Source: Cucumis sativus (taxonomy: Eukaryota > Streptophyta > Magnoliopsida > Cucurbitales > Cucurbitaceae). Taken from it: a stretch of 64,000 nt of DNA. This document shows, piece after piece, positions 1-64,000 of the stretch. The stretch covers positions 30,412,408-30,476,407 of the forward strand of contig NC_026657.2 of the NCBI RefSeq assembly GCF_000004075.3, given 5' to 3'. The position numbers and the translations under genes were made by a program. The notes under the pieces were generated by a model. The model saw only the letters and a program-made list of their open reading frames with translations, was not told the DNA's origin and made no database searches. Positions within the stretch are counted from its first letter, which is position 1. Every line of letters starts with the position of its first letter.

Positions 1-413
1 TCCCCCGCCCAGCAGTAATAAAAAGTTCAAACCGAGACACGGATTTCGATGAAAACCCACAAATGAATAGAATTTCTAAAGAGAGCTTTTGCCTTTTCCG
101 GACAGGAAAGTAGGTGGGGGAAAAACAAATGGTGGCAAAAACCAAAAGGGGTAGCAAGTAGCGAACTACAAGAAAAGTAATGAAGAGAAAGGAAACGACG
201 CGTCGAATTTTCTTTTCTTTTTCTTTGAAAGGCTGAGCCCAGATGGGTTGGAAATGGACCGCGAGAAATTGAGAACAGAGAAGAGGGAAAAGGATCAGGT
301 GGAAGAAGACGATTGATTGGTGGGTCGTTAGAATTACAGCTTGAGATGATTTGGAATTTGGGTTTATTTTTTATTTCGGCCATTGATGAACTTTGAAGCC
401 CCACTCGCGCCAC
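1..413 (-). other. probable 5' leader or first exon of a gene leaving the left edge
   Basis: Read on the minus strand this stretch is pyrimidine-rich, like many plant 5' leaders, and stays open for about 128 codons. The first ATG in that frame lies near 383 and opens a Met-Ala-Glu-Ile-Lys start. I recognise no domain in the translation, which is rich in Ser, Pro and Phe. It may be untranslated leader, a first coding exon, or chance. The body of the gene would lie beyond the left edge. Confidence 0.25.
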
Positions 414-3292
414 TACGGAATATGGATCGTAGATGGGGAGAGCAAGTGGAAGGCTTTGATGTTATCGTCTTGTTTCGTTAGTGGGTAATAAATTTATGAT
501 GTAAAAGCCTAACAAAAGAGGTATCTTGTTTTGCTATCAAAATAAGCCTAAGGGTCAAATTGAACAAACTCCACATATAGATTCACTCCTACACACTTAA
601 CTCCACCGTACAAAATGGCATATAATGGTTTAATATTTATCTTACCCTTCAGTTATGATCAAATTAATGTAATCTATAAATATTTAGATGCTCTTTTCGT
701 TTTCTAAGTTATTCAAAAGAAAATCTCAAGCTCGGGGTCGTTAAGCTTTTCACAATTCTCAATTTTCATTGAGTATTGAAAAGTTAAAATGTAACGTGAA
801 TTACTACAAACAAAGTAGTATTGAAATGTATGTCCAATCGAGAGAGATTAAGGTTTAACTAAAACTTTATTTATTTATTTTTTTTTGTAAAAGACTAAAA
901 AAGATATTCATATATATATAATTTAAATAGAACCTCTATCATTATAACATGTATGGACTCTAACTTATACCTTTAACATCACATTCGATTTTCCATAAAT
1001 ACAATTTAAAAATAATAGAGTTAGAATTAGTTTCATGATTAAAAAGATTTGCTACATTTTCACGTGGACTTGTCATAAATTTTGTCGTTCGAAAAGGATG
1101 GCATGTTTGAATTCTCACTATCAATGTTGAACAGTTAAATTAAATACATCTTATCTAAATTAATCAAAACAATGTAACATGTAATGTAAGTAAAGGTTTA
1201 TAATAATGGCTTTGATGACTTTTTATTTAAAATTGATTGATGGCAAGATCAAGAAAAACATATATATCTTTTGATGTCCCATTTGAAAAGGATGGCCATG
1301 GAAGTAGACAACCCAAATGTGTATACATATCACATGTAAAATTACTTCACTAAAACCAAATATCTACTTTTGAAATTTCATATGAAATGTAATCGCTAAG
1401 ATAAGTTATTTGTGTCCTATGATACAAAGTTAATAGGACATCATTATAGTGTTTGATTGATGATATGATCAACTATATAAGAAAAATCAACGTATACGTT
1501 ATTAGATGAAAAAAGCCCCAAAAATATATGGAACTATATTAGAATAAAACCATGTTTTATATTTCTAAATTTGGTATAAAATGATTTGTAAAATCTAATA
1601 TGGTTGTTTTGTACTTCTAAGTTTTTCTTCTTCTTACTATAAAGTATACGTTGAATTATTACTTTTATTGTCGAAATGGAAATGTAATTTTATTGTTGAA
1701 AAAAAGAGTACAAAAACGTACATTTAGAAGACAACATAAATAAATATTTATATTTGAATTAAGGAATAAAGTGGAATTGGGGTTATGGGCCTCAGTATTG
1801 GGCCCGTGTTAAAGTTGGGCCAGATGATCTATCCAAATCAAACGTGGCCCGAATTTAAATATACACACACAATATTACTAAATTATAATAAAAAAATCAA
1901 AGATTATTTATATACTAATACTCCATTAGAATAGTTGTTATCTATCTCTCCCCTTAGAGCTCCAATCACTATGTTTATGTATTTGTTTAATTCAAGTGAG
2001 TGTTGATTTGTTTCCTTTGAATTGTTGTTGTTTTTAGAGAAGAGCCCATTGATTCAATTAAATAAATACAATGCTAAGTTATATAAAATATAATGCATTT
2101 GGTTTCCAATATAAAGAGAGGAATTGTCTCAATTGCCCCTCTTCGTAATGGATGGGTTTAGAATCTCCATACTGCCATTTTCGTCCCAATAACTACAAAA
2201 GGAATCTCGTTTTCTACTTTATTGATATGCCAAAATTGGTGGTGGGAAAATTATCTGTTTCAGTTTAATTTTAACTACTTTTATCTTTGAATTTCAAAAT
2301 GTTAAATTTAATTTTTATTTGGTTCTTATATTTCATAATGTTACGTGTTTTGAGATTTATTTGCATTTGATTGCTAGGTTTTAAAATTATATTCTAAATA
2401 CTTATCTTTTTTAATTTAGTGATAAATATATAATATTTTCAACACGAACGAAAATGACTACAATATTAAAAGCTTACATCTTGAAACTATCACATAAAAA
2501 ATAGGCTATATATACATGTGTGTGTATATATTTCCTGTGTAATGATGGTATTTCTTCAACAAAAAAAAAAACTTTAGATATTTGTTTTTTTTTTCAAAAT
2601 AAATAATTTATGAGAGGTTGATGGATTATTAAAACACAACTATACTCATATATATATATTTATATGATGGCAATAGTTTGACATGATTGATTCAAATCAA
2701 CGGTCAAGTATAGGGGTTTTTTTTATTATACAATTGAAGATGGTCATCAAAATAATGGTTTACCAATCTAGAATTTCGCTTCACTCAAACAAATTGTATA
2801 TCACCTAGTTGTCCACTTTTAACCTTTTTCTATTATATTAGTTTCTTAATTAAATAGGATTGTTTTTTCAAAATTTAAGATTTATTTAAGTAGAAAGTTT
2901 TAAAATTAATTGTAATGATAGAATAAGCCAATATTTTGAATTTTTGTATTTACCTCTATAAGATTGTTTTATTAAAGATCTGTTACTATTTAGAAAGACA
3001 TAGTTAAATGTGATTTGAAACTCCAATCTCAAACTTGAAATTTACTTTGTATTTTTATATAAAAAAGCAAGACCGATTAGGTAAAACTTTCTATAAGTTC
3101 TGAATTTTGTTTAAATTTAGTCAAATTTCAGTTATCAAAATACTCCCTGTTTTGTACCCTCCACCACTGACACCTAATTAAAACTTGTACCCAAAATAAT
3201 TTATTAATGTATACAGAAATCTAAAAAGACAAAGATATTTTAGGAAAGGAAAATATACTTAAATCAAAACCCCCACTAAACTTTATAAACCC
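414..3292. other. AT-rich intergenic spacer
   Basis: No gene is supported here. The stretch is AT-rich with homopolymer runs and short TA tracts. Its one structured feature is the cluster of TGGGCC motifs near 1786-1821, annotated separately. The last part carries the promoter of the downstream trihelix gene. Confidence 0.6.
1786..1821. promoter_or_regulatory. cluster of three TGGGCC (site II) motifs
   Basis: TGGGCC occurs at 1786-1791, 1799-1804 and 1816-1821, three copies in 36 bp of otherwise AT-rich DNA. Site II motifs of this type are bound by TCP factors in promoters of plant housekeeping and ribosomal genes. No gene starts close by: the nearest are the minus-strand leader at 413 and the trihelix gene at 3746. 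A functional role is inference. Confidence 0.35.
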
Positions 3293-3299
3293 TATAAAA
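3293..3299 (+). promoter_or_regulatory. TATA box of the HRA1-like gene
   Basis: TATAAAA preceded by CC, about 450 bp upstream of the chosen start codon. It is followed by A/G-rich DNA where transcription would start near 3325. That gives a leader of roughly 420 nt, long enough to hold the upstream ORF described separately. Confidence 0.5.
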
Positions 3300-3351
3300 G
3301 GAAAAAGAGTTGACTGAGTAAGAAAGAAGCAAAAAGAAAAAAGAAAAGAGT

Positions 3352-3474
3352 ATGTGGGTTTCGAGAAACGTACGTGGAATAGCAATGTGTCTAATGGCGA
3401 AGCGATTTCTGAAAAACCAACAACAAATCACTAAAACCCATTTTCCCTTCTTCACTCCCCAGTTTTCGTCTTAA
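3352..3474 (+). other. upstream ORF in the HRA1-like leader (40 codons)
   Basis: An ATG at 3352 opens a 40-codon frame ending in TAA at 3472-3474, entirely inside the inferred leader. It contains two further in-frame ATGs. It ends well before the main start at 3746, so it could lower translation of the main frame. Whether its peptide is conserved cannot be judged from this sequence alone. Confidence 0.35.
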
Positions 3475-3745
3475 TCCTGTGGGTTTCCAGTTTTTCCCTC
3501 CCAAAACCATGGGCGGTTTTCTGTCAACCCAATACCACAATCCACTCTCCCAAAACCACCTCCCCCCTCTTCTTCTTCTATCTATATACTATCTTCTCTC
3601 TCTCTCTCTCCCCCTCACTCCATCCAACGAACCCGCAATTCTTCTCTTTCTCTTCAACGACATTCAATTTCTCTATCTGGGTTTTGGGTTGCTTCTATTT
3701 CTTCATTTAGATACGGCTAATCGAAAGAATTGGGGGGTAATTTTA

Positions 3746-5152
3746 ATGGAAACCAATAGTTTAGGCGGCGGCGGCGGCGGCGGTGTGGGTGGGAGTGGTG
3801 GAGGAGGAGGAGGAGGAGCTGGAGGAGGAGGGATGTTTTCAGGCATGAATTCGTCAATGCTGGGATTGGAATTACCACTTCATCAAAACCCAACAAATCC
3901 CACTAATCCTCACCAATTACATCACCCTCCAATGGTATCTTATGTCCAACATGACCCCCATCATCACCAACAACCGCCGTCGGTCTCCGTGAAATACCCT
4001 TTTCCGACAAAGGCTAAGCCACAGCAGTCGAATCTCAGTGACGACGAGGAGCAGGGGTTCGCGGCGGATGACAGTAATGGAGATGGCAAGAAGAAAATCT
4101 CGCCGTGGCAGAGGATGAAATGGACGGATATGATGGTTCGGCTGTTGATTACGGCGGTGTTCTATATCGGCGATGAAGGTGGGTCGGAGCCGGTGGACCA
4201 TGTCGGGAAGAAAAAACCAGTGGGGTTACTGCAAAAGAAGGGGAAATGGAAATCGGTATCCAGAGCAATGATGGAAAAAGGATTCTACGTTTCACCACAG
4301 CAATGTGAAGACAAATTCAACGATTTAAACAAAAGATACAAACGAGTTAACGATATTTTAGGGAAGGGAACAGCCTGCAAAGTAGTAGAGAATCAAACAT
4401 TACTCGATTCAATGGAATTAACACCAAAAACAAAAGAAGAAGTACGAAAATTACTCAATTCTAAACATCTTTTCTTCAGAGAAATGTGCGCTTACCACAA
4501 CACTTGCCGTCACAGCACCACCCACCCCTCGCCGGACGCAGCAACAGAACCATCCCACCTTCCACAACAACAACAGCAACAGCAACTATGCTTCCACGCC
4601 ACAGACACGACAACCTCCGCCAGTATAGCAGCCGGCGAGGGTTCAAAAAGCGGAGATGAGGAGGAAGAGGAGGAGGAAGAGGAGGAATCGGAAGAGGAGG
4701 AAGAGGATGAGGAAACAGAAGGGAGACAGGAAGAAGAGGAGGAAACGGAATCGAGGAAGAGGGCGAGGAAAGGGGGGATGATAACGGCTGGGATGCAGCA
4801 GTTGAGTGCGGAGGTGATGGGAGTTATATCGGACGGGGGGAGGAGTCCATGGGAGAAGAAGCAATGGATGAAGAGCCGACTGATTCAGCTTGAAGAGCAG
4901 CAAGTGAGCTGGCAAACGCAGGCATTCGAGCTGGAGAAACAGAGGCTGAAATGGGTGAAGTTCAGGAGCAAGAAGGAGAGGGATATGGAGAGAGCGAAGC
5001 TGGAGAATGAGAAGAGAATGCTGGAAAACGAGAGGATGATGCTGATGGTAAAGAAGAACGAGTTGGATTTGATGGGTATGCAACATTATCAGCAGCAACA
5101 GCAGCAGCATTCGTCGAACAAGCGAGGGGATCCATCGTCGATTACAGGATGA
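3746..5152 (+). CDS. HRA1: trihelix transcription factor, HRA1-like
   Basis: An intronless gene of 468 codons. From N to C it has a polyglycine tract (about residues 7-29), a His/Pro/Gln-rich linker, and a trihelix DNA-binding domain (about 121-215) starting PWQRMKWTD and including the conserved stretch SPQQCEDKFNDLNKRYKRVN. A conserved FFREMCAYHN segment follows, then a long Glu run, then a C-terminal coiled coil rich in Glu, Arg, Lys and Met (about 385-445). This order fits the At3g10040/At1g21200 trihelix group. Arabidopsis HRA1 is a low-oxygen-induced nuclear factor that dampens the ERF-VII response; that role is known for the family and inferred here. I chose the ATG at 3746 because it gives the family-like METNS plus polyglycine start. 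The frame is open upstream to an ATG at 3509, which would add a hydrophobic leader untypical of the family. Two telomere-type repeats (TTTAGGG) sit just after the stop, at 5167-5181. Confidence 0.85.
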   Translation: METNSLGGGGGGGVGGSGGGGGGGAGGGGMFSGMNSSMLGLELPLHQNPTNPTNPHQLHHPPMVSYVQHDPHHHQQPPSVSVKYPFPTKAKPQQSNLSDDEEQGFAADDSNGDGKKKISPWQRMKWTDMMVRLLITAVFYIGDEGGSEPVDHVGKKKPVGLLQKKGKWKSVSRAMMEKGFYVSPQQCEDKFNDLNKRYKRVNDILGKGTACKVVENQTLLDSMELTPKTKEEVRKLLNSKHLFFREMCAYHNTCRHSTTHPSPDAATEPSHLPQQQQQQQLCFHATDTTTSASIAAGEGSKSGDEEEEEEEEEESEEEEEDEETEGRQEEEEETESRKRARKGGMITAGMQQLSAEVMGVISDGGRSPWEKKQWMKSRLIQLEEQQVSWQTQAFELEKQRLKWVKFRSKKERDMERAKLENEKRMLENERMMLMVKKNELDLMGMQHYQQQQQQHSSNKRGDPSSITG

Positions 5153-6436
5153 AGAAGAAAGGGATTGGGTTTAGGGTTTAGAAACTGTGGGGATTATAAT
5201 ATAATTTAGAAGAAGTGAAACTCCCGTTTGGTTAAATTTAATTTTTATTATTGACTAACATTTTTGTCCTATACATGTCGGATGCATTTTGAATAACCCT
5301 CACCCTTCCTTCCCCATCCTATAATCTTCTTTTCATTCACTTATCATATTCTAAAACCCAAAAGGATTTTTTTTTTACTCCAATATTATTCTTTTAAATG
5401 CTTTTGTCATACTAAATTTCCGTTTGAAATATACTTCAAATTATTTTTAAACTACATATACGGTAAAAAAAAAAAAAAAAAAAGTTAATTATTTAATTGT
5501 TTTTTCTTAAGGGTCAAACTTGATTAGCAAAGTTATTAAAGATAAATTTGCATAGAAGGCCCTTTCATAGGGATAAAAATGAAAATTGATGAATAATGAG
5601 TTTTGACTCTTTGTTTATTAGCGTCTTTACTTCTTCTATTGTGTTTCTTGATGCGTTTTTCTTTATTGGACTGGCTTCTTCCTCCTCCTTCCTTTTTCTT
5701 TTTCTTATTTATCCTCTTCCTAATTTTGGATGTGTGTTTTTATGGACTTTTCTTCATTTTATTTTTACTTTTACGATAAAGAGTTACCGATTATTTGGTT
5801 ATCACTTAGCGTTTTTCTTTCTCAATCTAAGGAGTGGGAAGAGATGGAGAATGGGGAACGAAAGGAAAATATGGAGGAGTGAATAAAGTAAAAAAAAAGA
5901 AGAGATGAGGGAGTGAGAAGCGATGTTAAACTTGGTGTTGGGTCAAATCAGTGGTTTGAGAGCGTTCATTAGATTTTAGAATGGGCATCAATGATGATCC
6001 ATTGGCGGGCCCGTCTTTTATATACAAATATTTTGTTGAGTAAAGCATTTTCTTTTTGTTTTTTTGCCTTTCTTTTTTACAATTTAGAGTTGTCAATAAA
6101 CCTTAGAAATGCGAAATTTGATATATTGTTGGAGGACGCGACGGATTTGATGAGTGGGGCAGTATCGAAAATTGTCGAAACTAAGAAGGGTATTATGGAA
6201 ATTAAAAAAATAAGGTTAACGATCGTGACGGAGCCTCAACCAAAAGGGCCCCACCATGTGGGTAGACGATGGAAATTTCTCACTACTTAACGGAACCGTG
6301 AGAAGCCTTGACGAGGTAAGTCTTTCCCAGTTCACGGCAGGTTGTGTTCCGTCAAATCCCTTTCGTCAGAAATTGAAAACTCCCTCAACGTTTCGTCTCT
6401 CCTTCCCTAACGCCGTCGTTCCGGTGAAGCTTCAAT
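5153..6436. other. spacer between the two trihelix genes
   Basis: It holds the 3' region of the HRA1-like gene, an A-tract near 5466-5482, and the promoter of the downstream gene. Short open frames here (for example 5596-5886) are low-complexity and hydrophobic with no recognisable domain, so I do not call them genes. Confidence 0.6.
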
Positions 6437-6448
6437 CCTAACCCTAAC
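6437..6448 (+). promoter_or_regulatory. telo-box-like CCTAACCCTAAC next to the start codon
   Basis: A telomere-repeat-like motif lies 9 bp before the ATG of the trihelix-UMP kinase gene. Telo-boxes are common in leaders and promoters of plant genes for translation and nucleotide supply. Regulation through it is inferred only. Confidence 0.3.
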
Positions 6449-6456
6449 GTCCTCTA

Positions 6457-10593
<4,137 letters not shown>

Positions 10594-12854
10594 CGTTCCT
10601 AAAACTCAAATATTTAGTATTAGGTTATGTTGTATCGAGTCGGTAGGGTGTCCAATGGGCTGTCTTAAGAAACTATAGCTGCTTCCCTTCAGCTTCTGGC
10701 TTCTTTTCTAGCCAGAATTGGGAGCGTTTGCTATGTTCCTTGCTAAGTACCACAGTGTGAAAGTAGAGTAGATTTTGATTATTGATTTTGAAGATCTATT
10801 CTTGGTGTGATGCCAAAATTTCTTCTGCATTTGCCTTTTGTATTGTAATGTATTTGTATGTATATTATTATTGATTCAGTGGAAGGGTAGATTAAGAAAA
10901 TGGATGGGTATGACAGATTTGAAGTATATTGGTGGTCGTGTTTATCTCATTAAAATAAAGTTTTACCTGTCATTTAACTTATTTGAAGTGTTTGTTAGTT
11001 GAATCTCAATTTGGCTGACTGCCAACATTTTCGATCCATGGTTCAACGCCAAACTTTGTGCTACTTTTCATAATGTAGAAAATATAATTGTGTTGTAGAA
11101 GCGCATTGATACAAGAAAATAAACTTTATCTTGTGAAAGTTGTAGGATGTGTTTGGATTGACTTTTAAGTGCAGGACATAGAAAGTCATTCCAAATGTTT
11201 ACCTAATCTCTTCCTAAATTAATATTTAGAGAATTTTGCTTTTTGTGTATCCATTGCTTTCGAAGTTGTTAGAGAATCCTTTTCTCATGGAGCGTGATGA
11301 TCAATATGATTATTGTGATCTCACAAGCCACACCAAGGGGTGAAAGAGATGTTAGCATGTTGATTTTCATGATTTTAGGATTAGGTATACAACAGGTCCT
11401 TACTCTCAGCTCATCTGAAAAAAAATAAGAGAAGATAGTTATGGCAAAATTTTGAAAAATTGGGGCTTTAAGAAAAATAAAGTTTTAAAATTTTATTTTA
11501 TCTCCCACAATTTTAAATGACCTAAGTTTAGCATTACAGTAAATGACAAATATAGTTCATTGTTGATTTTTCTAAACAAAACAATATGGTTTCTATTGTT
11601 TTGTCTCTATAAATTTTGCCAGCGTATACTTGCATGAAAATTATTACTATTTGATCATCATCTCAAACAGACCTTTTCTTTAGATAACTAATTCAATGGT
11701 TATAATGCGACAAATTCTAAATTTCCAACATTTGTGAAGTTGGAATCTAACCAAACTTGTTGCATTATTTAGAGTAAAAATATGAAGAATTGAAGCAAAA
11801 TTATTTGAAGTAAAAGATGAGCAATTGAAGGAAAATAATTCAAAGTGGAGTAAAATATGAGGAAATGGGAAAAAAATTGGAAGGAAGGAATAGGAAACAT
11901 AAACAGTAAGAAGAAAAGACATGACCTAAACTTCCATAATTTGGCTTATTATGTCTGCTGCATAGCCACTTGATTCGTTTTTTGTTTTTAATTCACAACC
12001 AAAATCTTCCAAAGAAAATACACAAAAAGGTCAAACATGTCGTTTCTTCTCAAAATCAAAACCACAAATACCATCAGAAAAAGACAAATAATAGTCTAAT
12101 AATGTAAGGTTTGATTAAAAGATAGACCAGAGTAGGGACTGCCTGCATAATTTTTTCTGCTATGAGAATTGAAATTTTTAATTACAATTGTGGTAACCAT
12201 TTTTCTTATATTAAATTTCTATCGACTTGTCGGCATGAACACAGTAGATGTAAATATGAATAGTAAGAGTTTTTGAACTATTTTTAAAAGGTAAATACGG
12301 TATGTATTAAGAAATTTAAATACATTTTAATGAGTTTATATTTATATTATTAATGGAAATATCCAATTTTTTTTAAAAAAAAAATAGAATCAATCAGCTC
12401 AAGTCAGAGAGCCTAATTATGATCTACTAACAAGTAAAGTCGTCTTGGAAAATAAAATTCTCAATTTTGAGATAGATTTCGAGATTTCCAATTTACAATT
12501 GCAAAAGCAACTTCATTCTATATTCAACTGATGTATTAAAAGCACCAAATGTTTGCTGAATAAGTCTCTATAATTTTTTTTGGAGAGCCTAAGAATTAGA
12601 AACAAAATATATATATACTCCAACCTTAAATTACATGATAGAGAATTAAATTAATTAGCTTAATGACATCTTTTATGGGAAGATCAAGTGATGCTTCCCA
12701 CTCTAACAAGGAGCAAACATGGATCGAAGTTTTACAATTAACACCAAATACAGATTCGAATAAATACCATAAAATTTGCATGAGAAAATGCATACAAGAT
12801 TAATTTAAACTAACCATCATCTTAATGAACAATCCACATGGAAGAACATTTTGG
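10594..12854. other. convergent spacer
   Basis: This lies between the 3' ends of the UMP kinase fusion and the PXC1-like kinase. It holds both 3' untranslated regions and AT-rich DNA. Around 11150-11210 there is a short segment resembling one end of a Tourist-type MITE, but I find no matching second end. No gene seen. Confidence 0.55.
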
Positions 12855-15011
12855 TTACATACCATCTTCTGTGGTGGCTAAGGAAGGTGAAAGCGAATTA
12901 CGTGATTCGTCGTAATCTTCTCCGAGCGGGGACTGCTCGACCCTAATATCTTCTATCATCTTTACTACTTCCGCCATTGTTGGTCTCTTCTCAGGCTGAG
13001 GAAGAACACAAGCCAACCCAACATGAAGCATAGACACAAGCTCCTCCTCAATGTTCTTGTACCTCAATAGCTCTGGATCAAAAACCTCAGCTGTCCACTC
13101 TTCCTTCACCACAGATCGAACCCATTTCGGGAGGTCCACTGGTTGCTCTTCGTCGTCGCTTCGCGGGTTCGAAGGCGATGGGTAGAGAGATGGTGCACGA
13201 CCCGTTAAGACTTCAAGCAATAAAACACCGAAGCTATAAACATCTGCTTTTTGAGATAGACGTTTTGTCTCGTCTTGCTCTGGGGCCTTGTAACCCCCTA
13301 ACCTTGCAATGGCATGGACAGGGTTGAGAAGTAGAGACAACCCAAAATCAGAAATGCAAGCAACTCCATTTTTGTCAAGAAGAACGTTGGAAGATTTGAC
13401 GTTCCCATGGGGGATCTTTGAAGCACTGTATTCACCATGGATTCTTGCTAAACCACGAGCAGCTCCAAGAACTAAACTAATCCTTGTCGTCCAATCCAAC
13501 GGAATTCTCCCTGGGCCTCGGTTTCCTATTTCAAACCAAACAAAATCGAAACAAAATCAACCCAATTTTTCATTGGGGTATTTCATCAAACATATTATAA
13601 GGTAACAAAAAGCTTCATCACGAAACTAACCGTGGAGAAGAGAATGTAAACTCCCGTTTGGAAGATAATCATAAACCAGAAGCTTTTCTTCTTTAGCATA
13701 GTAAAAAGCTCTCAATCTCACGATATTTGAATGTTTCAGCTTTCCGATCACATCCATATACTGCTCAAAATCCTTCCTCGGACACGGGTTTGCATCTTTC
13801 AACCTCTTCACAGCTACCGTACAACCGTCGTCAAGAACTGCCCGGTAAACCGTTCCCAAGCTTCCTTTTCCGAGCATCTCCGCCGATGCTCTCAGCAAAT
13901 CTTCAAGTTCGAATTGCTTCTTCCAATCGAAGAACACTAGCTTGCTTCTGTCTGTAGCGTTAGTGCCATCACTGTCACCACCGCCATTAGCGTATACTTT
14001 CTTCTCGCTTCCGTAGCTACTTCCGCTCTTCCTTCTCTTTCCGCTTTCGCTTCCGGTCATGGAGCTTGAACTCCGATCACGATCACGAGCGCAGTAATAC
14101 GCAACGATGAACGAGATAATCACAAGCAATGCAACGCAATTGGCGATCACAATCGCGACAATCACGCCAGGGCTCAGCCCTTTTCGAGATTCTTTACTAT
14201 TCGGACCAATAATAGGGTTTTGCGGCAATGAACTTGGATTTGACGGTACCGTTCTAGTAGGATCCGACGACGGCGCCGAACCAGTAACTGAACAGATCGG
14301 TAATGGACTCGACCCACAAACCCCTTCGTTTCCGGTGAAACTCTTCTCACCGAATTTCTTCATCATCCCGTCCGGCAACCGCCCGTACAGTTCATTGTTT
14401 GTTAAATTAAGTTCAGTGAGATTCACAAGCGAAACAGAGAGATCGGGCACCGTACCGGAGAGGACATTGTTCTGCAAACGTAACGTGAGAAGCCGAGACA
14501 ATTTAGAAATATCCTCAGGAATTCCACCGCGGATGTTGTTATCCGACAAGTCCAGTCGGAGAAGTCGCCTCAGTGACGAGATCTCCGGCGGAATCTCGCC
14601 GGAGAAGTCATTACCGGAAAGATACAACAGCTTAAGATTCGTACAGTTAACAAGCGGTGAAATGGTTCCATTCAAACGGTTGTCATGGAGGTCAAGAAGG
14701 CGAAGCTGATCAAGCGGCGCTAGAGACTCAATGGGGCCTCGTAAATTCATAGAAGGAAGAGAAAGAGCAACAACACGGCCATTAACAGAGCACTGAACTC
14801 CACGCCATGAAGAACCACAAGGATCAGAACCAGTCCAATTTCTTAGTAAACCGCCATGGGAATCAGCTTGAAGACGGAAACGAGTTAGAGCAGAAGAATC
14901 ATCATCTAAAGAGAAAGAAGGAGAAACCAAAAGGGTAAGAGAGAAAAAGAAAACTATTGCTGAATGGAAAATCTTCATCCCCACCTTCTCCTCCTTCTCC
15001 ATCATCATCAT
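12855..15011 (-). CDS. PXC1: LRR receptor-like kinase, PXC1-like (LRR-III, probable pseudokinase)
   Basis: Two exons, 15011-13631 and 13525-12855 (683 aa), with the intron splitting a Gly codon after HSLLH. The order is: signal peptide, cysteine-bearing LRR cap ([14 protein letters not shown]), about five LRRs with [11 protein letters not shown] and [11 protein letters not shown], Ser/Pro-rich juxtamembrane stretch, one membrane span (about 280-305), Ser-rich linker, kinase domain. The kinase has a Gly-rich loop ([12 protein letters not shown]), the VAVKRLK lysine, SDFGLS and APE. HRD is replaced by HGN, so the catalytic Asp is missing, as is usual in this LRR-III group. The match to Arabidopsis PXC1 (At2g36570), linked to secondary wall formation in xylem fibres, extends through the LRRs. 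Activity probably depends on partners. The start could instead be the Met just before KIFHS; both keep the signal peptide. Confidence 0.9.
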
Positions 15012-18000
15012 CTTTGATGAATTGGGGGCCTGAAATGGTTGAGAAATAAGATTAAGAAATAAGGGTGTCTCTGTTTGAGGAACCCAAATGGAGAAAAAAG
15101 CAAAGGAATATACTGTTGATTTGTCTCTCTCACTCTGTGATGAAGAAGAAGAAGGTTGAGGAAGAAAGAGACAGAGAAACAGAATCTGTTTGATCTGCTG
15201 CCAATCCCCACAGAGAGGAAAAAGAAAAGGGGGTGGGGAGGGAATTAGAGTTGGAATGATTAAAGGATGTGAGAATTAATTAATTAACAAAAAAGATTAT
15301 GATTATAAACAAAATTAAAGGGTTGAATTGATTGAAACTAAGAGAGGGAATGATTTCAAAGTTTTAACGGAGGAGGAGGAGGAGGAGGAAGAAGAATTGT
15401 TTGTTTGAATCATTGCTGTCCTCCACTCCTTTATAAATGAAATGAGTGAACAATGGGAATTTCTTTGCTTTTGAATTCTCTTTTTAAAGGTTGATTTATT
15501 GGGTATCATCAAGATTTAATCTTCACAACTTTTCTATGTCAAATTATAAACTTCGATGAATTCTTTTATCATGGTTTTCCGAAAAGAATGTTGGGTTTTG
15601 TATTAATTTGGAATTTTATACAATTCAAATTAAAATTCGTTCTTTAGAGATAGTGGGGTTTTAAAAAAGAAAACAAAATGGGAGTAATTGAAATTGTCTT
15701 TTTGTGGACAATTTTTCCATCACTCTATTTTGTCAATACACATGTGGGAATGGGAATGGGTACAATACTATAAATTGCAAAGCATTCCTTTTTGAAAATG
15801 ACAGATATTTGAATAGTTCCCTCCTTTTCTTAGATGAATTCTTGTATTTTAGAATGCTATTTTTCTATCATTATTTTTTATATTTATAGATCAAAATATT
15901 ATTACTAAATTTGTTTAGATATAACTTCAATATTCACTAAAATTGGATACTAAAATCATAAAAACCAAAAAAAAGTTAAACACATACTAATATAATATTT
16001 TCAAAATTTAAGATTGTATAAGTTTAATGCTCGAGTTCACTTTGTTTAATTAATCATTCGTGTATTGTTACTGTCAAATGACCACAATCTCCCTTCCATC
16101 ATTCTTGGTGTGTGTGTGTGTGTTTTGATTCAAATAGCAATTGCCAATGTCCTTTTTTTAAAATATAATTGAGAATGTGTTTCTTCCTTCACCCTTTTTC
16201 TGACATCACCACTCTCACCTAAAGTCATTTCATCAGCTTTTTTTCTTTTCGTAGGCCCTCTCTATACTACCTTTTATTTTTCAACTATATGTATATAAAA
16301 CTTTAAACTTTTGATCTATCTATTTATATTATCATACATTATATAATTCATGTTATTAAGATGAAATACTAAAACTTTGTTCAACTATTAAATTATAGTT
16401 AGTTTATAATTTCCTATTCTATTTTTACTTAAAATATTGACAGCCTTTCAATTATTCAAATGTCATAAGAAAAAAAAGAAAAAGTCAATAACTGACCTTT
16501 TTTTCCCTTGTCTTTTTATTGTCAACCAATTAGTAAAAACTCCTCAAGAAATAATAAGAAGCAAGTAGATGAGCTTCACACTCGTAAAATTATTTTATAT
16601 GAATGGAAATAAATACACTGTTTACATTACATATGTATGTGAGAGCAAATATATTACTGCCTTATCAAAATTAATATTTATTTCATGTTTCACTATCGAG
16701 AAACAAAATATCACACATATACAAATTGGAAACTAATTCTCAATTATAAATAAACCAACCCTAAAGTTAATTTTAAGTAATTTTTTTTAAAAAAAAGAGA
16801 TTTGAAATAATTAAAATGATATTTTAAGTTTTATTAATATATGTTATTGGAAAAACTAGAAAAGGTGTCACAACTTTAAGTCAGAGGAAAGCAAAGCTTC
16901 CCCCCTACCAACTTGTAATGATTAATAAGGAATAACCATCAATCTTTTTCTTATTTATTTTTCCCCAATAGGGGATTTTAGTTGCAATTGAGTGGATCTC
17001 TTTTAACGAGTTTAGATCATTTTGCTATAATTTAAGTTGTTTATTAATTTTATATTTACATGGTTATCTAATATAGTTAATTTAAATTACTAGATTGTGA
17101 AGATTAGTAAAAGAAAAAAAAATTGGATTCCCTTTCTTTACTATTAATTAATTATTTAGGATAAAAACTAATAGAATTAATACGAAAAAAAAAAAGGATA
17201 CTATAAAAGAATGATTAAAATTGAAATTAGAGAGAGAAAAGAGGGCCACGTGGGTATGTGGGGTTTTGATTTTTAAAATAACTAATTTAGATATTTGTAA
17301 AAGAGGGGTTGAATGACAAATGGTTTCACGGGCACAGTGATGTTGTCGACTAAAGTAAAGCATTTGCTTCAGCTTTTTTTCCAATTTCATTACCACTTTT
17401 TCCTCTTTTTCCCTTTTTCTTTTTTACCTCTCTCGCCTCTCTTTTATTCAACCCTTTAATTCAATCATCCATTACTCAATTTTAGCCAAAAAGCATAAAT
17501 AAAGGACTCAACTTCGAAGAGTAATTCAAGGCGGGATTGACGTTTGCGATTTCTCATTCATTAACTTTTGTTTTCATGTGTAAATAGTCGAATTTCCAAT
17601 TAGAGTGTGAGTTTAGTTGTTTTAATTTTGAAGTTTGTGTTTAATAAGTGCATCCTAATTCTTTTTAATTCATTATTTATTTGGTTTAATTTTTTTTTAT
17701 ATAGGAAAAATAAAATTTAATATGTAGATTTTCTAACAATTATATATTTGAAGTCAATTAGTTGTTAGAATCTTCTTTTTCTTCTTTTACTTTTTAGGTT
17801 TTTTCTTTTTTCAGCAGACAATCTTTTACACATTTTATTTATATTTTAAAAAACAAAATTTACGAAACTTTAATAATTTTAGATTGGCTATATAAACTAA
17901 GAAATAGTAAATTAAATTACAAAAATTGGTTCAATAATTTAGAGAAGGTTGAGTTTAATCCCACGGTCGGATTAAATTATCAGGAAATAATCACACCATA

Positions 18001-18395
18001 AAAAAACTAGTTAAGAGAGTTTTATGGACTAAATTTTAATTATAAATTATAAGAAACAAATGTAACTAATTAATCAATTTAAAAGCAATTTTAATTCACG
18101 ATATAACCAATTTCAGATATGTATAAGTATAGAGAATTTAAAAGCAAATAAGACTAAGATTTAATAACATCATTCATTCACTCTCTTGTCCTAATTAATA
18201 TGATGCTTACCAAGATTACGATTTCTTAAGAGGTCATGTCCACCTTATATTGGGTATTGCATACTAAATTGAAACATGAAACATTCCAATATTTGGGCTT
18301 CCATTCTGGGCTCTCAATCAAGCCCAATACTAGTAACCAAAGTCCAAATCCTTAAAATAAAAGGGACAGTTACAAATTTACCAATTAAATTTAAA
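15012..18395. other. AT-rich spacer, left part of a 6.6-kb gene desert
   Basis: The first few hundred bases are the leader and promoter of the minus-strand PXC1-like gene, with a GGA/GAA purine repeat near 15369-15395. The rest is AT-rich with a (TG)n microsatellite at 16109-16123. No coding sequence is supported. Confidence 0.6.
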
Positions 18396-18610
18396 ATAAT
18401 TAAGTATATAGCAACATTTTTTAAAAAAATTGCAAATATAGCAAAATTTATCCAATTCTATCAATGATAGAGTCTATCACTGATAGATCATGTTGTAAAA
18501 ATTGGTTTATCACTGATAGATCATACGAATTTATCAGTGATACAAGTCTATCCGCGATAGTTTTGCTGTATTTGCAATTTTTTTAAAATGTTGCTATATC
18601 CTTAATTATT
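18396..18610. mobile_element. MITE with about 52-bp terminal inverted repeats
   Basis: The left end, starting AATAATTAAG, and the reverse complement of the right end, starting AATAATTAAGG, align over about 52 bp with about two mismatches and a 2-nt gap. The arms share ATATAGCAACATTTT and AAAAATTGCAAATA. The interior has repeated, partly palindromic TATCACTGATAGATCAT units. It has no coding capacity. Weaker similarity continues outward to about 18364 and 18642 (GGGACAG against a reversed ATTACCC), so the true ends may be wider. I could not fix a target duplication, so the superfamily is left open. Confidence 0.7.
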
Positions 18611-21576
18611 ATTCCTCAAGTGGTCATCTATTACAATTACCCATATCAAAATGGAATTCATTTAAAACGTTGAAGTAAAATGAATCGGGTTAATTCTAAA
18701 GATAATATAGTTTATAATCAAATTTATCCTGAAGATAACTTTAAAATGTAAATAAATGAAAAAAAAAATAGAGCAAAGTGAAAAATATTGATAAAAATAT
18801 GTATGAAAATAAGGTCCACGATTTTCACCCACATTACGCTAGGTTCCACCATACTTATGAGAGTAACGAAATTTATTGTTTGGATTAATTTTTAGAAAGT
18901 TATTATAGTGTGTAAATGCTTTTAGGCCCGTTTTTTGAAAAAAAAATCTCGCTAGTTAATTTTATGTTGTATGGGATATCTTAAATTTCTCAATTTGCTA
19001 TTTAAGTTATGGATTTCTTTTTTAGTAATACAACAATAAATAGATTAGGCGGAGAATTAAAGGCATCTTTGGTTTTCTTGTCAATATTACAATGTTTTGA
19101 TTAATTGATGAATGCTCATATCATTTGATCATGGAATTAATGATGGTTGAGTTAGATTTAATCAGGATCAATCAATATGTGATTTTAATTGAAAATCACC
19201 CATAATCTCTACTTGGTATTTGATAAGAATGAGAAAGTGTGATTGTTGCAGATTTTGAAAGAAAGAAAAAACAAATTGTTCGTAATCTTAGAGTGACCCA
19301 CAGGCCACATCCAAAAAGATTGATTAATTATGATTAATTAAACAATACAATATGAACATCAAAATGAAAATGGGACAAACTAAAATTATAAAGATTGTAC
19401 GTATTACGATATAACGTATTTATTTATTTATAATAATTCAGATTAAAAATATATAAAAGAACAAAACACGAAACAAAGTTATATTTTAAGAAAAATTATA
19501 TATTACGTTTATTTGGTAAAAATACAACTTTGTGATATATTTAAATACACATTATTAAAATAAATAAATAAAAATATTTCCATTTTTTTGGTGAGACAAT
19601 TAAATTAATCAATCAAAAACGACAAAGAAAATAATGACTTAATACCATATCACGACAGTTGATTCAAATATTTATAATTTTCATGACGATTTACATGGTA
19701 AAGCTTTTTAAAAGTAAAATATACACTAAGTCAATAAAACTTAAATATCAACATTTCAAATGTGAAAATATTATATTTAAACTTTTTAAAGCTCGTAATA
19801 ATTAAACACTTACTATCATTCTATCTAATCTTCGAATTTGCACCAATAGTCGAAAACTATAATCTTGAAACTTAGGTATCAAAATTTTAATCTAATCGTA
19901 GTTAATAGACAAACACATGCGTTGATTTTAAGATATATTTTTTTTAATTGTGATTAATTATATCGTATGGTCCAAAAATGATTTATAATGGAAAAAATGG
20001 TAGAAAAGACAAACACAAAAACTAAAAGATTTCATTAAAAATAAAAACACAAAAACGTCATAATTTATTATAAATTGTGAAATTAAGCCTTTTATTTGAT
20101 GAGTTTGTATCAACATTACCTTTATATTTAAAGAAGAAAGAAAAGGAAGAAGAACAGGTAGATTAAAAGAATAGAATAAGGAAAATAATTTGATAATGAT
20201 ATCATTAATTTGTCTGGAAAGCACAAATCAAATATATATATTCATTACGATACGAACTTATATTGGACCACAATAAAATATCAAATCTAAATCCGAACCA
20301 TTTTGTCAATTTCAATAATATAATAAATAAAACGTTATATTATAATAGAAAAATAAATTGGGCCCAATAAAGCGGGGACCAGGCAGATCCAGCCCAACCT
20401 CTCAGGCCCACGATTTTGTATGAAAATACCTAATTGCCATCTTCAGGTTTGGCCCCACTTTTTCAAATTCATAAATTTTCAAATAATAATATCAAACGGA
20501 ATTGCCATTCCAATGTATTATAATTACTCGGCACAATTATTAACACTAAATATAATTTATTTGTACCTTATATTAATTTTAAAAAAATTAATTTATTAAA
20601 TGGTCCATGTCCTCATGTCCTCTTCCTTTTTTAGCAGAAAAATATATATATTTCTCTTATAAAAAATTATTATTATTGTTGTTAAAAAAGAAACAAAATG
20701 GGAGGTGTGGACGTAAGGTTGTGTGTTTGAGCCTTGAGGCTTAATAATCTCATAAATTTGGAAGGAGATATTAGCTTAATTAATAGTTTAGGGCTAGCTT
20801 TGAGAACAATATTTTTTACATTTCTTACAAATTTGTACATTACAAGGAATAATATTCATAACATCATTAGTTATTTTGAGACACTACTCATTGATCACAA
20901 AAAAACTGTAAAAGGAAAATATAACAACTCATTTGTTTTTTTAGAAGCAAGTAATTCACAAGAAATAAACTTCTATTAGTAAGGATAATTCTTAAACAAC
21001 TATAAATAAGGATAATTCGTGCACTTTTTAATTTCTTTAAAACTGCACTTTTCATTTTTGTTATAAACCTATCATTTCTTTATATTTTTTTTTCACCAAA
21101 GTTTATTAATATTGCACTTCTAACTCTTAAGTATTTTTTCACAAAAAATACTCATTTTTCAGCTTATTTTGATAGTGATCAAATTATGACTGTGTTAATT
21201 ATTTTTCAAATTTATGTGTGTTATTTTCACAATAAATTTCTTCCTCAAAGTTTTCATATTTTTCTTAAAAAAATTATACTTTTAATTAGTTTTAATTTCT
21301 AAGAATGTAAAGGCTAAAGCGAGCCTAATACAAAGTTGAATAATAACGGACATAAATTTTCTTCCGCTACGACAAAAGCTTGAGGTCCCATCCCTTGGGT
21401 TTATTATATTAGAAAACAAACACGATTTGCTTGGTTGACTTTCTTTAGCAATAATATTCATCTGCACAGGTTATTGTAAAATTTATTAGTGTACCTAACT
21501 CTATTGATAAACCTAGATTTTCTTTCTTATTGTTTTCCATTGATTTCATATTTAAAAGGTTGAACCTCGATCTTCT
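18611..21576. other. AT-rich spacer, right part of the gene desert
   Basis: No gene seen. TGGGCC/GGGCCC motifs recur near 20361-20410 in otherwise AT-rich DNA. A single end of a possible MITE (TTTTAGGCCCGTTTTTTG) lies near 18922. Short open frames at 19958-20224 and 20734-20979 have no recognisable content. Confidence 0.55.
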
Positions 21577-21583
21577 TATAAAG
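21577..21583 (+). promoter_or_regulatory. TATA box of the P450 gene
   Basis: TATAAAG lies 78 bp before the P450 start codon. That would place transcription start near 21610 and leave a leader of about 50 nt. Confidence 0.4.
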
Positions 21584-21660
21584 CAAAACTTGAATCACTA
21601 ATACTGGTATACATCACTATTTTGGTATACACTTTTGTTCTTATTGATTAAAGGGTATAT

Positions 21661-24435
21661 ATGGAGCTTGAAATTATTGCAGGGTTTATTTTACTATTAT
21701 TTTTATGGGGTTTATGGCTGTGGCGCTGCCGTGGAGCGGGGGCCGATCGGCAACTTCCACCAGGGCCGCCATGTTGGCCGGTAGTTGGAAATTTGCTCCA
21801 ACTAAGTTTTTCTGCTCACGAATCCTTCACAAAACTCGCTGCTAAGTATGGCCCAATCATGACCCTCCAACTCGGATCAATGAAAACAGTGGTAGTTTCC
21901 TCAAGCACGGTGGCGCGTGAGATGTTCAAAACACACGACGTGCCTCTCTCAGGACGAATGATATACGAAGCAATGAAAGGAAACCACGGCACACAAGGCT
22001 CCCTAATCACTTCCCAATACGGTCCTCACTGGCGGATGCTACGACGACTTGCCACATCGGAGTTCTTCGTTGCCCGCCAGCTCGAATCCATGAAACATGT
22101 CCGCCGCCACTGCATCGACGCCATGATACGCCACGTCGAGGAGGGATGCGACCCGTGTGGGAACGCTCCGGCGTTGGACGTGGGGAAATTCGTGTTCGTA
22201 ATGGGCTTTAACTTAATTGGGAATTTGATATTTTCGAAAGATTTATTGGAGGCAAACTCGAAGAGGGGAAAGGAATTTTATTACCATACGAGAAAGGTAA
22301 TGGAGATGGCCGGAAAGCCGAATGTGGCGGACTTTTTGCCGGCGTTACGGTGGTTGGATCCGCAAGGGATAAGGAGGAAGACGCAATTTCATGTGAATAA
22401 AGCGTTTGAAATTGCTGGGGAATTTATAAAGGAGAGATTATTAATAAGGGAAAAAAGGGATATTATTAATGATGATGATGATGAGAAAAAAGAAGAAAGT
22501 GGGAAAAAAGATTACTTGGATGTGCTTTTGGAGTTTCGTGGCGATGGAGTTGAGGAGCCTTCTCGTTTCTCCTCTTGGATCATCAACGTTATCGTCCTCG
22601 TAAGCTAATTTTTTGTTTCAAATATTATTTTGAATTTTGTTCTCATTTCATAATTGGGGTTTTGATTGAAATAATAAATTAAACCTAAAAAAAAAGATCG
22701 AAAAGATAACTTGTTCGAATAATAGGCACGAAGGATTTGTTTATCTCATCTATGAACTAATTATTATCAAGGGTTACTTGTAAAAAAAAATTATGTTGAC
22801 TTTTTCGTAATGTTTTCAAATTTAAATATAAAAACAAAAAGATTTTAAGATGTTTTTGTTTTCGAAAGGCATCAATGAAGTAAGATGTCGAATCAAAACT
22901 ATTGTAATTATATTGAGTAAAATTATAAGTAGACTTTCATAACAAATAGCTAAGATGATCACGTTATTAATTTTTAAAATTAAACTTAGAAACACCTTTC
23001 TATTTCCTTCTAGTTTTTTTTTTTTTAATTTGTTGTTTACATTTTAATTAAAAAAGAACCAGCCAAGTTTTAAAAAGTAAAAAAGAATTTGTTTTTAGAA
23101 AAAGAGGAGAAACATACTTAATTCAAAAAGTTGAAATGAATACAAAAACTGGCCAAATAATATCATAGTTTATGGTGATTTTTTTTAACATTAACTAAGT
23201 GTTTAACACAATTTCCAACCAGCTATGTTTAAAATTGAAAATTTAATGGGAGAAAAAATAATGAAAAATAAGAGAATGAAGTATGAGGTTTGTTAGAATA
23301 TGAGAGATAGTGCATCTCAGGTGCTATGACTAACTAAGAAATTATTATACAAATAATAATAATCCGTAGCAATAGTAAATTGATTAGTTTATAATATTGT
23401 TGAAACATATCAGATTGTATGAGAAGTAGGTTTGATGAAGATTGCAGAATCGGATTTATGTTTTGTTTCTTTCTCTTCTTTTAAGAATTTAAATTCTTTT
23501 AAATTTCGGGTCGACACTATTGTTTAAATCATACTTTTCTTTTTTTAATAAATTATAAACCATACTTTTGTAGTATAGTGTTTTGCAATATCATTCTAAT
23601 CATCATAAATAGATATGATTTATGTTATTTTATTTTAATTTATATGTATGTAATACAAAGAGCTTAGCTATGGAATCACACGATCATATTAAATCCATGA
23701 GAGATACAGATATAACTAAATATATCTAAATATTTCTCTGTAATTTAAACCAACAAAACAATACATTTAATTCAAATAATTTCATTTTTGTATTTTGTAA
23801 AGGAAATGTTCACGGCAGGGACAGACACAACCACCAGTACATTAGAGTGGGCAATGGCGGAGCTCCTCCACAACCCAGCGTCGCTGCAGAAACTTCAGGC
23901 GGAGCTACGAGCCACCATTGCGCCGAACGACAATCTCGAAGAAACCCATCTCCAAAATCTCCCATATCTGGACGCCGTCGTCAAAGAAACCCTTCGCCTC
24001 CACCCGCCGCTGCCGTTCCTCTTTCCGAGAATGGCCATGAAGCCTTGCAACATCCTCGGCTATCGTATTCCGGCTGAAACCCAAGTCTTAGTCAACTTTT
24101 GGGCCATCGGACGTGACCCCAAAAACTGGAAAGATGCTTTAGTTTTCTCGCCGGAGAGATTCTTTGATCCCTCCTCCGGCAGCAAGGATTTCAAAGGTCA
24201 ACACTTTGACTTCATTCCTTTTGGCTCCGGGCGCCGTATGTGCCCGGCGGTGCCACTGGCATCGAGAGTTCTTCCTATGGCTTTGGGGTCGTTGATTTTA
24301 TCGTTTGATTGGGCTTTGCCGGACGGAGTTTCGCCGAAGGAGATGGACATGTCGGAGCAAATGGGAATTACTCTACGAAAGAAGGTTCCTTTGAAGGCTA
24401 TTCCGACTCCTCACAAACGACGTCGTTTTGATTAA
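21661..24435 (+). CDS. cytochrome P450, CYP76 family (CYP76G-like)
   Basis: Two exons, 21661-22599 and 23803-24435, with a phase-0 intron at the position usual for A-type plant P450s (523 aa). It shows an N-terminal membrane anchor, the proline-rich hinge LPPGPPCWPVVGN, the C-helix HWRMLRR, the I-helix AGTDTT (about 318-323), the K-helix ETLR (375-378), PERF, and the haem loop FGSGRRMC with Cys460. The haem loop continues CPAV rather than the usual C-x-G; I recall the same in CYP76G-type proteins. An endoplasmic reticulum mono-oxygenase acting on a small molecule is expected; the substrate cannot be read from sequence. The link to CYP76G1 is supported by its neighbours here, since PRXIIE and FK flank CYP76G1 in Arabidopsis. 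It could instead belong to a neighbouring CYP76 subfamily. Confidence 0.85.
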
Positions 24436-25610
24436 AAAAAATTCAGGTTTTTATTTGGTGTGTGTGTACATATATATGCCAAAAAAGTTGGTGAATATTA
24501 TATATCTGTCTAAATACAGGTATAGGCAAGTTATTTGTAAAACCATTGTCATCAAATACATTAGAAAGTTCGCTATGCTTAAAAAAAAACTCAATCGTAG
24601 TTGTAATAATTAATACTTTTGTAAAAATAAGAACGTGCAAACGTATTTTTATATAGTGCACTTTCATTGTTTACTTTGTATTAATTAAAACCAACAAAAA
24701 AAAAAAAAAAAACAGATTATTCATTTAAAATTTTGCTATATTTATTATTTTTAAAGACCTTGCTATTTACGAATCTAATTCCTACCAAACAATTGTGTTT
24801 TGCTTTTGTTTAATTGGGCTTTGTGGAAATGGGTCTAACCCCATTGAATGGATCTCTATTATTTTAGACTAAACCAACTAGGGAAATGGCAGAAAATGAT
24901 GGAGTTGTGTAGTAAAAACTATAATTATGCAAGTTTGATAGTATGATTTTAACACTCGTATAAGTGTGAGGCCTCAAATTTGGTATAATCGTAAGTGCTA
25001 CCACAAAGGAATGATTTTAGCAATTCACTCCTCAACAAACCAAAACAATTCAACTGATATAAAAGAAAATCAAATAAATAACCTCCCATGATTGAGCCTT
25101 GACGTAGAACTCCCAACTCTACCATTGAGTTAGGGTAAGATTAAAATTTTATGAGAAAGGCATATGAAGACTATCCCTCAACTATGTCTTTAACTTATTG
25201 TCATCTCTGGTCTTGACATTTAGTAAGATTTTTTTTCACAAACGATCTTAATTTTGATGACTTAGTAATGTTTGTTCCACCAATATTAGAAGGTACTAAC
25301 AACATGCTAATTGCCCATATTGTACATTGTGATTTGAGCTTATGTGAAATTAAACAGATAAGTATGGTTGAGAATGTACTTTTTAGTATTATTTACCTTA
25401 AATATCAACTTCATTTATCTCTAAACCATATAAACTCAATCTCCTAATTTATTTTTCTCATTTTATATATATAAAAAATACAAATAATAAGTTGGAAGAA
25501 GTTGAGTTCATATGGTTTCTTATTTTATTGCACTAACTCATATATAAATATGATCGTATACTCATTTGTGTTGGGGTCCCAAAGTTGAAATCCTTCTATA
25601 CGACAAATAA
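24436..25610. other. convergent spacer
   Basis: This is 3' flanking DNA of the P450 and DUF668 genes. It contains an A-tract near 24697-24713 and AT-rich DNA. A tRNA-like fragment on the minus strand near 25097-25135 was examined and not called. No gene seen. Confidence 0.55.
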
Positions 25611-27296
25611 TCACACAATACCAAAATAGGAAAACCCATCGTTCATAATGGAGTAATTCCTGTGAGCTTCAACTCCAAGTGGGTTTAACAGTCTCTTCTC
25701 ACAAACTTCATTTGAACAACAAATATTGCTCAAAGCCACAAGCAACTCAACAATGGCTCCCTCTGTTTTCTCCTTGTCTGCATAATGAAGCGTCTGCAGC
25801 AGCAACACATTTGACCTCAAACCATAGCCTCCGATGCCACTGTCACCACCTCTATCCGGCTGCTTCTCGAAGCCCTGTGCCGAATGCCAAATGTTCATGT
25901 CATGAGCCATTGGAGACAACCACTGCAATATCTCCGCCATTGCCGATTTCCACTCAGCCGCCACAACTGGATCGTACGGTGACGACTGCCGAACTTTCTT
26001 TGTCTTTCTCAGCCGCGATCTCAGAGCTTTCACTATACTCGTCGGCAACATTTTGAACAAATCGTCACGTTCCTCTCTACCGATCAAGTGAGGTGCTGAC
26101 GCTAAATTCTCGATCAAAATCACAATTTTGCCGTAATGAATCGATAAGGCGGCGGCGCCAAGGGAATTCTGAGGTGGGTCTGATAGATTTTCTTTGATAA
26201 AGAACGATGAGATTGAATAATGTCCACCATCGATTCGTTTCGGTGACGATGATGCTCTGTTTTCAACTGCGCTGTTTTCCAAATTCAACGACGACGTTTT
26301 CCGTAGCGACGGCTGTGGTGATCCAACTTCTCTGTTCTTGTGGTCTCTGAGTGAGCGGAAATGGGGAAATTGAGTAAATATTTTACTCTCTGAAGAAATC
26401 TTCATCGATGTCGGACTCTGATTATAATTTTGTTTTTTCCTCTGCTCTTCTAATTCCGTGCCACGGCGCTCGGCCGATTTATCTCTGCTGTCCTCCGACC
26501 GCCGCATTTCCTTAACCTCAAAAACAATTTTTATTCGTTCAATAATTGTAACCATCGATCTCATGAAAAGTCTGAGAATGTAATTGAATGTTCTGTTCCA
26601 AGGAGTCATCAATTTCAAACTCTGAGCACGGCGGCGGTGCCATGAAATTTTCTTCCTGAACTTGAACGATTTTCCTGCGCCGCCGGAGAATGAAAAAATT
26701 GTCGTCGTCCTCTTTAAATTCTGTTCAACCTCCGCTAGAATTTCTATTTCTCTCCACAGCTCCACCGTAAGAACAACAAATCTCTGCATTTTCTTCACTC
26801 TTCTATCCATTTTTTTCCATTTGTACTGCCATCCGAACCAATTGAATTCGTTCTTCAGTGGATCTTTGACGAACTTTTCGAATTCATGAAGAACAGGGTC
26901 AGAACATTTATCCCCGAATCTCACGATTGATTTCGCTATGTATTGAAGATCTTCAACGATTTCTTTCATGAAAAGTTCCATTAGAAATGATTCATCGTTT
27001 GAAATTAATTTTCCGATTCCTATTGAGTTTGAAAGATTTTGTTTTGCTCTTCTGAATTCATCGTCTTCTAATCGATTCCATATCTGAACAAGCTTTGCCA
27101 TTAGAGCTGAGATTTCCAATGATAAGAAACCGATCACCGACGGCTCCGTCTCCAGGTGCATAACTTTCCGGGAAATCCATCGAAATGTTGAACTTCTTTT
27201 GGATTTCCGTTCTTTTGCCATCATTTCCTGCGATGGGCTTCGAATTAATTCCGAAAACCAATGCCCTGAGAGGAATTTAGCAAAATTAATCGTCAT
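25611..27296 (-). CDS. DUF3475/DUF668 protein (PSI-like family)
   Basis: A single coding exon of 561 aa from the ATG at 27296. The N-terminal DUF3475 region (about 50-110) begins SVIGFLSLEISALMAKLVQ. A helical stretch follows with WKKMDRRVKKMQRFV and PWNRTFNYILRLFMRS. The middle (about 270-370) is low-complexity and charged. The C-terminal DUF668 region begins NSLGAAALSIHYGKIV and includes RSRLRKTKK and LQTLHYADKEKTE. The closest Arabidopsis proteins I recall are the intronless At3g23160/At5g51670 type. Related PSI proteins promote growth at the plasma membrane, but the function here is not established. The frame is open upstream to 27452; I chose 27296 because the extra residues look like untranslated leader. 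A CAG/GTATTT donor at 28131/28130 hints at an intron in the leader (inference). Confidence 0.8.
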   Translation of the reverse strand: MTINFAKFLSGHWFSELIRSPSQEMMAKERKSKRSSTFRWISRKVMHLETEPSVIGFLSLEISALMAKLVQIWNRLEDDEFRRAKQNLSNSIGIGKLISNDESFLMELFMKEIVEDLQYIAKSIVRFGDKCSDPVLHEFEKFVKDPLKNEFNWFGWQYKWKKMDRRVKKMQRFVVLTVELWREIEILAEVEQNLKRTTTIFSFSGGAGKSFKFRKKISWHRRRAQSLKLMTPWNRTFNYILRLFMRSMVTIIERIKIVFEVKEMRRSEDSRDKSAERRGTELEEQRKKQNYNQSPTSMKISSESKIFTQFPHFRSLRDHKNREVGSPQPSLRKTSSLNLENSAVENRASSSPKRIDGGHYSISSFFIKENLSDPPQNSLGAAALSIHYGKIVILIENLASAPHLIGREERDDLFKMLPTSIVKALRSRLRKTKKVRQSSPYDPVVAAEWKSAMAEILQWLSPMAHDMNIWHSAQGFEKQPDRGGDSGIGGYGLRSNVLLLQTLHYADKEKTEGAIVELLVALSNICCSNEVCEKRLLNPLGVEAHRNYSIMNDGFSYFGIV

Positions 27297-29640
27297 CGAA
27301 TCTCTCAATGTTAGAAGAAAACAAAAGTTTGGGTTTTTAAAATGTATTTGGTTAACTTTTTTTCTTTTTCTTGTTGGGTGAAATTTTATATTTGGAAAAA
27401 TTAAAAAATTTACAAAGAAATTTGTTGTCTTTTGTAATAAAATATTAACCATTAATTAATACTAATCTACTTTGTAAGCAGATAAAAACATTTCATATAT
27501 TAAGAAAACGATATTAACTATAGTTTTATTTATGTAGTAATTCTTAACAAGAAATAAGAAGTTAGGTTATGTAGTTTTTAAATTTTATATGCAATTTTGT
27601 AAATGTTTTCTAAAAATAAGAAAAAAAGAAACATGGAATAAGTTTATATTGTTTCTTTAAAAAGTGAAAGTAAAAAACAATTAGCTTTAACTATTAGGCT
27701 ATTTTGTTGAAGAAGTTGAAAATCAAAAACAAAAATATATTTAGTAATTTTGTGTTCTCTAACATTTTCAATTAAAAAGCAAAAAAAAAAAAAAAAAAAA
27801 AAACCTAATATAAATTTCACAATTTTCCCATTATATTTTGCTTTTAATTAAACCCTAAACCCTTCTAAAAAAATTAGATGATTTAAATGGTTACTATAGT
27901 TATTTTAAAATTTAAGCAATTCAACCACAAAAAGAATAGATTATTTTAAAAAAAGAAAAACATAATCAATAAACAATAGCTAATCATAAGTTCAAATTAA
28001 ATCAAACGTAATTTAATTAACATATAATACACACTTATTAATGATTAAGGGGTTTGTAATTTTCACACTAAATTGTACTAAAAGAGAATGGTAAAGAATA
28101 GAAAAGAATACGAAAAGAATCAATAAATACCTGTTTGAGGCTAAGCTAAGAAATAAGAAAGTGGACAACTATCAAAACCATAGCTTTAAACAATGAAGAA
28201 GAAGTAAAAGGTAAGAGAGAAGGAAAAAGAAGAAGCTAAGGTGAGAAAAATCATGAATGAATGAATGAATGGGAAAAAAGGGAAGAAAAAGAGGTATAAA
28301 TATAAAAGAAAAGCACCTCAAAATGAACGTACGCGACGCCTCGACGACTCGAGCTCATTTTTCCTTTGAGTGTGAAAGTGAAAAAAATGCCAAAAATGAA
28401 CAAAGCCCATTTTGTTTGCTTTAATTAAAGAAAAGAGCTTTGGAAGATCCATCACAAATCATTTTCCCTTTAACAAAACAAAACAAAACAACAACCTTTA
28501 TGTAAGAAAGAAATCAAAATGTGTTTGTTTTGAATATATATATTAATGCTTTTGATTTGCCGATGTTTGCTAAGAGGAATGTTTGAAGAACAGCATATTC
28601 TTTACCTTCCCAACATCCTGCCTTGTGACCTTTTGGAAAAACCACTGCCCATAAAAAAATTCATCTCAATCTATGTACTTATCACTATGCCGACATCAAC
28701 ATCCGTCAACAAGTAATGTTCATACTATATATTAATCTCAAAGTTAGAGATTCAATTTCTTAAAAAAGAATGCAATTGATAACTTTGTAATTTAAATTAC
28801 GAAAAAGATAATTTATAAATATAATAATAAAGTTATGTTTAAGGCATAAGAATAATATTTTGTGAGAAAATAAAAAAGCTAAAATTTAAAGTAGGCTATA
28901 TTTTTTAATATTTTTAAAAATGAGTAATTTTTAATATTAAGATCATACATTAGGATGCTATTATATTATTGTTATTTTTAAATTAAGAATTGTATAGATC
29001 ATAATCTTAGGTGTGTTTTATGTATCTAATTCATATTGGTTGAATGTATATATATACAGCTAGCCTACAATAATTTCATTTCGTTGAGAATAAGAAAGTT
29101 AAATGATTATCAAATACTTTGTTTTTTATTTTTTCTAAAACAAAAAAGGAAAATATGAAAAGATAATGATGTGAATGTTTACAGAACAGTCCAAATATTT
29201 GGATACACAAAGCAATCTCTACGAAACCCATCGAAAGCAATTCATAACACTTTCCCAATTCCATCATTAAATATATTTGCATATTATAATACTAATAAAT
29301 TTGTACTTTCATCATAACCTATGGAACAAATCTTGATTCGTTCAATCATATTTATCTTCAAGTTAATATGTTAGGCATAAAAATATAGTTTTTTTCTTCT
29401 TCTAAGTATACATGCATGTGTTAACTTTTCATACATTATTATTGTTTAGAAGACGTGTTGGTACTTAGAACATTCCAGCACCCGCCATGCATAAAGCAGT
29501 ATCCACACTTTTCTAGTATCTTCCACTTTTCTTCTTCCTCTCTCTCCCTTTAAAACCCTGATTCCCACTTCCAAATTTCATCAATCTCAGTTTATTCAGC
29601 CGTCTGCAGCAACTCAATCACCACCATCATCTGAAAAACC
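27297..29640. other. divergent promoter region, DUF668 gene and At3g10020-like gene
   Basis: A 2.3-kb divergent spacer. It holds a 24-nt A-tract at 27780-27803, a (TGAA)n run near 28254-28270, a TATAAATA motif at 28295, and a CpG-rich 30-bp patch near 28328-28356. The right end carries the promoter and CT-rich leader of the downstream gene. No coding sequence supported. Confidence 0.55.
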
Positions 29641-30075
29641 ATGAAGCCAATCGACGACAAGAAGGACAAAGTTACGATTCGAGCTGTTAGCCGGGATGAG
29701 GAAGGGAAGAAACATGTCGAAAAAGCTGAAATCGAATCTCACAACATCGACACCATCAAATACATTGAGAAGAAGCTCATCGACAAGGGAATTCAGCGGC
29801 TTGAACGCCATCCGGTTCACGGCCACACTGGAATCGGCCAGCCGCCTCCCAAGTCTGGCCGTGGCGGAAAGTTCACTTGGGAAGGACCTGGCGATGCGAT
29901 TGAGAATGAGCTCTCGCCTGCTCCGCCTGCCATTGATGAGAAGGATCCGAACTACGTAGATGAAGAGGAGGAGGAGGAGGTGGCTGGATTGGTGGTTGGA
30001 GAAGTGGAGGTACCAGCAGCGGCGCCGGAGGGAGTTTCGAGAGTAGAGGTGGATCCTCAGCTTCAATTGCAATGA
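29641..30075 (+). CDS. conserved plant protein of unknown function (At3g10020-like)
   Basis: An intronless gene of 144 codons. The N-terminal half is charged and looks conserved: PIDDKKDKVTIRAVSRDEEG, then HNIDTIKYIEKKLIDKG and HPVHGHTGIGQPPPKSG, then GGKFTWEGP. The C-terminal third is acidic with a Glu run and looks disordered. There is no signal peptide, membrane span or domain I can name. The match is to Arabidopsis At3g10020, which I recall as one of the core low-oxygen-induced genes of unknown function. The leader between about 29520 and 29640 is pyrimidine-rich. In Arabidopsis it sits beside HRA1 and the trihelix-UMP kinase gene; here four other genes and spacers separate them. A role in the hypoxia response is inference from the Arabidopsis expression pattern. 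Confidence 0.85.
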   Translation: MKPIDDKKDKVTIRAVSRDEEGKKHVEKAEIESHNIDTIKYIEKKLIDKGIQRLERHPVHGHTGIGQPPPKSGRGGKFTWEGPGDAIENELSPAPPAIDEKDPNYVDEEEEEEVAGLVVGEVEVPAAAPEGVSRVEVDPQLQLQ

Positions 30076-30865
30076 AATGGAGGAGCTGTGTGTTTGATGT
30101 TTGGGCTTTGGGTCTTTCTTTCTTCTTTTTTCTTTTGTTGTGTGTGAGATTTTAGAAAACAAACTTTACAAACTTCACTTTTTCATTGTGGATTAAATCA
30201 TATCAATAAAATAAATATAAGAGGATAATTTGTACCATATATAAGATGGAAAAATTATTCTTCTAAATTGTATAATTAAGTGGATGGTTGGTGTAGTTAG
30301 TATGAGCTCTACATTTTATTAAATCAAATCAATTGTGATGGTAATTATCATCTATTATGGTGTGTATATAGATCATGAAACTTAAAATCCGTTGCAACAA
30401 CATCAAAAGTTTAGAAACCTATTCAAACAAAAATTCACGACTTAGTTTGTTTAATCTCAAATCTCAATAAAAGAAGAGGGTATATATGTTAAAGTTAGAG
30501 ATATGTTTAATTCATAGTTACAAGGTTCGAATCCTCCCTTCCTCTATCGCCCATTTTTGGAGGGTTGTAAGCCCATGTTCCTATTAATTACCAATTCAAA
30601 TGGCCTCACAATCAATTAGGACAAACCACTTGTTGTTATATGAGAGATTATAGCAAATTTCTTTTGATCCAAAAATCCCTCTCTTCAATTTTCTTTCCTT
30701 TAAATTCCTCTCCCTCCCCACTCTCTTCCCATCAAAACTTTCTTCATTCATTGTCTAATCTGCTTCTGCCATACTTGCAGAAGCAGACTATCCCTTTTTT
30801 CTTTTTTCTTTTCCCCTACTTTCTGCTCCGATTTCCAACCACACACACACTCAAAACTCACGGAA
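30076..30865. other. spacer before the CSLA gene
   Basis: It holds the 3' region of the small unknown gene and then AT-rich DNA. From about 30655 there is the strongly pyrimidine-rich leader of the CSLA gene. A GGTTCGAATCC motif at 30532 resembles a tRNA B box but has no tRNA around it. Confidence 0.5.
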
Positions 30866-33784
30866 ATGGAGCAGCTCTCCACATCGGCGCTTTTCCCTGG
30901 AGCATTCCCAACGCCCGGAGATGGCATTCCGGCTCTGCTCCTTTTTGTTTGGGACGTCGTTAGAGCACCATTAATAGCCCCCCTTCTTAGAGTTATAATG
31001 GTGATCTGCTCTGCATTGTCGATAATGCAGTTCGTAGAGAGGATTTATATGGGTGTCGTGATCGTTGCAGTGAAACTGCTTCGTCGAACACCTGAAAAAC
31101 GATATAAATGGGAACCCATTAAAGATGATAGCGAGCTCGGAAACTCTGCTTACCCTATGGTTCTTATTCAAATCCCCATGTTTAATGAAAAAGAGGTGCC
31201 TCTGTTTTTCTCCCGTTTGAATCCTCTGTCTTCTTGATCTCTCATACTGACATCGTCAAGTAATCTTCATTTGATCTTTAGGTTTATCAAATGTCAATCA
31301 GAGCTGCTTGTGGGCTTTCTTGGCCGTCCGATCGAATGATAATTCAAGTCTTAGATGATTCAACAATCCCAGCAATCAAGGTACAGAGTTTTCCTTTGCT
31401 TTTGTTTTTGTTTAGCTTTTTTATAAGTTTTAGAATGAACAAAAGAAAAAAAAATGGTCGAATCTCAGAATATGGTGGAGCTGGAATGCAAGAAATGGGC
31501 AAGCAAAGGAATAGATATAAAGTATGAAGTAAGAGATAATCGTACAGGATACAAAGCAGGAGCTTTGAAAGAAGGGATGAAACGAAGCTATGCAAAAGAT
31601 TGTGATTATGTTGTAATATTTGATGCTGATTTTCAACCTGAATCTGATTTTCTTCATCGATCTATTCCTTATCTCATCCATAATCCTCAACTTGCCCTGA
31701 TTCAAGCTCGATGGATATTTGGTAACACTTCTCTTTCTTTCTGTGTCCAATTCCATGTTTGATGATATTTGTTCATTTTGGTGTAAGTCATAGTTGTATT
31801 GGTTCAACTAGAAATGGAAACTTTGGTAGTAACTAGTAAGGCGACATCCTCTGCTTTCCCGTTTTAGAATGGTTGGGTTGGTAGGTAATGGGTCCCATCC
31901 AACCGTTTACGACTATTTGGTTTTTTTTTTTTTTTTTTCTCAAATGCTCGTTGGTGGACGAGAGAAATTGCAACACTTGTTTAAGTTAGATAAATGTCAA
32001 GTAAAATGGTATACTCTCCACTCATTTCTAATCAAATTGGTATATAATCTTATTACTTGTATGTCTTATATACCATTTCCTTTGAAATTAAGAGAGGCAT
32101 GTTTTGGAATTGCATTGTTAATTTCATCTCCTTTTGTACAAATTACATTCCATTACGTGAAATGAACGTGATTCTTCATGGTCATTTATCCTCTATTTCA
32201 CACACCACCATCCAATCTCTCCGACCAAATCAACAGTAGAAATTGCTTTTGGTTTGGTCGGAAGAGCTGTGCTATGGGCAACAAAGGGCGGCTGAATTTC
32301 CAGGTATGTTTTTGCAGTGAACTCTGATGAGTGTATGATGACGAGACTTCAAGAAATGTCGTTGGACTACCATTTCACGGTTGAGCAAGAAGTTGGCTCC
32401 TCCACCCATGCCTTCTTTGGCTTCAATGGTTTGTACAAACTATCTATGTCTCCCATCTGATTAGCTCAGAATTTCTCATTCTAAAATTGTTGCTTGATAT
32501 TCGATCAACACTAGGCACGGCAGGAATTTGGAGAATTGCCGCAATCGATGAGGCCGGAGGATGGAAGGATCGAACCACGGTGGAGGACATGGATTTGGCT
32601 GTGCGAGCCAGTCTCAAGGGCTGGAAATTCCTGTACCTCGGTGACCTTCAGGTAACCTTCTAACTTCTAACAATTTTTTAGAATGTTCCAATTCAAACAT
32701 TAATGTTTACTGTTCTATTGTCATATCTCTCATATCTAATGGAACTATTTTATACCTCAAGGTTAAAAATGAATTGCCAAGCACTTTCAAGGCCTTTCGT
32801 TTCCAGCAGCACAGATGGTCTTGTGGCCCTGCAAACCTTTTCAGGAAAATGGTCATGGAGATAGCAAAAAATAAGGTATCCCCAAATGTGTCAATGTTGC
32901 TCGAGTTTTGCTTTCTGAATCAAATTAATATTGAAACAGACTGAATATGGGCATTTCTTATTGCAGAGAGTGACATTGTGGAAGAAGGTGTATGTGATTT
33001 ATAGCTTCTTCTTCGTTAGAAAGATCATAGCCCACATCAACAACTTTCTTTTCTTCTGTATTGCTTTGCCGGCGACTGTTGTGGTGCCTGAAGTCGAAAT
33101 TCCAACATGGGGAGGTGTCTATATTCCTACAGCAACTACAATTATTAATGCGATCGGGACTCCAAAGTACATTTCTTCTCAAACTTCAATGGATATCCCT
33201 TTTCACAAGTTGGATTGTTTTGTAACGCCATTCCAAAATCCTAAATTTAACTGGGTTGTTGTTTCAGGTCATTCCACTTGACGATTTTCTGGATCATGTT
33301 TGAAAATGTAATGTCATTGCACAGAGCCAAGGCCACCATCATTGGCTTATTGGAGGGTAGTCGAGCAAACGAATGGGTTGTCACTGAGAAGTTAGGAGAT
33401 ATTCTGAAGGGGAAAACAGCTTCAAAAGCTACCAAGAAACCAATATTCAGAATTGGTGATAGGTACTTTTCGCCTTCTTCCCTAATAACTACAAATAGCC
33501 AAATAAATATTATCACGACTCGACAACATTTCTTTTATCACTCCATGGTCTACAACTATTGTCTTCTTATAGAAAATGATTATATTATCATCTAACCTGA
33601 GCTTTGCATTTTGTGTGTCAACAGAATTCATATTACTGAACTTGGGGTTGGAGCGTATCTTTTCTTTTGTGGATGCTACAATATGCTCTATGGGGAGAAC
33701 TATTTCTTCGTTTTCCTTCTTGTTCAAGCAATTTCATTTTTCATCGTCGGATTTGGGTACATTGGTACCATTGTACCCAGCTAG
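30866..33784 (+). CDS. CSLA: glucomannan 4-beta-mannosyltransferase, CSLA family
   Basis: Nine exons: 30866-31195, 31282-31380, 31469-31721, 32318-32428, 32515-32651, 32762-32875, 32967-33166, 33268-33462, 33625-33784 (532 aa, the usual CSLA length). The GT2 signature is complete: the VLDDST aspartate (about 135), DAD (195-197), TVED (Asp289) and QQHRW (325-329). One membrane span lies before the catalytic domain (about 38-65) and four or five after it. CSLA enzymes build the beta-1,4-mannan or glucomannan backbone in the Golgi from GDP-mannose and GDP-glucose. It resembles CSLA9 and CSLA2; I cannot separate these without alignment. Intron 3 (about 600 bp) holds a T-tract at 31921-31939. Confidence 0.93.
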
Positions 33785-34862
33785 GTACCTAAACCACGAT
33801 GTAGTTTTAGTCCTTGTTTTAGCAAAGTTTTCCTGGAAGCTCTTTTGGTCAACGAAAGCACGCGTGGAAGCAAAAAGGCTGAAAGGAAGCTAGCTTGTGA
33901 ATATAGAAGAAAAAGAAAGGAACAGAGATTGCAAAAGATGTAGATTAGACTATGGATACTTGACTCCGGGTGGAGCTGAAATCTTCCTTTTCTTTTTTGG
34001 CTCTGCTTGTTCTTGTTAAGCGTTTCATTTTCTTCTTAGTTGTTAGACAAGAATGAAACCTTCATCTCTTCACTGACCGATTCTTCCCACCAATGTATGC
34101 ATGGGTTCAGACTTTTAACCCAATTTTGAACAACTATGAATACAAGTACGCTTAGTTGTTAATTCAGTATGAATATCTAATACTATTGTCTCATAGCTAA
34201 GTGCTAACTGAACATAAGAAGTCACAATCAAAGGATTAAATATCAACAACTTCAATAGCATCAAGAAGCGAATAGGGATTTGATGAATAAAAGCATTTTG
34301 AAATTTGGAGATGAAACTAAAAGATGATATAAACTTCCCTGACGCAATTGAAGTTGCTAATTCAATATGAATACCTAAAACTAATGTCTCTCTCGTTGCC
34401 AAGTCCTAACTGAACCCAATAAGACATAACCAAAGGATTAAATAGTGATTTGATTAAAATATTTAAAATTTTAGAGATGAAATTAAAAGACGTTATAAAC
34501 TTAACCGAGGCAATGATATATTTAGTTAAAGTTAAAAGGCAGAGGAAGTCACGTCAGAAGTTCATTCTCTCAGGCTTTTGGGCGAACACATTACAGGCGC
34601 CCCAAATTAATCATTCTTTCTCATTACAGAACATGGAAGCATAAAACCCAAATCAGAAAAAAAGAGAAACCAATGTAAATCCAGAACCATGAAGATGAAC
34701 GAACTGAGAAATTTATTCTAACATAAGGATTTGATCTCAATTATTCGCCAAAACTGAAATTGCTACCCTATGAGTAAACCAACAAACAAACAAGAAGGAA
34801 AATGATAGAGACCAATAGAAAAACGAAAGGAACCACCTTATCTTATTCTTATCTCATCCCAT
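33785..34862. other. convergent spacer, CSLA and PRXIIE 3' ends
   Basis: 3' flanking DNA of both genes, with the diverged tandem duplication at 34154-34531 in the middle. No gene seen. Confidence 0.55.
34154..34531. repeat. diverged tandem duplication, two units of about 190 bp
   Basis: The unit starting AGTTGTTAATTCAGTATGAA at 34154 is repeated from 34352 as AGTTGCTAATTCAATATGAA. Both copies continue in the same order through CTAACTGAAC, CAAAGGATTAAATA and GAGATGAAA(C/T)TAAAAGA. The units are about 198 and 180 bp with many substitutions, so the duplication looks old. Confidence 0.65.
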
Positions 34863-35552
34863 TCAAAGAGCTTTAAGGATGTCCTCGGCACTACTGAAGG
34901 TAAACGCACCTCCTTCCTCCAAATTCAAGATCTTCACAACTCCATCCTCAGCAAGGAGCGCATAACGTCTCGACCTAACACCCAATCCAACAGGCTTGTC
35001 GCTCAAATCCAACTCGCACCCAATAGCCCTAGTGAAATCCCCATTCCCATCAGACAACAACAGAACCTCATCCTTGATATTAAGGTTATCCTTCCACGCC
35101 TTCATCACAAAAGCATCATTGACTGAAATACAAGCGATAGTATCAACTCCTTTGGCCTTAAGATCAGCTGATTTCTCGACGAAACCGGGAAGGTGCTTCT
35201 GAGAGCAAGTGGGGGTGAAAGCACCAGGTACAGCGAAGAAGACAGCTTTCTTTCCCTTGGTGAGGTCGGAAACAGTGGTGGTTTGGAGCTCGCCGGCGGA
35301 GTCTAAGTAGGAAAATGTGGATTCAGGAAGCTTGTCACCGACGGAAATGGTGGCGGAGATGGTGGATTTGGAGGCGGGAGAAGAGGAAAATCGGAGAGGT
35401 TTGGGGGAGAGGCGGCGGAGGGAATTGAAAGGAAGGGAAGAGAAAGAGAGGGCGGTGGGTCTGGCGGAGGGAAAGAGAGAAGTAGTAGCAAAAGAAGAAG
35501 AAGAAGAGGAGAAGGAAAGAGAGAGCCTTGAGATGGAGAAAGAGACCGCCAT
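34863..35552 (-). CDS. PRXIIE: plastid peroxiredoxin IIE
   Basis: An intronless 229-aa protein. Residues 1 to about 68 form a Ser-rich, acid-poor chloroplast transit peptide. The atypical 2-Cys type II peroxiredoxin fold follows: [10 protein letters not shown], then [16 protein letters not shown] with peroxidatic Cys116, then [19 protein letters not shown] with resolving Cys141. The spacing of 25 residues fits PrxII. The enzyme reduces hydrogen peroxide and alkyl hydroperoxides in the plastid stroma, using glutaredoxin or thioredoxin. Length and layout match Arabidopsis PRXIIE (At3g52960), which neighbours CYP76G1 and FK there. On the coding strand the leader is a (TCTCC)n-type pyrimidine tract. 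Confidence 0.93.
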
Positions 35553-35683
35553 TGTTGAGGAGAGGAGAGGAGAGGAGAGAGATGAGCTTCGAGTGGTTTT
35601 GATTTTGGTAACTTAAAAAGAAGACAACACTTTTCAGGCGGAAACTACAACGTAATGAAATATCACAATAAATATAGGGATCG

Positions 35684-35721
35684 CCGGCCCGCCCGCCCGA
35701 TTCAATTCCCCGGCCCGCCCG
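35684..35721. promoter_or_regulatory. duplicated GC-rich motif upstream of PRXIIE
   Basis: CCGGCCCGCCCG occurs at 35684-35695 and again at 35710-35721, a 26-bp spacing, in AT-rich DNA about 130-170 bp upstream of the PRXIIE start. On the PRXIIE strand both read ATCGGGCGGGC at their start. A promoter role is inference from position. Confidence 0.35.
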
Positions 35722-36348
35722 ATTTTTCTTTCTTTTTCTTTAATGCATTCTTTTTTAGACCTTCTTTAACTATTATTATTATTATTATTATTAATTAATT
35801 ATATATTCATGGGGGTTATAATTCTAATAATTTATCTACATGAAACTTCATATTTACACATGTATACACATTTTTAATGATACTTTTATAATAATTGAAA
35901 TGTATTTTTCTTTAAAATTGGAGTTTCAAATTAGGAGCATCAGAAACCAAATTGATCTTGATTTGTAAGTACAAAACCAAAAAGTATAGGCTCGTATCAA
36001 TTTCTTTTATTGAAAAAATTAATCAAAATTAAATTGAACCTCTGTAAGATTAGATATCTTTTAGTTTTTCTTTTAACAATTATGGTGTATATATTTATTG
36101 TTTAGGAAAAAAAGATACCTGTGTATATTTTCTATTTGGAAAAGTGTCAATAGAAAACAAAAGTGTCTACTTTTAATTTATAAGTGAAGAAAGTGATGGC
36201 AAAAAGATACATTCAAAACAAAAGTGAATAAGAATAAAAATTTAGAAGAAAAAAAAAATGCTTAAAACAGAAAGCCAAACCGAATTAAAATCGACACATT
36301 GGTTTTGTTCAACTTTCACTCCTAGTTCAAGTTATTTTACCTCTATTG

Positions 36349-36349
<1 letters not shown>

Positions 36350-36407
<58 letters not shown>
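36350..36407. repeat. (TA)n microsatellite
   Basis: About 28 uninterrupted TA dinucleotides followed by a T-tract. Perfect arrays of this length are usually highly variable between individuals. Confidence 0.95.
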
Positions 36408-36414
<7 letters not shown>

Positions 36415-37966
36415 TTTCCTAATCTATTTAAACCTAGTTTAACTAAAGGGTCAAATCAAAACATTTCCAACAAGAATTTAAATATGAATGCTCCTACTTG
36501 TCACGCACTAGCTTCTCCTAACAATGATACTTTACGTAAGAAAAAATAAACAAAGCATAAAGCACAAACAATTCTGTACCTTTTTGGTTATAAACTTTTA
36601 ACTTTATTTCTTAAAAGGAACTTTTGTTAATCTTACTTTGTACTTTCGAAAAGTTTGTTTAGTTTCCAGTTTCCATCCTCTAACAGTCAAAATTTTAAGT
36701 ACTATTTGACAATTTTTTTAACAAATTCAGAGAATTATGCCAACATTTTAATCAAAAGGAATTAAGAAAAATGACAAATGGACTAAAATGATCCTTTTTT
36801 AAAAAATGTGAATATTAAATTGAACAAAAAAATAATTGTAAGAGATCAAAACTAACAAAAACGTAAAAATATTAGTGAGTAATTAAACAAAATTTTGTTA
36901 TAAAAAATTGACTTCTAAACTTCTATGATACAACTATTTTTTTTTCAAATTTTGGAGAGTAAATTATCACATTAAATAATAATAAATCTCAACATTGGCG
37001 TAGTAGATGGAGAAGACTAACCACACGAGAAAGAATTAGAAGAGAAGAATTGAGCCTATAACTCACAATGAATATTATGTCCAGACAAAAGTTGAACCTA
37101 ACCACCTATTATTTGATCATTCCTTTTAATTTATTTTTGAAAGAAAACATGCAAACAACAGAAAGACTACAAATTTCCCAGAACCTCGTAGGCCCAAGAA
37201 GATGAAGACAAAGTTGAGAGAGCGTGGTTAGACAAAGTTCAAGAGTTCTCAACGTTCTTTAAATTTTAAAAACAAAATATACAAATGTATTCGGTTAGTC
37301 AAAATTGAGAATGACTTTTACTTGATTCTAGTTAAATCACTAGTTGACCCAAACACTTGAACCAATTAAAAATTTGTAGAATATCCAACAGGTGAATCAT
37401 TGTTAATCGAAGAAGAAATGACACTAAAAACCGGTTTGAACATGACATCCTTCGATACCATGTTACTAACCATTCCGGTAATGTTACCGGTCTTCAAAAG
37501 CCCCCCTATCTTCCAAACAACACCTAAGAAAATTAACCAGATAAAACTACCCAGCTTTCTATCAACAAAGTTGTCAACAAGTTAACCAAGACCAAGAGCT
37601 AATGGTTATTTCATCTTCTTCATCTTTCATGTCCAATGTCAACCCAAAAATAAAAGGAAAAAAAGACAGGAGAGAAGGCAATAATAATAAAGATAACTCC
37701 AGGCTCCAGCTAAGTAATATTAAACAATATTCTACTGGATCTAAAAAAATTCTACAGCACACACAACGTCCAAAACGAGCCATTCACAAGTAACTAGAGC
37801 TTACGATAGTAATAAGATTTGAAATCACACCTGAATATTTAGAAAATGAACCTCAAAAGGATGGGGGTAGAAAATTCACAACCATCCAGTATCGTGATTC
37901 TGATTTGATATACTGGTCAGGTTGAGCTGATCCATGCACCATATTCCTCCTAAAACAATAACCTGA

Positions 37967-40900
37967 TCACTTATCGGCTGTGTGCTTGGCTTTTGTGTGG
38001 GATTGTAACGCAGTTTCTGAGCCGAATGTCCTTCAATTAAAGTTTATTTTCACTATTAAATTGAAGTTGTTAACAATCTTAATTCTCTCCATGGAGTTAG
38101 GAAAATAGGCAGCATGAGTTACCTGTTGCAAGTTTTGCAAGAGAATGCGGCATTTGCTGATTTGGGAGTCTGCTGTTTATTTTTGTCATTAGCAGCGGCC
38201 ATTTTCCCGGCCTTCTTTGAAGGATGAGGAGTAGCTACATGAGCAACCCCTTTCTTGCCATCTGCAAAATTATATATATATAATATATATATATACACAA
38301 AGAAAAATCAAATTCAAAATTTAAAATACAAAACCCCATCTTAGCAATTTGTTTAAGAGTTCAAGAATTTGAAGTCCATCCCCAACCGTACAAGAATGAA
38401 ACAACATGAATTCCAAGCAAAAAGTACTAATATGATAAGAAACACAGGTCAACTTCACATCTACAGTAGCAATATAAAGGGGCAATAGAGAAGAAACAAA
38501 CCAGTTTTCTGAGGAGTGACGAGTTTTGCCTTCTTATCGGGAGCAGGCGTTTTATTAGCAGAATCTAAAGGTCTCTTCTTGCTTGCTTCAGCCTTCAATG
38601 GTTTCAATAATTATTTGATTAAGAAATAGCAAATAAAGGAAAAGAATATCTAACTTAACCCAATCAATTGACTTCATTTCTCACCATTAAAATTTGGTTT
38701 CTTACCCAAAAGTAATAATAACAATGAGGGAAAGATGGCAGCCTCATACCTTTTTTGGTGTCTGCTCATCCTCTTCCAAACTGTCATCCGAGTCCTCATC
38801 AGAGTCTTCACTATCGACTCCAGAAGACTCATTTTCATCATCATCGCTATCATCTTCTTCACCTCCATTTTCATTCTAAAGGAAACAAATGAAGATGAAG
38901 AAAGTTGAAATTAATTGGCCATATTGGTAGAGTAAATATTATGGTACAAAATTTCCTCATATGCTTCAGATCATTGCTAATATCAAGTAGCTCAGAACGA
39001 ACAATGCTCCAGTGATTATATTTATGACCATTGTACATGGTAAATATTGAAAGACGTCAAATTATCACACTTGACATGAGGTGAAAAGTTATAAATGGGA
39101 AGGTTTAAATTGATTAACTTATGAAAGTAAATTGATAATATTATTATTTGGGTTTCTAAAATTGATAATATTATTATTGGGTTTCTAAAATTGAAAATAC
39201 TATTATTTGGGTTTCAAATTAATGCAACCCCAAAAATTAGAAGCATAAAATAAAATTGTTTTAAGAACAGCCAAATTCAATCAAGATTTAAAAATTTCTC
39301 GCCATGGAAGGCATGGAGCTCTACTGTGTATGGTGCCGAGAACCAGTGACCTGTCTTGGAGGCAGTGGTGGATCCAAAAAATTTATTGACAGGGGGGCTT
39401 CGAGTTGTAACTTAGAGAAAAAATAAAAATCTGGAAAAAAAATTACATAGAGAAGACTTGAACTTTGGATGGAAGAGGGGCTGACAAGCATAGTTACCAC
39501 TAAACTTCCTACAAATATTGAACATTAATTAATTTTGTTTATACATATCATATAAAGACAATAAAGTTGAGGGGGGGCCGGCCCGTCGGGCCTATACTAA
39601 ATCTGTCGGTGCTTGGAGGTATGATGTTTGCCTCCACGTAAAGGAATATACCAAATTTGTGAAAAGAGAGGACCCGGATAGTAGCAAGTAGCAAGTTGTT
39701 TTTAATAAGTTAGCTATACTACTATTATTTTGTAGAAAAAGAGGACCCATGCAGCAAGTTTTTCTAAATAATTTACACTATTAATATGGTTTGGATGTGA
39801 AGGAATTATTGACCGGTAATTTACCCTATTCTGCCAAAATGCTGTTGATTTTAGGCCGTTATATTGCCACGAACAAAGAAAATGAGGAGAGCTAAATTAA
39901 TTAAGTTTGCTCCCTTCCTTGTCATGAATCTTCTTTCAAAAATAAATTTTCACACTTGGAAGTATAATGTAAAATGGCATCTAAGAGTACCTCATTATCT
40001 GTGCTCTCCTCATCCTCGTCATCATCTTCATCAGAACTGTCTTTATTCTTCTTACTGTCAATATTTGAATTAGAGGCAACTTTGCTTGGTTCTACAATCT
40101 GCACTTTTTTCTTGGTTCCAGAAGTATCAGGCTTTGCATCTTTCTTAGGCTCTGGCTCTGGCTCTGGCTTTCCTGCACCAAAGTATAATAGCCTATGTCA
40201 CTAAGTTTAGTTAAATGACACATGTACAAGAAAGTCTAGAGAGTAAACATCACCATTGTCCGTGACAGCTAGAGGAAAATCCTCTTCAGAATCAGTATCT
40301 GAAATTGAAAAATAGCAATCCAGAACACTTAATCATTGGTTTAAAAGAAATAAAAAGGAAGTACTAATGACAGCAAGTTGAGAAACAACTTACAAGTAGA
40401 TTCCTCCGTGGAAATGGAAAAAACTCAAACTAGTCAAGAAAACAACATAGAAAATGCAAATCAAGCAATTAAACAAAATAGTATGAAAATAAGTTTAAAA
40501 AATAAAACTAAAATGATTTAGGCCCCGCTTGACAATAATTTCGTCTTTAGAATTTTGTTTATTAAATTTATGCTTGTTTCTTCCTAATTTCTCAATTAGG
40601 GGTTTCACCTTTCTTAAAGAAAAACTCGAGCTCCTGCTTCCTATTCAAAATCTAAAAACAAAAACAAAACTTGGCTAGGTACTTGAAAACACTAGTCGAA
40701 ACTTTGAAGGGATAACCATACATTAAAATTGATGTATAGAAGTAATATTTATAAGCTTAATTTTCAAAAATAAAAAACCAAAAACCAAAATCGAGAAGAG
40801 CCTTAAGAATTCAGATAAAGGATATTCTTCTGGAAGGAGAGATGTATATCCTGTAAAGTGCACACTTCCGTTTTTCCAATTATGAGATAGCTCAAATTCT

Positions 40901-42023
40901 TTGTCAAACACAAGATCAAAAGACACTTGTGGGAATTTCTCCGAGGATAGTGTCCCCAGAACAAGCTTTTGATTGCCAACCTTGACATATAGGACAACCG
41001 GTTCACTTCCTTTGCTCTTGGACTCTCCAAGACAGGCCTGTGGAGAATACATAACTCAACTACTGCCCTACAGATTTCTTAAGAACAGATCAACAAATTA
41101 GCACAAATGATACCTGCGACAGATGCAGTATCTTCTCCTCTCCAGGACTCACCAAGAGAGGTTCTCCAACTTTAACCTCAGCACCTGCAAAACATAACAA
41201 TAACACTAATTTTAGGAAAAACATAGAATCACAACATAATTGACCGTATACTAACATGCTTCAATTAAGTTAGTAGACATGTAATAGAACCAAGTCATAC
41301 TTCCAACATATAAAACAACTCTTGGTTTCCAGCAGAAATTGTTTTCTTGATCCCTCATCTCCAGCAAGATAGTTATTAACAACAAACAATTAAGAACAAT
41401 TTGGAAAGTTCGAAATCATCAGGCAATAATCCTTTTTCCCAAACTATTAGTTCAAAACACACGCGCGCACATGATAAGATCAAGTAGAAACTCGTGAATT
41501 AGCCAAAATAAGAGAGATTACCAAAACGGCTGCACATAAGCAATCTTAAACACAGAACCCATGTAAATTAACCATGCACGTCAAAATTCAAACAACCCAA
41601 GTTCAAGATCACGTATCTGTAAAAAGAAGCGACTCTACAATTGTTCAAGTACTGTTTCCATTCAGTATCGTAACATTCAAATTCACGCCAGATACATTAA
41701 AAATTCAACTGGGACGAACTTAATAAAACACAATATCAGTTAAAACCGAATTTGCTCCTATATTTCACTTAGCAACGAAATGCAAAGACGGCATTAACAA
41801 ATATATGATAGCAAAAGCACACTGCAGCATGAACAGGTAACCGAGACCCAGACACTTCTAGGAAGAAGATGAAAAAACCTACCCGATGCTTAAGCTAATG
41901 CACTGTTCTACTGTTTTTCTACCGTATGAATACCTAAAGAGGCGCCAATGACGAAGAAGCATAAATACTGAAGAAAGAGGGGGGAGGGGAAAGGGAAGAG
42001 AGAAAGTTACCCCAAAACTCCAT
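37967..42023 (-). CDS. HDT: plant HD2-type histone deacetylase with C-terminal zinc finger
   Basis: Ten exons on the minus strand: 42023-42011, 41184-41114, 41037-40826, 40407-40394, 40298-40254, 40172-39991, 38875-38750, 38592-38502, 38261-38123, 38030-37967 (318 aa). The start MEFWGAEVK matches the invariant HD2 N-terminus (MEFWGVEVK). KILHLSQ carries the family's conserved His, and [20 protein letters not shown] matches the nucleoplasmin-like core. Long Asp/Glu/Ser runs and Lys-rich segments follow. The end is a C2H2 finger, [22 protein letters not shown] in pattern, spacing C-x2-C-x12-H-x4-H. HD2 proteins are nucleolar and nuclear plant-specific deacetylase factors acting in rRNA gene silencing and stress response. 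Intron 3 lacks a GT donor and fits a U12 AT-AC intron; exon 4 is only 14 nt. Intron 6 holds a hAT-like element. The gene is divergent from FK. Confidence 0.92.
39129..39219. repeat. triplicated 30-bp repeat in HD2 intron 6
   Basis: Three consecutive copies of AATTGATAATATTATTATTT followed by GGGTTTCTAA. The third copy is more diverged. They lie in the same intron as the hAT-like element. Confidence 0.75.
39363..39611. mobile_element. non-autonomous hAT-like element with 8-bp target duplication
   Basis: The 249-bp element begins CAGTGGTGGATCC and ends ATCTGTCGGTG. The 8-bp sequence CTTGGAGG occurs perfectly on both sides, at 39355-39362 and 39612-39619. The end repeats are short and imperfect (about 7 of 14 positions), typical of decayed hAT elements. 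It has no coding capacity. It sits in intron 6 of the HD2 gene (39990-38876). Confidence 0.7.
40394..40407 (-). other. 14-nt microexon of the HD2 gene
   Basis: On the minus strand GGAGGAATCTACTT lies between a probable AT-AC intron upstream and a GTAAGT donor downstream. It joins exon 3 (ending in GA) and exon 5 (starting AT) in frame, producing the acidic stretch LLPEEEESTYTDSEED expected at this point of HD2 proteins. Confidence 0.65.
40408..40825 (-). other. probable U12-type AT-AC intron of the HD2 gene
   Basis: On the minus strand the intron begins ATATCCTTT, an exact match to the U12 AT-AC donor consensus, and ends TTTCCAC. TTTCTTGAC, one mismatch from the U12 branch consensus TTCCTTRAC, lies about 26 nt before the end, at the far side of the usual range. 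There is no usable GT donor at this exon edge, and reading through would leave the HD2 sequence. Of its 418 nt, 282 are a MITE. Confidence 0.65.
40521..40802. mobile_element. Tourist-like MITE (PIF/Harbinger type) inside the U12-type intron
   Basis: The 282-bp element begins GGCCCCGCTTGACAATAAT and ends, reverse-complemented, GGCTCTTCTCGATTTTGG. It is flanked by TTA at 40518-40520 and 40803-40805, the 3-bp duplication of PIF/Harbinger elements. Subterminal AACCAAAAACCAAAA-type sequence and the GGCCCCG(T/C)TTGA start match a MITE family I recall from cucurbits. No coding capacity. Confidence 0.75.
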
Positions 42024-42057
42024 TGGTGAAGAGCAGAGATCAGTGGGAAGTCGAAGG

Positions 42058-42067
42058 TTTAGGGTTT
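42058..42067 (-). promoter_or_regulatory. telo-box in the HD2 leader
   Basis: On the minus strand AAACCCTAAA lies 35-44 bp before the HD2 start codon. Telo-boxes are typical of plant genes for ribosome production, which suits a nucleolar protein. The regulatory effect is inferred. Confidence 0.45.
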
Positions 42068-42498
42068 TTGCTTTTTTCTTTTGTTATGTGAACGAAGACG
42101 AAGGATTGAATTCGCAAATGGCAAAAAGTGTGTTGTGTGATTAAGAGAATTGTGAGTTTATGTCTTTATGAAATGAAATGGGGAAGAAGCGGAGATGGAG
42201 TTTTTGTAGACGATCAAGTGTTGCGCGTAACACCGCAATTTCTCCACACCCTTTCTTTTAATACGTAATTAACTATGAATCACTTCTCAAAATATGATTT
42301 TGTTGCTAATATTATGTCTAATACATCATTCTCCCACTTGTGGTTTTATATTAAAAGAAAATGACCAACCCAAAATTAAATTGAACAATTATTAAATAAA
42401 TTGCTAATTTTTAAACTCACCTAACCTCGACATTTGAATTTTCTCTTTTTTACCCACAAAGAAAAGATAAAAACAATTCAATAAAAATTAATTATACT

Positions 42499-42510
42499 TG
42501 CCACGTGGCA
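42499..42510. promoter_or_regulatory. palindromic G-box TGCCACGTGGCA
   Basis: A perfect 12-bp palindrome centred on CACGTG, with the flanks preferred by bZIP factors such as HY5 and GBFs. It lies about 350 bp before the FK start and 480 bp before the HD2 start. Confidence 0.6.
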
Positions 42511-42856
42511 GGCGTTTATTGAGCAATTATTTGGACTGCAGGAAAAGTTGGCTGTCGAGGCAGGCAGCACCTAAGTATTGTCGTTTTGGAAAAACCAGCC
42601 AAGGCAGAAAGGTTCTCGTTCCCGCCCTGTGGAGAGATTTACAAGCTAGCAGTTCAACCAGCCCCCGCGGATATAGGAGTAGGAATGAACTGAGACTCGG
42701 GGCTCGAGCTAAAGCAGCAGCCAAAGTTGAATTTAGACAATCACGAGAAGACATTACCCTCATTTTTGTTGCAACTCATCACTATACTAGAGGGTAATCA
42801 AGTGGGTCGAGCGAGAAATTTCCTGCAAGTCATCAAGAATCGAGTCTTTGAGGATT

Positions 42857-45800
42857 ATGGATCTGGGTTTTCTTCTTCAAGCTTCAATTCCCTCTTGGGA
42901 AGCTGTAAGTGTTTGATTCTATTCCTGTGAATCGGTATTTGTTATAAGTATAATTTATTTATCAATGTGTTTGAGATTCTCCTGTTGTTTTGTTGCTGGG
43001 CCATCAGGTGGCTATCCTCTTCATCTTCTTCTTTTACTTGGCCATTGCTGGATCTGTTCTACCTGGAAGAGTTATTCCTGGAGTGATTTTGTCAGACCGT
43101 TCTAGGCTTCAATATCGCTGCAATGGTTTTGTTCTCTCATACGTAATTGCAGTTTGTTAAGTTCTGTGCTACTGAGATTATAATTTCTTTGCAGACGAGT
43201 ATTGAAATTTGGTTTTCTCTTCCTCTGGGGTTTTTACTGCTCCTGTAGGTCTACTGTCTCTTCTGGTGCTCGTTGCCCTTCTTGGGGTTGGTGTTAAGAT
43301 GAATTACATTTCTCCCACTGTAAGTGTTCACTGCTTCTCATTATGTATTTGATCATTCTACTGGTTCCGTAGACCTTTATTTCATGGTAATTTTGTACAG
43401 ATTTTCCTTCCCTGCTGTTGGTAATTGTTATTATTAGAAGCTTATAATATAACGTATATGTAGGCTATTGCAGATAGAGGACTGGAACTGCTATCTGCAA
43501 CCTTCTGGTTTAGTGTCCTGGTACGTGAAATTTCAAGTTGAATATCTGAACTACATTTGTGATAGAGCTGACCGTCGTCTCCTTTGGCATATTATTGATA
43601 TCACTGACATTTTTCTGCAACGGATTTTTGCATATCAACATCATTGTTGACTTTTCATGCTTACCTTTTTTCCTTTTGAGATTTGAATGGTGGTGATAGA
43701 GACCAATTATTATTGATAACAGAGAGGTAAAAACCGAGGGAGATTTTGAGAGTTCCTGTTTTTGGAACCATAACTAAGCCTAACCAAGAAGATATCGCTC
43801 TAAGCCAAAGCTTTGTATTTGTATACTTCCTCAATTTTCATACTTAGTCAGGAGTATATCATACCCATCAAATGTCCCCCCATACAAAATCCTCACAGGT
43901 ATTATTTTTTTAGAAAGAAAATTATACATCATTTCTCGCTTCTCTCATTCTCTTTCTATGATCACATTAATTGCCAGGGGCCTACTGGCAGGAAATAACT
44001 ATTATGTGCCTCAACACACAACTTCTTGTCGCTTAGTGATAAAATAGTCACTAGTCGGTTAATGTTAGAATATGTTTGTTAGTTTCTTATGGTATCCAAC
44101 TTTAATTCTGTAAGGGTCTTTTATATTTTTCTATCTTAAAAGAAGATTTCAAGGAGATTTTTTCTATTTGTAGCTTTGTAACTTTGAAGGTTTGTAATTT
44201 GGAAGATTTCCTACACTGTCCATCAATAAGCTTGTTTGTGTAGCTACAAATCGTGAACCATCATACAAGAATTTGATGATTATTTGATTTCAAGCATTAA
44301 AACATAATACCATTATTGCGATTCTCATGCTAAGAGGTTATTCATAATAACATGTTTTTTCATTGTTCATCAAGTTTGGTCTTTGAATCTTTTGGCCTTC
44401 TATTATCAATTACTAGTTTAACTCCGTTCTTAACCTTCTTCTTAAATGTCACACTTTCAGGCAACATTTTTACTATGTGTTGCTGGCTACAGCTCAAGTA
44501 GTCAAAGTGCTTCTCTAAAGCCTCATATCACAAGAAATTTTATTCATGATTGGTACTTACGCAATTTTGGTTCTTTTTTTTTTTTTCGTATATGTATTAG
44601 TGTCATCAATTCTCATTTTGTGGTGTGTTTGTTTGGCTGAGATGTTTAGATCAAGTTAGGAATTGGGCACATGATGTTAAGAAATCTATGGTTTGACTTC
44701 TCTACTCATTAAAATTGTCACGTCTCATTACAGATGTAAAAGAACGATTGGTTTTGAGGTTTTTTTGTTTTATCACCACCCTTTGAGAAAGAGGTGGTGA
44801 CAAATGTGAACTTACTAGCTATTGTACATATTGCATAACATACACGAACAGCAAATCTTGCTTAGTGTTGAGGAATATGTTAAATGCAAAGGCTAGAACT
44901 AAATATCGAGCCGTACTGTGTATGACTTTAGGACTTTTAGTTTGTTCTTTAGCTGAATGCCTACTAGCATTACATGGTCATATATCATGGAGCTTTCCAG
45001 TTTTATCGTTTGCTGTAAAACACATTTTGAGTTTTGACTTTAGCTTAATAACAGGATTTTTAGACAAGACAATTCGAGAGGTCATGTTGCTAGGTCTTTT
45101 CACTCTGGTTATTTGTTATTAGGTCTTTTCATAATTCGGATCTTTGTTTAATTTTATTGGATTAGAGCCCTTTTATGTAGTCTATCCTAAGCTCCCTGTT
45201 GGACACGTCTCTTTGTATGTTGCGCTTGTAATTCTTTCATCTCAGTGAAAGTTTGTTTTATTCCCCCACAAAGGGCAAAGTTTATTTACAGGAAATAAAA
45301 ATCACTGTGAATGAAATGGTTATCAAGTTGTGAGAAAACAAACTTTCTAAAACAAATATTCAAATGGTTATCAATCGGGATCTAATTTTTTTTGTTTGCT
45401 AAATTCTTGAAGTCTGATTTGACCACTTGTCTAAATGTCAGTTTCCATGTTGCTTAACAGGTGGTTTGGTATGCAGTTGAATCCCCACTTTTTGGGCATT
45501 GACCTCAAGTATGTTACTTGTTTTGAACTCTGTCATGCGCCATTCAGTAATAATGTTATTAGTTTAATCACCACTTCCCATACGATGATGCCCAAGACCG
45601 CTTACCTTTATTGATTTTCGGTCCTCTGGTGCAATCCTCTTATTGTCTTCACTAATAGGTGGACCTTTTAACATGATTTCTTATCATTACTAATTCATAT
45701 AAGATATGTTGATCCACTTGTTAATAAATAGCTAGCCCATCAAATTGGTGGCATTATTACATACATTGACAAAAATCTTGAATTTTCTCTCGTAGATTTT

Positions 45801-48034
45801 TCTTTGTTAGAGCTGGAATGATGGGTTGGCTACTTATTAATCTATCAGTTCTTGCTAGAAGTGTTTTGAACGCCACCTTGAGCCAATCGATGATCCTCTA
45901 CCAGACATTTTGTGCGGTAACTGATACTTCAAAGAATTCATTCATTTTTGTTATATTTGGAAGGCACCAAATAATAGAATATTTGGTCTAAAATGTTAAT
46001 TCAGATATATGTCCTGGACTACTTTGTTCACGAGGAGTATATGACCTCCACGTAAGTACATTTTCAGATCCTTCTTTCCTATTGTAATGCTTTTGGAGAA
46101 TGCTCCTTTCCAATATAAGAGCAAGTAGAGCTAATATCGGTGAGTTTCATGTTTGATTGTCATGTATCACTGACTCTTGATAGTCACGTATCGTTGGCTC
46201 TTGATTGTATAAGAGCCAAAGTTCTTGAACGCAAATAAGACGCCAATTGCAAGTAATGGACAAACCCTCACCAATCCCTTGGGCACCAGGGAAACAAAAA
46301 AGTGAATGGCATCCTTAAAAATTTCCTAGTGTTCTAAGGACTGAAGTATGTTCCCGCACTAGGATATTTTTTCTTATTGAATCTCGGTCATGTTTAAATC
46401 TCTGAATCCTTGTCCATATAAGCCAATTTCTCATACCTTGAGTAGCCTAATGGGTTACTTGGAGACAGTCGTGAGTCTAGTTCTGCACTTCACCAACACG
46501 CTAATCAAAGAGTGAAATATAATACCAAAAACATGTTATTTCAAAAGACTAGTTTCTGTTAAGCAATAAACTATACCTCTTCTTGAATGTTGGAAGTAGT
46601 TTCTGTTCGATTTTGTGCCCTCATGAATTTGTAATTGTGTCTGCACATGAATCGTGCTCGTTATGTATTTTAAGCATGGAACAATGCATCATTCTTTGCG
46701 ATTTGTGCATTTAGACGGAATTTTAGTGGATGGTTTATCTTTTGTAGATGGGACATAATTGCTGAGAGATTAGGATTCATGCTGGTATTTGGAGATCTTG
46801 TTTGGATTCCTTTTACCTTTAGCATTCAGGTAAGTAAGGAAGTAGTTTTTTTCTTCCATCATTTCATGTTGTAATCCAAGTTACCCATCAATGCTTAAGA
46901 TTTAAGACCTCACCCTTATGATTTTGGATTGTCTTGCACATTTGACTACCATAAACTCTGAAACATTGTCGTCATTCTTCAACTTATCTTTTAGAGCGTA
47001 ATGCAGCTATGTTTCCTTTTCTATATGCACATTGGTAAGCATAGTAATTTATTTACCTATTTGTCCAGTGATGTACACAACCTTTGAAAGACATGGCTTC
47101 TATAAGAGATTCTATAAAAGGTTGTTTGTGTTGCTCTTGTTATAGGGTTGGTGGCTTTTGACAAACAAGGTGGAGCTAACAACAGCTGCTACCATTGCTA
47201 ATTGCTTAGTTTTTTTAATTGGGTAGCTACCATGACACGAACTTATAATTGACACTTTCTCCACTCGGTTATAAGGTTTGCTGAATGTGTGTTTTTTGTG
47301 TACTAATTTGGGCAGATATCTTGTGTTTAGAGGATCTAACAAGCAAAAACACATGTTTAAAAAGAACAACAAAGCGCTTATATGGGGTAAGCCTCCGAAA
47401 GTTGTTGGAGGAAAGTTGCTTGCTTCTGGTTATTGGTAAGATTATCATCTATTTAGTCTACTTGTTACCATGTGCATAGCATCCATTCAGTTGAAACTTC
47501 AATTTCTCTAGGAATGCTTCTTTTAAAAACTGAAAGAATACAAAGAAATCATTAGGATGATCACCAAATGCATACATCTCACAAAGACTGAATAAGAAAG
47601 AGGAACAAGAGACAAGAATGTTACCAAAACCTTGTAATTTTTCAATCTTCAAATATGAACCTCGTTGAGATCCTATTGGGTATTGTTTGGACATAGTTTC
47701 CTAATACTTGTTCTTGAGTAGGGGAATTGCACGGCACTGCAATTACCTTGGAGACTTGTTGCTTGCACTTTCTTTCAGCTTGCCATGTGGGATAAGGTAA
47801 TTCTTTGGTACCTCTGTCTTTGCAGCCAAAGAAAAACTAAAACCAAACCCATGAAGAGAAATCTCCCTTCTTTTTTGCAGCTCTCCAGTTCCATATTTTT
47901 ATCCCATGTATCTTCTCATTCTGCTAATATGGAGAGAGAGACGAGACGAAGCTCGTTGTGCCGAGAAATATAAAGATATTTGGGCAGAGTACACCAAACT
48001 CGTCCCTTGGAGAATATTGCCTTATGTTTATTAG
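42857..48034 (+). CDS. FK: sterol C-14 reductase FACKEL
   Basis: Thirteen exons: 42857-42904, 43008-43125, 43249-43319, 43464-43520, 44461-44552, 45461-45508, 45796-45916, 46005-46051, 46748-46829, 47146-47222, 47316-47435, 47722-47796, 47881-48034. They sum to 369 aa, the length of Arabidopsis FK. The multi-span membrane protein shows VRAGMMGWLLINLSVLARS, YFVHEEYMTSTWDIIAERLG, WIPFTFSIQGWWLL, GYWGIARHCNYLGDLLLAL, and near the C-terminus the ERG4/ERG24 signature in LLIWRERRDEARCAEKYKD, then VPWRILPYVY. It reduces the delta-14 double bond of sterol intermediates in the endoplasmic reticulum, downstream of CYP51, feeding sterols and brassinosteroids. Loss in Arabidopsis disturbs embryo patterning. 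All splice sites are GT-AG. Divergent from the HD2 gene. Confidence 0.95.
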
Positions 48035-48895
48035 CATCAAGATGTGGTTACGTGCACAAATATGTAACACTTGTCGTTGAGACGTTAGTCTTCTTGTCTG
48101 GTACCTCTCTTCTTCTCCAAGACACAATTTTCATATGTTTTCCATGTTCATGGATTCTCTGCATTTTGTGAGGTCTGTTTAGTTATTTATTGTCTTCTCA
48201 TTTTGTGTCAACTTGGCCAACCCAACACTTTATCTTCTACAATTCATAGAAAATTTTGGGGAAATTATTATCAATATAAATATGCTCTCCTTTTTTCTTC
48301 TTCTTTCCCTCCTCCCTTTATCTGTTGACTGTCTTAGTTGTGATGAAAATTAATAGAATCAACTCGTAACATTTCAATCTTAGCATTAGTTAGGTATATT
48401 CTCAATCAAGAAGCAAGAGATTTGAATACTAGAAAGATGATTCGATATTCGATATTTGATAGTTTAAAGAGTGTTATATTTGTTTAAAGTAACAAGGTTA
48501 GTACTATATATCAATATTTTAAAGGTTTCAAATATTGAGTATATGTTGTAAATCTATGAAAAATGGGAATGTAAACAATTATCAATTGAAAATGAGAGTG
48601 AAACATTTCAAAGTTACTATATTTAATTTGCTGATGTAAATTTGATGATAGACTTTTGATGGCATAGCAAGTGATAAATAGAGGTCTATTTGAAATGTTC
48701 AAATAAATGCAAAATGATGTTTTTTTACCAAAAAGGGAAACAAAAAATATATATCATAATTATTATGAATTGCATTTCAAGGAATTTATTCCTTCAAAGA
48801 AAAATTATGAGTGGAAATTTTAATCAATGACAGGGATTCTCTGTCTTCCAAAAAGCAAAAGGCTGCATTGATTCCTTCCTTGAAATGCTTCCAAC

Positions 48896-48922
48896 TTCCA
48901 TCCATCCATCCATCCATCCATC
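48896..48922. repeat. (ATCC)n microsatellite
   Basis: About six tandem CCAT units. Confidence 0.85.
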
Positions 48923-50496
48923 ACTCTTTTTCTTCTTTTTGTTATATTCAAATTTCATTTTACACAATTGAATAAATAAAATAATATTTTAAAATAATGT
49001 AATAGTGTTTTCTTTTTTAATAAAAGAACAAAATAATGCCTAATTATGCAGATTTTAAATTTTGAAGTCAGGATACTTTAAACTTATTTTTAATTTTATA
49101 AAATTCAAAGCTCACATATCCAATTAAATTAATAGATTACAAATCATATAACATCAATTTCATATAAAAATGATTTATTCTTAATAACGTAATCACTTTT
49201 ATCATAGTGTGTTCATCAGGTTTTTTTTCACTTTCTGAAAGTTTTGGTGACATTCAAATAGAATTCAATACCAAAAACACCCATCGTTTCATTTGATTGT
49301 TGTCATTTTCTTCTATATCAAGTGTTGTTCGTGTGGCTAATACAAATGCTTTAAACCAACCAACATACATGCACAATAAACCCACCTATTAAACAACACT
49401 AAACTCCATGATGTCGTAGCTCGTTCTATTATTATTATTTTGCATATTCCACTCTTTCATTCTACTAATATGAAAACATACTGTAATTTCACTGCAGGTA
49501 TGAAATGAGTAATTTATTCACCTCCAATCAAATGGTTACATGCATAAAACTCTAAATATATTTAAGGTTTTTAAGTTGACTTCTCCATTGAGTGTGGAAA
49601 ATTCCAAAGTATAAAAAATGTTCCAATTAGAATCCAACTTCCTTGTATTAAAAAAATTAAATTACACCAGAGATCTTCAACCTAATAACTCAATTTAATT
49701 TTAACTCAACTCAATTTACCATTTCAAATGTCAACTTAAATCAAATTAACTCTAGATTTTAAAATTCAAATTCATGATTAAGCTCAAAACAATTTTCTAT
49801 TTCAAACATCAATTTATAATTAAAAAATGTTTTTAAATTAATTAACAAAATTATTAAAAATATATTTAAATATAACAAAATATCACAATATTAATAATTA
49901 AAATAAAATAAGTTAACTCGGAAGTTTCTTAGAAAAATCTTTAAATCGTTATAAGAAGGTAGTTTGTGGGTCCCACGAATCCATTTAGTAAAAGAAGATA
50001 TTATTTTAGTAATTCTTCTTTTTTTTTTCTTTTTCCTTTTTGGTTTGTAGGACACAAAAAGGTCTTTATAATTTTGCGTGTCCTATCTTATCCAAATTAC
50101 ATGCCCACATCTTATACTAAAATATCATGTGAATCAAATCATATTTAATGCTTCTCAGACAAAAATACATATAATATTACAAACCATATATTAATTTTCT
50201 ATCTAAATAAATACATCTTAATATAATTCTAAATATTTTTAACAGTTCTTTTTTTTAAAATAAAAGATAAGAGAAGTATTTAATAAGTTTGATTCAATTT
50301 TTAAATCATTACTTTTCTTTTTAAAAGTTAGGCAATTTGTCTTTTTAAATCACCCTCTCTCAATCATTCATTTTAACTTTTGCATCAATTTCATACCCTA
50401 TATATTAATTGATGATTCATTAAACACATGAAAACATACTTTTTCTTTTTTTTAACAAATATTTGAAGTAAGAAAAATACTTATCAAACCAAGAAC

Positions 50497-50604
50497 CAAC
50501 ATGAGTATAACTCAACTGACACATGTATGTTGATATGAATAAGAAGTCTTGAGTTCAAATCCTCACTCTAACATTTATTACAATACCTTTGCAAAAAAAA
50601 AAAA
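50497..50604 (+). mobile_element. tRNA-derived SINE
   Basis: An A-box-like ATAACTCAACTGAC is followed about 35 bp later by a B-box GAGTTCAAATCC (50551-50562), a short unrelated body, and a terminal A-tract (50593-50604). This is the layout of short plant tRNA-related SINEs. Clear target duplications were not found, so the ends are approximate. Confidence 0.55.
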
Positions 50605-51161
50605 TTATCTTTAATTTTAACATTTAAATTGATAAAGGTGATTCAATTTTATTCGCATTATATATCTTTACCTAAAAAATCGTATTATCATTTAGTTCAA
50701 TTGAGACAAGAAAAAATATAACCTAAAGTGACTCAATTTAATATTTTATGAAAGAACCAAAACTAAAGTTTAATACTTAAAAAGTTAATTAATTGAACTT
50801 ACATAAATTCAATTGTAACCCAAAAAAATCTAGATCCAATTTGATAAGTTAACACATCCATAAAAAAGAAAAGGGATATCAACCTATCTACTCATGTTCT
50901 TGAGGTTTAAATGTGACTGGAAAATGAGAAAGTAAAAGTGCAAGAAATATATCACATGTGTAATGAATAATGGTAAATTAAGGTTAATAACATTCTTGTC
51001 TCAACACATCTATAAAAACTTGTTAAAATTTTGAAATGTGGAATAATTTAGTTTTCAATAAATAAATAACAATTTAATTTATATGGACCTATCATAAATA
51101 ATAAATAAAATTTGGTGATGTGTAAATATTATGTTATTTAAAATAATTTCTTTATACTACG

Positions 51162-51396
51162 AGTGTTTAGATTATCTATCGAAAAAAATGTTTTTTAAAA
51201 ATACATTCAAAATTTAAACACTTACATTTGGCTAGAATTTTTTAAAGTATATTTCAAATTTAGTTAGAAGTGTTTTCTTTAAAATGGATCAACATCATTT
51301 TGTAAAAATGCACCTTGAAAATTGACTGAACTCTTCACTTTTTTTAGAATAATTTATTTTTCAAATTTAAACACTTCAAAAGATAATCTGAACACT
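51162..51396. mobile_element. MITE with about 22-bp imperfect terminal inverted repeats
   Basis: The left end AGTGTTTAGATTATCTATCG and the reverse complement of the right end AGTGTTCAGATTATCTTTTG match at most positions, continuing to GAA. The 235-bp interior is AT-rich and non-coding. The ends resemble the GTGTTTGGATTATC ends of Tourist-like elements, but I could not confirm a TTA duplication. Confidence 0.55.
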
Positions 51397-53714
51397 AAAT
51401 TGAGCTATTTATAAAAGTTTATATTTTATTAATGATCGACATCTATCCTTAATAGAATACAAAATTTTGTTATATGAAATCAATATTTTTAACAATTTTG
51501 CGTTTACAATCATTTTGATGCTAAGTCACCAGTGACAAAATCCTATAAAACTTAATAAAAAAGAATTAAACATAGAAGTCAATGCTATCCTATGTTATTA
51601 TGTAATAAAAGTTAGGACATTAAACTTTAATAAATTTCAAAATAAAAGAATTGATTGATTATAAAATAGAGACTAAATTATAAGTATCTATTATTACATG
51701 AGTAAAAAAACTAACTCATGGTTTAGTTCCACACTCACTCTTCAACCATAATAATTATCAACCCAACTTTTAAACTCACCAAAAAAAAGTGTTTATTAAC
51801 CTAATTTAACAACCCTGGTGGATTTTTGGCAGATAAGACAAAGAGGTGTGGCCAATGCAACGAGAGGGTCGAAAAATTAAAGGCGGCCATGCAGTGTCCT
51901 TTGTTATCTAACTACACGTGTCCATCATGAACAAGAGAAGCACGCAGTTTGTGGTGATCTGTAGGGTCAAGTTATCACATCTTCAAGAAGAGAGGGAGGA
52001 ATTGAATTAAAATGTAAAATAGATTAAAAGAAGGATAAATTATAAGATTCCCTCGGGGTCAAGACTAACGGAGGAGGTATTCACGGACGGCATGGCACCG
52101 TTAGCTGATGAAACGGGTTTGTTTTGTTTGGCCGCCGTGTTCAACCAGGTTGCCGTTAAATACTACGGTTAACACGCTCTCCCCCCAATTCCTCAAAAAA
52201 GTTTAACATAAAAAATTTCTTTATTTTCTGTTAATTTTATTTCGGTAAAATGTGTTTTAACTAATTAAAGATTATGTCTGAAAGAAAAGTTTGGAAATTA
52301 ATTTGTTTTTGGTGATTTTAAAGGTAATAAATGAACAAAAATATTTAGTAAATATTTTAACTCTGTTGTTTACAATAATTTTTAAAAAATTTATCATTTT
52401 TATTATAAATTTAAAACTAAAAAAGATAAATTAAAAAATTAAAAAAGAAAGTAAAAATAATTATCAAACAATTTATATTTTAGTGGATGAAATTTTAAAA
52501 ATAAACTTTGATAGTTGAGTTACTTCTAACGAAAATATGACGTAGATATAATAGTCACATGTATAAAGATATTTTTAAAAAATATATAATATTTAAATGT
52601 ATCTTAAGTTACACTCATCTTTTAAAAAATTTCAGTTGTGGTAGTTAAAGTACATGCAGGCCATGCATGCACTCAAGTATCGCTCAAAATTAAAATCTTC
52701 TTCCTTTTTAACCACTTTCTCATTCCCTTCCCCTCCCCGAGCAAGGTTTGCAGGTGCCACGTCCATTTTCAATGAACATCTCCACCACCGCCGTCGTCCT
52801 CTTTTCTCTTCACTCCCCCTCGCTCTTTTCCCATCCATTTTCAATTCTGTCCATCTCTCTTTCTTCCTTCTATTAATTTTTCTTTTTCCTCTTAGAAAAA
52901 ATCACTTCAAGTCATCATCTTCTCTTCACTTATGCCAGTTATCCCAAATCCAGAACAACGGGGGATCTAAATGATTCTTCAAAAAATAGGCCTTTTTGTT
53001 GATTAGAAGGCATACAACAAAGTTTAGGAGGAAGGTGTGGAAACAATGATACAGTTCGCCGGACCGAGGTGGCGGCAATATAATCCGACAACAGAGGAAA
53101 TGAGATAAGGGAAAAAGAGTATTAGGGAGGGTTGAAGAAAGATAGAGATTTATTGGCCTTCCGGTGAGTGGTAACAACTCAGATCTTGCCGACATTGACT
53201 CAGTCCTCCGGTAACTATTCCCCTGAAATTATGCTAATTTTTCAGCTTAATTAATTTTGTGATGGAAGGGAAGGGGATAATTTTATGGCTTGTTAGGGTT
53301 TTTTTTCCATCTTCCTCTTCTATTCCAATGATCATTGAAGCTAAAGACTGGGTTGTTCTCTACTTTCATCTACTTTCCCCCATTTTTGAAAGCTGGGTGT
53401 TTATGCTGCCATGAAAGAGCAGCAGGGTTTTACAAGGGAGATCTTTAATTCAGATGGGCTTTTAATTGTTGAGTATAATTTTGTACTAAATTTCAGCTAC
53501 GATCTGTTTGAGCTGAAACATAAAACTAGTTTTTTTTCCTCTTTTTTTGGGGGGGGCGAGTGGGGGTTTCACAGATACTCCATGAATTTTCTAAATTTAT
53601 CGCGTTTTCTCACCGTGAACAGAGAATTAGATTAAGAAACGAAGGCGTACCTTTGCAAGGAAAGGAAGCTGGGATTTCTGGAACAAGAGGGCAAAAATCG
53701 GCTCTTCTGCTTGA

Positions 53715-56700
53715 GTGGTGGAAACCAATCAAATGGATTCCGGCCAACCTGAGGGAAATAAGGCCGATGTCCAAGGTAGTTCTTGGATTCCAGCGACACC
53801 CATGAAGCCCATTCTACCAAAACCGCCGCTGCAGCCACTGATCTATGCAAGGATGGACCGGAATCAGCCACGACCATACTGGTTGGGACCAGAGAGACTG
53901 TTCTCAAATTCTGACAAGGAGGCTGAGACTAGCAGTGGAGTTGCATGTTACGGTGGAGCTAATTCCATGACAGCTAATGGTTCTAACGACTGGGAAGCAG
54001 CTCAGGCTAGGCAGTTTCAAGTGGCCTGTAACGATAATGGAACAGTGACGATACATTCCATGGATGCACTAGGCGGCATTCCATTTTTGCAGCTAATGGC
54101 TTTGGCAGATGCGGCTTCTATTGTGGGTGCTGATGCTGCATTGGGTGGAAATGCAAGCGACTTGTTCGATTCTGGCTCCAGCTATCAAATTGAATTGGAG
54201 TCTAGCTCTATGAAGGATCGTCTCAGTGGCAGCTGCATACCTGAAGCAAAAGAGTGTAAGTCCAGCTAATTTAAATAAAGTTAATTGCACTTTAGATTCT
54301 TAAATGTGGTATAATTGATAATGCTCTATTAACATTTAGTGCAAGAATCGTTAGAAAAAATACGAGCTGATGTGTTAAAAGCAGCACTATAGTATTAAAA
54401 GTATTGCTCTTTGGGGAAATTGAGACAATCTAATAGAAAAGGGAATTAGTACGAGAAAACTGATTGAAAATGGAGAATTATTCATGGCTTTATTTCCCAT
54501 TTTTGTTTCCTGTGAAGTTCTGGCTTTATTTTTTGGCTGCTGCCACATGCTTTAATTAGTTTAATATTTCTTCTGCCTACGTTATGTGAAGAAAAAAGTT
54601 CTAATGGGTTCCTATAATAACTAATGTGACAAATCTCTTGAAGTCCATCGTTGTTGACATCCATTGTTCTGAAATTATTTCCAAATTTACAGATGAAACA
54701 TCTGACCATGGCAGCCAGCATGCCCATGACCTCAATTTTCCATCGAGGACAGAGTCGGATGCAGCTGGTATTAGAGTAACCTCCCAATTTGCCCCTCTTA
54801 CACCAGACATGGGCAAGATTAAATATACCGAAAGAGGGATGGAACTACAGCAGATACCAACTGAGAACAGCCAAGATGAGAGAGAACTGAACCATAACTG
54901 TAATACTTCAATAACGGTTGATGGTGAAAACCTGAGACAAAATCAAGAACTTCTTGAACCTGCAATGCACTCAACAATTAATTGTACCCCAGATGGAAAG
55001 GAAGGCAAGAACGATGGTGACCTTAATAAAACACCAGCATCAAGACAGAGAAGGAGAAAACATAGGCCTAAGGTCATAGTCGAAGGAAAGACTAACAGAA
55101 CAAAACAAAATTTGAAGACACCTAGTTCCAATCCAAGTGTGAGAAAGCGTGTCAGGAAAAGTGGACTTGCTAAGCCTTCAGCAACTCCCTCAATAGAAGT
55201 AACAGGTGAAACCTCAGAACAAGAAATAGTCAAGCATAGAAGAAAGTCATGCAGAAGAGCCATAACTTTTGATTCACAGGCCCAAACGAGAGATGAATCC
55301 CTCGATTTAGGGCCATTGGAACAAGGTTCACTCACACAAAACATTCAATCAACTACAGGACTAGAGGAAGTGAGGATTGAAGAGGTAGGCTCTTCCACTG
55401 ATCCAAATTGGTCCATGAATCAAATGCTGAAAAAATACGAGTCTCTATCTGAGAAAGAAGCCCCACCCACCGAACTTTCAGCTGAAAATGATTCTTCTGA
55501 GCAGACACAGCCTTCAAAAAGCCAAAAGGAGAACGATACAGAACAAAATGGTAAAGTGATTTCCAGTTCTGATAAAGAAAACACAGTTGAGACCATCCTA
55601 AATGATGAGAATCATTCATTACCAGGAAACTCACATGGTCTTATCTTCTGCAAGAACCCACCATTGACATCAATAGAGCAAGCAACTTGTTGCCTTAGGA
55701 AACGTCCTCGGGCCATCAAACAAGCACATACTGGAAGCATAAATTTAACAGGAGCCCATTATAATACATTATCTGCATATCAGTCGATGTCCTGGATGCA
55801 TTTTCCCCACATTTACAAAAAAAAAAGAACTGAGAAGGGGCAGAACCCTATTCCCTCAAGTGCATTTGCTACGGCTACAAATTTCACAAGGCCAGAAAGT
55901 GCATGCTCTTTCAATGACCCCCAAAGAGATCACGTGGTATCAAAATTCAACACCTGGATACCTGGTCCTCAGTTTAATATTTGTAAAAGTAAAACTGTAG
56001 CTGGGCATGAAGGAAACAATCTTCAGGATAAGTTGCAAACATGTGGAGGAATCGTGGGCTTGGGTCAGACTGGGAGAACAAAAAAGAAACCTAGAACAGC
56101 CAAACGACTTTCTAGCTCGGCTCGTCCAGAAAGAATTAGTCATTGGGAGAAGCAGCCAATATATCCTACTAATCACCCTCCCCCAGCAGGTTCTGCAAAA
56201 AATATCAATACATCGGGAACATGTATAAATGGACTATTCGAGATAATGCATGCAACTGTGGCAAAGAAGAAAAGAACAAAGAAGAAACCTTCAAACTCAG
56301 CACTTCTCAATATAAATAAAGATCTTCAGGACCGCAGATTTGTATCCTTCAGTCCCTGGCAATTCTTTCCCAAGACATTAGGTACCAAAATTGAAAGTTT
56401 CTTTATCAATGCTGAAGATGTTTACCCATTTAAAGATTTTTTTTCTTACTTTTTACCCCTTTCCTTTATCTATACAGGCACTGATTCAGAACATGGTAAT
56501 CAAATATGCTTTATTGATCTCATAGCTGAACAATTAAAGCATTTAGACATCAACAAGGAAAGCAACAATTTGGGATATAGAGAGCAAGCACTTATACCCT
56601 ATAACATGCAAAATCAGGAGCACAATGCTATTGTCGTTTATGGAAGAGATGGAACTATTGTACCATTTAATCCTATAAAGAAACGACGGCCACGACCGAA

Positions 56701-59700
56701 AGTCGAGCTTGATGAAGAGACTGGTAGAGTATGGAAGCTTCTGATGGGAAATATAAATAGTAAAGGCATTGATGGAACAGATGAAGAAAATATCAAATGG
56801 TGGGAAGAAGAGAGGAAGGTGTTTCAAGGACGAGCAGATTCATTTATTGCTCGGATGCATCTTGTTCAAGGTACAAAATAAACTATCCAATTTTTAACCC
56901 ACTGCTACCAAAGAGTTACTTCTAGAATTCCATGTACATCAAATAAATAACAAAATTCAGTGAAGTTCATTAGACAATTGGGTTTAAGAGTTCTGGAGTA
57001 TGAAGTTAATTCAGCAAAACGACCTTACTTGAGCAAAATATGTTCTATAGGTTGTACAACTGTGTCGTTGAGTTCTAAGAAGACATTGATGCAGTAAAAT
57101 CAATCTATATGAGAAACGAGGGAAAGAAACAGCAACAAGAGGGTTTATAGAACAATAACACCTTTGGCATACCTTCTTGTAGAAATTAAACAAGAAAAAT
57201 CAAATTCCTAGGCTTAGGACATGTTCCAGGGTGAAGATGATGTGGTTAAAATTATTTTTGACATTTTCAAAATCACATCAAAATATGTTGTTCAACATTC
57301 AAAATCGATTTTCATATCAAAGTTGATTTCAATGGTTAAAAACATGTTTTGATGTGATGTCTCGGTGCACCACCTAATCCCCACTGGTTCCCTCTTTTAA
57401 GCTTCTTTATTACTCTCATTGTATAATTCTCTTGTACTATGAGTTTTTATTAATAAAGAATGTCTCCATTCCAAAAAAAGAAAAGGTAAAAAACATGTGT
57501 CAGAATGATTTTTAACAAATAACAAAAGTGACTTTAACTAGTTTAAAATCACTCCCAAACATGTCTTTAGAAGCCTAGTGCTTCTGCATACCTCTTGTAT
57601 ATCCCTTTTTGGAACAGATCTGCTTAAACAGTAAATTAAGTTCTTAGGCTTAGAAGTCAAGTGCTTCTCTACATATGTATGTATTTGTCGGCAATGTGCT
57701 CCATAAAAACACAAATGAAAATTTAACTTGCACGATTAGTCTAGGCCTAGTAGTTGGCATCCTTACTATAGCAACTATTTTGCTGATCTGTCTAAGCAGT
57801 AACTTGACATCATTTCTCCAGGAGATAGGCGTTTCTCTCAATGGAAGGGATCAGTCGTGGACTCTGTGGTTGGAGTATTCCTAACTCAGAATGTCTCAGA
57901 TCACCTTTCTAGGTAAGCTAGATTGTTAAATGGTGTGAGCTAAAAAGTGTAATTCAAAGTAATCTCCATTTTCACCCTTTTTTATTAAATCCTCCTGATG
58001 TTTGCAGTTCTGCCTTCATGTCTCTTGCTGCACGCTTTCCTCCTAAGTCAAAGTGTCGCCAAGCATCATGCTCTCAAGAGCCAATTATAGAATTAGATGA
58101 GCCCGAAGAAGCATGCATGTTCAATTTAGAGGATAGCATGAAATTGAACAAACAGATAATACATCAGCAAATAAGTGAAGAGGACTTGTTGATGAAAGAT
58201 GAAATGGAAAAAGGTGAAGGACGAATAATTGTTGAAAACAATGAATCGTCTGGAAGTAATGTAGAGGATGGGAGCTCAAACAAAGAACCAGAAAAGAAAA
58301 GTTTTAGTTCATCTCATAACATTCTTGAGACATGTAGCAATTCTGTGGGAGAAATATCATTGACTGAAACCAGCTCAATGCAAGCATGTCTCTCCGGAGA
58401 GAAAGAAACGTATGATTCATTTTCATCTCAAGACTGTTTGGATTCATCAATTCCTCAAACCAATGAGAGTGTTGAACCATCCTCGGAAGGAAACTCAGAA
58501 GATCTACCAAGCTGGTCCACAGAGGCACACATTGACTCTTCATCAGAGGAGCTTACTCAGATGACTGGACTAAATACTTTAAATGCTAATTTTACCATTG
58601 ATACTTGCGTTGAACAGTCAGAAAATACCATCACCAACAAATTAGTAGAAAATAAGTGTGACAATAGAATAGATGACACTTCCCAACCAGTTGATCCTGA
58701 AATATCCTTAAAAAATTCTGTTTATCATTTGAGTGGTTACCAAACGCAGCAAAACCAGACCTCAAAATCATTGGAGGTTGACTGCTGTCAGACAAGCAAT
58801 GGAGTTCAAACTTCTAATGATTGCCAAAACAAGGACGAACAATTTCATACTGAACAAAGTACACTGACTGTAGAATCTGACAATCATGCTATTGTTGAGA
58901 TGGAGCTCATAGTAGATATCGTTGAAGCACCATCGTCAAGTAGTGAATTAAGCATCAATGCAAAGGAGCCATGTTTGACCTTACAGTCTCAAAGCAGTGT
59001 GATTGAAGACCCTCAAAATGTGGAGTCACCAGCAGAATGTACAAATACTGTGCATGAAATTCCACCAAATGCTACAGAAATAGCAACAAAGCCAAATCCA
59101 AAGGAGTGTAATCTACTTAGTAATGAGTTTAAAGAGTTGAAACCTGCCTCTTCAAGATCTCAGAGTAAGCAAGTTGCAAAGGAAAAAGATAACATTAATT
59201 GGGACAACTTACGAAAACGGACAGAAACCAATGGAAAGACACGGCAGAGAACTGAAGATACGATGGATTCATTGGATTGGGAGGCTATAAGATGTGCAGA
59301 TGTGAATGAGATTGCACATGCCATCAGAGAACGGGGCATGAACAACATGCTTGCTGAACGAATCAAGGTATCATTATCTCGTTAATTTCATACATGATCT
59401 AAAATTCTAATCAGTCCCTAGCACTAGCTGAGTACTGTATGAGTAATTTGTACAGGATTTTCTAAACCGTCTGGTGAAAGATCATGGGAGCATTGATCTC
59501 GAATGGTTAAGAGATGTGGAACCAGACCAGGCAAAGTAAGATTACTTGAGAACTTAAATATCAAATTCTTGAAAATGCTATCTTCTACACTAGAGAATAT
59601 ATTGCATCCACCAAAATTGCATGATTTGTCCATTGGGTTTTACACGCAAATGTAAAATATGCAGAGAATATCTACTAAGCATAAGAGGATTGGGACTGAA

Positions 59701-60108
59701 AAGTGTGGAGTGTGTGCGACTTCTTACTCTCCATCATCTTGCCTTTCCAGTAAGTCCAAATGAAGCATCAACATGAAATCAGATAGATCATATATATGTG
59801 TATATGTGATTATCACTTGGACCTTCAACAGGTTGATACAAATGTTGGGCGTATAGCTGTACGACTAGGATGGGTACCTCTTCAACCACTACCAGAGTCC
59901 CTACAGTTGCATCTTCTAGAATTGTGAGTATGACAAGTCTATATGTTAGCAAAATCCATACTTCTTTACCATATAAAAATATGTCAAGAAAATATTCAGA
60001 CATCCATCTTCCAATATTAAATGTTTAAAAATTTAAACAAGGACAATCTTTTAGTTAATATACTTTGATTGATTAACGGTATAAATTATTTCCAATTGTA
60101 TCGCTGCA

Positions 60109-60140
<32 letters not shown>

Positions 60141-63012
60141 TAAACAAGTATAACTGCAATATAAACATAGCTTATCAATAATTTGCATGAAAAACAGAAA
60201 ATTCAACAATCAATTTTCATGATGGTATAGAAACACTAGAACACTATCTGGGGAAGGAAGAATAATATCACTCTTTGAACGTTTTCTTGCTCCCCCTCAA
60301 AGGTACCCTGTGCTGGAGTCAATCCAAAAGTATCTATGGCCTCGGCTTTGCAAGCTTGACCAAAGAACACTGTGAGCATGTTTTCCACTTGTAGGCCTAG
60401 AAATGGATGCATTTTATTATTTTTATCATTTTGTTGTCGTAATTAAGGGAATCCAAACTAATTGCCCACCAATTGGCTATATATCGGATGCAGGTATGAG
60501 CTGCACTACCAAATGATTACATTTGGAAAGGTAGTTTTACTTGGAAATTTGAAATTTTGGTTATGGCATAAGCCAACTTATATACGATCTTGACAGGAAT
60601 GTATGGTGCAGGTCTTTTGTACCAAAAGCAAACCAAATTGTAATGCTTGTCCAATGAGAGGAGAATGTAGGCATTTTGCAAGCGCATTTGCAAGGTCTGG
60701 CCATCAGTTCATGCAGTCTTTCTTTCCCAATCTCTTTTTCTTTATTTCCTATCTTTTTTTACAAGAGTATGTGCGTATAAGCAACGTGATTTAGGCCCCA
60801 ACTAATAGCAACTATTTTGAGTTCAATTCTTTTAGAATGTCACTAATCACATGTCAAGGGCACAGATACTTTAAAGCTTAATTCCTGCAGCAATTCTCAT
60901 AAAGACAGCAATCTTTAATTATGGATAAGTGGGGTAACTAATAGACATGCTTCTTACATATCCAGTGCAAGGCTCGGCCTTCCAGCACCAGAAGATAAAA
61001 GAATAGTCAGTACTACTGAGTGCAGAGAACCAGACAATAACCAACCCAGAACAATTGACCAACCAATGCTGTCTCTCCCTCCATCGACAATATCATCTGT
61101 AGAGATCAAGCCATCAGAAAGCCATCAATCTGATGGTAAGACTACAGCTGGTGCATGTGTACCCATTATTGAAGAACCAGCAACACCAGAGCAAGAAACC
61201 GCCACCCAAGATGCAATAATCGACATTGAGGATGCCTTCTACGAAGACCCTGATGAAATTCCTACAATAAAACTAAACATTGAGGAGTTCTCACAGAACT
61301 TGCAGAACTACGTTCAAAAGAATATGGAACTTCAAGAAGGTGACATGTCAAAAGCCTTAATTGCATTAACCCCAGAAGCCGCATCAATTCCCACGCCCAA
61401 ACTAAAAAATGTCAGCCGGCTGCGAACAGAGCATCAAGTGTAAGCAAAACATTTGCTACCCTTACTCATCAAGATCTTTCGCATTTCCAAATAGATGGCA
61501 CTACATGATATAATTTAATGGTTCAGAAATTGTTTGCCCATTGTATGTCCAACGTCAACGGCTATAGCTATCACATTTCAAATAAAATTTCTTACTTGCA
61601 TGCTAATTTTTTTTCCCCTTTTGCAGCTATGAACTTCCAGATAACCACCCTCTTCTTGAGAAGGTGAGTGATTCTTGCATCTAAAGAATTAACAATTTTA
61701 CTTTCTTTTGGAGAGTTTTTCATTTATGGGGAATGTGGAGAATTATGACCGTGTGGTAATTCTTATCAGTTGAAGTTGGATAGAAGAGAGCCAGATGATC
61801 CTTCCTCATACCTTTTGGCTATATGGACACCAGGTAGATGTATCTCCAAAACATTACAAATCTCTATCTAATTAAAGGACAGAAGTCTAAACTAAAATTC
61901 GAAGTATTAGTTTTTGAAGTATGTTTGCTCATGAATTCTGTAATAAATTATATTTTTTATGCTACCCAGGTGAAACAGCAAATTCCATCCAACTACCAGA
62001 AAAAAGATGCAGTAGTCAAGAACACCATCAATTGTGTTGTGAGGAGGAGTGCCTCTCGTGCAACAGTGTCAGAGAAGCCAACTCCTTCATGGTTCGAGGG
62101 ACTCTTTTGGTGAGATATTGTCTTGTCAACTACGTTGTTATGCTCAAATATACTTAGTATACCGAATCCTGATAAATACTTAATACACCGCCCCCTCTTA
62201 AAAAAACAGATACCATGTCGAACAGCAATGAGAGGAAGCTTTCCGCTGAATGGCACTTACTTTCAAGTCAATGAGGTAAAGTTAAACGGGATATGTACTG
62301 TCTTTGTTCTTCAACGCTTAGTGCCACAACTTACTATAAATATTTTATTTGTAGGTGTTTGCAGATCACGAATCAAGCCTCAACCCAATAGATGTTCCAA
62401 GGGACTGGATATGGAATCTACCTAGACGCACAGTGTATTTTGGGACCTCCATACCAACAATATTCAAAGGTTCCTCATAGAACATATACCTCTTATTGTG
62501 TGATTGATTAAATAATAACAGTTCTTGTCCACCAGGTTTATCAACACAAGGCATCCAACACTGTTTCTGGAGAGGTACCTATTCTTAAATTACTATTTTC
62601 CTATCATTTATATGCGCCATTGAGAAAAATGTTTGCTATGTGTGTGTGTGTGTGTGTCTGTGTATGTATATGTATGTATGTGTGATTGCAGATGACATAA
62701 GAACAGGTGTAACATTTACAAACAATGTTAAAAATGTGAGAATAATGGTAACAGACTAACAGTTAAACAAAATTTGATTTACTGGCCCTGTGTTTGCACC
62801 AACCAATGACTTCGAGTAAACATTAAACGATCATCATAAATCTCTCAACCTTATCATTCTCTACTTTCACTCAAATGTATTCACAACATGCAGGATTCGT
62901 CTGTGTAAGAGGTTTTGATCAAAAAACAAGAGCACCCCGACCATTGATGGCTAGGCTTCATTTTCCAGCCAGCAAATTGAACAGAGGAAGAGGCAAAACA
63001 GAGGATCAATAA
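53715..63012 (+). CDS. DML: 5-methylcytosine DNA glycosylase, ROS1/DEMETER-like
   Basis: Nineteen exons: 53715-54255, 54693-56381, 56478-56870, 57822-57912, 58008-59367, 59456-59535, 59665-59749, 59832-59923, 60303-60371, 60494-60530, 60612-60694, 60966-61439, 61627-61663, 61770-61833, 61970-62109, 62210-62275, 62355-62469, 62536-62574, 62894-63012 (1857 aa). WIPATPMKP lies near the N-terminus and Lys/Arg-rich stretches follow. The glycosylase is split: RPRPKVELDEETGRVWKLL to FLTQNVSDHLSS, then a 450-residue acidic, disordered insert, then the helix-hairpin-helix with Lys1397 (GLGLKSVECVR) and catalytic Asp1415 (VDTNVGR), 18 apart as in ROS1. The [4Fe-4S] cysteines are 1482, 1489, 1492 and 1498. 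A permuted CXXC unit and an RRM-like domain ending ARLHFPASKL follow. It excises 5-methylcytosine in DNA by a bifunctional glycosylase/lyase reaction. The N-terminal WIPATPMKP favours the ROS1 clade. A second possible Met lies 6 codons in. Confidence 0.95.
56382..56477 (+). other. 96-nt in-frame intron of the demethylase gene
   Basis: It starts GTACC after ACATTAG and ends in a T-rich tract with TATACAG. Its length is a multiple of three and it has no stop in frame, so retained transcripts would add 32 residues. Splicing is favoured by the strong pyrimidine tract and by joining that gives a normal Gly codon. Confidence 0.55.
57217..57566. mobile_element. Tourist-like MITE, interrupted by a retroposon
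   Basis: The ends GGACATGTTCCAGGGTGA and, reverse-complemented, AGACATGTTTGGGAGTGA match, with TTA on both sides (57214-57216 and 57567-57569). This marks a PIF/Harbinger-type MITE of about 200 bp before the internal insertion. It lies in intron 3 of the demethylase gene. Confidence 0.6.
57348..57484 (+). mobile_element. short retroposon with A-rich tail, nested in the MITE
   Basis: The 137-bp insert ends in CCAAAAAAAGAAAA. It is flanked by GGTTAAAAACATGT (57334-57347) and GGTAAAAAACATGT (57485-57498), a 14-bp target duplication with one mismatch. An A-rich tail and long duplication point to LINE-driven insertion of a SINE, a truncated LINE or another short transcript. Confidence 0.6.
60112..60140. 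repeat. (TA)n microsatellite in demethylase intron 8
   Basis: About 13 TA units between exons 8 and 9 of the demethylase gene. Confidence 0.85.
62638..62685. repeat. (TG)n/(TATG)n microsatellite in demethylase intron 18
   Basis: A compound TG and TATG repeat in the last intron of the demethylase gene. Confidence 0.8.
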
Positions 63013-64000
63013 GAGAGCGAGGAGATGAAGCCCAAACCAGGACAGCCCAAATAACATAGCAGTAAGAAAAGAACATTTGGTAAGACAGCTTCCAACCCGT
63101 CACAAATAAGTTAATATCCATTGTAAATTCCTGTTTGACACGTGATTAACAGCATTAGAATTAGTCATTTCAAGCTCAAGTCTGAATCACTCATAAAAAA
63201 AAACTAGCGTCCGACACTAGCCATGAGATGCTTATTAATTTCTCTATCCAAGATGTGAGATGCCAGTTGCATACCAGCAAACGGAAGATTACAGCACGTC
63301 AAACTAGCGATCATCAGAAATTTAGCTGAGTGTTGAGAAGAAAGTCGTGTTTTTTTTTTTTTCAGTCAGATAAATTATTAGAGACAGAGATGGGCGTAGA
63401 GATGCAAAAGACAAGAGTATCAAATTTGGAGGCAGTGTTTAGTGGCTTGTCGGTGTGAAACAAAATATGACTCCTGTGTGAATCCGAAAGTTAGGAGGTA
63501 GTTTGGGAGCTGTATAGAAGAATATATATATATCTAGATATAGAAATTTGAAAATGCATTTAAAAACAAACTTTTGAGTAATTTTATGTTTGAAAATACT
63601 ATTCTACAATTTCGAGGAAAAGGAATACTTGGTTATTAAAGAAGCCAAAAAAAATAATACAAGTACTCTTGAACTGAAATTTTATTGGAAAAGGAATATA
63701 TTAAAAATTTTCGTTCAAACCATTGTAAGGACTCCATGGAATACCGTCGTTATGCAAAAACGGCTCGACTTTTAAGAACTTCACTCATGAGTTCATCTAT
63801 TTTGAGACATTCAGTATATCTATCTATATGGAGAGAAGGAAAGACACACACACCGACAAAATTTATCCCAAAAAAAATTGAAGGCGAAGCAAGCCAGATC
63901 ACTTCAGAATACAATCGCGAAAGCATAGAAATCTGCCAATATGCTCGTGAAAAAAAAGGTTAAATCCTCCAAAGAGCTGCTATATAAATTAGCTTAGTCC
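63013..64000. other. 3' flank of the demethylase gene
   Basis: It holds the 3' untranslated region and then AT-rich DNA with a T-tract near 63350. Open frames near 63590-63963 have no recognisable domain and are not called. Confidence 0.5.

Follow-up and report, generated by a model that had tools for sequence, protein, structure and literature searches.

A U12-type AT-AC intron followed by a 14-nt microexon is predicted in HD2 histone deacetylase genes of cucumber

Known microexons and minor introns

Among the described systems closest to the locus reported here are the microexons of plants and the minor intron of CBP20. A survey of plant microexons (1-15 nt), together with its modelling tool, worked with a definition that, in the passages setting it out, admits GT-AG or GC-AG introns only, on both sides of the exon (PMC8831610); a microexon flanked by an AT-AC intron thus falls outside that survey. 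The exon considered here resembles the surveyed ones in its size, its conservation, its strong donor and the shortness of its downstream intron. It is an internal coding exon of 14 nt, below the limit of 15 nt, in 3/3 HD2 genes (one of them, L008, also permits 17 nt). It differs from them in the intron upstream, which is of the AT-AC kind rather than GT-AG or GC-AG. The intron of CBP20 shares with the one described below its AT-AC ends, a U12 branch site and a conserved position at the boundary between a folded core and a tail, but the exon that follows it measures 111 bp in the Arabidopsis minigene (PMC5932401), as against 14 nt in HD2.

The earlier note on this DNA had called the pairing of a minor intron with a microexon unusual. 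No report of an AT-AC intron paired with a microexon was found among the open literature matches listed, and the plant microexon survey, as its method is described, would miss such a case (PMC8831610). Likewise, no report of an HD2 gene with a U12 or AT-AC intron was found among the titles, abstract openings and passages listed, and novelty is not thereby established. In the MEPDB paper (PMC12409088) the words histone, HDT, HD2, AT-AC and U12 were looked for, and none of them occurs. The minor-intron and microexon unit, as predicted here, is an uncommon pairing of known parts.

Two further studies bear on it. The drol1 study (Suzuki et al. 2022, Plant J) reportedly includes plant-specific histone deacetylases among the affected Arabidopsis AT-AC genes, and we take the AT-AC introns of Arabidopsis HD2 in that study to be, very probably, the same intron as intron 3 of the gene described here. 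Wu and Krainer (1996) are said to have described U1-mediated exon definition between AT-AC and GT-AG introns. As in the HD2 gene, a GT-AG donor lay downstream of an AT-AC acceptor in their case, but the exon between them was reportedly of normal size and not a microexon of 14 nt.

The HD2 gene and its third intron

The window, by which we mean the whole stretch of 64,000 nt of Cucumis sativus DNA that was analysed, carries on its minus strand (42023-37967) an intact frame of 319 codons, stop included, that reading frame and splice signals spread over ten exons. Its features are the following.

41038 to 42023, minus strand: exons 1 and 2 (42023-42011 and 41184-41114) with introns 1 and 2, both GT-AG, placed by frame and splice signals; the protein starts MEFWG
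40826 to 41037, minus strand: exon 3, 212 nt, end of the NPL core, phase 2 at 40826; matches the solved Arabidopsis HDT1-4 NPL cores
40408 to 40825, minus strand: predicted U12-type AT-AC intron 3, 418 nt, with a CCAC end
40817 to 40825, minus strand: predicted U12 5' splice site ATATCCTTT, 9/9, directly after exon 3
40512 to 40790, minus strand: AT-rich dispersed repeat in intron 3, given by the approximate limits of its main matches
40433 to 40441, minus strand: predicted U12 branch site TTTCTTGAC, 8/9, with the branch A at 40434
40394 to 40407, minus strand: predicted exon 4, the 14-nt microexon GGAGGAATCTACTT, placed by frame restoration, the branch site and a length kept in two other HD2 genes
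40299 to 40393, minus strand: U2-type GT-AG intron 4, 95 nt, with a GTAAGT donor; its counterparts measure 113 and 93 nt
37967 to 40298, minus strand: exons 5 to 10 (40298-40254, 40172-39991, 38875-38750, 38592-38502, 38261-38123 and 38030-37967) and the introns between them; acidic tail, C2H2 finger and a TGA stop at 37969-37967

The encoded protein has an MEFWG N-terminus and an NPL domain (Pfam match at residues 3-93, 76.5 bits); its middle part is acidic, and it has a C-terminal C2H2 finger, matched by zf-C2H2_6 at 25.5 bits, barely above the cut-off of 25. Some HD2s have these last two features. Six solved structures match the protein. The NPL cores of Arabidopsis HDT1, HDT3, HDT2 and HDT4 score best, and the structures of FKBP43 and FKBP53 rank below them. 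These top four of six matches, taken with the domain layout, identify the gene as a predicted member of the HD2 (HD-tuin) family, which upholds the identity first proposed for it. About 12 kb from this gene, at 53715-59385 on the plus strand, there are long frames that by eye resemble a DEMETER/ROS1-type DNA demethylase gene.

The earlier note had placed an exact U12 AT-AC donor right after exon 3, and ATATCCTTT at 40825-40817 is indeed a 9/9 match. The proposed intron end, CCAC at 40408, and the branch site upstream of it were also borne out (8/9 match), and the coordinates given there for intron 3 and the microexon proved correct. From the branch A to the last base of the intron there are 26 nt, a distance longer than is typical for U12 introns. 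As judged by eye, pyrimidines abound past the branch site in each of the three HD2 genes, where a U12 intron would be expected to lack a polypyrimidine tract. An 8/9 branch match also occurs inside U2 intron 7 of the same gene. Intron 3 splits codon 99, five whole codons after the end of the NPL match, and on its retention the frame would read on for 33 residues to a stop. The signals of the intron and of the microexon were read from the genome sequence.

Intron 2 was also considered as a U12 candidate. It starts with GTATCATTT, an 8/9 U12 donor, at 41105-41113; with a length of 76 nt and a best branch match of 5/9 it was assigned to the U2 class. This start of a short intron is perhaps the mark of a converted intron, or it is due to chance.

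To place the exon that follows intron 3, we listed all candidate exons between exons 3 and 5 that are shorter than 200 nt, keep the correct frame free of stops, and have both an AG or AC acceptor 8-35 nt past a branch site matching in 8/9 or more and a donor matching in 6/9 or more. With this branch site required, the 14-nt exon is the single solution both in the window gene and in L009, another HD2 gene of cucumber, and the third HD2 gene, L008, allows either 14 or 17 nt. When no branch site is demanded, the window gene has 3 such exons (32, 14 and 2 nt), L008 has 7 and L009 has 1. Exon 3 could be joined directly to a 5'-extended exon 5, in frame and open, at 1 place in the window gene (a 29-nt extension), 0 in L008 and 6 in L009. 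The 14-nt exon is the solution that all three HD2 genes share. When it is included the protein reads ..LPEEEESTYTDSEED.., where the microexon encodes part of the acidic stretch, and dropping its 14 nt ends the frame at once. Two earlier claims, that a 14-nt exon restores the frame and that it gives the acidic segment expected in HD2, thus stand, the first of them helped by the same length in the paralogs.

Taken as a whole, the locus is best read as a constitutive 14-nt coding microexon of HD2 with a U12 AT-AC intron upstream and a short U2 GT-AG intron downstream, a prediction to which we give a probability of about 0.88. That the intron-microexon unit is real has a high probability.

The proposed AT-AC intron might instead be replaced by a GT-AG (U2) intron elsewhere. 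Gene finders that demand GT-AG would pick such an intron, and five in-frame GT/GC options exist near the end of exon 3. However, from 62 nt before that end to the read-through stop, in-frame GT/GC donors score at most 5/9, as against 5-8 for the eight GT donors of the gene, and with none above 5/9 all were rejected after enumeration; the upstream GT option would moreover delete the last NPL strand, and such donors are unused in the structure shared by the paralogs. The earlier statement that no GT donor is available where the protein must be spliced can be kept, and a GT-AG replacement has next to no chance of being correct. It is also conceivable that the window gene is a decaying copy, broken by the repeat, in which the splice signals are leftovers. 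The repeat fills about 2/3 of intron 3 and the branch site has one mismatch. Against decay, the 319-codon frame is intact over ten exons, the NPL and C2H2 domains are present, and donor, branch site and acceptor all lie outside the repeat; we hold this explanation to be very improbable. The earlier note had taken the inserted sequence for a MITE. The repeat itself is real, with at least 43 genome matches including the intron's own copy, and its copies are partial, number dozens genome-wide and vary in their limits; the MITE label is uncertain, terminal inverted repeats having been looked for in the intron 3 repeat and none found. A repeat that lengthens the intron need not harm its splicing, to judge from CBP20, where protoplasts spliced longer U12 introns better in all cases but one (PMC5932401).

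A different possibility accepts the AT-AC intron and makes the microexon alternative, with exon 3 often joined to exon 5 and inclusion tuning the dose of HD2. Skipping brings a UGA right after the NPL core, within 2 codons, in 3/3 HD2 genes, so that the product would be a decayed transcript or an NPL-only protein. In vertebrates, disturbed bridging between minor and major spliceosomes leads to exon skipping and to stop-containing isoforms found on polysomes (PMC8034651). Yet the exon and its signals have been kept through near-saturating divergence and code for an acidic stretch, which fits constitutive use. In addition, none of the three HD2 genes has a branch site of at least 8/9 between the microexon and exon 5; in all of them the one nearest to the 3' end precedes the microexon, by 22-26 nt. 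An alternative microexon seems unlikely to us, and constitutive inclusion is the reading that we carry forward.

Paralogs, chance expectation and the age of the intron

At least five NPL loci were located in the genome (226.6 Mb, 88 contigs) by protein match, independently of the splice motif. They are the window gene, a tandem HD2 pair on contig C6 (L008 and L009) and two FKBP53-like genes (L006 and L007). A search of viral contigs for further HD2 genes confirmed none. The AT-AC donor is ATATCCTTC (8/9) in L008 and ATATCCTTT (9/9) in L009. Both have a 9/9 branch site, with 22 nt (L008) and 26 nt (L009) from branch to intron end, and in both the CCAC end, the 14-nt exon (GGATGGTTATCTTG in L008, GGAAGAATTTTCTG in L009) and GTAAGT recur in the same phases as in the window gene. 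The intron after the microexon measures 113 nt in L008 and 93 nt in L009. With this layout shared by 3/3 HD2 genes, the comparison of paralogs gives the strongest support for a U12 AT-AC intron followed by a microexon.

At the protein level, exon 3 of the window gene is 61% identical to that of L008 and 57% to that of L009, which are 75% identical to each other. The corresponding dS values are undefined, 2.84 and 0.45, and the synonymous divergence of the window gene from the other HD2 genes is thus saturated or nearly so. Intron bodies, with the splice signals removed, align at the level of shuffled sequence (59, 62 and 60 of 100 mononucleotide shuffles reached the observed score). As dS is near saturation and the intron bodies are at shuffle level, the signals are what has been kept: across the HD2 genes, the compared sequences point to conservation of splice signals, exon length and coding sense. 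The three genes represent two lineages, the window gene and the tandem pair, and are not independent proofs, because L008 and L009 are close (dS 0.45) and all share common ancestry.

Two details of the tandem pair deserve mention. At positions 3066-3086 of L008 (reversed; C6:10659435-10659415), the acceptor TTACCAC contains tandem AC sites 3 nt apart that could yield an exon of 14 or 17 nt, both in frame. If the 93-nt intron of L009 (reversed; 3120-3212) is retained, the frame meets no stop before exon 5, in contrast to the window gene and L008.

The donor motif by itself was rejected as evidence, its frequency being at chance level: RTATCCTTT occurs 2 times in the 64-kb window against 2.5 expected. 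The composite of RTATCCTT, TTYCTTRAY and CCAC, which was defined only after the site had been seen, occurs once in the window, whereas 60 first-order Markov sequences of the same composition contain it 0.017 times on average (maximum 1). If CAC or CAG is accepted instead of CCAC, there is again 1 occurrence in the window against 0.15 in the Markov sequences. A figure of 1.7e-11 was set aside, as it presumes the independence of five related genes.

Genome-wide, the pattern TTYCTTRAC-N4-25-YCAC-N2-15-GTAAG has 14 exact matches, fewer than its reversal (37) or a version with a scrambled branch site (18). Three of the 14 are the HD2 genes; in each of them the gap measures 14 nt and an ATATCCTTY donor lies upstream. 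The 1500 nt upstream contain RTATCC in 5/11 of the other matches and in 6/18 control matches; for RTATCCTT the counts are 2/11 (L030 and L035) and 0/18. With the branch-YCAC-short-exon pattern below its control counts, these matches give no sign of a general class of minor-intron microexons, and no wider class is claimed; what they show is that donor and spacing set the three HD2 genes apart. At L030 (1390-1547) the order is ATATCCTTC, TTCCTTAAC, CCAC, 10 nt and GTAAG, with the donor 111 nt upstream of the branch site. The place resembles the 5' flank of a gene, with no coding context clear to the eye, and this match is probably due to chance, or else a 5'UTR minor intron. On the reverse strand of L035, a TTTCTTAAC..TCAC..GTAAG match has GTATCCTTA at 366 nt in the upstream direction, which may likewise be chance.

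Beyond the HD2 genes, a U12-like donor in phase 2 is found at the corresponding place in 5/5 NPL loci. The FKBP53-like genes, so named from FKBP-type motifs seen downstream by eye, have a phase-2 intron past the NPL core with the donor GTATCCTTT or GTATCCGTT and an AG end.

L006, 2741 to 2885 (C3 near 12206740): predicted GT-AG U12-type intron of an FKBP53-like gene
L007 (reversed), 2187 to 2619 (C6 near 5205814): predicted GT-AG U12-type intron of an FKBP53-like gene

Their acceptors were set by frame and mutual similarity, and their best branch matches are 7/9, which is weak, and 8/9. The exon that follows contains the counterpart of the microexon and exon 5 in one uninterrupted piece. Since the linker from the last NPL strand to the intron differs in length between HD2 and FKBP53-like genes, homology of the intron position rests on its phase, its U12 type and a shared upstream intron. 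On these grounds the minor intron probably predates the split between HD2 and FKBP genes, and a switch of subtype between GT-AG and AT-AC, a change described for U12 introns (PMC2831892), likely took place within one gene superfamily. The simplest reading of the microexon's origin is that the HD2 genes gained a U2 intron, which split off a 14-nt piece; loss of a U2 intron in FKBP53 is equally possible.

A proposed splicing order and its consequences

Searches of the cucumber genome itself found U12, U11 and U6atac, the last with 12 matches of which 2 are strong; the ten weaker ones are perhaps pseudogenes. U4atac gave no match in this genome by a search that gave none in any genome. CENATAC/CCDC84 was found, as was a Dim1-family gene on contig C7 whose two joined exons match TXNL4B at 7.8e-31 as against 3.3e-11 for TXNL4A. 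CENATAC promotes the splicing of AT-AN minor introns (PMC8280824).

The microexon would offer, with its 14 nt, scant room for a minor 3' complex and U1 simultaneously. Because the downstream introns of the HD2 genes are short (95, 113 and 93 nt) and have GTAAGT donors, we infer that intron 4 would leave first, by intron definition, joining the microexon to exon 5. The AT-AC step would then come last, the minor spliceosome joining exon 3 to the microexon, possibly aided by U1 sitting on the far side of the microexon, and by DROL1/TXNL4B and CENATAC, which are factors specific to AT-AC introns. Should this step fail, by retention or by skipping, stops would fall just past the NPL core, and full-length HD2 would require the minor spliceosome; it would thus be the AT-AC step that decides between productive and unproductive HD2 mRNA. 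Retention of the U12 intron brings a stop in 5/5 NPL genes. Such an order has counterparts among plant microexons, whose upstream introns are detained more often than the downstream ones (PMC8831610). Among 69 constitutive microexons in that survey, 16 had reads with only the downstream side joined and none with only the upstream side, and 4 showed the reverse; downstream reads exceeded upstream reads in 32 of the remaining 49, and the 14-nt microexon of AT2G30695 also has downstream-first reads (PMC8831610).

The earlier note also saw here a tie between a chromatin regulator and minor-spliceosome activity. This is so only in the sense in which it holds for any minor-intron gene. Regulation of HD2 through the minor-intron and microexon unit is a plausible hypothesis. 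A more tentative proposal, doubtful but worth stating, is that of a family-wide dose switch, with an AT-AC step between core and tail of every HD2 gene found here. If it were true, low AT-AC capacity would make all HD2 transcripts stop after the core, so that HD2 proteins would be lowered together or core-only subunits would possibly enter HD2 pentamers, and microexons behind AT-AC introns would be an uncatalogued plant class.

Gene finders that insist on GT-AG will probably annotate the HD2 microexon wrongly. An exon of 14 nt between a minor and a major intron would put to a hard natural test the sharing of a single exon by two spliceosomes, and the HD2 paralogs provide ready-made variants for it. 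If the unit works as proposed, the output of HD2 would depend on AT-AC splicing.
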